46,351 nt of DNA from assembly GCA_014381825.1 (NCBI GenBank), contig JACNKX010000046.1, forward strand, positions 1 to 46,351. Reading direction: 5' to 3'. Positions within the stretch are counted from its first letter, which is position 1. Every line of letters begins with the position of its first letter. The DNA comes from Planctomycetota bacterium. GTDB lineage: Bacteria > Planctomycetota > Planctomycetia > Pirellulales > Pirellulaceae. The notes beneath the pieces are model-generated. The model searched no databases, was not told the DNA's origin, and saw only the letters and a list, made by a program, of their open reading frames with translations. The position numbers and the translations under genes are program-made. Positions 1-46,351 of the stretch are shown in pieces.

Positions 1-310
1 ATGGTCCTCTCTCTTGTGTCTCTTGTTTTCAATGGTTTTGGGGACATACCAGGGGACAGGGAAGTTCCGGAGCAATTGTGGGAACGGTTATTGCAAGCCG
101 ATGCTGATGAAGACGGGGCCATTACGGCGAATGAACTTGCCGAGCCTCGGCGTGAGGCGGGCGATGGCTTTCGACATGGGCGAGGACTCGGTGGTCATCA
201 GAGGCACTACCGTCGGTAGATGCTCAACGATTCGAATTGACGTTCCTATCAGCGAGTTCGCTGAAACGCGTGCTCCGTGCCCTGTCGGACGCGAGGGCAA
301 TTCGCTTTAA
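1..310 (+). pseudogene. EF-hand protein C-terminal remnant, probably frameshifted
   Basis: Frame 1 is open from the window edge to a stop at 217-219 and contains a canonical EF-hand calcium loop at residues 34-45: Asp at loop positions 1, 3 and 5, Gly at 6, Ile at 8 and Glu at 12. About 24 codons further on, but in frame 2 (from about nt 173), a second loop-like stretch AFDMGEDSVV appears. Twenty-four residues is the usual spacing of compact bacterial EF-hand pairs, so a one-base shift near nt 150-170 is the simplest reading. Either the gene has decayed or there is a sequence error. The true start lies upstream of the window; the ATG at nt 1 is probably an internal codon. The function is unknown beyond likely calcium binding. 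Frame 2 ends near 310. Confidence 0.4.
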
Positions 311-383
311 TATCCTGCGATGCGTCAGGCTCGCGGCGGACGCAGACTCATTTCAGCCTCGGTCGTTTTGTCGTTGAATCCGC

Positions 384-1814
<1,431 letters not shown>

Positions 1815-1953
1815 TGTCGTTGATGAGCAGACACGATCAGGGCCGCCATCTTCGCTGCTCGCACGCGAAACCGATTGCTCCCACGTCTTCTCCGCCGATT
1901 GCAGCCCTATAGCAGGGGTCTCAGTTTCGCAATGTCATCTCGCAACATGGAGG

Positions 1954-1983
1954 TTGTCGATTCTCCCTGGAGAACCCTATAAT
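1954..1983 (+). promoter_or_regulatory. sigma70-type promoter of metK
   Basis: A -35 box TTGTCG (1954-1959) and a perfect -10 box TATAAT (1978-1983) are separated by 18 bases. Transcription would begin near 1990, giving a leader of about 48 bases before the GTG at 2038. The leader is too short for a SAM riboswitch. The placement argues against the longer reading frame that opens inside the -35 box. Confidence 0.7.
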
Positions 1984-2024
1984 GCCAGCTTAAATCGACA
2001 CTCACCAAACGCCGTCCATTCTCA

Positions 2025-2030
2025 GAGGAG
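2025..2030 (+). promoter_or_regulatory. Ribosome binding site deciding the metK start
   Basis: GAGGAG lies seven bases before the GTG at 2038. It selects that codon over the in-frame upstream start at 1954, which would add 28 non-homologous residues. Confidence 0.8.
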
Positions 2031-2037
2031 TACGCCC

Positions 2038-3222
2038 GTGGCATCTGGCACCTACTTATTCACAAGCGAATCTGTTAGTGAAGGCCATCCTGACAAGCTT
2101 GCTGACCAGATCTCCGACGGCATTCTCGATGCCTTGTTCGCCCAAGACCCTTACAGTCGAGTTGCCTGCGAAACGTTGGTGACGACCGGTTTGGCGATGA
2201 TTGCTGGCGAGATCACCACGAAGGCCACGATTGATTATCCGAGTGTTATTCGTGACGTGATTCGCGAAGTCGGCTACACCGACGACCAGATGGGAATTAA
2301 TGCTGATACATGTGCCGTAACGGTCTCGATTGATCGACAAAGCCCCGATATTGCTCAAGGTGTCGACGACGACGCCGAAAGTGGTAAGGATGTTGGAGCC
2401 GGCGACCAAGGATTAATGTTTGGCTTCGCCTGCGACGATACACCGGAATTGATGCCGCTGCCGATTGCTTTGTCGCACCGAATCCTGAATCGATTGACCG
2501 AAGCTCGTAAGAATGGGGAGGTCAACTGGCTCCGCCCGGACAGCAAGAGCCAAGTAACTGTTGAATACGATGGCGACACTCCGGTGCGAATCGATACAGT
2601 TGTCGTCTCGACTCAGCATTCTCCGGACGTGACCAACGAGGAGATTCGCGAATTTGTCATCAACAACGTGGTCAAAGGCTGCTTGCCGCCCGAGTTGGTG
2701 ACCGACGAAATCAAGTACCACATCAATCCGACCGGGCGGTTCGTTGTTGGGGGGCCGCATGGCGACTGTGGTTTGACCGGTCGTAAGATCATCGTCGATA
2801 CGTACGGCGGCTGGGGGCGTCATGGTGGTGGTGCGTTCAGCGGCAAGGATCCAACAAAGGTGGACCGCAGTGCAGCCTATATGGCTCGCCACGTTGCGAA
2901 GAGCATCGTCGCAGCCGATCTGGCGAAGCGATGTGAGGTGCAACTGGCTTATGCGATCGGTGTGAGTGAACCGGTCAGCATTCACATGGACACGCAGGGA
3001 ACAGGTCGGATCGATGATCAGCGAATTTGCGAACTCGTTCGCGAGATCTTCCCGCTCTCCCCGGCCGGCATTATTGAGTACCTTGACCTTCGCCGTCCGA
3101 TCTTCCGTCAGACAGCTGCTGGCGGACACTTCGGACGCGCTGGCGAGGATTTCACTTGGGAAAACACTGAGGAAGCTGCTAAGAAGTTGACCGAGGCCGC
3201 TGGCGTAGGAGCCGTTGTTTAA
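2038..3222 (+). CDS. metK: S-adenosylmethionine synthetase
   Basis: This cytoplasmic enzyme makes S-adenosylmethionine from methionine and ATP and releases phosphate and pyrophosphate. From the GTG start it has 394 residues, close to the family norm. It begins with the family pattern [12 protein letters not shown], with the catalytic-loop His and Lys; the [12 protein letters not shown] signature lies in the first half and [16 protein letters not shown] in the second, followed by AAYMAR. The GTG start is supported by a GAGGAG ribosome site and by the promoter at 1954-1983. A rho-independent terminator follows 27 bases after the stop. The gene appears to be transcribed alone, convergent with groEL. 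Confidence 0.97.
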
Positions 3223-3249
3223 TCCCGAATTCAGCTTAACGAAGATCCA

Positions 3250-3285
3250 AGCGACCGCTCCTCGACAGGGCGGTCGCTTTATTGT
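3250..3285 (+). terminator. Rho-independent terminator after metK
   Basis: A perfect 9-bp stem, AGCGACCGC (3250-3258) pairing with GCGGTCGCT (3270-3278), has an 11-base loop and is followed by TTATTGTTT. Confidence 0.85.
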
Positions 3286-3345
3286 TTCAGTCGTCGTGAC
3301 AATTCTGTCTGCTGATTTCTTACCAGTTCAGCTGAGTGAAATAAC

Positions 3346-3380
3346 AAGGCCCGCTGATCCAAGTTGGTTCAGCGGGCCTT
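3346..3380 (-). terminator. Terminator after groEL, probably bidirectional
   Basis: A perfect 12-bp stem (3346-3357 with 3369-3380, arm AAGGCCCGCTGA) has an 11-base loop. On the minus strand it is followed by TTGTTATTT, as expected for the end of groEL. On the plus strand it is followed by GTTTG, so it may also back up the metK terminator. Confidence 0.8.
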
Positions 3381-3428
3381 GTTTGATTCGGAGTCGTTTC
3401 GCCGGAATGCAATCCGGCGACTTCAACA

Positions 3429-5124
<1,696 letters not shown>

Positions 5125-5162
5125 AAATTGCTCGGCACGACAAACGCGTACCGTATAAGTAA

Positions 5163-5495
5163 CTAGTCTTCGATCACCGCCAAAATGTCGTCTTCTCGCA
5201 TCAGCAGCAACTCTTGGTCGCCAATCTTAAACATTTCGCCGGCATAGCTGCTGAAGATAACTCGATCACCGACTTCGACTTGAAACGTTCCACGAGACCC
5301 GTCGTCCAGCAACCGGCCTGTGCCAACGCTGACGATCTCGCCGCGAGCCGGCTTATCCTGTGCCGAATTTGGCAGCAAGATGCCGCCAGCGGTCTGTTCT
5401 TCCGACTCTTCACGTCGAAGGACGACGCGGTCGCCGAGTGGTTGGAGCTTCGTGCCTGCCTTCGATTTCTTCTGCTTCTTGGTCGCTGTCGCCAT
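5163..5495 (-). CDS. groS: Co-chaperonin GroES (10 kDa)
   Basis: This is the lid of the GroEL chamber. It has 110 residues against the usual 95-100. The extra length is a Lys-rich N-terminal extension (residues 2-14) before the family start LQPLGDRVVL. The mobile-loop region (EEQTAGGILLP), PARGEIVSVG and the end DDILAVIED are all typical. A strong GGAGG lies 10 bases before the ATG. It is the first gene of the groES-groEL pair. Confidence 0.97.
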   Translation of the reverse strand: MATATKKQKKSKAGTKLQPLGDRVVLRREESEEQTAGGILLPNSAQDKPARGEIVSVGTGRLLDDGSRGTFQVEVGDRVIFSSYAGEMFKIGDQELLLMREDDILAVIED

Positions 5496-5850
5496 CTGTG
5501 GTTTTCCTCCACTGAGTCTTTACTCTGTGCGATCCTTGGACTTTTGAAAGTCCCCGGACTGCGTTGATGAGATTGCCATTGGAATATCGTTTCAACAGGC
5601 CTCAAGCCTGCCATTACTGCGCACACCGGTAATAGGAACGCCACTAAAAGCAAGTCGCGCGCCAAAGCCAAAATTCAAGCCGCAAGTGATTATGTCGCCA
5701 TAGTTTGCAGCCTGATGGAGAGCGGCGCTGGGAAGAGCGGACATCGTTGTCCTGCCAATTTGACAGCGCCGTGCGAATTGTTGCGTCGATCGGCGATTTC
5801 CGAACCAACGTGGCAGCACAAGCATGATGGCGCACCGAGGCCGCTGAACG
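5496..5850. other. Intergenic stretch upstream of groES
   Basis: These 355 bases lie between groES and the small zinc-ribbon candidate and should hold the groESL promoter. No convincing -35/-10 pair, CIRCE dyad or coding sequence was found. A short palindrome CAGGCCTCAAGCCTG at about 5596-5610 is the only visible structure. Confidence 0.5.
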
Positions 5851-6006
5851 TTAGACTTGTTGGGCCACGAAGGCCTCAGAGGATGGCCGTTCGACGAGGC
5901 AGTCGACGCAAAACGTAATCTCGTCGCCGTGACGCGTGGCTAGGCATTTTGTGCAGCAGTAGAGTTGAGTTTGCTCGACTGGCTGCGCACAATGTCCGTT
6001 CCCCAA
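5851..6006 (-). CDS. Candidate small zinc-ribbon protein (51 aa)
   Basis: The minus strand encodes a short Cys-rich peptide with two CxxC knuckles: CTKC at residues 18-21 and CVDC at 33-36, plus Cys6 and Cys17. The knuckle spacing is that of a treble-clef or zinc-ribbon fold. The only usable start in frame is a TTG at 6006, just after an upstream stop, with a weak GAGTGAT-like ribosome site. It is divergent from the zinc-ribbon membrane protein at 6034 and upstream of groES on the same strand. It could be a real small gene, or a decayed end of a larger one. No specific function can be assigned. Confidence 0.45.
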   Translation of the reverse strand: MGNGHCAQPVEQTQLYCCTKCLATRHGDEITFCVDCLVERPSSEAFVAQQV

Positions 6007-6033
6007 CCGACATCACTCAGGTGCTTTACTCCA

Positions 6034-6897
6034 ATGCCAATCAAAGTCGCTTGCCAGTGCGGTGCCAGCTTTGCCGCTAAAGATGAACTCGCCGGGAAAG
6101 CCGTCCGTTGTCCTAAGTGCAAGCAGCCGCTGAAGATTCCGGCTCCAGCAGCGGCAGCACCGACCGTTCCAAATGCGATGGACGATCTGTTCGACGAGGT
6201 TGGTATCGCCGCGAAGAAAGGGCCGAGCTGCCCGCAGTGCAACGCCGAGCTTAAACCGAACGCTGTTCTGTGTGTTGCCTGCGGATTCGACTTGCAATCG
6301 GGTGAGCACCGCGAGGGTGCAAAGATTCACGCTGTACAGCTAGACGGTCATGTGGAAGCTGCAGACACACTGTTGGATCGAGCATCTAGGCAAATCGAGA
6401 TCGACAAAGAGGAAGACAAGAAAAACATCTCACAGGGTGCTCCGGCGTACGTGTATCTATTTGGTTTGCTCGTGATTGTCGCGTTCGCGACGATGATGTT
6501 TACAATGCCAAAGGGGCTGGCATTTTACATCACCGGAATCAGTGTCTGTTGCTTCGCCGGATTGGTGAATTTTTACTACGGAATCCGTTGGCTGATCGTC
6601 GCGTTTCAGGAAGGTCCACAACAGGGATTCTTCCATCTCATTCCGATCTTCGGCGTTGGATACCAGATATATTATTTGATCACTCGCTGGGACCGCGTCG
6701 GAAAATGGTTTATCGCGCAATTGAAGATGCTTCCTCTCGTGATTTTTGGGGGCTTGCTTATGCTGCTCGGAAGTGCGTTAGGATTTGACTATCCGAAGGA
6801 TGACTCTCGGCTCGAGCAAGAGCCCTGGTCGCAAGTGGCCTGTGTTTGGGAATTCGAAGCGGAATCCTGGCAAGTTTGTCCTTTGAGGTCCGTTTAA
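6034..6897 (+). CDS. Double zinc-ribbon membrane protein, unknown function
   Basis: This 287-residue protein has two N-terminal zinc ribbons and a membrane region. The first ribbon uses CQC (7-9) and CPKC (26-29), the second CPQC (66-69) and CVAC (80-83). They are joined by an Ala/Pro linker. After a charged stretch (about 108-132) come three or four hydrophobic segments (about 138-158, 165-186, 198-216, 230-250). The pattern ACQCGASFAAKDELAGKAVRC resembles the ribbon found at the start of many planctomycete membrane proteins. The start at 6034 is chosen because the ribbon begins directly after it; the ribosome site is weak. The role is unknown. The cytoplasmic ribbons could bind protein or nucleic acid. 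Confidence 0.75.
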   Translation: MPIKVACQCGASFAAKDELAGKAVRCPKCKQPLKIPAPAAAAPTVPNAMDDLFDEVGIAAKKGPSCPQCNAELKPNAVLCVACGFDLQSGEHREGAKIHAVQLDGHVEAADTLLDRASRQIEIDKEEDKKNISQGAPAYVYLFGLLVIVAFATMMFTMPKGLAFYITGISVCCFAGLVNFYYGIRWLIVAFQEGPQQGFFHLIPIFGVGYQIYYLITRWDRVGKWFIAQLKMLPLVIFGGLLMLLGSALGFDYPKDDSRLEQEPWSQVACVWEFEAESWQVCPLRSV

Positions 6898-7081
6898 TCA
6901 GAATGATTTGGGCCGATTCTTCCGGTACCAGATGCGCTTTGACGACACATCGGCGTTTCGAAAGCTAGACTTGTGTTGCCTGAGACTCTCGGTCGTTTCC
7001 CGAGAAGTCGTCTCGCCGCAAGCCGTCAATCTTATCTCGACGCGGCTCGTGTTGATCATCTTCGATCCAAGAGGAGACACT

Positions 7082-7948
7082 ATGCTTCCCATCGGGGCAG
7101 GGGCGGGCAATGTCACTCGACAGACGCAACAAATTCAGCGAGCCTTCGACCGCTTGACCGAAACGAGCGTAAAGCTTGCGACTTTGAAGCGGATCAATCG
7201 GGGAAGCGATGATCCGGCGGGATTGATCGCAGCGACCGAATTGAATCGCGAACTGACCGCGTTGGAAGAAGCTTCCGCTGCGACCGAGCGGACGCGAGCG
7301 TTGGTCCATGTCGCTGACAGCGGCCTCGGCCAGGCCGGTGACCTGCTCAATCAAATTGAAGGCAACGTAGTCGCTGCCGCCAACGGCGCCACTTCGCCGA
7401 GTGAGCGTGCGGCGATTCAGATCGAGATTGATGCGGCAGTTGACGCATTGGACCGAATTGGCGTTAACACCAGCTTTGCTGGCAGGCGAGTCTTCAGCGG
7501 TGAATCAGCGGATGTCTTGGTCGGGCCCAATCCAAGCGATCGCGCATCGCTTGAGATACCGGAATTGAGCAGCCCGGCTCTGGGGGGCAGCGCGGGAACG
7601 CTTGCCGATGTGCGATCAGGTGGATCAGCTAGCGTCACGAGCGGCAACGCCGAGGCTGCGGCCTCGATCATCAATGACGCACGACAGCAGGTCGTTTTCT
7701 CACGAGCTGAACTCGGAGCGTTCGAACGCAACTCGATCGATGCCGCACAGCGACTATTCGAGGATACCTCGGCAAACCTGAGTTCCAGCTTAAGCCATAT
7801 TGCGGATACGGACATCGCGTTGGAATCGGCTAATCTCATCAAGGCGCTCACCCTTGCCGATTCCGCAACGGCGACCGCGAGATTTGGCGTGGAGACTCAG
7901 CGCGCGTCTGCCAGTCTCTTCTCTGAACTTCTCGATGCTGTCGGGTAG
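7082..7948 (+). CDS. Flagellin-like protein, minimal D0/D1 form
   Basis: This 288-residue protein matches flagellin/FlgL at both ends. N-terminal part: long helices with RINRGSDDPAGLIAATEL (38-54), the counterpart of the flagellin RINSAKDDAAGL motif, then a helical stretch to FAGRRVFSG (132-140). C-terminal part: RAELGAFERN (208-217), ANLSSSLSHIADTDIALESANL and a final coiled helix. Only about 60 residues lie between them, so the outer D2/D3 domains are missing. The ATG at 7082 has GAGGAG five bases upstream; the longer frame to 6908 has no such signal. It may be a filament subunit, a FlgL-type junction protein or a non-motility fibre protein. No other flagellar gene lies nearby. Confidence 0.75.
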   Translation: MLPIGAGAGNVTRQTQQIQRAFDRLTETSVKLATLKRINRGSDDPAGLIAATELNRELTALEEASAATERTRALVHVADSGLGQAGDLLNQIEGNVVAAANGATSPSERAAIQIEIDAAVDALDRIGVNTSFAGRRVFSGESADVLVGPNPSDRASLEIPELSSPALGGSAGTLADVRSGGSASVTSGNAEAAASIINDARQQVVFSRAELGAFERNSIDAAQRLFEDTSANLSSSLSHIADTDIALESANLIKALTLADSATATARFGVETQRASASLFSELLDAVG

Positions 7949-8155
7949 CTGATCGACACCCAACGCAACGGAGTACTCGCGCTGTGCTAGCGTTGCATGC
8001 GTTATCGTTCGGCGATGTCGAAATTAGACTCGGTTTCCCCCCAATCTCACTGGCGTCGGACTCCACCTTTTTGGTATTCAATGGCACGCGAGACAGTGAA
8101 CTTCGCGGCACGCTCTTCCACCCTGCATTCGCTTGATCCTGATCCGAGTTGTTGT

Positions 8156-9418
8156 ATGTCGATGATCCCCATCGTTCGCGAGCCGATTGTCATTACGGGC
8201 ATCGGACTACTTGCATCCGTTGGGTTGGATCGCGAGACCGTTTGGGATGCCGTTAAAAATGGGGAAAGTCGGTTCGAGTTCTTGAATGGCATGCGTGGCA
8301 TCCCCGATGACGAGATCGTTGGCGCGACCGTTGATCTCGGCGAGCCGCTTGAAGGGCGGTTAAAGGTTCTTCCGATGTGCGAGCGAGCGGCCGACGAAGC
8401 GGTTCGCGACGCCAGCCTTGATCTCTCAAACATCGATAAACGCCGTTTCGGATGCATGATCGCGGGCCACATGGGTGACACTCGGTGGGTCGACCAACAA
8501 CTCGGTTTACCAACGGGTGAGACCGGCGACTACAACTGGTTTGAGCAGTGGCTTCCTGATACAGCTTGCTCCATGCTGGCGCGACGCTACGGTTCGCTCG
8601 GTCCTAGGCTTTCCCACTCGACTGCGTGTGCGAGTTCTTTGGTCAGTGTGCTAACGGCGGCGCGGGCGATTCGCGACGGGCAATGTGATATCGCGTTGGC
8701 CGGCGGCGGCGATTCGATCGATCCAATGTTTGTTGCCGGCTTCAATCGAATGCGAGTCCTCGCCACGGATGACGATCCGAATCGTGCCTGCCGCCCATTT
8801 GATCGCACTCGCAAAGGCTTCGTGTTCGGCGAAGGTGCTGCGATGTTTGTCGTCGAGCGACTGGGGCACGCCCTCCGACGCGGCGCGAGAATTTACGCCC
8901 AGATCTCAGCAGCCAAGTCACTCGCCCAGGCTCACCACATCACTTCTCTTGATGCCGAGAGTGACGCGCTCGTTCATCTGATGGGAGTCGCGTTGGACGA
9001 AGCCCATCTTGACCCTGCCGACATTGGTTATATCAATGCGCATGGTACCGGCACCGAGCAGAACGATGCCGCCGAAGCCGCCGGAATCCGCCAGGTGTTT
9101 GGTCCCGACATTGGCAAGACCTGTGTCAGCGCGACGAAGTCCTCGCTTGGGCACATGCTCAGCTCGGCCGGTGCAGCTGAATTGGCGATTACCGCCCTCG
9201 CAATGCGAGACGGTTTTGCCCCGCCGACGCTGAACCTGAACGATCCCGATCCAGTCTGTAACTTTGATTGCCTGCCACTTGTTGGTCGCACCAACCAGTT
9301 TCAGCACGCTATGAAGCTGTCACTCGCGTTCGGCGGACATCTGGTTGCGGTCCTGCTGAGTCGATGGGACGATGCCGGTACGGGCTATGCCTATCCAGCG
9401 ATCAGGCGTGCGGCTTGA
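8156..9418 (+). CDS. Beta-ketoacyl-ACP synthase (FabF-like), stand-alone
   Basis: This condensing enzyme of the thiolase fold extends an acyl-ACP with malonyl-ACP. The 420-residue protein has the complete Cys-His-His set: Cys158 in TACASS, His296 in NAHGTGT and His333 in KSSLGHMLSSAG. GFVFGEGA and the final FGGH are also typical of KAS II. It starts at MSMIPIVREP, directly before the family's first strand IVITGIG; an ATG at 8162 is equally possible. No acyl carrier protein, reductase or dehydratase lies nearby, so it is either a dispersed fatty-acid gene or part of a specialised pathway elsewhere. The ribosome site is weak. Confidence 0.88.
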   Translation: MSMIPIVREPIVITGIGLLASVGLDRETVWDAVKNGESRFEFLNGMRGIPDDEIVGATVDLGEPLEGRLKVLPMCERAADEAVRDASLDLSNIDKRRFGCMIAGHMGDTRWVDQQLGLPTGETGDYNWFEQWLPDTACSMLARRYGSLGPRLSHSTACASSLVSVLTAARAIRDGQCDIALAGGGDSIDPMFVAGFNRMRVLATDDDPNRACRPFDRTRKGFVFGEGAAMFVVERLGHALRRGARIYAQISAAKSLAQAHHITSLDAESDALVHLMGVALDEAHLDPADIGYINAHGTGTEQNDAAEAAGIRQVFGPDIGKTCVSATKSSLGHMLSSAGAAELAITALAMRDGFAPPTLNLNDPDPVCNFDCLPLVGRTNQFQHAMKLSLAFGGHLVAVLLSRWDDAGTGYAYPAIRRAA

Positions 9419-9434
9419 TTTCGATCCTTCGTTT

Positions 9435-9492
9435 AACGGCTAGCCGCAGGCGAAAGTGAATCGGTTCGCGCAGTCGCCGGCGGCTAGCCGTT
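9435..9492. repeat. Inverted repeat between convergent genes
   Basis: The arms 9435-9453 and 9474-9492 match over 19 bp with one mismatch. Each contains the self-complementary core CGGCTAGCCG. The repeat lies between the ends of the synthase gene and the minus-strand gene at 9550, where it could act as a bidirectional terminator. It is preceded by CTTCGTTTAAC (9427-9437), which recurs at two other places in the window. Confidence 0.75.
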
Positions 9493-9549
9493 ATACGAAA
9501 CTGCGGTCGAATGCACTAGCGGCGATGAGAAGCAATCACTCACCGATCG

Positions 9550-10011
9550 CTAAGCGAACTCAATCGACGCATCCGTTGGCCTCAAGACGATTTGGAACTC
9601 TCCCGTGATTCCCCGCTTCGTTTCCTGACGACTGCTGGTCGCCGATTTGGCGACCTCGTTGAACAGACTTGCTAGTCCTTCGTCGCTGCCGATGATACCC
9701 TCGATGAGCACGCGATCCGGATGATCGCCTTCAACAACGATCCGGTCGCGGCCATCTTGTTTCAGACGCAATGGCGTCGAAAGGTCGATGCCGAACGGCG
9801 AAAGCCTCTCTCGCAGGCGATCAGCCAGCTCAGCGAACTCACTTTCCAGCGTGCTCGTCTTCACCGATTGCACTTCCTCGGCCTCGCCACTCTGTTCTTG
9901 CTTGTGCAAGACATCCAGAAACGACAACCTCTCTGAAACGCTCTCGATTACCTTCCCCAGAACGGGAGCGATCGCAGCACCAGCGAGCGGCAACAGAGAA
10001 GGAAGTGTCAT
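9550..10011 (-). CDS. Conserved hypothetical protein (153 aa)
   Basis: Not recognised. From the ATG at 10011 the protein begins with an Ala/Gly/Leu-rich amphipathic segment (about 3-22, LPSLLPLAGAAIAPVLGKVI). A charged helical part follows (25-70), then a compact alpha/beta C-terminal part (75-153) with the pattern DRIVVEGDHPDRVLIEGIIG. There is no signal peptide or cysteine. The start is chosen over an upstream frame to 10128 because an AGGA-type ribosome site precedes it and the upstream residues look non-coding. It is downstream of the DUF1501 gene on the same strand, but a terminator separates them. Confidence 0.6.
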   Translation of the reverse strand: MTLPSLLPLAGAAIAPVLGKVIESVSERLSFLDVLHKQEQSGEAEEVQSVKTSTLESEFAELADRLRERLSPFGIDLSTPLRLKQDGRDRIVVEGDHPDRVLIEGIIGSDEGLASLFNEVAKSATSSRQETKRGITGEFQIVLRPTDASIEFA

Positions 10012-10196
10012 CAGAGTCCTGTATCCCAAGAATGCTAGCGTATGTGCAGGATCGACCCCGCGTGTTCGATTGATCGGCTTACCGCCAAGCGAAGTTGAGC
10101 GCGAATCGCGATTATTTGTACACGGCATTCACGGGCACACACAGCACACCGCCGGGTGGGCACCACAAACGTGTGACCCACGCATCAAGAAACAAC

Positions 10197-10229
10197 AACG
10201 TCGCCAGAACGCAAGGCTCTGACGACGTT
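10197..10229 (-). terminator. Rho-independent terminator after the first DUF1501 gene
   Basis: The 12-bp arms 10197-10208 and 10218-10229 contain one G-T pair and enclose a 9-base loop. On the minus strand they are followed by GTTGTTTC. The hairpin is about 30 bases beyond the stop at 10260. Confidence 0.75.
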
Positions 10230-10259
10230 TCGTTTCAATTGGCTCGTGATCCGGTTATT

Positions 10260-11729
<1,470 letters not shown>

Positions 11730-11866
11730 GGCTGTCTCCTGGTACGTTTCGCTTTGCCACATCAATGGAATCGAGTGGCCGAAAGCAGATCAATCAATGT
11801 TGGTTGATTTGTTTAAGTGTTTTACTCGTTTATCGGGACTGATCGCAAGGGTTCTTGCGTTGTTGC

Positions 11867-14800
11867 TCACCTATTAAACAGAAATGATGGGTTATTAATC
11901 AGTGCCCACGTCAAGTCCTGGGCCGCCGTAAGTCGTTTGTTGGCAACCTGCTGTTTGCTGAACTCGATGTCGGCTCGAAGCCGAACGACGCGAGAATCCT
12001 CTGGCACCGCCTGGGTGACGAACTGAACAGTTGCCTTCCGTTTCGTGACTCCAGGGTCTTCCGCAAGCGGCTGCTTGGCGACACCGACCGCTGTCCGTTT
12101 CGCAAGCAACGTAGGGTCAGTCTTGTTGAAATAGGTTGTCAGCAGCTTTGTTTGCGTTTCGTTACGTTGATCGACGGGTGTTGAGGCGATCGACTTCAGG
12201 GCCTCTGGCAGACTCAGCCCAATCGCCTTTTCCGTTGTAACGGAAATGCGGAAGCGACCTACTAAATGACCCTTCGCGCTATGGTTCTGGTGAACCACAA
12301 ACTTGAACTGCGTCCCGCCCTCGTTGGCGATGGCAGCTTTGGCTTCAAAGGTCGCCCAATGAACCACTCCGCCGGCGTTGGAAATGGCCCAGCCGTTCTG
12401 GTTACCGGCATTGCCGTCGATCGTCAATGCGACGTTGAATGCGGCTTGAAGGAAGTCGGCCTTTGCATTCTGTAAAGCAACCTTTTTCATCTCCGTCGGC
12501 TTCGCGAGCGGAGCGGCCTGAACTTCGAACTCGGTAACCACAAAGTTTCCACCCTCAGGAAGGCCTGGCCCGCCGCTTTTGATTGTTTCGTCGGTCATGG
12601 CTTCCACACGAATGCCAGTGATGCCTTGTAGTTGTGTGTTGGCGGTGATCGTATATGCGCTGGTATCGGCTTTGCCAGATGCAAGAATGGAACGATCGTC
12701 GAGGCGTCGCAGCTGAATGCCGTTTGTTCCGGTGAGGCTATTCGGTTCGAGGAAGTGCCATTCGACCTGGCTCTTGTTCTTCGCTTCCCAAGCGGTGATG
12801 TGCGTCGGCAATGCATCGGTGAATTTCTTCAATTCCGCTTCCGCCGCAGCGATGCCAGCCTGTCGTTTCGTCTCTTCGGCAGCAATGCGAGGAGCGATCT
12901 CCTTTTGATAAGCGGCCAAATCGGCAGTTGCTTTGGCGATGGCATCGACTCGCTCCTTTTCGAGTTGCGGCTTGCGTTCCGTCCACCACGTCTCGCGCTC
13001 TTGCAAAGCTTTGGTGACTTCTGCGTGATCGGCATCAATCCCGTTCATTGAATCGATCAGCGCGGCAATCTCGTCTGCCGTAGCGGTTCGGTTCACAACC
13101 CGAAGGAACAACTCGTTGACAAGTCGAGCGTCGTTCGACTCCTCCGCAACGAGTTTGGCAATTGCGTTGTTTGCATCGCCCACTGCATCGCCGACGGTCG
13201 GTCCGGCGACCAACGCCATGATTGGCCCAAGTTGCAGGCTGCTTACTCGCTCGCATTCGCAAGCGCTTTCGCGAGGCGGACGTCCTAAGTTAGCGAGGAA
13301 ACCATCTGTCAACTTAATCCCTGAATCGGGAATCGCCGCCGCTCGAGTTCCCGGGGGAACACCTGGAATCTTCGACTGGGAACCCGTCACGCGATGGATC
13401 GCATCGTACAGCACCTCAGCCGGCAATCGCCGCGCGATCGCGTGTGAGTAGTTCAGCGTATCGTCTTCGTTCCAACGGTTTGTTCCGAGTGAAAGCTGAT
13501 ACGTTCGCGACTTGCAGATCAGACCAATGACGTGGCGAACATTGAAGTCGCTCCTGATGAACTCTTGCGTCAGATGATCGAGCAGCTCTGGGTTTGTTGG
13601 CGGATTGCCAGCACGAATATCGTCGATTGGCTCCATGATTCCGACGCCAAAGAGGTATCCCCAAAGTCGGTTGACGTAACTCTTCGCAAAGTATTGATTG
13701 TCCGACGACGTAATCCAAGCTGCGAGTTGCTGCCGGCGGCTGGCGTCTTCCGGGGCGGTGAAATTGCAGTCATAGGGGAACTCAGGAGCGGTCTCTTGGC
13801 CGGTTCGGTCATGGGTGACCTCGCCCTTATCGTTCTCGAAGACGATCTCGTAGAACGGCTTCGCACCTTCAACAGCCGTTCCACCGATCTTCTTGTTGCC
13901 TCCGGCGGGATCAGCCTTCAAGCTGACGCGGGCGAAGTAAGCCGCAGTTTCGTAGTACTGGTCCTGCGTCCAACGTTCGAACGGATGGTCATGGCACTTG
14001 TTACAGTTGAAGCGCACGCCGAGGAACAGGTGGGTGGTGTTCTCCATAATGTCGACTGGGTTGCGGAGGATCTTATAGTACGACGCGGCGGGATTGTCCT
14101 TGTTTGACCCTTCGGCAGTCACGATCTTGTTCACGAATTCGTTGTAAGGTGTGTTGGCTGCGACTTCGGCGCGAATCCACTGGCGGAATGCTGCCGAGCC
14201 TTCAGGGCCGAGGAACTTGCGATTGACCTGTAAGAGGTCGGCCCACTTGTTCGTCCAGAACTCAATGAAATCGTCATTCCCGATTAATTGGTCAATTAGT
14301 TCCGATCGTTTAATTCGCGGCTCGCGACCATCGGCGAGGAACGCGCGAACCTGTTCGGAAGTTGGTGGCAAACCAGTTAGATCAAGTTGCACTCGGCGAA
14401 TGAACTCGGCATCCGTGCAAACCTCGGACGGCCGGATCTTCATGCGTTTCCACTTCGAGGCAGTCAATTCGTCGATGCGTCCCCATGTGTCCGGCTGCTT
14501 CCAGACGAATTCGTTACGGTTTCCCATGACGGTCAACGTGGTCGCGGCGTAGGCACCCTCGTAACGAGCCAACACAGGCGCTTCACCACGTCGCAACGCG
14601 GTCATGACCGCCGTACGGCTGACCTCAGCGATGTCCGTGTTGCCACTGGTGAGGTAAGCTTCGCGAGTCACATCGCGCTGCATTCCGTCAGCATAGGTTG
14701 CGACGACACGGATCTGTTGCTTGGCGTTGATTGCCTGGATCGTCGGATTCTTCGGAAATACCTCGATTGCGGTGACGCGCGGCGTGTCTTGCTTCAGCTT

Positions 14801-16954
14801 CGCTCCGCTCGCAATCCAATTGCGAATGATTTGATAGTACGGTTCACCTGGACCCACCACCTGCCCGCCAACATGCGGTACGGCACCGGTCGACTTGAGT
14901 AACATCAGGCTATCGTCTGGCGATGCGATATTCGTTCGGCGAGATGCTAAGTCGTCTGTAAAGGCTCGAACATCGAAAATCGGATCATACCCACGTAACG
15001 AGAGCTTGAAGCCGTTCTTTCCTTTCAGCGAGCCATGACAAGTTCCTTGATTACATCCAAGTCGCGAGAGAACTGGACTCACATCACGCACGAAGTCTGC
15101 GGCGAAGGTGTCACCAATGCCAGACACGGTGACAGGGACTTCGCTGATATTCCCCGCTACATCGACCATCAGTTTTGCATCGCCATTTACCTTTGCTCGT
15201 ACGAACCCAGCCGAGCTGACTTCGATGACGGGCGCCGAGCTTGTAAGTTTGGCGATTCGGCTGACGTCGAGTAGCTCGCCGGAACTGAGCGTCGCCGTGA
15301 CGATTAGTTGGCTGTAAGTGAACTGGTCGGTTAGCACAATCGACGCAGGCTCAACTGTAACCGCAGTGATCTTGGCACCTTCGGGCAGCGATTCCTCGGC
15401 CGAAGGCGTGTCGTTGACCGACAGAGGGGCCGTTGATTCGAACGCCTGTGCCACCTCGCTGGCTTCGGTGACCGGAGCCGGTGAAAACTGCTTCACGCCC
15501 TTGCCGGTTTCCGTCTCGACAATGCGAACGATGCCATCGCCACCGGCTGCCGCAAGTGTCTTACCGTCCGGATTAAACGCGACCGTGTAAAGAGCCGCCT
15601 CGTCCAACATCTTCTGTGAAATTCGACTGATGTTCTTTGTGCGGTACGCGTCGAGCTTCGTCTGCTCAGCAGCATTGCGCTGCTGCACTCGTTTCTCGTT
15701 AATCTTCTTGATATCATCTGGCAACGCCGTGTCGAATTCGTAGGAGTAAACCGCGAGCTCACCTTGACCATCCAGAGCGCTCACGGCGGCGATACGTGTC
15801 CCGCTCTTGCTCACCGTGACGTCGAACACACGCCCTCGCATTGGATTAAGTGTGCGCACCAAGTTGGCGTCGTCACCGATCTTCCGAGCCGTGATGCGAA
15901 ATGTCCGATAGATTTTCGGAACGCCATCGGCACCACCGACAACGAGTTCATCTCTTTCGGGATGACGAGCGATCGAATTAACGCCTCCCTTCAACGCACC
16001 TGGTGTGATCGAAGTCACGTTGTCGATGAAACGTTCTGTGGCAACTTCCGTCAGCTTTACTGTCATGTCGCGACTGACGGTCGACAAGTGAGTTCCTTCG
16101 TGAGAGAACACGGTGTCGCGCACCCAGTCGGTGTGGGCTCCCTGAAAGAGAACTTGCTCACCAGTCTTCGCATTGATGGCGCGCAGAGCATTGTCAGCAC
16201 AACCGAAGGCGATCAACTTGCCGTCCGGCGACCAACTGCCTCCGTATACGGTGTCGTAGGTGACGGGCACGGACAACGCCAACTTGCGTTCGGCGACATT
16301 CCAAACTTGAATCTCACCCATTCGCCCTGGCAAGCCACCGGTAACGAGCAGTTGCTTTCCGTCCGGCGAGAAGCTGACGGATTCGATCCGCTCCGACACA
16401 CCGATCAATCGAGCGACGAGTTCCGAGCCATCGGCCTTGCTGAGCAGCACTTCATGGAAGCCAGCGATGGCCAGGAGCTGGCCGTCGGGCGAGTAATCGA
16501 GTGACGTGATCACCGGCGGCAGTGTATAGATCGGCGGATGTTCGGGGTCGAACTGACGCTTGGCACCTTCGGGCGTATCGTCCTTGGCGCCTTCGGCAAT
16601 CCAACGTTTGATCAAGTCGATCTCCACTTCGCTGAGCGGCTTCTTGCCTTTTGGCATCTCGGCTTTCCCGTCGGCGGGTGTAATCAACTCGACGAGATAA
16701 CTTTCGTCTACTTTCTCCGGAACGACTGCCGCTGATTCGCTCTCGCCACCAGCGACTAACTTGGCGAAGTCCGTCATGACGTACTTGCCGCTGTCGCGAG
16801 CCGGTTGATGGCACCCGTGACATTGAGCTTGGAAGATCGGTCGAATCTGCTCATAGAAGCTGACCGGTTGTTGGTCATCCGCGTTCGCCGCGGCACCAAT
16901 GAAAAGTGACAGGACAGCAGCCGCGAAGAAGGGGCGTCGAGAGGCGGAACGCAT
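11867..16954 (-). CDS. Giant secreted cytochrome / WD40 / Ig-like / DUF1549 / DUF1553 protein
   Basis: This exported protein has 1695 residues. A signal peptide (about 1-25) is followed by a planctomycete cytochrome domain with heme motif CHGCH (45-49), WD40-type repeats with SPDGK motifs (about 145-480), and a BIG2-like Ig domain (527-612). A second Cys-rich cytochrome-like part follows (CNQGTCH, 634-640), then a second Ig-like domain (725-812). DUF1549 covers about 825-1010 with CNKCH at 984-988, and DUF1553 covers about 1065-1300. A coiled coil (1310-1390) and a beta-rich, discoidin-like stretch (about 1398-1570) come before the closing DUF1553-like helix DLTWALINNPSFLF. The last domain therefore looks split by an insertion. 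It is upstream of a DUF1501 gene. Family members are thought to act in the periplasm, possibly in electron transfer or polymer breakdown; the substrate is unknown. Confidence 0.92.
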   Translation of the reverse strand: MRSASRRPFFAAAVLSLFIGAAANADDQQPVSFYEQIRPIFQAQCHGCHQPARDSGKYVMTDFAKLVAGGESESAAVVPEKVDESYLVELITPADGKAEMPKGKKPLSEVEIDLIKRWIAEGAKDDTPEGAKRQFDPEHPPIYTLPPVITSLDYSPDGQLLAIAGFHEVLLSKADGSELVARLIGVSERIESVSFSPDGKQLLVTGGLPGRMGEIQVWNVAERKLALSVPVTYDTVYGGSWSPDGKLIAFGCADNALRAINAKTGEQVLFQGAHTDWVRDTVFSHEGTHLSTVSRDMTVKLTEVATERFIDNVTSITPGALKGGVNSIARHPERDELVVGGADGVPKIYRTFRITARKIGDDANLVRTLNPMRGRVFDVTVSKSGTRIAAVSALDGQGELAVYSYEFDTALPDDIKKINEKRVQQRNAAEQTKLDAYRTKNISRISQKMLDEAALYTVAFNPDGKTLAAAGGDGIVRIVETETGKGVKQFSPAPVTEASEVAQAFESTAPLSVNDTPSAEESLPEGAKITAVTVEPASIVLTDQFTYSQLIVTATLSSGELLDVSRIAKLTSSAPVIEVSSAGFVRAKVNGDAKLMVDVAGNISEVPVTVSGIGDTFAADFVRDVSPVLSRLGCNQGTCHGSLKGKNGFKLSLRGYDPIFDVRAFTDDLASRRTNIASPDDSLMLLKSTGAVPHVGGQVVGPGEPYYQIIRNWIASGAKLKQDTPRVTAIEVFPKNPTIQAINAKQQIRVVATYADGMQRDVTREAYLTSGNTDIAEVSRTAVMTALRRGEAPVLARYEGAYAATTLTVMGNRNEFVWKQPDTWGRIDELTASKWKRMKIRPSEVCTDAEFIRRVQLDLTGLPPTSEQVRAFLADGREPRIKRSELIDQLIGNDDFIEFWTNKWADLLQVNRKFLGPEGSAAFRQWIRAEVAANTPYNEFVNKIVTAEGSNKDNPAASYYKILRNPVDIMENTTHLFLGVRFNCNKCHDHPFERWTQDQYYETAAYFARVSLKADPAGGNKKIGGTAVEGAKPFYEIVFENDKGEVTHDRTGQETAPEFPYDCNFTAPEDASRRQQLAAWITSSDNQYFAKSYVNRLWGYLFGVGIMEPIDDIRAGNPPTNPELLDHLTQEFIRSDFNVRHVIGLICKSRTYQLSLGTNRWNEDDTLNYSHAIARRLPAEVLYDAIHRVTGSQSKIPGVPPGTRAAAIPDSGIKLTDGFLANLGRPPRESACECERVSSLQLGPIMALVAGPTVGDAVGDANNAIAKLVAEESNDARLVNELFLRVVNRTATADEIAALIDSMNGIDADHAEVTKALQERETWWTERKPQLEKERVDAIAKATADLAAYQKEIAPRIAAEETKRQAGIAAAEAELKKFTDALPTHITAWEAKNKSQVEWHFLEPNSLTGTNGIQLRRLDDRSILASGKADTSAYTITANTQLQGITGIRVEAMTDETIKSGGPGLPEGGNFVVTEFEVQAAPLAKPTEMKKVALQNAKADFLQAAFNVALTIDGNAGNQNGWAISNAGGVVHWATFEAKAAIANEGGTQFKFVVHQNHSAKGHLVGRFRISVTTEKAIGLSLPEALKSIASTPVDQRNETQTKLLTTYFNKTDPTLLAKRTAVGVAKQPLAEDPGVTKRKATVQFVTQAVPEDSRVVRLRADIEFSKQQVANKRLTAAQDLTWALINNPSFLFNR

Positions 16955-17188
16955 CGGCTTGATCTCCGAATCGATGATTCGTTGGTTGGCGGGGCAAGAG
17001 CCTATAGGCTCGGCAACCGTTATAGGCGGGGCAGGGCCACAAAGCCAGTCGTCGAACTGGTTGGTTAGTCGCTTACTATCTTAATCGAAAACGAGGCGAA
17101 TGTGGAAACCTGACCCGATTCGACGTCCCCTCTGAAGAGTGGACGCCTCGGCGGTTGGGTTTTCCGGCGTTCATGCCAGCAGAAGGGC

Positions 17189-17950
17189 TCAGTCGCGAAG
17201 CTTGAACCGAACTGGCAGAAGTTCGATCGTTGGTGCCGCTCGACCGTCTAGCATCGCGGGTGTTCCGCTCCATCGTCGCACGGCGTTGACCGCAGCACCA
17301 TCGAGAACCGGGTAACCGCTGCTTCTGGCAACTTGGATCTCCGAGACATCCCCTTCCACGTTGATGTACACACGGAGCAGTACTGTGCCTTCCCAGCTGT
17401 TCTGAATCGCAACAGAAGGGTAAGTCGGAGGTGGGCTGCTCGTGAAGCTCGGTGCCGTTCGAGCGGTTCCGATCCGCTGCGGCGGTTGGACCACGGTCGT
17501 TTGTAACTCGCGTGGTTCGGGCTGTTGTCGAGGGAGGATAACGGCTGGAGACAACGACGGATCGGCGGCTGAAACCGTTGTTTCGCGTCGTGCTCTCTCG
17601 GCGAGAACGAAATCAAGATGAGTCACCGCCAGCGTGGTTTCGCTGGCTATCGAATCGAATAATGGTTCAGTCGCGGCTACTTGTTCGAATATCTTGCGAG
17701 CAATCATCGCCTTTGTCGGCTCGACCGTGACGGGGACTTCCTCGATCGTGGTGTACTCGAACGTCACTGGCTCTGGCGACCAAGTCGATTCGGCGCGCGT
17801 AACGATCAACTCGATTGCCGCGTTCTGGCCGGCGAACTTTGGAGAAACGACGTGCGACGATGCGCTCCATGCCGCCAAGCCGGAGATAGCGGCAAGATGC
17901 AGCAGGCACGAAGCCGTGAGCGAACGTGTTGTTAAGCGCTCTAGGTGCAT
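17189..17950 (-). CDS. TonB-family energy transducer protein
   Basis: This 253-residue protein has one N-terminal membrane anchor (about 11-30, SLTASCLLHLAAISGLAAW), a variable periplasmic linker, and a TonB C-terminal domain (about 172-253). The domain has the pattern PPPTYPSVAIQNSWEGTVLLR, then VYINVEGDVSEIQVARSSGYPVLD and AAVNAVRRW. TonB proteins pass energy from the inner membrane ExbB/ExbD motor to outer-membrane transporters. No exbB, exbD or receptor gene lies nearby. In planctomycetes such proteins often act alone, so the partner is not known. Confidence 0.85.
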   Translation of the reverse strand: MHLERLTTRSLTASCLLHLAAISGLAAWSASSHVVSPKFAGQNAAIELIVTRAESTWSPEPVTFEYTTIEEVPVTVEPTKAMIARKIFEQVAATEPLFDSIASETTLAVTHLDFVLAERARRETTVSAADPSLSPAVILPRQQPEPRELQTTVVQPPQRIGTARTAPSFTSSPPPTYPSVAIQNSWEGTVLLRVYINVEGDVSEIQVARSSGYPVLDGAAVNAVRRWSGTPAMLDGRAAPTIELLPVRFKLRD

Positions 17951-17972
17951 AAACGTGTGGCGGATGAAAAAC

Positions 17973-18029
17973 GTGGGATAGGCTTCCAGCCTGTCGTCAT
18001 AGAAACCACAGGCTGGAAGCCTATCCCAC
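17973..18029. repeat. Perfect 22-bp inverted repeat downstream of ilvB
   Basis: The arms 17973-17994 and 18008-18029 are exact reverse complements with a 13-base loop. The arm contains the core GGCTTCCAGCC, shared with the repeat at 19861-19924 on the other side of ilvB. It ends five bases from the ilvB stop and could serve as its terminator, although no T-run follows. Confidence 0.85.
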
Positions 18030-18033
18030 TTGC

Positions 18034-19800
18034 TTACTCGATGATCATGTCGTCGACCGTGTGGTTAGATGGAATCATCGGGAGTACTTGTTCTTGGTAA
18101 GGCACTTGAACATCAAGCACATACGGTCCGTCGTGATTAATCATTTCTTCGAGAGCGGCAACGAGATCCGCTTTATCGCGAACCGTCGCGGCACCGATGC
18201 CATAACCTTTGGCGATCGTCACAAAGTCTGGGTATCGTTCCTCGGCGTACTTCGTATCTCCGTCGCCGGTCGCTTCCGCGTGATGTGTCGGGCCGAGATA
18301 AGTGTGAGCGCGATTGCCCTTGTGAAAACGATCTTCCCACTGAACCACCATGCCCAAATGCTGGTTGTTCAGCAACAAGACTTTCACGGGCAAGTTTTCG
18401 CAATAGCAACAGGCAAGCTCCTGGATGTTCATTTGTAAGCTGCCGTCACCGTCAATGTCGATCACTAACGCGTCAGGGTGAGCGGCCTGCGCACCCATCG
18501 CCGCTGGCAAACCGAATCCCATCGTGCCGAGTCCAGAACTGGACATCCACGTACGAGGATCTTTGAATTTATAGAATTGCGCGGCCCACATTTGATGCTG
18601 GCCGACGCCGACACTGATGATCGTCTTGCGATCTTGAGTCAGTCTCGACAACTCGCTGATTGCGTGTTGTTGCGTGATGCCTTCAAACTGGGTGTCGTAC
18701 TTAAACGGGTAGTCACGCTTCCATGTTTGACATTGTTCAACCCATTCTGCGATATCTTCTTTGGGCTCGACGATCTTGTTCAGTTCTTGGAGGGCAGGTT
18801 TCACATCACTAACGATCGGAATATGCGCTTCTTTGATCTTGTTGATTTCTGAGGGATCAATGTCGATGTGAATGATCTTCGCGTGTTCGGCAAACGCCGC
18901 GATCCTTCCGGTTACTCGATCATCGAAGCGTACCCCTAACGCGATTAACAGATCACAGTCGCGAATCGCCCAGTTCGCGTACGCGCTGCCATGCATTCCC
19001 AGCATGTCCATCGACAGTGGATCATCGTTGGGAAGGGCTCCCAATCCCATGACGGTCATCGTCGTGGGAATGCCTGTCTTGTGGACAAGCTCGCGAAGCT
19101 CGTCGCTGGAGTCGGACGAGATGATCCCGCCGCCCGCGTAAATCAGCGGTCGTTTGGCGAGCTTAATGGCTGCGGCGACTTGCTTGATTTGTTCTGGCTG
19201 AGCGGTGCGCTCTTCGACGAAGTAACCCGGGAGCTCCATCGGTGCGTCCCAGTCTGGAACACACGCACTGTTTTGGATATCCTTCGGCATATCGACTAGC
19301 ACAGGGCCCGGTCGCCCGGTCGTTGCTACGTAGAAGGCTTCCTTCATGACTCGCGGAATGTCGTTGATGTCGGTGACCAGGAAGTGATGTTTGGTAATCG
19401 ACCGGCAGATCTCGACGATCGGTGTCTCTTGGAACGCATCGAGGCCGATATTCGCGGTCGGCACTTGGCCTGTAATCGCGATGATCGGAATGCTGTCCAG
19501 TTTCGCATCCGCAATTGCGGTGACTAGATTCGTTGCACCCGGCCCACTTGTCGCCATACAGATTCCGGGCTTGCCGGTCGTCCTGGCGTACCCCTGAGCC
19601 GCAAACGATCCACCTTGTTCGTGCCGAGGAAGAATCGTGCGAATGCGATCCTTGTATCGAGTCAGAGCCTGATGGAGGGGCATACTGGCACCGCCCGGAT
19701 AGGCGAAAATGACCTCAACATCGTGGTCCACCAACGACTTAACGAGGATGTCGGCACCATTCATGAGTTGATTGTCAGTCGCTTGATCAGCAGTAGCCAC
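18034..19800 (-). CDS. ilvB: Acetolactate synthase large subunit
   Basis: This thiamine-diphosphate enzyme joins two pyruvates, or pyruvate and 2-ketobutyrate, in the first shared step of branched-chain amino acid synthesis. The protein has 588 residues. The ThDP-activating Glu lies in [27 protein letters not shown] and ITGQVP follow, and the ThDP/Mg motif is [12 protein letters not shown] followed by [10 protein letters not shown]. The start is a GTG at 19800 with GGAG eight bases upstream (19809-19812). An ATG at 19764 has no ribosome site, and the longer frame to 19953 runs through an inverted repeat. No ilvN regulatory subunit lies next to it. Confidence 0.95.
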
Positions 19801-19860
19801 AGTCTTTGCTCCAGAACTTCGCGGGAGAGTGAGGATAGGTAAGTGTTCGGCAAAGGCGTA

Positions 19861-19924
19861 GTCGTGGTGGCTTCCAGCCGCCGCTTGCCCAAATCGAGCA
19901 GTGGCGGCTGGAAGCCACCACGAC
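19861..19924. repeat. Perfect 22-bp inverted repeat upstream of ilvB
   Basis: The arms 19861-19882 and 19903-19924 are exact reverse complements with a 20-base loop. The arm core GGCTTCCAGCC is the same as in the repeat at 17973-18029. It lies about 60 bases before the ilvB start. Confidence 0.85.
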
Positions 19925-19988
19925 GGGAATACCAACGGAAACACTGATAACATTTCACTTTATGTCATGAGACAATACCTTTCAAGCT

Positions 19989-20281
19989 AAGTTCACCTCG
20001 CCAGCACGATCGAATACAAAAAAGGCTTCGCCGGGTGCGAAGACCTTGATTTCTCGCGTTTCGCCGCGCGGGATAACGGGAATGGGATAGAATCGCAATG
20101 CGCCGAAAGGATCTTTGTCGTTTTTCAAAGGCTTCCTTTGCGGAATGACTATTCGGAATCGTCCTCAAGCTGGCGATTGCGAAGCGTATGGTCGAGCGAC
20201 ATGGAGCCGCAATATGGATTGGACTCACAAATTAATGAAGGAAACACGTTCCTATTCGCAATTCCAAAGACAAACCATTGA
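19989..20281 (+). pseudogene. Decayed C-terminal end of a sensor histidine kinase
   Basis: Read through three frames, this stretch gives a broken HATPase domain. One frame (20060-20134) gives AARDNGNGIE, the ATP-binding G1 box, and then AERIFVVFQRL. A second frame (20155-20217) gives LAIAKRMVERHGAAIW, the G2 box and following helix. The third (20222-20281) gives NEGNTFLFAIP and a stop. The intact kinase just downstream has the same order: VRDNGIGIE, AERIFIIFQRL, LAITKRIVERHGGRIW, GKGSTFIFTLP. At least two frameshifts are needed. A weaker match (KFTSPAR) at 19989 may be the preceding N-box region in yet another frame. No start or N-terminal domains remain. Confidence 0.75.
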
Positions 20282-20411
20282 TGGTCAGAGTGATGGACTC
20301 GGGACGTCCGATTAATATCTTGCACTTCCAAGGAACGCAATCGCTCAGCCGCTTCGCTTTGGCATGGGTCCGGTTGGGCTCGCTAAAAGAACGGGATCAA
20401 CAGGTGATGGA

Positions 20412-22739
20412 ATGAGTGACACGTCTAGCCGCCCGCCGACGAGCCGAGCCGCGATTATCGGCAACTTGAATGAGGCCGTCGCTGACGCCTTGGGTGCGGA
20501 GTCTTTTCAGGAAGCCCTGCACGAGCTGGCGTTCCAAGCGCGCGTGATGGTCGGAACGCATCAAACAGCGATCAGTTACATTCCCGGCGGTGATTTCCAA
20601 GCCGCCACTCACACGCATTCCTTCTCGGAGAAATACGAACAATACAACACGTACGATGTCATGCCGACCGGCGAAGGAATTTGGGGCTTGGTCGTGAACC
20701 AAGGATGTGCCGTTTGTATGACGCAGGACGAATTGAACTCGCATCCTCTCTGGAAGAACTTCAGCGGTTTGAAGGACGACCGCGGGTTGGAACACCCCCC
20801 GATGCGAGGCTGGCTAGCCGTGCCTATCTTTCGCCGCGATGGAGGCTTTGTCGGAGTCTTGCAGGCCAGCGACAAATACGAAGGTGAATTTGACGAGAGG
20901 GACTTGGAACTCTTTCAGCAGTTGGCGAGATTGATCGCTCCGACGTTCGAGCTACAGTATGTCAATCGAGAACTCCAGCGACGAACGGTGGCACTGGCCC
21001 GCTCTAAAGATGAGCTACAGTTCGCTCACATTGGGGCGGCGACCGGCGTTGAGGGGGCGTCACAACCCGCAGAAATTATCCGCAAAACGGGAGATGATGT
21101 TTCCGGCATCGAGAGCTTTGACGACGCGCTTAACTTGTGGGCCCAGCAGGCCCGAGCCGCGATTGGTGCCCATCAGAGTGCTGTCAGCTTCATACCGCAC
21201 GGCGACTTCAAAGAAGGCAAGCATGCCGTTTCGCTGTCCGATAAATACGAACAGTACCGGACATATGACGTGTTGCCGACGGGCGAAGGCATTTGGTCGC
21301 TCGTTGCGACGAAGAAGCTCAGCTTCTGTTTGACCGACGAGGAACTTCAATCGCATCCAGCGTGGAAGAACTTCAGCGATATGAGGGATGATCGCGGACT
21401 GGAACATCCCCCCATGCGCGGCTGGTTGGCCGTACCGATTCTAAGTCGCGATCGCGAGTTCGTCGGCGTGTTGCAACTCAGTGATAAACTCGAAGGCGAG
21501 TTTACGGAACGTGATCTAGGCTTAGCGCAGCGTTTGGGGCAGCTCATGGCACCCGCGTTCTCGTTGCAGTATCTCAATGAGGACGCGCAGCGGCGGAGCG
21601 AGGAGTTGGCCGCGGCGAACCAGCAACTGGCCCGCGAGCAGTACCTGCTGAATTCACTTGTTGACAACATTCCCGACCCCGTGTTCTTCAAGGATCGGGA
21701 GGGCCGTTTCATTCGTGCGAACAACGCGATGGCACACGATGCTTGTCAGGCGACTCCCGACGAGTTGATTGGCAAAACCGACGCTGAGATTTGGGCTGGG
21801 ACGTTGCCTGTCGAAACCGCCAAGGACGAGCGGACGATCCTGGAGACCGGCAAGCCGCTGATCAACAAGGAAGAACAGGTCATGACCGAACGCGGGCCTG
21901 ACCGTTGGGTGCTCGTGACGAAGATGCCACTCCGCGACGAAGCGGGAGCAATCACCGGAATCTTTGGCGTGGCACGCGACATCACCGAGCGCAAGCAGCA
22001 GGAACGCGAGCGCCAGGCGGCGGTTCTCGCCAAAGCCAAGCAATCGCTAGAACGGAGTAACGATGATTTACAGCAGTTTGCCTATGTCGCCTCGCACGAT
22101 TTGCAAGAACCCTTGCGAGCCGTGGCCGGCTACTGCCAGCTCTTGGAGACGAAGCTGGAGGAAAGCCCAGACGAAGAGGTTCGGACGTTCCTGGAACACG
22201 CCACGAGCGGCGCGAAGCGGATGCAGGCGTTGATCAACAGTCTGCTGGACTATGCACGCGTCGAGACACGCGGCAAGGAATTTGAACATGTAGACATGGA
22301 CGAAGTGATCAGCGGAGCGCTATCTAATTTGGAAGTCGCCATCGACGAGAGCGCTGCCGAAATTATGACTTCCGGGATGCCGACTGTCTGCGGCGATCGT
22401 GACCAGCTGGTGCGGCTGTTTCAGAACGTGATTGGCAACGCGATCAAGTTTCGCGGACAAGAGGCTCCACGAATTCAGGTCACCGCGAAAGAGAATCCAC
22501 ATTTCTGGCAGTTTTCCGTTCGCGATAACGGAATTGGGATTGAACAACAGTACGCCGAGAGGATATTCATAATCTTCCAGCGACTGCATACTCGAAGTCA
22601 GTTTCCGGGGACCGGACTTGGGCTGGCGATCACGAAACGGATCGTCGAGCGACACGGTGGCCGGATCTGGGTTGAATCGGAGCCAGGCAAAGGAAGTACG
22701 TTTATCTTTACACTTCCACAGGCGGTGGAGCGTGGGTAG
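20412..22739 (+). CDS. Sensor histidine kinase: GAF-GAF-PAS-HisKA-HATPase
   Basis: This soluble kinase has 775 residues. Two GAF-like domains (about 30-185 and 233-388) are close copies of each other: both contain YDV(M/L)PTGEGIW and RGLEHPPMRGWLAVPI. A PAS domain follows (412-525, DNIPDPVFFKDREGRFIRAN), ending in the usual GVARDITERKQ. The HisKA helix carries the phosphorylated His562 in ASHDLQEPLR. The HATPase has its N box (NVIGNAIKF), G1 (DNGIGIE) and G2 (GTGLGLAI). There is no membrane segment, so the signal is cytoplasmic. The ATG at 20412 has an AGGTGAT ribosome site; an ATG at 20364 is a longer alternative. Two response-regulator genes follow in the same direction. Confidence 0.93.
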   Translation: MSDTSSRPPTSRAAIIGNLNEAVADALGAESFQEALHELAFQARVMVGTHQTAISYIPGGDFQAATHTHSFSEKYEQYNTYDVMPTGEGIWGLVVNQGCAVCMTQDELNSHPLWKNFSGLKDDRGLEHPPMRGWLAVPIFRRDGGFVGVLQASDKYEGEFDERDLELFQQLARLIAPTFELQYVNRELQRRTVALARSKDELQFAHIGAATGVEGASQPAEIIRKTGDDVSGIESFDDALNLWAQQARAAIGAHQSAVSFIPHGDFKEGKHAVSLSDKYEQYRTYDVLPTGEGIWSLVATKKLSFCLTDEELQSHPAWKNFSDMRDDRGLEHPPMRGWLAVPILSRDREFVGVLQLSDKLEGEFTERDLGLAQRLGQLMAPAFSLQYLNEDAQRRSEELAAANQQLAREQYLLNSLVDNIPDPVFFKDREGRFIRANNAMAHDACQATPDELIGKTDAEIWAGTLPVETAKDERTILETGKPLINKEEQVMTERGPDRWVLVTKMPLRDEAGAITGIFGVARDITERKQQERERQAAVLAKAKQSLERSNDDLQQFAYVASHDLQEPLRAVAGYCQLLETKLEESPDEEVRTFLEHATSGAKRMQALINSLLDYARVETRGKEFEHVDMDEVISGALSNLEVAIDESAAEIMTSGMPTVCGDRDQLVRLFQNVIGNAIKFRGQEAPRIQVTAKENPHFWQFSVRDNGIGIEQQYAERIFIIFQRLHTRSQFPGTGLGLAITKRIVERHGGRIWVESEPGKGSTFIFTLPQAVERG

Positions 22740-22766
22740 TTATCACCGATCTATAGGGAGAGATTG

Positions 22767-23255
22767 ATGCCAAACGGAAAGAGCTTGGGCCGAATCGTCG
22801 AGATTCTGCTCGTGGAGGATAGTCCGAGCGATGCGCTGCTTACCAAGCAAGCGCTCAAACTCGGCAAGGTCAAAAATAAACTGCATCACGTCGAAGATGG
22901 TGTCGAAGCGCTGGCATTTCTACGTAAGGAGGGCGACTACGCCGAGATGGCGCGTCCCGATGTGGTCCTGCTTGACTTGAATATGCCAAGAAAGAACGGG
23001 CGTGAGGTCTTACAAGAGATTCGCGCAGACGAGAACCTGAAGACGCTGCCTGTGATTGTGCTCACTACATCGGACGACGAACGTGATGTGCATGACGCCT
23101 ATGGCTTGAGCGCGAACTGCTACATTACCAAACCGGTCGACATGGCGCAGTTTACAGCCGCGATGGTTGCCCTTGACCAGTTTTGGCTCACGTGGGTCAT
23201 GCTTCCTACGCAACAAGTACAGGGCTCGAACGATGACAAGCATTTTAGTGGTTGA
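22767..23255 (+). CDS. Single-domain response regulator (Rcp1-like)
   Basis: This 162-residue protein is a receiver domain with no output domain. It has the acidic pair in LLVEDSPSD, the phospho-acceptor Asp in VVLLDLNMP, the switch Thr in VLTTSDDE, and Lys in ITKPVD. The sequence type is that of the Rcp1 regulators that pair with phytochrome-like kinases. The ATG at 22767 has GGGAG close upstream. It follows the kinase by 27 bases and overlaps the next gene by 23 bases, so the three are very likely co-transcribed. It probably takes phosphate from the kinase. Confidence 0.93.
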   Translation: MPNGKSLGRIVEILLVEDSPSDALLTKQALKLGKVKNKLHHVEDGVEALAFLRKEGDYAEMARPDVVLLDLNMPRKNGREVLQEIRADENLKTLPVIVLTTSDDERDVHDAYGLSANCYITKPVDMAQFTAAMVALDQFWLTWVMLPTQQVQGSNDDKHFSG

Positions 23256-24138
23256 TGATTCCCCGTCCGACTTGGGCTTGGTTGTCGCGCATATTCAGAA
23301 CGCTCGCCCTGATTGGGAGATTCACTCCACGGACAACGGCGCCGACGCTCTCGTGCAAATCGGGACCATCGACTTAGACGTACTCATCACGGATCTGCGG
23401 ATGCCGAAAATGGACGGCATTCAGCTGATCGGAGCGCTGAAGCAACTGCGGCCCGAGTTGCCGGTCGTTGTCGTGACCGCTCGGGGGAGCGAGGAGTTGG
23501 CCGTCGAAGCATTAGCCAAGGGCGCGGCGAGTTACGTGCCAAAGAATCAGTTGGTGGAACGACTCGTCGAGACGATTGAACAGGTTCTCGATCGCGTGCA
23601 TGCAGATCATGGCTATCAGCGAGTGATCGGCAGTCTGGATCGTACCGAATACGAGTTTACCATTGAGAATGACCTCGCGCTGATTCCGCCATTGGTCGAT
23701 CTGTTGCAACAAGTCGCTTTTGGCATGGACCTTGTCGACACGACCGAGCGGCGGCGGCTTGGAGTTGCCCTCGACGAGGCGATCTTGAACGCCATGTATC
23801 ACGGCAATTTGGAGCTGCCGGCCGACGACCTGCCCGAGATTCGTCCGTCGCTACGCGGCGAGCAGCGTGCCATGATGTTCGAGAGCCGCTCGAAATCCCA
23901 ACCGTACAAAGATCGTCGTGTACGAGTCTTCGCGTTGATCACACCGAACGAAGCAAAATTCGTTGTCAAAGATGATGGCAAAGGCTTCGACCCATCTCTT
24001 TTTCCTGACGCCAAAGACCCGCGTACGCTGGAGGAGGAAGGCGGTCGCGGACTCGTGCTGATGAAGAGCTTTATGGACGAAGTGAGTTTCACCGATGCGG
24101 GCAACGAGGTGACTCTGATTAAGCGCAGGAGTCCTTGA
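23233..24138 (+). CDS. Receiver domain fused to RsbW-type ATPase
   Basis: This 301-residue protein has an N-terminal receiver domain (about 1-120). Its acidic pair is in VVDDSPSD, the phospho-acceptor Asp in VLITDLRMPKMDG, the Thr in VVTARG and the Lys in VPKNQ. The C-terminal part (about 165-300) is a HATPase_c_2 domain of the anti-sigma-factor kinase type: DEAILNAMYHGN is the N box, DDGKGFDP the G1 box, and GGRGLVLMKSF the last box. This suggests that phosphorylation of the receiver controls a serine kinase or anti-sigma activity. The start at 23233 lies inside the end of the previous gene (23-base overlap), which suggests translational coupling. Confidence 0.9.
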   Translation: MTSILVVDDSPSDLGLVVAHIQNARPDWEIHSTDNGADALVQIGTIDLDVLITDLRMPKMDGIQLIGALKQLRPELPVVVVTARGSEELAVEALAKGAASYVPKNQLVERLVETIEQVLDRVHADHGYQRVIGSLDRTEYEFTIENDLALIPPLVDLLQQVAFGMDLVDTTERRRLGVALDEAILNAMYHGNLELPADDLPEIRPSLRGEQRAMMFESRSKSQPYKDRRVRVFALITPNEAKFVVKDDGKGFDPSLFPDAKDPRTLEEEGGRGLVLMKSFMDEVSFTDAGNEVTLIKRRSP

Positions 24139-24225
24139 TCCCATTCGCTCCGGATAATACTTGCCTGCAATAGGAGCCTCACCCAATCGCGAAGCTCCTT
24201 GTTGAACCGTCTGATACGAACTGCT

Positions 24226-26724
24226 CTAGAAGATCCCCATTGCCATTAAACTGTATCGGACGACTAAGCCAGCAACGACAACGCTGACCATGCTCATCAG
24301 CTTAATGAGAATGTTCAGGCTAGGGCCGCTGGTGTCTTTGAAGGGATCACCCACGGTGTCGCCGACCACGCCGGCCTTGTGGGCCTCGGAGCCTTTGCCG
24401 CCGTGATGGCCGGCTTCGATGTATTTCTTGGCGTTGTCCCACGAGCCACCAGCATTGGACATGAAGATCGCCAGACAGAAGCCGCAAGTCAGCGTACCAA
24501 CCAGCAATCCAAGGACGCCGCCGACGCCGAGCAAGATGCCAACGACAATTGGTGTGACCAGTCCAAGCGTTGATGGCAAGATCATTTCCCGTTGAGCGGC
24601 GACCGTGCTGATCGCCACGGGTGCTGCGTAATCCGGCGTTTCGGTTCCTTCCATGATCCCTTTCTTCTCACGGAATTGACGGCGGACTTCTTCGACCATG
24701 CCTCGTGCGGCGCGCCCGACCGCCTTCATCGTCATCGCACAGAAGACAAATGTTGCCATCGCACCGAGGAACACGCCGACCAAAACTTTCGGATTCATTA
24801 GCGACGCGTCGTAGTAAGTGGTGAAGTCCGGGAGAGTTGCCTCATGCACGTCAATCAATCGGGCACCTGTTTTGAAACTCAATTTTCCATCTGAACCAGC
24901 GTCGAACAAACCGTCATCGAGTTTCTTGGGCCATTGTTCAGGGCTAACGGCTTCCCAGGAGGATTTCACCTCGGGATGACGAACGTCGCTAGGCATCGCC
25001 AAGTAATAGTGCGATTCAGTTCCGTGCTTCGCGACGACGAAGCCGGTCGAGACTTTGTAGACGCCGTCCACCGCCTGCGTCGCTACGATCTCGTCTCCCC
25101 ATCGCTCGAAGCCAACCCGAACTTCTTCAATGTACGCGGCAAGCAACGCGAGGGCGGTTAACGCCGCTGAGCCAATGGCGAATCCTTTGCCAGTCGCTGC
25201 GGTTGTGTTTCCGAGTGAATCGAGCGCGTCGGTTCGTTCGCGGACAATAGGTTCGAGCCCTGCCATCTCCGCGTTGCCACCAGCATTGTCGGCGATCGGG
25301 CCATAAGCGTCGGTAGCGAGCGTGATGCCGAGCGTACTGAGCATACCAACTGCCGCGATACCCACTCCGTACAAGCCTAGAGCAAAATAGCTCACGTCCC
25401 CGAAGTTCCAACCGGCAGCGAACCCGAATGCGAGCAGCGTTGCTGCACATACGACGATCACTGGTACCCAAACACTCATCATCCCATCGGCGATACCACC
25501 GATAATGAGAGTCGCAGGGCCTGTCTCGGCTTGTTCGGCCAAGTTCTTTGTCGGGGTGTATTCATCGCTGGTTGCATATTCAGTCCACTTACCGATCAGC
25601 CATCCTGCGGCCAGTCCGACCATGATGCTGAACGCCACTCCAGGAATGCCGAGTATCACTGTTCCTTCTGCTCGTGGCATCAACCACCAGGCGAGACCAG
25701 CGGCAGCAACAACGACAAGGATGGTGGAAGCGTCGATTCCGCGAGCCAGTGCTGCAAGCAGATTCTTTTGCGTTGCGTCTTCATTCGTACGCACCAAGTA
25801 AATGCCAAGGATCGACAAGAAGATTCCGACGCCAGCGATCGCCATGGGCAACAGCAATGCCTGTAGCTGCGCGTCGACAGACGACAACACGATACCGGAC
25901 CGGTCGGTTGCTTCGAGAGATCCCGATGCAAAAGCTGCAACCCCCAGGGCGGCTGTCGCTAAGATCGAACCACAATACGATTCGTAAAGGTCGGCTCCCA
26001 TGCCCGCGACATCGCCCACATTGTCACCAACGTTGTCAGCGATCGTTGCCGGGTTGCGCGGATCGTCTTCCGGAATGCCTTGCTCGACCTTGCCTACAAG
26101 ATCAGCGCCGACGTCCGCGGCTTTCGTGAAGATACCGCCGCCAACACGAGCGAACAGCGCTTGGGCGCTTGCTCCCATTCCGAAGCACAACATCGTCACT
26201 GTAATGTCGATCAGCGAGAGTGGATCAAAGTGGAGTACGTTCGGCCAGATATAGTATAAAAAGCCAAACCAGAGCGTGATATCGATCAGCCCCAGGCCAA
26301 CAACAGTCAGGCCCATCACGGCTCCCGAACGGAATGCAACTTGCAACCCTTGGTTCAATGACTTTTGAGCGCCAGCCGCGGTTCGACTGCTCGCCCAAGT
26401 CGCCGTCTTCATACCGAACCAACCTGCCAAGCCCGAGAAGAAGCCGCCAGTGAGGAATGCGAACGGCACGAATTCACTTTGTACCTTCATTACAAAGGCG
26501 GCAATCGACAGCAGAATCACGATGACGACAAAGAATACACCGACGACCTTGTACTGTTGCTTCAGGTACGCATTGGCACCTTCACGAACGTAGCCCGCGA
26601 TCTCGACCATGCGAGGCGTGCCTTCATCGGCGGCCATCATTGTCTTGAAGAACAGATAGGCTTGGACTAGGGCTACAACCGAGCCGCTAAACGCAATTAC
26701 CCAGACAATCAGTGTGGTGTCCAC
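24226..26724 (-). CDS. hppA: Membrane-bound ion-pumping pyrophosphatase
   Basis: This integral membrane enzyme splits pyrophosphate and pumps H+ or Na+ across the membrane. Hallmarks are [11 protein letters not shown] (204-214), the Asp-rich [14 protein letters not shown], and [21 protein letters not shown] (506-515) has Ala where potassium-independent enzymes have Lys, so the protein belongs to the potassium-dependent class. The length is 832 residues against the usual 660-750. The excess is an insertion of about 100 residues (538-638) between two membrane helices, rich in Asp, Glu, Lys and Trp. The start is a GTG at 26724 with GGAG upstream. It is convergent with the signalling operon. The pumped ion cannot be decided by eye. 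Confidence 0.95.
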
Positions 26725-27238
26725 TTTATTCGATCTCCGTGTTTCGAAATAGCTTGTTTTGTCTTAGTGAGTTGAGTCGAAATAACAGAACTGTCGAGCG
26801 GCCACCGGTGGATGTGCCCGCGGCGCACAGTAAATAACGCTGAACCACAAGGATACAGCGGGTTGGGTCAGCCGCCAGGAGGGATGGAAGCGGCGTCTAT
26901 TGGAGAACTTTCGGAGCCAGTTCATGCTCCCAATCAATCCCTTGACAAGTCATCATCGAGCAGCGAATGACGACGATTTTCAGTTCGATCCGTCAAAGTA
27001 CGGCAGCCTGTTAAGTGACGGAGTGTACTTAACCTGCGTGGGCTCTGTCAACGTGGCTGCGAAAAACGATCCTGGATCAGCTGTGCGACTATCCACCGAG
27101 AGGCGAGCTGACGAAAGCTATCCTTCGTTTAACCCGATCGCAACGCGGTGAGTGAAGTACATCCGAGGTCGCCGTCGCGTTGCGATTGGGTTAAATTCCA
27201 TCGCTTTGACTTATGCCGGTCGTTGCAAATACCACATG
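26725..27238. other. Intergenic stretch upstream of hppA
   Basis: These 514 bases lie between the second DUF1501 gene and hppA, both on the minus strand. The stretch should carry the hppA promoter, but no convincing -35/-10 pair was found. It contains the inverted repeat at 27128-27195 and a small dyad GTTAAGT/ACTTAAC (27010-27016 and 27027-27033). An 83-codon open frame at 26900-27151 has a TTG start and no recognisable features. Confidence 0.5.
27128..27195. repeat. Inverted repeat beyond the second DUF1501 gene
   Basis: The 20-base arms 27128-27147 and 27176-27195 match with one wobble position and a 28-base loop. The core is ATCGCAACGCG. It is preceded by CTTCGTTTAAC (27123-27133), also found beside the repeat at 9435 and at 28633-28643. 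Confidence 0.75.
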
Positions 27239-28621
27239 CTACACCAGGAGATCGGTGACGACTTCACCATATACATCGGTCAGCCGAAAGTCACGTCCCG
27301 CATATCGATACGTTAGCCGCAAGTGATCCAATCCGAGTAGATGCAACATTGTCGCATGAAGATCGTGTATGTGGACGCGGTCCTCGACGGCGTAGTAACC
27401 GTATTCGTCAGTGTTGCCGTAGGTCAGTCCGCCCTTCACACCACCGCCTGCCAGCCAAGTCGTAAAGCCTTGCGGGTTGTGATCGCGACCGTTCGTACCT
27501 TGAGCGATTGGCGTCCGGCCAAACTCGCCGCCCCATACGACGAGCGTGTCCTCGAGCATTCCACGAGCCTTTAGATCCGCAAGTAGTGCGGCAACCGGCT
27601 GGTCGGTTGCGAGCGAGTTCTTCTCGTGGCCGCTTTGTAGGTTGCTGTGTTGGTCCCAAACATTGCCGGTGGAAACTTCAACATAGCGAACGCCAGCTTC
27701 GACCAAACGGCGAGCGAGCAGGCATTGTCGCCCATAGTTGTCAGTCTCTTTGGTCCCAATGCCGTACAGCTGTTGCAAGTATGCGGGCTCGCGCGACAGA
27801 TCGAGCACGTCGGGAGCAGCGGCTTGCATCCGGAATGCCAAGTCAAACGAGTCGATCGCGCCGCTGATCTGTTCATCGCGCCGGACTCGTGCCAAATGAT
27901 CTCGATTGATGGCTTGGAGCAGGGTCAATTGTTCCGCCTGCTCCTTGTCGGAAAGCCGCTCGTTGCCGAGGTGTTGGATTTTCGCATCGCCAAGTTTTCC
28001 GGAGTTACCAATTGCTGTTGCTTGATGCATCGCCGGAAGGAATGCGCAACCGTAGTTTCGTGGTCCACCATGGCCGCTGGCGGGGCTGATCGAAACGAAC
28101 GCAGGCAAGTCTGGATTCTCGCTGCCCAATCCGTACGAGACCCAAGCGCCCACGGAAGGTCGCACGAGGTTGTCGCTTCCTGTGTGCAACATGCTAACGG
28201 CTTGGCCATGCGATTGACCGCGGCTGTACATCGAACGAACGACGCACAAGTCGTCAATATGCTTTGCGGTGTGTGGCAACAGTTCAGATACCCAATTGCC
28301 GCTTTGGCCGTGTCGCGAGAACTTCCAAGGTGAACGTAAGAGTTTTGGTTTCGCGTCGATGTTCATCGCCGGAGCGAACGGCAGCTCTTTGCCGTCGTCA
28401 GCATTCAGACGTGGTTTGTAGTCGAACGTATCGACTTGGCTCGGCCCGCCATGCATAAAGAGAACGATGACTCGTTTCGCGCGTGGCGCGAAATGAGGAG
28501 CCACCGTGCCCATTGCCGCCTCTGACGATCCGCTCGGCAGACCCGTCAACGCGATCCCACCGAGACCGGCAACCGAGACTCGTAAGGCGTCGCGTCGTGA
28601 TAGCGTTCGTTGTGTAGTCAT
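27239..28621 (-). CDS. DUF1501 family protein with Tat signal (second copy)
   Basis: This is a second Tat-exported DUF1501 protein, 460 residues from the ATG at 28621. It has the twin-arginine signal ([19 protein letters not shown]), [16 protein letters not shown], the [17 protein letters not shown] helix, WDQHSN, and GEFGRTP followed by NGRDHNP. The C-terminus ends with [12 protein letters not shown]. It differs clearly in sequence from the copy at 10260. It lies about 48 bases after the 983-residue cytochrome/DUF1549/DUF1553 gene on the same strand, repeating the gene order of the first pair. A start at 28648 is possible. It is probably periplasmic; the substrate is unknown. Confidence 0.92.
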
Positions 28622-28669
28622 AGGAGCAAACTCTTCGTTTAACGGCAAGCCGGAGCTACCACCATCTAG

Positions 28670-31621
28670 TCAATTGGTCATTCGGAATTCGGTCGATGCA
28701 AACAATACGTGGATCAGTCGTGTCAGTCGTTTTACAGTGTGCTCGCCTGAAGTATTGTCTTCGATCTTAAGAAATGCGATGGCTCGTTCGACTTCTGACC
28801 TCGTCGGCGCGCGAGATAGTGTGACTCGATACGTTCTGGCCACAAGTTGTTCCGGCGTTCGGCCTTCAGCAGTCATCACCTGCTTGGCTGTTTGTTCTGC
28901 GCAATTCATAACGAACGGGCTGTTCATGAGGAGCAATGCTTGCGCCGGAACGTTAGTCACCGGGCGTTTGCCGACCACGAGGTCCGGATCGGCGAAGTCA
29001 AACACGGTTAAACTCGGGGGCAACGCGTTGCGAATGATGGGCAAGTACAAGCTGCGTCGCGCAGACTCTTTGCTCTCGTAGGTGTCGCCATCGGCCGAGT
29101 TGTTGTTGACCAGCGTCCCAAGCCCCGGCACGGGCGAGCCGCCTGGCGAGAGGTCGAGCTGGTTGCTGATCGCCAGCATCGAATCGCGAATCGCTTCGGC
29201 GGGTAATCGTCTGCGATTGGCTCGCCACAGCATTCGATTCTCTGGATCGGTTTGCCAGGCGGCCTCGTCGTGATCGCTGCTCATTTGGTAAGCGCGACTA
29301 AGCGTGATCTCGCGGACAAGACGTTTGATCGACCAGCCGAATCCCTGCTCGCTGCTCGGCGTGACGAAGCGATGAGCGAGATAATCAAGCAGCTTGGGAT
29401 GCGTTGGTCGCTGCCCGAGTTCCCCAAAATTATCGACGCTGCGGACGATGCCTTCACCCAGCAGATGATACCAGACGCGGTTGACGATCACGCGCGCGGT
29501 GAGCGGATGCTGCGGGTCGGCGATCCAATCTGCCAACTCGCGACGTCCACTCGATGTTTTCGGGATCGCGGTTGGGTCGCTTGTCAACGCGACCTGAATG
29601 AACCCGCGTGGAATTTCGTCACCTCGATTTCGATGCTCGCCACGAACACAGAGTTCGCAGTCACCGAGTTCTTTGAACTCATCGACGGCAATCGCTTTCG
29701 GGAGTGGTGGCGGCGCATCTTGTTTCAGCGCCTTGATCTGCTCGTCCAGCGAAGTAAACGCAGTCTTGAACTGTTTGACGTTAGCTTCGGCCGCGGCACG
29801 TTGTGTCGAAACGTCCGTTGAGGCAACTGCGTTGACGACGGGCTTGCCTTGCTCGTCAACTTCGACCAGTCGCACCGCATCGACGATCACATAGCCGTTC
29901 GTCCCGGTCGTAGAAATGGTCAACGAGCCTGTCTTTCCGCCTTCGAAACGATAGATTCCGACTGCCGCGAACAAATCGTCGATTGGCGGCTTCTGCGTTT
30001 GGTCGAGCTTAATTCCCGAACTGCCGTCCGCGTGGCGAATCAGCAGCGGAACATCTCTCGCGCGAGTCGAACCGGGCGTGTACGAAACACGCACTTCATA
30101 TCGTCCGGTCGTTCGCGGCTTCAATGCGAATTCGACTGACTTCTCGCCTTTGTCGGTATCGCCGTCATGAATGTATCCCTTTCCGACGAACGGTGGCGTC
30201 AGCTTGGAGGAGTTCCAGCTTCCGGTGACTTTTGCGACGGTGTCGTCGAAGGTCAGCAGGCTGGTCGCCGAGAAATACTCCTTCAGTTCCTTTTCCGCCT
30301 CGTCGAGTTGTTTCTTCGCGGCAGCAAGCTGCTTGTTGAGCGTTTTCGTTTTCTGTTCATGTTCCTTGACCGCCGCGACATGCTCGGGTTCCGCTGGCAG
30401 GTCACGACGCGGCCATGTCGAGACGTATTTCTGGCTTTCACCTTCGAGCGTACGCGTGCTGCGAAAGATCCCAGCCAGCGCGTAGTAATCTTCGGTTGGA
30501 ATCGGATCGAACTTGTGGTCGTGACATCGGCAACATCCTAGCGTCATCCCCATGAACGCGCTGCCGACGGTACTGATCTGCTCGTCGATGACGTCCATCG
30601 TCAATTTTTCTTTATCGCGTTCGCTTAACATTTTTGTGCCGAGCATCAGGAAACCAGTAGCGATCAATTGTTCCGTTCGTTGCTCGTCTGTTTCGAAAGG
30701 AAGCAAGTCTCCGGCGATTTGTTCTTTGACGAACTGGTCGAAAGGTTTGTCGTCGTTCATCGCGGTAACGACGTAATCGCGATAACGCCACGCGTTGTGA
30801 AATGTTGCATTGAAATCGCCGCCGTTCGAATCGGCATATCTCGCGACGTCCAGCCAATGCCGCCCCCAGTGGACTCCGAATTGCGGCGAATCAAGCAGTC
30901 GATCCACTAGCGTTTCGGTGGCATTCGACGACGGATCATCGACGAACTCGCGGACTTGTTCTGGTGTAGGCGGTAGACCGAGCAAGTTGTAGTAGAGACG
31001 ACGGGCAAGTGTCGCGCGATCGGCATCGGGCGCAGGCTTCAGCTTCGCTTCTTCAAGCCGAGCCAATACAAAGGCGTCGATTTCGGAGCGGGGCCAATTC
31101 ACATCGACGACCGCTGGCGGTGTGTGCGACTGCGTTGGTCGAAAGGCCCAAAACTCACGGCCCGCCTCGATATCGATCTTCGAGCGAACCGCCGGTCCCG
31201 CGTCGCCACCTCGCGGATCGACTGCGCCCATTTCGATCCACTCTTGAAAGTCGTTGATCACGTTCTTAGGCAATCGACCGGCAGGGGGCATTTCCAGACT
31301 CTCGTACCGCAAGGCCTCCAAGAGCAAGCTCTCGTCAGGCTTTCCCGGTACGAGCGATGTTCCCGAGTCGCCTCCTTTGAGGAGCCCGGCCGCCGAATCT
31401 ACGATTAAACTTCCCTTCACTTCCTTCGAGCCAACAGAATGGCACTCATAGCAATGCTCGACCAGGATCGGGCGAATGCGAGTTTCAAAGAACGCGAGCT
31501 TCTCTGCATCTTCGGCTTGCAATGAACTCACGCAGACTCCGAACAAGCCGACGAGGAGGGCGCGGAGTAGGCGGCTAGTTAGTGGAACGGTATCGCTCGA
31601 AGTCGTGGTAATGGGCTGCAT
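28670..31621 (-). CDS. Secreted cytochrome / DUF1549 / CBM-like / DUF1553 protein
   Basis: This exported protein has 983 residues from the start at 31621. A signal peptide (about 16-36, LLRALLVGLFGVCVSSLQA) precedes a planctomycete cytochrome domain with heme motif CYECH (57-61). DUF1549 follows (about 175-390), with CCRCH at 363-367 and HDHKFDP. A short coiled coil (415-450) leads to an inserted beta domain (455-590) with GRYEVRVSYTPG, IGIYRF-like and VIVDAVRL patterns, which resembles golvesin/xanthan-lyase carbohydrate-binding domains. DUF1553 makes up the rest (about 690-960). An in-frame ATG at 31702 would push the signal peptide inward, so it is less likely. It is paired with the DUF1501 gene downstream. 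A role in breaking down or binding polysaccharide fits the inserted domain but is inference. Confidence 0.92.
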   Translation of the reverse strand: MQPITTTSSDTVPLTSRLLRALLVGLFGVCVSSLQAEDAEKLAFFETRIRPILVEHCYECHSVGSKEVKGSLIVDSAAGLLKGGDSGTSLVPGKPDESLLLEALRYESLEMPPAGRLPKNVINDFQEWIEMGAVDPRGGDAGPAVRSKIDIEAGREFWAFRPTQSHTPPAVVDVNWPRSEIDAFVLARLEEAKLKPAPDADRATLARRLYYNLLGLPPTPEQVREFVDDPSSNATETLVDRLLDSPQFGVHWGRHWLDVARYADSNGGDFNATFHNAWRYRDYVVTAMNDDKPFDQFVKEQIAGDLLPFETDEQRTEQLIATGFLMLGTKMLSERDKEKLTMDVIDEQISTVGSAFMGMTLGCCRCHDHKFDPIPTEDYYALAGIFRSTRTLEGESQKYVSTWPRRDLPAEPEHVAAVKEHEQKTKTLNKQLAAAKKQLDEAEKELKEYFSATSLLTFDDTVAKVTGSWNSSKLTPPFVGKGYIHDGDTDKGEKSVEFALKPRTTGRYEVRVSYTPGSTRARDVPLLIRHADGSSGIKLDQTQKPPIDDLFAAVGIYRFEGGKTGSLTISTTGTNGYVIVDAVRLVEVDEQGKPVVNAVASTDVSTQRAAAEANVKQFKTAFTSLDEQIKALKQDAPPPLPKAIAVDEFKELGDCELCVRGEHRNRGDEIPRGFIQVALTSDPTAIPKTSSGRRELADWIADPQHPLTARVIVNRVWYHLLGEGIVRSVDNFGELGQRPTHPKLLDYLAHRFVTPSSEQGFGWSIKRLVREITLSRAYQMSSDHDEAAWQTDPENRMLWRANRRRLPAEAIRDSMLAISNQLDLSPGGSPVPGLGTLVNNNSADGDTYESKESARRSLYLPIIRNALPPSLTVFDFADPDLVVGKRPVTNVPAQALLLMNSPFVMNCAEQTAKQVMTAEGRTPEQLVARTYRVTLSRAPTRSEVERAIAFLKIEDNTSGEHTVKRLTRLIHVLFASTEFRMTN

Positions 31622-31780
31622 TGGGGCGACCAGCGACGGAATAGGTAGGATTTCAGATGGCTCATCCAGGCAACGCGAGCATTGGGGCGGTGCGGCCTTC
31701 ATTGTATTACGTAATGCAGTACTCAGTAAATGCTTTGAGTTCAGGTTTGGCGGAGATTCAGGTAGTCTGTGGCGAGCAAC

Positions 31781-32461
31781 TTACAACAGATACGCCTCTA
31801 TATCGCGGAGCGATCGTACGGTTCTGAGACGCGACTCGGTCGAATCTCGATTCAGCAGGAGGCTGTGCCAGCCTGCTTGCGCCGCGCCTTCGAAATCATT
31901 CGTCATGTCGTCCCCGACCATGAGTAGTTGTTGGGGCGTCAACCGCAACTTTGCTTCGATAGCTCGGAAGAACTCGATTGACGGTTTCGTGTAGCCGACT
32001 TGTGAAGAGACGAAGATCTCCTTCACTCGATGCAGCGCCGTTAGCTCGCCGGCGAGAGAAAGCAATCGATCGTCGAAGTTCGATGCAATCGCCGTGGTAA
32101 AACCTTGCGCGTTTAAGTCAGCTAAGACATCGGTAACTTCTTCGTAGACGGCCCAGCTCGTTGGTTGTGCGAAGTGGTTCCAGAGTTCGTGAAAGAGTGA
32201 CTCCGTGTCGCTTAAATCGGCCAACACCTCGGCAACGATCTCGCGCCATCGGTCGCGTTCCGATTGTTCGTTAGTTTGTCGCTTGTAAGGCCGTTGAATT
32301 AGTGCGCGGCCGAAGTTAGTTGCGATGTCGTCTAGAGATAACTTCGAGCCATGCTGCTGGCCCAGTTCGCAGTACACGAACGCCGCAGACGGATCGGGAT
32401 AGATGAGCGTTCCGACGGCGTCAAATACTACGGCGCGCACCGATTTGTATTTTGTTGTCAC
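31781..32461 (-). CDS. HAD-superfamily hydrolase (REG-2/HDHD3-like)
   Basis: This 226-residue protein belongs to HAD subfamily I. Motif I is VVFDAVGTLI: the nucleophile Asp is present, but the usual second Asp is Val, as in REG-2-like members. Motif II is IASNFD, the Lys of motif III is in YTKPSIEFF, and motif IV is VGDDMTNDFEGA. A helical cap lies between motifs I and II. The GTG at 32461 starts eight bases after the rseP stop. A longer frame to 32599 would overlap rseP by 130 bases. The gene probably ends the dxr-rseP transcript. It is probably a phosphatase or dehalogenase-like enzyme; the substrate is unknown. Confidence 0.85.
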   Translation of the reverse strand: MTTKYKSVRAVVFDAVGTLIYPDPSAAFVYCELGQQHGSKLSLDDIATNFGRALIQRPYKRQTNEQSERDRWREIVAEVLADLSDTESLFHELWNHFAQPTSWAVYEEVTDVLADLNAQGFTTAIASNFDDRLLSLAGELTALHRVKEIFVSSQVGYTKPSIEFFRAIEAKLRLTPQQLLMVGDDMTNDFEGAAQAGWHSLLLNRDSTESRLRTVRSLRDIEAYLL

Positions 32462-32469
32462 CGAACTGA

Positions 32470-34659
32470 TCAGAAGAAGAGTCGGTTGATGTCCAGGCCC
32501 ACGACGAAGATCATCAAGCACAACAAACAGCCGACACCCGCCAACGTTAACGCGATCTGTACTCGTTCGTTCACTGGTTTGCCGGAGATGCCTTCCCACA
32601 TGAGGAAGATGAAGTGACCTCCGTCCAACGCAGGGATAGGCATAAAGTTGACGACCGCAAGGTTGGCACTCAGGAAGGTTAGGAAGATCAGTAAGCGAGG
32701 CAATCCCTCGGAAGCTTCGGACCCAGCCACCACTGCGATTGTAACCGGGCCGCCAACGTTAGTAATTGCGATCTCTCCCGTGACCAGCTTTCGCAGGAAC
32801 ATGAATACTCGCGACGCATCTTCCTTCGTCCGTCGCGCACCGAGAAGCAAAGCTTCACTCCAAGTTTGCGCAATTCGCTTGTCTTGCTTGGGAGCGAACA
32901 CGAAGCCACGTTCCGGATAAAACTCACCCGAGGGAGCGGCCTTCAGCGGCACGTCCAGGGTCTGCCCGTTACGCTGGACCGATAACACCAGACTGTGCCC
33001 GTCCTTCATCCCCTGTATGTTTCTGAAGACAAAAGGCCAACTGAACGACTCGTCCCCGATCGGCTGCGGTTTTTCCTTGTTGGAACTTCGCTCGGCGCGA
33101 GTCGTTGGATCGTCCCAGATAAGCTTGAACGCGGAAATCACATCGTCTGGCTGCATCTTTGCCTTTTCAGCGCTGCTGCCCGGGATGACGGCGAGCACTT
33201 TAGGCTCAACGGCGACGGCTAACCCCAACGATTCCGTCGTCATCGGCGAGTTGTAGCCTGCATTCCATTCATACACGGCGGGCGTCGCGACGTTCACTTG
33301 CAAAGCAACTTCGTCCTCGCCGCGTCGTACTGTGACTTCGATCTTCTGGCCGTAATACGGAACTAACAAGCTCGGCAATAATATTGGATCCTTAAACGGT
33401 TCACCGGCGATACTCTGGATCAGGTCGCCGACTTGAAAACCGGCAGCATCGGCGGGCGATTCAGGGGCGATTCCGACGACAGGCCCAGCGCGCATCACCA
33501 ATCCAACTCGCCGCAGTGGATTTGGTTGGATCGTGATCTCCTCTTCCGTTGTCTGAAAGGTACCACCTTCGTTCACGTGCGAGCGTTCCACTTTGACGAG
33601 AACAGGTTCGTGCGGGCGAGCGGCAAGAGCGGCATCCAGTTCGTACGAATCTTTGACGGACTGACCGTCGATCGCCACAATCACATCGCCACTCTGAAAT
33701 TCGGCTGATGACTCGGCGATGATTGTTTCGTCCGCCAACATCGTCTCTGATGCGGCAGCGATTCCGATTGTTGGGATGGCCCCCTTGTTGGTATTCGTAA
33801 TCGTGGGCTTGATGCGAACTGTCTTCTCTTCTCCTTCAGGTCCTCTGACGACCAACAACAGCGATTCGTCATGATTCGTCATTCCGACGCCGGCATTCCG
33901 CAGATCCCAAGTAAAGCGAAGATGCTCGCTTCGCCGTCCTTTCTCCCCGATCTGAATGATGCGGCTTCCGGGTTGAATATCTGCCTGCCAAGCAGGCCCA
34001 CCTGCCACGACCGAACCCACTTCGCAAGGCGTATACGGTACACCGGCACGAAACGCGAACATCGCGAAGATCACGGCGAAGATCAAGTTCATGATCACGC
34101 CAGCGGAAATAATGCACATGCGCTGTGGTACTGTCTTCGCAGGGAAGCTGCGCGGGTCGAGCTCGTACTCTTCTTGGCTGGATTGCTCGACGCTTTGACC
34201 TTCGGTCAGGCCTTCTGCGGCAGTTCCTTCGCGTAAGGCTTCGGCGCGATCCGCGTCGGCATTCGCGGGAACGGTTTCGGATTCGTCTGTAGCTTCCGTG
34301 TCGGAATCCTGGGACTTCTTGACTCGAATGCGTTCCATCTCGGCTTGCGCGGCGCGTGGATCATCGTCTTGACCGAGCATCTTGACGTAACCGCCCAGCG
34401 GAATAATGCCGACACCATATTCGGTCTCGCCCCATTGAAAGTGAACAAGCTTCGAGGGGAGCTGGAAGCCGAAGATCTTGATCGGAACATCGAAGCCGAC
34501 GTAGAACTTTTCGCACTTTACACCACACCACTTGGCGATGAGGAAGTGGCCGAGTTCATGAACGAAGATGACGAAGCCCAGACCAGCCGCAACGCTGCCG
34601 ATCTGCCACGCTTTCTCGCCGAGTGCTTGCATGCTAAAGGCGATTAAGTACAAACCCAC
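32470..34659 (-). CDS. rseP: Site-2 membrane protease RseP with several PDZ domains
   Basis: This M50 zinc metalloprotease cuts membrane proteins inside the bilayer, for example anti-sigma factors. The protein has 729 residues against about 450 in E. coli RseP. HELGH is at 34-38 in the first membrane helix, and the second catalytic motif is NFMPIPALDGG near the C-terminus. Between them are an acidic insertion (about 100-170) and up to four PDZ-like units, for example PESPADAAGFQVGDLIQSI and PGSSAEKAKMQPDDVISAF. The start is a GTG at 34659 with a full AGGAGG seven bases upstream, so it overlaps the end of dxr by 16 bases. A longer frame to 34965 would lie antiparallel to no signal and is rejected. 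Confidence 0.94.
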   Translation of the reverse strand: MGLYLIAFSMQALGEKAWQIGSVAAGLGFVIFVHELGHFLIAKWCGVKCEKFYVGFDVPIKIFGFQLPSKLVHFQWGETEYGVGIIPLGGYVKMLGQDDDPRAAQAEMERIRVKKSQDSDTEATDESETVPANADADRAEALREGTAAEGLTEGQSVEQSSQEEYELDPRSFPAKTVPQRMCIISAGVIMNLIFAVIFAMFAFRAGVPYTPCEVGSVVAGGPAWQADIQPGSRIIQIGEKGRRSEHLRFTWDLRNAGVGMTNHDESLLLVVRGPEGEEKTVRIKPTITNTNKGAIPTIGIAAASETMLADETIIAESSAEFQSGDVIVAIDGQSVKDSYELDAALAARPHEPVLVKVERSHVNEGGTFQTTEEEITIQPNPLRRVGLVMRAGPVVGIAPESPADAAGFQVGDLIQSIAGEPFKDPILLPSLLVPYYGQKIEVTVRRGEDEVALQVNVATPAVYEWNAGYNSPMTTESLGLAVAVEPKVLAVIPGSSAEKAKMQPDDVISAFKLIWDDPTTRAERSSNKEKPQPIGDESFSWPFVFRNIQGMKDGHSLVLSVQRNGQTLDVPLKAAPSGEFYPERGFVFAPKQDKRIAQTWSEALLLGARRTKEDASRVFMFLRKLVTGEIAITNVGGPVTIAVVAGSEASEGLPRLLIFLTFLSANLAVVNFMPIPALDGGHFIFLMWEGISGKPVNERVQIALTLAGVGCLLCLMIFVVGLDINRLFF

Positions 34660-35807
34660 CGTGTAACCTCCTGACGAGCCCAGGTATCGAGCTCGATAAG
34701 TCTTTCCAATGTTGGATTGGCGTCGAATTGATGGTTTTCGAGTACCGAGCGGCAAGCCGGAACGATCTCGATGAACGAAAGTTGACCTTCCAGGAAGCCA
34801 GCAACGGCCGCTTCGTTTGCCGCATTCAAGACGGCACCCGCCGTGCCACCAGCTCTGGCGACTTCGTGTCCCAAACCAATCGCCGGGAAGCGATCGAGAT
34901 CCGGCGGCTCGAAATCGAGACTCATCGCCGATGCCAAGTCCAGCTTCGGCGATGGACAATCCCACCGATCAGGATATGTCAAAGCATACTGAATTGGCAG
35001 CTTCATGTCTGGCGGGCTAAGTTGAGCCACGACCGAACCGTCACGAAACTCGACCAGCGAGTGGACAATCGATTGCGGATGCACAACGACGTCGATCTGG
35101 TCAGGCTCGAGATCGAACAGCCATCGAGCTTCGATAATTTCCAGGGCCTTGTTCATCATGGTGGCGGAATCGACAGTGATTTTCGGCCCCATCTCCCATG
35201 TTGGATGCGCCAACGCCTCGTCGACGGTGACTTGAGCTAGCTGGTTGCGTGTATGTTGCCGAAACGGCCCACCGCTGGCAGTCAGTATGATTCGCTTGAC
35301 ATCCTGACGTGCGCCAGCTTCGAGGCCTTGGAACACCGCACTGTGTTCGCTGTCGACAGGCAAGATCTTGGCGTTGCGTTCTCTTGCTAGCCGCATGACC
35401 TGCGGCCCGGCCATGACGAGCGTCTCTTTGTTGGCAAGCGCAACGGTCTTGCCAGCTTCGAGTGCCGCCCAGGTACCCGTCAGGCCAGCGCTGCCGACGA
35501 TCGCGGCCACCACAATGTCAACTTCGGGCCGGGAAACCAACGAGGCGATGCCTTCCGGTCCGAGCAATAACTCCACGTCGGATGGCTTTGACGACCAGTC
35601 GAAGGCACTTGCGTGATCGGAATTCGACGCGACAATCCACTTTGGCTGGAACTCAGTCGCCTGTTCACAGAGCTTTACTAAACGGCTGTTTGCGGTCAAG
35701 CCAACGACTCGCAACCGTCCGTTGGAAGCGGCGACGACGTCCAACGTACTCTGGCCGATACTGCCGGTTGAGCCAAGAATCGCGATATTACGGACGCAGT
35801 CACTCAT
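34644..35807 (-). CDS. dxr: 1-deoxy-D-xylulose 5-phosphate reductoisomerase
   Basis: This enzyme makes 2-C-methyl-D-erythritol 4-phosphate with NADPH, the first committed step of the non-mevalonate isoprenoid pathway. The 387-residue length matches the family. The NADPH-binding loop is GSTGSIGQSTLDVV (12-25), followed by ALANKETLVMAG, then the metal/substrate residues in DSEHSAVFQ, and EIIEARWLF. The end overlaps rseP, a pairing seen in many bacteria, where cdsA and uppS are often also nearby; they are absent here. No clear ribosome site was found before the ATG. Confidence 0.97.
   Translation of the reverse strand: MSDCVRNIAILGSTGSIGQSTLDVVAASNGRLRVVGLTANSRLVKLCEQATEFQPKWIVASNSDHASAFDWSSKPSDVELLLGPEGIASLVSRPEVDIVVAAIVGSAGLTGTWAALEAGKTVALANKETLVMAGPQVMRLARERNAKILPVDSEHSAVFQGLEAGARQDVKRIILTASGGPFRQHTRNQLAQVTVDEALAHPTWEMGPKITVDSATMMNKALEIIEARWLFDLEPDQIDVVVHPQSIVHSLVEFRDGSVVAQLSPPDMKLPIQYALTYPDRWDCPSPKLDLASAMSLDFEPPDLDRFPAIGLGHEVARAGGTAGAVLNAANEAAVAGFLEGQLSFIEIVPACRSVLENHQFDANPTLERLIELDTWARQEVTRWVCT
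34667..34672 (-). promoter_or_regulatory. Ribosome binding site of rseP inside dxr
   Basis: The perfect AGGAGG lies within the last codons of dxr, seven bases before the rseP GTG. It fixes the rseP start and implies translational coupling. Confidence 0.85.
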
Positions 35808-36207
35808 GAAACTCGGAGGTATTATATCGTTGCCGCAGGTCGGCGTTTGTCTATAAACCTACTTTACGACAACGTTGGGACTGGTGAGGATGCGGCTGCC
35901 ATTGGCAACCGCCGATCGCTGTTGTGCCAGCGAATTTGGAACGGCTAAGGTATTGTGCTGCTGGGACTTCGGTGAGGACAGGGCATTCTATTTAGCTGTA
36001 CTTCGACCGGCAAGCCGGATCGTCGTCCGAACCGGGTGTATAATTGCAAACTTACGACATACAAAGTACGTCGTGAATGGTTAAGAATAGGCTTCTGGGT
36101 AGATCGATTCACAATAATTAGACACGTCAGTCGAAACGGCTGAACTAGCTACCCGAAATCTGAATTTCGAAAGCGCACAAATCACGTTTAGCGTGGAGTA
36201 ACACGAG
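35808..36207. other. Divergent intergenic region between dxr and ftsH
   Basis: These 400 bases should hold the promoters of the dxr-rseP operon (minus) and of ftsH (plus). A TATAAT at 36039-36044 is a possible -10 box for ftsH, but no good -35 box is correctly spaced. No coding sequence or repeat was recognised. The ftsH ribosome site (GGAG) is at the right end. Confidence 0.45.
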
Positions 36208-38289
36208 ATGAGCCAAGACGAAGGTCCAAATCGAAGACAAAATGACGGAAGAGGCCCGTCTGGGGGGCAGAACTTTCTGTGGTACATGGCAATCGCTGTC
36301 CTTGGCATCACGCTGGTGGCTCTCTACGTCTCTAATCTAAACGTCCAGGTAATCGACTATCCCGATCTCGTCGAGCTAATCGAGAACAGCAAGCACACAA
36401 AGAAGTACGGGCCGCTAGAAGAAGGCATGCGCGGAGATATTGTTGTCCAAAGAAAGGGCAGTGGCGGCACTCAAAAACGTGACCGTTATAGCGATCTTCG
36501 AGACGTGACGATTTCGGATCGAACGGTGACTGGAAAGGTCAATCATCAGCGGATCGCGCCGGCTCCCAAGGACTCGACGCCTGTTGAAAGATCCTTTCGG
36601 ACGAACATCCTGCCGAGTGAAGAGACGATTGACGAACTGAAGCAGATGCTGAATACCAGCAACATCGTTCATGGTTTCGATGCTCAGCCGAGCATTTGGG
36701 AGACCCATGGGCTGCTGTTTCTGTTAACGGGGATGATCATTGTTTTCTTTGTGATCATGATGCGACGACTGGGCGGAGCTGGTTCGCCGATGTCGTTCGG
36801 TCGCAGCCGCGGCAAGCTTTACGCCCAGGAAGATCTTGGCTTGAGTTTCGATGACGCCGCAGGCATTGACGAAGCCGTCGAGGAAGTGAAAGAAGTCGTC
36901 GACTTCCTTCGTAATGCAGACAAATATCAAAAGGTCGGCGGCCGCATCCCAAAGGGCGTGCTGCTGGTTGGACCTCCCGGAACAGGAAAGACGCTTCTCG
37001 CGAAGGCTGTTGCTGGCGAAGCGAGCGTCCCATTCTTCAGTCTTTCGGGTAGCGACTTTGTAGAGATGTTCGTTGGTGTCGGAGCGGCTCGCGTTCGCGA
37101 CATGTTCCAGCAAGCTGAGACGAAAGCTCCCTGCATCATCTTCATCGACGAATTGGATGCGTTGGGTAAGAGTCGTGGTTCTGGAATGGTCGGTGGTCAC
37201 GACGAACGAGAACAGACGCTGAATGCGTTACTCGTCGAGATGGACGGCTTCGCATCCAACAGCGGTGTGATCGTCATGGCCGCGACCAATCGTCCCGAAA
37301 CGTTGGACTCGGCCTTGCTGCGACCCGGCCGTTTTGATCGTCACGTATTGGTCGATCGTCCCGACATCCGAGGCCGAGAAGCGATCCTGAAGGTTCACGT
37401 CAAATCGGTGAAGCTTGATGACTCGGTCGATCTAGCAGATGTGGCTGGGATCACGCCAGGTTTCGTTGGAGCCGACCTTGCGAACCTCGTGAACGAAGCC
37501 GCTTTGTTGAGCGCTCGTCACGAGAAAAACACAGTCGGCATGCTGGAGTTTAACGAGGGCGTCGAGCGTGTGACCGCCGGTTTGGAAAAGAAACAGCGGA
37601 TCATGAACGAAGACGAGAAGCAGCGGGTTGCCTATCACGAATCTGGTCATGCGTTGGTCGCTTACTCGTTGCCGAACACTGATCCCGTTCACAAAGTTTC
37701 GATCATTCCTCGCGGACTCGCGGCGCTTGGCTACACCATGCAACGTCCTGACGGCGATCGATTCCTCATGACGCAATCAGAACTCGAGAGTCGCATCCAA
37801 GTTTTGCTGGCCGGCACGATGGCCGAAGAGATGATCTACGAAGATATCTCGACAGGTGCTCAGAATGATTTAGAACGAGCCACCGGTATTGCTCGCAGCA
37901 TGGTGATGGAATATGGCATGAGCCGACTTGGCCGCGTCAACTATTGCGAATCTAATCGTTCGCCTTTCTTGGCTGCTGCTGGCGGTGAAGAGACGCTGCG
38001 TTCACACAGCGAGCAGACGGCTCGCGAGATCGATGAAGAGACGACGCGTATCATCAATGAATCACTTGAGAGAGTCCGGCACATTCTCGAAGTTCGCCGC
38101 GACGCACTCGTGGCACTAACGGAACTCTTAATCGAAGTCGAGTCGGTGGATGCCACGGAGCTGAAGCGGATCATCGACGATACTTCTCCAGGGCCGGTCG
38201 TCGTCCCAGGCACGCTGCCCAAAGCTCGCCCCGAAGAGCCTGGAGTTGTCGAACGAGCCGAAAGTGGTACGACCGAGCAGAGCGGATAG
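36208..38289 (+). CDS. ftsH: ATP-dependent membrane metalloprotease FtsH
   Basis: This membrane-anchored AAA+ protease degrades misfolded and regulatory proteins. The 693-residue protein has membrane helices at about 24-44 and 167-187 with a periplasmic domain between. Walker A is GPPGTGKT (255-262), Walker B IIFIDE (310-315), the second region of homology RPGRFDRHV, and the zinc motif HESGH (477-481). The third metal ligand is in the [15 protein letters not shown] region. The C-terminal tail is Pro/Glu-rich. The ATG at 36208 has GGAG upstream. It ends 35 bases before the converging sdhB stop. Confidence 0.97.
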
Positions 38290-38324
38290 ACGTCAAGCCA
38301 ATCTGGTCGCAGCTCGGAGTGTCC

Positions 38325-39179
38325 TTATCGATCAAACCACTTCTTGATGGCGTGGACCGTCGTTTGGCGTCCGGCTTTGGCGATCGATGTGGTTAGCGGA
38401 ATCTCTTTGGGACAGACTGCTACACAGTTCTGGGCGTTGCCGCAGACTTGGATTCCACCTTCGTCCATTAAAGCATCGAGCCGCTCGTCGGCAGTGTTCT
38501 TGCCGGTTGGATGCCCGTTGAAAAGAACGGCCTGACTGATCGCGGCGGCGCCGATAAACGAACTGTCATGAGCATCGTCTTTGCGCTTCTGGAAATCAGC
38601 GTCACTTTCGTCGTCACGTTGAGTCAGCTCGACCTTCGTGTATTGTGGGCAGGCTTCCAGGCAGCAACCACAGCTCATGCATTCGCTCAGCGGATACGCG
38701 ACTTCTTGCTGCGCTCGTGTTTGCTTTGGGCCGGATCCCATGTCGGAGTATCCATCGACAGGGACCCAGGCCTTGACCTTCTGTAGCGAACGAAACAGAC
38801 GCGATCGATCGACCATCAGGTCACGAAGGACCGGGAACTTGGTCATTGGTTGCAATTCGATTTCTTTCGAATTGTCTTCCAGTAATCGATCGACGAGTGC
38901 GGTACAGGCTTGTCGTGTGCGACCGTTGACTACCATGGTGCAGGCACCGCAAACTTCTTCCAGGCAATTGCAGTCCCAAGCGACCGGCGCGACTGCTTTG
39001 CCATCGACCGTTTTAGCCCCGGCCGCGACACGTTGCAGCACGCTGATGACGTTCATGTCGAGTTCGTATTTAACGCTATGGCGTTCCCAGTAACTATTTT
39101 GCCCTGGGCCACCTTGGCGAAGAACGCGAACCTCGAAAGAGTCCGGTGTCCGCGGTCCGTTTTGCGATGTATCAGCCAT
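38325..39179 (-). CDS. sdhB: Succinate dehydrogenase iron-sulfur subunit
   Basis: This subunit carries electrons from the flavin to the membrane quinone site. The 284-residue protein has the [2Fe-2S] cysteines in CNCLEEVCGAC plus a distal Cys, and the other clusters in CMSCGCCLEACP and CGNAQNCVAVCP. An inserted charged loop (about 195-215) follows the second cluster. The ATG at 39179 is chosen because MADTSQ begins just before the conserved ferredoxin fold; the frame is open to 39314, which would overlap sdhA. It is the last gene of sdhCAB, 61 bases after sdhA. Confidence 0.95.
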   Translation of the reverse strand: MADTSQNGPRTPDSFEVRVLRQGGPGQNSYWERHSVKYELDMNVISVLQRVAAGAKTVDGKAVAPVAWDCNCLEEVCGACTMVVNGRTRQACTALVDRLLEDNSKEIELQPMTKFPVLRDLMVDRSRLFRSLQKVKAWVPVDGYSDMGSGPKQTRAQQEVAYPLSECMSCGCCLEACPQYTKVELTQRDDESDADFQKRKDDAHDSSFIGAAAISQAVLFNGHPTGKNTADERLDALMDEGGIQVCGNAQNCVAVCPKEIPLTTSIAKAGRQTTVHAIKKWFDR

Positions 39180-39240
39180 AGAATTGTTCAGCTGGTGTAG
39201 AGGATGTCCATTTCTCAGTTGTGCTAGTCCACGCGTCTGC

Positions 39241-41223
39241 TTAGGAAGCAGCACCTGCGACTTCCGGCTTCGCGGTTTCCTTTGCCGCCTGGCGTTCGTT
39301 CCATACTTCTTCAATCACCTCGGCTCCAACCAACCCGTACAAACGCGGTCGGGGAGTGATCAGCGAAGTATCGACGTCTTCGTACGTGATGTCTGGCTCA
39401 TTGTCATTCCAGGTCGCGATCGTTGACTTGAGCCACTTCTTATTGTTTTCGTCAAAGCGATCACACCACTGTTCCGCTTCGCGGCGTCGATCTGCAGGAG
39501 TTTCGCTTTTCAAGCTTGGCATCTTGAATGCAGGCTTGAAATGAGCACCACGACACTCGTCTCGTTGCAACGCGCCTTTGACGATGGTTTTGGCCAGCGG
39601 GAACATGTCGAGGAGAGCTTTGGTGAACACGACGTTTTGATTCGTCCAGTTTCCGGTGTCTGAGAGCGAACAGTTTTTTGCTCGCTCGTGTAAGTCCATT
39701 ACACCTGAATAAGCCTCTTCAAGCTGGTCATTGCGACGAACGACGGTCGCCGACTTGGTCATCAGATCGCCAAGTTCCTGATGGATCAGGTACGGATTCT
39801 CCTTGCCGGCGGGCCGCTTTAAGAGGGCATCGTGTTCGGCTTGATGACGCCGGACTTCTCGCTCGAACAGCGAAGACTCAAGATCCGCCGCGGCACCACT
39901 CTGCTGATCAAACAGGGACTCGATTCCAGGTGCAACGATCAGTCCACTGAAGATACAACTGAGCAGCGAATTGGCTCCCAGGCGATTACCACCGTGGTAC
40001 TGATAATCGCACTCGCCGATGGCGTAGAGGTTCGGAATGTTGGTTGCTTGGTTGACAGGCGAGCCGAGCTTCAGGCCGCCGTCCGATGCTCGCTCGTAAT
40101 CCGCCCACAAACCGCCCATTGAATAGTGGACGGCGGGGAAGATCTTCATCGGCGTGAATCGCGGATCGACGCCTTGGAATTTCTCGTAGATCGCTAGGAT
40201 GCCGCCCAGCTTTCTAGTCAACTCTTGGGCATCGATATGCGTTAGGTCGAGATAGACGCACTGACGTCCGGCTTCGACGCTCAAGCCTTCGTTCACACAT
40301 ATATCGAAGATCTCGCGAGTCGCGATGTCACGAGGAACGAGGTTGCCGTATTCGGGGTAACGCTCTTCGAGGAAGTAGTATCGTTCCGCCTCAGGAATGC
40401 TCTTGGGATCGCGCGTGTCCTGCGGTGTTCGCGGCACCCAAACACGACCGCCTTCGCCGCGAGCTGATTCGCTCATCAGACGCAGCTTGTCGGCACCGGG
40501 AATCGCTGTCGGATGGACTTGGATACACTCGCCATTGCCATATTTCGCACCGGCTTGAAACGCGCGGCTGGCGGCACTTCCGGTGCAGACCATCGACATC
40601 GTTGATCGACCGTAAATCAAACCACAGCCACCGGTCCCAAGGATCACAGCATCGGCGGGGAACGAGCGGATCTCCATCGAGACAAGATCTTGAGCGACAC
40701 AGCCTCGGCAGGTTCCGTTTTCATCGAGCACAGGACCAAGGAAATCCCAGAACTCGTGCTTGGTAATTTTTCCTTCTGACTCCCAGCGACGGACTTGCTC
40801 GTCGAGCGCATAGAGCAGTTGTTGGCCCGTCGTTGCGCCGGCGAAAGCGGTTCGCTTATACAGCGTTCCACCGAACCTTCGTCGGTCAATGAAGCCTTCT
40901 GTCGTGCGATTGAACGTAACGCCCAAGCGATCCATCAAGTCGATGACTTTCGGTGCCCAATACGCCATTTCCTTGACCGGCGGTTGATGCTGAAGAAAGT
41001 CACCGCCGTAGACCGTATCGTCCAAGTGCTTCCATTCGCTATCACCAAGCTGTCGCGTCTGGTCGTTGCAGGCGTTGATTCCGCCTTGCGCACAGACGCT
41101 GTGCGATCGCTTTACCGGCGTCAGGCTCATCAGATCGACATCGATGCCTAGCTCGGCGAGCTTCATCGCCGCCGCTAGACCGGCCAGTCCACCGCCGACA
41201 ATCATTACCCGTTTCTTTGCCAT
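39241..41223 (-). CDS. sdhA: Succinate dehydrogenase flavoprotein subunit
   Basis: This catalytic subunit oxidises succinate to fumarate with covalently bound FAD. The 660-residue protein has the dinucleotide fold VGGGLAGLAAAM at the N-terminus and the FAD-attachment region KRSHSVCAQGGINA. Substrate-site motifs follow: HPTAIPGADKLRLMSESARGEGG and GNRLGANSLLSC. The length and sequence resemble the Bacillus-type enzyme (class with a two-heme SdhC) more than the E. coli enzyme. It lies between sdhC and sdhB. Confidence 0.96.
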   Translation of the reverse strand: MAKKRVMIVGGGLAGLAAAMKLAELGIDVDLMSLTPVKRSHSVCAQGGINACNDQTRQLGDSEWKHLDDTVYGGDFLQHQPPVKEMAYWAPKVIDLMDRLGVTFNRTTEGFIDRRRFGGTLYKRTAFAGATTGQQLLYALDEQVRRWESEGKITKHEFWDFLGPVLDENGTCRGCVAQDLVSMEIRSFPADAVILGTGGCGLIYGRSTMSMVCTGSAASRAFQAGAKYGNGECIQVHPTAIPGADKLRLMSESARGEGGRVWVPRTPQDTRDPKSIPEAERYYFLEERYPEYGNLVPRDIATREIFDICVNEGLSVEAGRQCVYLDLTHIDAQELTRKLGGILAIYEKFQGVDPRFTPMKIFPAVHYSMGGLWADYERASDGGLKLGSPVNQATNIPNLYAIGECDYQYHGGNRLGANSLLSCIFSGLIVAPGIESLFDQQSGAAADLESSLFEREVRRHQAEHDALLKRPAGKENPYLIHQELGDLMTKSATVVRRNDQLEEAYSGVMDLHERAKNCSLSDTGNWTNQNVVFTKALLDMFPLAKTIVKGALQRDECRGAHFKPAFKMPSLKSETPADRRREAEQWCDRFDENNKKWLKSTIATWNDNEPDITYEDVDTSLITPRPRLYGLVGAEVIEEVWNERQAAKETAKPEVAGAAS

Positions 41224-41277
41224 GATTCGTACCTTGCTATTTGGCCGACTGATGTTTGACTCGATTCGACGGATTCT

Positions 41278-42087
41278 CTATTCGGCCGCAGCGTGTCCGC
41301 CGCCTTCGTCGGATCGCTTGTGATCACCTTGCGTCTTGTCAATTTCGCCGGATTCAGTCTTTGCCTTATACATTTGACCTTCGACCGTTTTGGCTGCGTC
41401 GACATCAATCCGAACAGCTCCCCCGATCGCACTTAGGCCGACGAAGGCCAAGGCGATTCCGAGAGCTATACAAACGCGATCAGCTCGCTTCTGAGCCGCT
41501 GGGCTGGTCCACACTCCCCAGGTGATACCCATCGTCCAGAGACCGTTGGCCAAGTGGAACACACAGGACAACACGCCAATTCCGTAGAGTATTGGCCGGG
41601 CGACGCCTGACATCGCAGTTCCGAGTGAAGAGGCGGCGTTGTAGGGTGCGAACTGGGCACCTCCGAGCGGCTTGGCAACGCCCTCTAGCCATGCGTCAAA
41701 GTGGAACCAGCCGTGCATGTGAAAGACGTGCCACATGATGAAGACAAACGCGATCATTCCGCTGGCACGTTGCAACGTGTACCGCAGATTGCTGGTGTAT
41801 TTGTAACTGCCGTAGTTTGGCAAGCCGCCGCGAATAATCACAACGCCGATGATGCCGTGAAACAAAATCGGGATGAAAATGAACACCCATTCGACGATTG
41901 GCAACAAGCTGCCAAGACTGTGAATCTGGTAGACAGCTCGTTGAAAGGTCGCGGAACTCTCGAGGGTGCTGGCGTTCGTTAGCAGGTGAATGCACATGTA
42001 AGCGCCGACAGGAATCAAGCCGCTCAGAGAGTGCAGTCGCCGGATTAGAAACTCATGGCGAGCAAGGAAGGAAGGGTTGGTTTCCAC
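41278..42087 (-). CDS. sdhC: Succinate dehydrogenase cytochrome b subunit (five-helix type)
   Basis: This membrane anchor of complex II resembles the Bacillus SdhC, a single large subunit with five helices and two hemes. The 269-residue protein has His residues suited to heme binding in RRLHSLSG, the YMCIHLLTN helix, FHGIIG, MWHVFHMHGW and CVFHLANGLW. The C-terminal tail is charged and hydrophilic. The start is a GTG at 42087 with AGAGG six bases upstream; a TTG at 42156 would be almost at the transcription start. It is the first gene of sdhCAB, with no sdhD, as expected for this type. Confidence 0.93.
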   Translation of the reverse strand: METNPSFLARHEFLIRRLHSLSGLIPVGAYMCIHLLTNASTLESSATFQRAVYQIHSLGSLLPIVEWVFIFIPILFHGIIGVVIIRGGLPNYGSYKYTSNLRYTLQRASGMIAFVFIMWHVFHMHGWFHFDAWLEGVAKPLGGAQFAPYNAASSLGTAMSGVARPILYGIGVLSCVFHLANGLWTMGITWGVWTSPAAQKRADRVCIALGIALAFVGLSAIGGAVRIDVDAAKTVEGQMYKAKTESGEIDKTQGDHKRSDEGGGHAAAE

Positions 42088-42175
42088 CGAGATCCTCTCT
42101 GTGAATAAGGGCGATTGCACTAGCGAGGGGAAGTTAAATCCCGCATCTGCAATCAAAACCCGAAAGTCTCCCGGT

Positions 42176-42203
42176 AGTATAAGGTTACGTACCGCGCTGA
42201 CAA
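42176..42203 (-). promoter_or_regulatory. sigma70-type promoter of sdhCAB
   Basis: On the minus strand, TTGTCA (42203-42198) and TATACT (42181-42176) are separated by 16 bases. Each hexamer matches five of six consensus bases. Transcription would start near 42169, about 80 bases before the sdhC GTG. Confidence 0.65.
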
Positions 42204-42261
42204 CCCGGCACGGTGCCGCCGATTCTTCGTGTAAGTGTACGACGGCGCAAGCTTTAGAGAC

Positions 42262-42296
42262 TTGACTTCTATCAAATTGCCATCTTTGATAGAAGT
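42262..42296 (+). promoter_or_regulatory. Perfect dyad overlapping a response-regulator promoter
   Basis: ACTTCTATCAAA (42265-42276) and TTTGATAGAAGT (42285-42296) are exact reverse complements with an 8-base spacer. The dyad overlaps a plausible plus-strand promoter: TTGACT at 42262-42267, 17 bases, and TTTGAT at 42285-42290. It lies between divergent promoters and has low GC content, so it looks like a repressor or activator site rather than a terminator. Confidence 0.65.
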
Positions 42297-42332
42297 AGTG
42301 TCACTAGCTGTTGATTGCCGATCGGAATCGCT

Positions 42333-42725
42333 ATGTTACCCGACATGCCTTCCATGCTGATTACCGACGACGACCGCGCCTTTCGCGAGACGTTGGGCGG
42401 TTTGTTCGAAGAGCGTGGCTTCCATACGATGTTGGCGGAAGATGGGCAAGAAGCGTTTGAGATCGTGCAGCGCGAAAGGATTCACGTCGTCCTGCTCGAC
42501 ATGAACATGCCGCGATTGACTGGCCTCGAGACGATTCGCCGCGTCAAGCGAGTCTACGCCTTCGTCCCGTGTATCCTCCTATCAGCGGAAATGGACGAGA
42601 CGCTCGCCGAAGAAGCCCGGCAAGCCGACGCATTCTCGACTCATGCCAAGCCGATCAGCCTGCCCGAAATCACCCAGACGGTAAGCCTCGCGATGCGTGT
42701 CGCCTACGATTGGCCAGCGGCCTGA
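42333..42725 (+). CDS. Single-domain response regulator
   Basis: This 130-residue receiver domain has the acidic cluster ITDDDRAF, the phospho-acceptor Asp in VVLLDMNMPRLTG, Ser in ILLSAEMD and Lys in THAKPISL. There is no output domain. The start is uncertain: ATG at 42333 is chosen, but ATG at 42345 or 42354 would also keep the whole domain. Its promoter region carries the perfect dyad at 42265-42296 and is divergent from sdhCAB. A pseudo-receiver protein follows 170 bases later in the same direction and may be its partner. Confidence 0.88.
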   Translation: MLPDMPSMLITDDDRAFRETLGGLFEERGFHTMLAEDGQEAFEIVQRERIHVVLLDMNMPRLTGLETIRRVKRVYAFVPCILLSAEMDETLAEEARQADAFSTHAKPISLPEITQTVSLAMRVAYDWPAA

Positions 42726-42790
42726 TTGGCGTTGACCCTTGATAACGGCTTGGATAAAAGTAGCCGCTCGCTGGGTCTTTCGTTCTTGTA

Positions 42791-42811
42791 GGTTGGAGTT
42801 GTACTCCGACC
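42791..42811. repeat. Short hairpin between the two receiver genes
   Basis: GGTTGGAGT (42791-42799) pairs with ACTCCGACC (42803-42811) with one G-T pair and a 3-base loop. A related GGCGGAGTGCAACTT follows about 20 bases later. It may be a partial terminator or a dispersed REP-type repeat. Confidence 0.55.
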
Positions 42812-42895
42812 GGGTCATTGTGGGCGGAGTGCAACTTCGTTCTCCCGACGACTTCGAATGAATTTGCCTATTAGGTTGCACGAAAGGAACGCACG

Positions 42896-43783
42896 ATGGC
42901 GTCGGTAACAAAACCGAAGAAACGCCTCACGACGCCGTGCGGTCACCTGCCTCTTCAGATTCGAGCGCTCTTCGTTACCGGAACAACTCGCGCGAGCGGT
43001 TGGCTTGCCGATGCATTCACAGCCGACACCGCGAGCGAAGTGTTGCTCGAAGAGACCGCCGGGATGGCCGGCGGCCTGACTCGTTTGCGCGACGAAATAT
43101 TTGACGTTGTATTGGTCAGCCACGAAGACGGTCTCGACTCGCTCGAATTTCTGGATGCACTGCGCGGCGGTGGCGGAGATGTGCAAGCGATCGTCGTCCT
43201 CGGCGAACCGAGTGAGCAAGAGATGGCGGCTCTCTGTTACGAGGCGGGTGCTGACGCTTACGTGTGCCTCACTACAGCGACGACTCGGGCCTTGCTGTGG
43301 ATGGTTGGACGCGCAATTGAACGGGTGCGATTGATTGCCGAGAATCGGCGATTGGAGCAAACCAAGCGGAGACAATTGCAGACCGAGCACGACGAGGCGG
43401 CTCGCTCGATTCGCGAACAACGAGCGATAATCGAAGAGACCGTCGCTGCGATCGACGACGGCTCCGCGAACGAGGCAGCGTCCACGTTGACAGAGACAGA
43501 CTTTCCCGCATCCCTGACGGTTCGCTATCGTGAGTTGCTCCGGACGTACATCATCATGGGAGCTGGTAACCTTTCTAGCGAGATCAATCAGCTTCTCGAT
43601 CAAATCGTTGCTCACGGGCTGACATCACAGCAGGCCATGCAACTTCACGTAAGTGCAATCGAAGAGTTGATTGATGGCCTCGGCAATCGCAGCACGCGCC
43701 ACGCAATGACCCGTGCCGATATGCTCATTCTCGAAGTGCTGATGAAACTCGCCGATCAATACCGGTGCCGTGCGGTGGAGTAG
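42896..43783 (+). CDS. KaiA-like protein: pseudo-receiver plus C-terminal helical bundle
   Basis: This is a 295-residue protein. Residues about 22-145 follow the receiver fold, but the phospho-acceptor position is Ser75 (VVLVS), the switch position is Gly and the conserved Lys is lost, so it cannot act as a normal receiver. A charged helical linker (145-195) leads to a helical domain (205-293). Its pattern is YREL at 211-214, Tyr218, NL at 225-226, Ile230, His251, Arg273 and YR at 289-290, which by eye fits the KaiA/RsbU N-terminal domain family, with KaiA the closer match. KaiA itself has a pseudo-receiver, a linker and this bundle in about 284 residues. No kaiB or kaiC is in the window. An AAAGGA ribosome site precedes the ATG. 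An RsbU-type partner-switch role is the main alternative. Confidence 0.7.
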   Translation: MASVTKPKKRLTTPCGHLPLQIRALFVTGTTRASGWLADAFTADTASEVLLEETAGMAGGLTRLRDEIFDVVLVSHEDGLDSLEFLDALRGGGGDVQAIVVLGEPSEQEMAALCYEAGADAYVCLTTATTRALLWMVGRAIERVRLIAENRRLEQTKRRQLQTEHDEAARSIREQRAIIEETVAAIDDGSANEAASTLTETDFPASLTVRYRELLRTYIIMGAGNLSSEINQLLDQIVAHGLTSQQAMQLHVSAIEELIDGLGNRSTRHAMTRADMLILEVLMKLADQYRCRAVE

Positions 43784-43824
43784 CGTCGAACAAGGACGGT
43801 TGGCAGACTCCCTGAAGCGTCGGT

Positions 43825-43858
43825 AAAAAACGCCGCCGTACAGGGAGTACGACGGCGT
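43825..43858 (-). terminator. Rho-independent terminator of the RTX/PKD gene
   Basis: The 12-bp arms 43830-43841 and 43847-43858 have one G-T pair and a 5-base loop. On the minus strand they are followed by a run of six T. It lies between the convergent genes, about 57 bases beyond the minus-strand stop. Confidence 0.85.
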
Positions 43859-43914
43859 ATGCGTGGCTGGCTTCAGTCAACATCGGAAGTATCGTTGGTG
43901 GAAATTACGACCGA

Positions 43915-46351
43915 CTACTTCTTGCCTTTGCCTTTGTTGGTACCGCCGTTTCCGTTTCCGTTCGAGCTGGCGTCCGTCACATCATCGTTGGCGAACGCAA
44001 AGAACAAGTCGTCTGCGGAACTGCCGGTCAGTTGATCCGCTACTCCGCCATCATCGACGAGTTCCAATTCGAGGCCCGCGAAGAAGTCATCAGTACCAGC
44101 AACCCAATCGTCGATTTCGGTGTCCGTCGCATCTTGCAAACGAGCCTGCATCGTTAGCAGGTTGTCCTCGTCACCGATCGAATCCGTCGCGGTTGTCGAC
44201 GAATTCTGCAAGACACCGCCACTGATCAGATCGCTCTCGGGATTACCAACGATGCGGTCTTCTCCCAATCCGCCGATCAAGATGTCACGGCCCGATCCAC
44301 CGTTGATGTGGTCGTTGCCTTCGCGGCCTAGAATCACGTTCGAGCCGTCGCCGCCGTTGAGATGATCATCGCCGGCACCGCCATCGATGATCGCGTCGAG
44401 GGTAATTCGGCCAGAGATCGTGGCGTGGTCGTTACCGTCACACAGCAACATGAAGATGCGATTTACATCGGCAAGCGGGAAGTCTCGCGTTTCGCCCAAA
44501 GCGTCTTCTGGAATGAAGTCGGCGTGGACCTTCAAGAGGCCGTTACCGGTTTGGTTCAAAGTGACATGATCGTCGCCCGCGGTCCCGATGATCTGCAGAA
44601 CGCCGCCGTTCAGCCCGACGCCACTGACCACGGCCAGCAGTGAAGTCTGGTCGAGACCGCTGTCGTCATCGGTCACCGTGACGATGATCGTGTAGATGCC
44701 ACCCGTGTCGTAATCGTGGTCGACCGATAGCGTCCGATCACCGGCCGTGAGGACAATCGTGTCCGTTTCATTGTCGCCCCAGTCGATCTCGACGGTATGG
44801 ACATCAAGCGACCCGATGTCGTCGAACGACAAGTCGAGCGTGATCGGGTCATCCTCGTGCGCCGTTCCACACTTCTCCGCTCCACTGGTGATGTCGGTGA
44901 TGGCTGGAGCGACGTTGTTCACGGTGATGTCGAGTGCGTCAGTGTCCTGACCACTGTCATCGTCGGTGACTGTCGCGGTGATCGTATACGTGTCGCTTGA
45001 CGAGATCGAAGGATCGTCGTCCAAGTACTGATGCGTCGCCGTGAATGTTGCACTTCCTGCACCCTGGATCACCGTCGCGGCGCTCGTTCCTTCCGAGCCA
45101 CCCCAGTCTATCTCGACGGTGTGAGTGTCCTGAGTGCCGACATCTGAGATGGAACCCGAGACGGTTACCGATCCGTCTTCGTTGATCACGGCTGAATCGA
45201 CCGTAAACGAATCAATCACTGGATCGACGTTGGTAATCGTGGTCGTCGTGCTGTCGGAGTCACTTCCGCCATCATCGTCGTCTAGCGTGACGCCGATAGC
45301 GTACACATCGGACGGCGTGATCGTCGGATTGTCGTCCAGGTACTGATGCGTGACGCTAAAGCCGCCGCCCGAGACGACAACGCCCAAAGACGCGGTTTCT
45401 CCAAGTCCCCAATCGATGTCGATGGTGTGCGTGTCAAGAGAACCGGCATCATCATACGTGCCCGTTAATGTGACCGTTCCGTCTTCATTCACCGAAGTCG
45501 CGGAAAGTGACAGAATTTCGGGGTCGACATTATTGACGCTGATTACTGAAATGTCGGAATGGACGCCTCCGTCGTCATCAGTAACGGTGTAGGTCACTGT
45601 GTAGGTGCCGTTATCGCCCGGCGTAAAGCTGAAGCTGCTGCCACCTGAACCGTTGCTGTCGCCAGTCAGGTTGTTGATCGTCAGCGGAGCGATAGACTCG
45701 CCATTGCTCGCGACAACTGTCCACTCCTCTTTGTGACCGTCGTCAGTTCCTTGATCGGTGAAGCTACCGTTGAGAGTTACCAAATCGCCTTCGTCTACTG
45801 TCTGGTCGGCATCGGCATTAGCAACTGGATCAACATTGTTTACGGTTACGGTTAGCCCTCCTCCGGCGTCGTGATCCACGGCTAGCAAATGGATACGAGG
45901 TTCCGAACTGCCACTAAAACGTACGCCTTCGTTTCCAGTGAAACGCGTCAAACTGTCGACAGAGAGCCCAACTGAGAAAAAGTCTGATACAGAATTGAAG
46001 TCTGCCACCGCTTGCAAAGTCAGCGGCATATCGACGACCGTTCCGACGTCTGTTTGCTGAATAACGACGCTCGCGTAGGAGTTGCCGGTTTCCAAGTCGG
46101 TGTAAATCCCAACGTTCTGCCCACTCGCCTCCAATGTAGCAGCGGGCGTAGAAACATCAGACACTCGCACCGTCTCACTTGAATCCGGACTGTACCATCG
46201 CTCCACTTCGAGGCGCAACACGAGGTCAGTAGCTGGCGCTACGCTCGAAATGTCAAACGTAAAGTAAGAGTTGTAGTCATATTGGGAGCTGAAGTGTGAA
46301 GTGGACCCCAATAACTGGACAGGGCAATAAGGGGTAGAATCGCCCGAATTC
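43915..46351 (-). CDS. Large secreted PKD-repeat / RTX calcium-binding protein, 5' end cut
   Basis: The frame is open from the window edge (46351) to the stop at 43915, so about 811 residues are visible and the N-terminus is missing. The first 140 visible residues are a beta-rich domain (DYNSYFTFDIS...). Four PKD-like Ig repeats of about 100 residues follow, each with a pattern like VEIDWG and YTITATVTDDDSG and joined by NNVDP or NNVAP. An RTX-type calcium-binding block follows (GGAGDDHLNGGDGSN, GREGNDHINGGSG). The C-terminus is Asn/Gly/Lys-rich (NGNGNGGTNKGKGKK). The protein is probably secreted or cell-surface attached and used in adhesion. A terminator follows at 43825-43858. Confidence 0.88.
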   Translation of the reverse strand, partial: NSGDSTPYCPVQLLGSTSHFSSQYDYNSYFTFDISSVAPATDLVLRLEVERWYSPDSSETVRVSDVSTPAATLEASGQNVGIYTDLETGNSYASVVIQQTDVGTVVDMPLTLQAVADFNSVSDFFSVGLSVDSLTRFTGNEGVRFSGSSEPRIHLLAVDHDAGGGLTVTVNNVDPVANADADQTVDEGDLVTLNGSFTDQGTDDGHKEEWTVVASNGESIAPLTINNLTGDSNGSGGSSFSFTPGDNGTYTVTYTVTDDDGGVHSDISVISVNNVDPEILSLSATSVNEDGTVTLTGTYDDAGSLDTHTIDIDWGLGETASLGVVVSGGGFSVTHQYLDDNPTITPSDVYAIGVTLDDDDGGSDSDSTTTTITNVDPVIDSFTVDSAVINEDGSVTVSGSISDVGTQDTHTVEIDWGGSEGTSAATVIQGAGSATFTATHQYLDDDPSISSSDTYTITATVTDDDSGQDTDALDITVNNVAPAITDITSGAEKCGTAHEDDPITLDLSFDDIGSLDVHTVEIDWGDNETDTIVLTAGDRTLSVDHDYDTGGIYTIIVTVTDDDSGLDQTSLLAVVSGVGLNGGVLQIIGTAGDDHVTLNQTGNGLLKVHADFIPEDALGETRDFPLADVNRIFMLLCDGNDHATISGRITLDAIIDGGAGDDHLNGGDGSNVILGREGNDHINGGSGRDILIGGLGEDRIVGNPESDLISGGVLQNSSTTATDSIGDEDNLLTMQARLQDATDTEIDDWVAGTDDFFAGLELELVDDGGVADQLTGSSADDLFFAFANDDVTDASSNGNGNGGTNKGKGKK

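Follow-up and report, generated by a model that had tools for sequence, protein, structure and literature searches.

KaiA, the activator of the cyanobacterial clock, has looked cyanobacterial in origin, with RsbU as one odd structural cousin, and where it came from is an open part of the bacterial clock story. In the window, that is, the whole stretch of 46,351 nucleotides of planctomycete DNA analysed here, one gene encodes a protein that resembles KaiA in its domain order, and this raises the question of whether it belongs to a clock and, if not, what such a protein would act on. An earlier note, made from the sequence by eye, had proposed a KaiA-like architecture and a timing or stress-switch module together with the adjacent response regulator. 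The reading favoured here, with a probability of roughly 0.6, is that of an orphan member of the superfamily formed by the KaiA C-terminal and RsbU N-terminal bundles, working as a phosphorylation-independent adaptor whose candidate client is an enzyme other than KaiC.

The gene and its receiver-like half

The 295-residue reading frame singled out in the earlier note is a real, selected gene, and the observation was confirmed as a whole (Table 1). Comparison with its nearest relative, L006 from the sister genome, gave 33, 22 and 133 differences at first, second and third codon positions over 282 aligned codons, and the resulting dN/dS of about 0.07 (dN 0.095, dS 1.31) identifies the frame as a gene under selection. 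It is flanked by a single-domain response regulator and, on the opposite strand, by a gene for a large repeat protein. The NCBIfam search of the window protein returned only weak receiver-type matches plus a weak unrelated one, and nothing useful came from a PDB search with the single window sequence. No further copy of the bundle was credible in the host's own genome, the second match having an E-value of 1.7 and an internal stop.

Table 1. Sequence features of the gene and its upstream region, in window positions.
Feature	Position	Strand	Basis or remark
Perfect inverted repeat, 12 nt with 8-nt spacer	42265..42296	.	Between divergent sdhC and response regulator; candidate operator
Single-domain response regulator, usual Asp by eye	42333..42725	+	Pfam Response_reg, E 1.8e-24
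AAAGGA, ribosome-site-like	42883..42888	+	7 nt 5' of ATG; conserved in L040
Gene for pseudo-receiver, long helix and KaiA/RsbU-N-type bundle	42896..43783	+	295 aa, ATG start
Receiver-like domain, residues 21-128, phosphorylation residues lost	42956..43279	+	30-row column counts, PDB profile hits, model
Ser75 codon at the phospho-accepting Asp position	43118..43120	+	D in 3/30 rows
Cys124 codon at the conserved receiver Lys position	43265..43267	+	Lys in 0/30 rows
58-residue helix, residues 130-187, probable coiled-coil linker, putatively dimeric	43283..43456	+	Model; most pLDDT values exceed 90
C-terminal four-helix bundle of the KaiA C-terminal/RsbU N-terminal kind, residues 203-293	43502..43774	+	Profiles, fold search
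Family signature RSxRHxMxRAD, residues 265-275	43688..43720	+	R268, H269 invariant in 103-row alignment

The inverted repeat upstream of the response regulator recurs in the sister genome with 11-nt arms conserved and the loop altered, and its exact pattern is present in 6 of 212 loci, every one from the own or the sister genome. Elsewhere in the window (22764-24138), a CheY-like response regulator is followed by a receiver-HATPase_c_2 (RsbW-like) protein.

The degenerate receiver described in the earlier note, with Ser at the Asp position and the Lys lost, was borne out by column counts in a 30-row alignment that includes the window protein. The phospho-Asp column holds Ser in 15 rows, Ala in 4, Asp in 3, Cys and Gly in 2 each and four other residues once each; column 103, the Thr/Ser position, is occupied by Gly in 27 of the 30 rows; and at the end of beta-1 (columns 28-30) every row lacks a pair of acidic residues, with 4 rows acidic at column 29. 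The A1 profile finds receivers in the PDB, and the Pfam Response_reg model is matched at E 1 or better by 21 of the 30 rows, the window protein not among them. In family f4, another family of the class, inspection by eye shows that the phospho-Asp is also absent and that the receiver drifts while the bundle is still recognisable. Judged from these alignments, the receiver looks dead throughout the family.

An AlphaFold2 model built with the 30-row alignment (mean pLDDT 89.7) places a receiver at residues 21-124, a helix at 130-187 and four further helices at 205-221, 227-239, 244-262 and 267-294, and the bundle modelled alone reached a mean pLDDT of 93.2. The linker had been called charged and is more correctly described as consisting mostly of a single 58-residue helix, after which comes a stretch of low confidence. 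Domain order and length agree with those of KaiA, as a pseudo-receiver followed by a KaiA bundle. A search of the PDB with the full-length model gave mostly receivers, as expected, with full-length KaiA at ranks 20 (4g86), 30 (1r8j) and 33 (5c5e). Superposition on full-length KaiA gave a TM-score of about 0.3 and an rmsd of about 20 A across roughly 310 columns, which means that the domain order agrees and the same arrangement is not established.

Kinship of the C-terminal bundle with KaiA and RsbU

Both families named for this region in the earlier note, KaiA (PF07688) and RsbU_N (PF08673), match the C-terminus of the window protein equally among 24736 Pfam models, at 16.2 bits each and below their cut-offs of 22.2 and 25.5. 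Fragments reach 18.9 and 18.3 bits against KaiA, and scores against RsbU_N range from 16.2 to 19.4 bits. The HMM comparison that had been suggested to separate the two therefore returned both candidates, neither above threshold. When the 30 bundle domains were searched singly, 20 matched RsbU_N and 12 matched KaiA at E 1 or better. The relative L019, drawn from the 10 members with individually listed scores, exceeds the KaiA cut-off at 35.7 against 22.2 bits (E 1.1e-8).

Profile searches of the PDB (177635 sequences) converged on the same two families. The 30-row profile found RsbU at E 0.022 and KaiA at E 0.066, other kinds of chain following from E 0.31. With a 103-row profile the best-scoring natural protein was KaiA (1r5q, E 0.012, positions 3-88 of 91), and RsbU followed at E 0.17 over positions 3-57, about half of the domain; KaiA and RsbU were the natural proteins with E below 0.9, one more appearing at E 0.97, and two chains that by their names look designed outscored both over about 36 residues. 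Alignment to a two-row KaiA alignment with hhalign gave 85% probability and a single-comparison P of 5.7e-6 at 20% identity, and the KaiA pattern noted by eye agrees with the computed alignments.

The fold comparison pointed in the same direction. The predicted four-helix bundle has KaiA topology, and Foldseek against the PDB placed nine KaiA chains (query-normalised TM 0.67-0.79) and one designed protein in the top ten, with fold-alignment identities to KaiA of 14-18%. The proposal that structure prediction should yield a four-helix bundle comparable with KaiA thus held, on the predicted model. RsbU N-domain chains came next, at TM 0.58-0.60, among globins and others lower down, and the best Foldseek E-value for the bundle was weak (0.077).

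Chance similarity among helical bundles would account for the sub-threshold scores of the window sequence on its own, for Foldseek E-values above 0.05, for the ARM-repeat model that the C-terminal fragment also draws in Pfam (E 0.01), and for the failure of a two-row profile of bundles from planctomycete kaiBC clusters (A6, below) to find KaiA or RsbU in the PDB. Different methods nevertheless converge on KaiA and RsbU out of all Pfam models and PDB sequences searched, and L019 lies over the KaiA cut-off. Three segments previously aligned to the profile, two from KaiA and one from RsbU, were letter-shuffled 5000 times apiece; 4623-4926 of the 5000 shuffles returned a score, and 0 reached the real one. 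Coincidence is accordingly regarded as very improbable, and a distant but genuine kinship with both families is preferred. The most conserved stretch is RSxRHxMxRAD, with H269 in 30 rows of the 30-row alignment and R268 in 29, and it is a natural candidate for the contact surface.

The RsbU_N alternative stood in part: it is a true distant relative, equal to KaiA in the window score and matched by more members, and it falls behind in fold match and in the half-domain alignment. A stricter version would make the protein part of an RsbU-type stress switch, in which the bundle docks on an RsbT/RsbW-like GHKL kinase and the pseudo-receiver sets the timing of a partner-switching cascade. Potential partners exist: HATPase_c_2 is matched 21 times in the own genome, 14 times above the cut-off, and one match is in a receiver-HATPase protein on the same contig (23167-24138). 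Since 12 of 14 control genomes contain such matches as well, finding them here carries little weight. Pfam found no phosphatase domain attached to the window protein, its 295 residues lacking the C-terminal PP2C domain of RsbU. Together with the poorer fold and profile coverage, this makes the strict RsbU-type switch unlikely, and the broader adaptor of the KaiA/RsbU bundle class is retained.

Distribution, clock partners and gene neighbourhood

In 34 of 199 genomes of the host's family a protein search found a match at E 1e-5 or better; both halves are covered in 30 (the own genome included), and receiver plus linker in the other 4. A scan of a named-genome collection gave 444 candidate stretches, 149 of them encoding a relative. 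The best 80 of these 149 relatives, 79 with a closed reading frame for the gene, constitute the related-loci set and are by title 77 planctomycetes, two entries named 'bacterium' and one 'Candidatus Nealsonbacteria'; their start codons were assigned by rule, so that the N-termini of the relatives are guesses. In a sample of 392 genomes of the phylum, the full-length profile matches 72 genomes, and two-domain members occur in 20 of the 392. Of these 20, 15 belong to f4 (9 of them to a single genus), 2 belong to the host's own family, and 3 are spread over two further families of the order. The two-domain match of G312 is of the kaiBC type treated below, as is the match of G376 to profile positions 15-259; the other matches are receivers, a few of which extend into the linker.

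In the own genome, which is 99.93% complete, the search for kaiB and kaiC proposed in the earlier note returned neither KaiB (no match at E 0.01) nor a double-domain KaiC (none at E 1e-20). Four matches to PF06745, three over its cut-off and the best at 46.2 bits, were considered as KaiC and are read instead as RecA-type ATPases, because the same model matches 14 of 14 control genomes and gives a real KaiC 378 bits. Across the 199 family genomes, KaiB and KaiC over their cut-offs coincide in 11 (p 2e-16). The gene, present in 30, meets KaiB over cut-off (13 genomes) in 2 against 1.96 expected, KaiC over cut-off (11 genomes) in 2 against 1.66 expected, and, at E 1e-20, a KaiC-like match of any kind (43 genomes) in 2 against 6.5 expected (Fisher p 0.03). 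In both overlap genomes, G019 and G068, kaiBC lies distant from the window-family gene; a separate KaiA-type protein belongs to the cluster in G068, and the surroundings of kaiBC in G019 yielded no bundle protein.

A KaiC-like match (E 1e-20 or better) below the curated cut-off was seen in 32 of the 199 family genomes, and KaiB over cut-off in only one of these 32, G089, whose kaiB contig also carries a second piece of KaiC.

The proposed timing module with KaiC was rejected on these data, as the partners were not found in the own genome and positive co-occurrence is lacking among the 199 genomes. A true KaiA ortholog that stimulates KaiC in a planctomycete clock would have the right domain order and length, and its phylum does possess kaiA-type/kaiB/kaiC clusters; the missing partners largely refute it, and it is scarcely credible beside the chance-level overlap with KaiB, the deficit of KaiC-like matches and the situation in G068 and G019. 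Because no KaiC was found in the host, the client here is not KaiC, and as the family does not travel with KaiB and KaiC it probably steers another partner.

The kaiA-type/kaiB/kaiC clusters were found in six Planctomycetota genomes, one of them (G068) of the window's genus. In G312 (L171:1866-6762) the order is histidine kinase, response regulator, a 301-residue protein with receiver and KaiA-like bundle, KaiB and KaiC (Pfam, 87.5 and 378 bits); this bundle has no Pfam match and is recognised by the family profile at 29.0 bits. In G068 (L175:3147-7501) a 292-residue receiver/KaiA-type protein is followed by KaiB, KaiC and a receiver-PAS-SpoIIE phosphatase. Against the 30-row bundle profile, L175 matches at positions 22-90 only (18.7 bits), and the 5% contamination recorded for G068 means that the contig with its kaiBC may be foreign. 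The two-row profile A6, made of the G312 and G068 cluster bundles, matches 13 of the 392 genomes. The matches have kaiB and kaiC directly downstream in G312, G392, G412, G214 and G376, are receiver/KaiA-type proteins in G308 and G327, with no kaiB or kaiC within the short loci examined, and recover four window-family members (G040, G560, G486 and G510). Matches to a coiled-coil protein in G361 and a Lon-like protease in G289 look, by eye, like chance and were set aside.

One cluster bundle, in G392 (L191:1489-3108), is preceded by HAMP-PAS in place of a receiver, along with a weak Cache match, and stands directly upstream of kaiB and kaiC; L191 is a sensor-swapped KaiA. Elsewhere an N-terminal receiver was recognised by Pfam in L171, L175 and L193, by eye in L194 and just below the cut-off in L192, and the receiver Asp is, by eye, retained in L171, L175, L193 and L194. 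The window-family bundles align with those of L171 and L175 in hhalign at 97% probability (P 4.1e-10, a single-comparison value). A6 against KaiA gave a probability of 2%, and the link of the kaiBC-cluster proteins to KaiA comes from their position before kaiB and kaiC and from their match to the larger profile A4. A 51-row tree, built without L170, L185 and L199, placed 42 window-family rows on one side with support 93/93 and grouped the kaiBC-type rows at 93/45, counting in L195, beside which no kaiBC was seen; with 91 columns and a bootstrap that had not settled, this support is not decisive. On sequence grounds the kaiBC-cluster bundles are homologous to the window family and probably form a separate group.

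The neighbouring response regulator was tried as a functional partner common to the family and rejected, since among the 80 related loci, 67 of the 79 closed-gene ones having 1300 nt or more of upstream sequence, a close match adjoins the gene in the sister genome L040 only; at three other loci, long frames on the opposite strand give distant receiver matches. Two other neighbours recur. Of those 67 loci, 28 carry a divergent larC upstream and 2 more carry it upstream in the same orientation as the gene. Downstream sequence reaches at least 600 nt in 76 loci, and 34 of these have a MazG-like gene on the same strand within that distance, 25 of the 34 being at most 100 nt away or overlapping. 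Both are present in 18 loci. The two assignments come from one example per family scanned with Pfam, and the loci are related, so that the counts are not independent.

The family might accordingly be an adaptor for these neighbours, acting on the MazG-like pyrophosphohydrolase or on LarC nickel-cofactor synthesis, with the gene relocated in the window's genus; that larC also adjoins divergent members (e.g. L177-L181, L183, L185 and L189) speaks for it. The window lacks this linkage, as do over half of the loci and, with the BLAST threshold applied, the 13 examined f4 loci, and in the window genome larC lies elsewhere, without a MazG-like gene in the surrounding 4158 nt, which leaves a neighbour-specific adaptor quite doubtful. 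In f4, 8 of the 13 examined loci have downstream a gene that groups with a Ser/Thr kinase, 7 of the 8 coming from one genus and only one having been scanned with Pfam. The larC, MazG-like and f4 downstream neighbours are leads, not functional proof.

A recurrent Pirellulales cluster of divergent larC, KaiA-like gene and MazG-like pyrophosphohydrolase was seen across L040-L119, and some loci add an ATP-grasp gene and a YfcE-like gene, the latter named by eye.

The interpretation in the earlier note is thus partly supported. Its KaiA-like architecture is backed by sequence profiles, fold comparison and the reciprocal search from the kaiBC-cluster KaiA-type proteins; its timing module and its pairing with the response regulator are not upheld, the latter as a general feature.

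Proposed role and comparison with known systems

A protein with the domain order of KaiA, a lost phosphorylation site and a conserved bundle homologous to those of KaiA and RsbU occurs in these planctomycetes independently of KaiB and KaiC. As an orphan adaptor, it may use the dead receiver to bind a ligand or a protein rather than to be phosphorylated. The 58-residue helix would pair with its copy in a dimer and relay the change, as suggested by the model and by analogy with the linker of RsbU. The C-terminal bundle, presumably dimeric like those of KaiA and RsbU, would then dock a client enzyme and turn it on or off. This client would most likely be a different kinase or ATPase, a GHKL switch kinase being the first candidate by analogy to RsbU and RsbT; larC and the MazG-like gene, frequent as they are, give no pointer to a kinase client.

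More tentatively, and at somewhat less than even odds, Planctomycetia may harbour a large unrecognised family of KaiA-architecture switches for a non-KaiC client, KaiA being one branch of an older class of docking bundles. If so, and together with the sensor-swapped kaiBC-cluster proteins, the clock activator and RsbU would be special cases of receiver- or sensor-driven docking bundles. The KaiBC-independent family and the kaiBC clusters with varying sensor parts provide material on the origin of KaiA and the targets of its bundle. Relatives in named strains, Bythopirellula polymerisocia Pla144 (L088) and Aeoliella straminimaris ICT_H6.2 (L103), mean that experiments may be possible.

No description of the window family was found in the openly licensed literature on KaiA, KaiA3, RsbU, KaiB/KaiC and planctomycetes. 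One report there concerns a planctomycete KaiA: PMC8113500 mentions KaiA with a full kaiABC operon for 'Planctomycetaceae bacterium TMED241', which we guess to be a misbinned cyanobacterial contig.

Among known systems, aspartate-less receivers (PMC4395418) have the same fold without the phospho-Asp, and the window protein adds a KaiA/RsbU-type bundle. KaiA3 of Synechocystis (Sll0485) and its non-cyanobacterial counterparts share a receiver plus KaiA-like bundle, a length of about 300 residues and occurrence outside cyanobacteria; according to PMC11372060, non-cyanobacterial KaiA3 is named in five genera, planctomycetes not among them, the phospho-Asp of KaiA3 is retained in almost every species, and kaiB3/kaiC3 are in most cases its neighbours. 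The window family shows neither of these last two features: the window protein has Ser75 and has lost the Lys of a phosphorylatable receiver, and its genome offers no kaiB3/kaiC3 synteny.

The RsbU N-terminal domain (PF08673; PDB 1w53 and 2j6y) belongs to the same bundle superfamily and equals KaiA in single-sequence score. In RsbU this bundle is at the N-terminus, ahead of a PP2C phosphatase, whereas the bundle of the window protein is C-terminal and no enzyme domain was found by Pfam. The RsbU linker becomes a coiled coil upon RsbT binding, according to PMC12143880.

The planctomycete kaiBC-cluster KaiA-type proteins (L171, L175 and L191-L194) have bundles homologous to that of the window family, which differs from them in that they stand immediately upstream of kaiB and kaiC and form a separate tree group. 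KaiA of cyanobacteria (PF07688), whose pseudo-receiver binds quinones and whose bundle binds KaiC (PMC11372060), has like the window protein an Asp-less receiver, a linker and a C-terminal four-helix bundle; unlike KaiA, the window protein falls below the Pfam cut-off, occurs in a host in which KaiB and KaiC were not found, and bears its own RSxRHxMxRAD signature.
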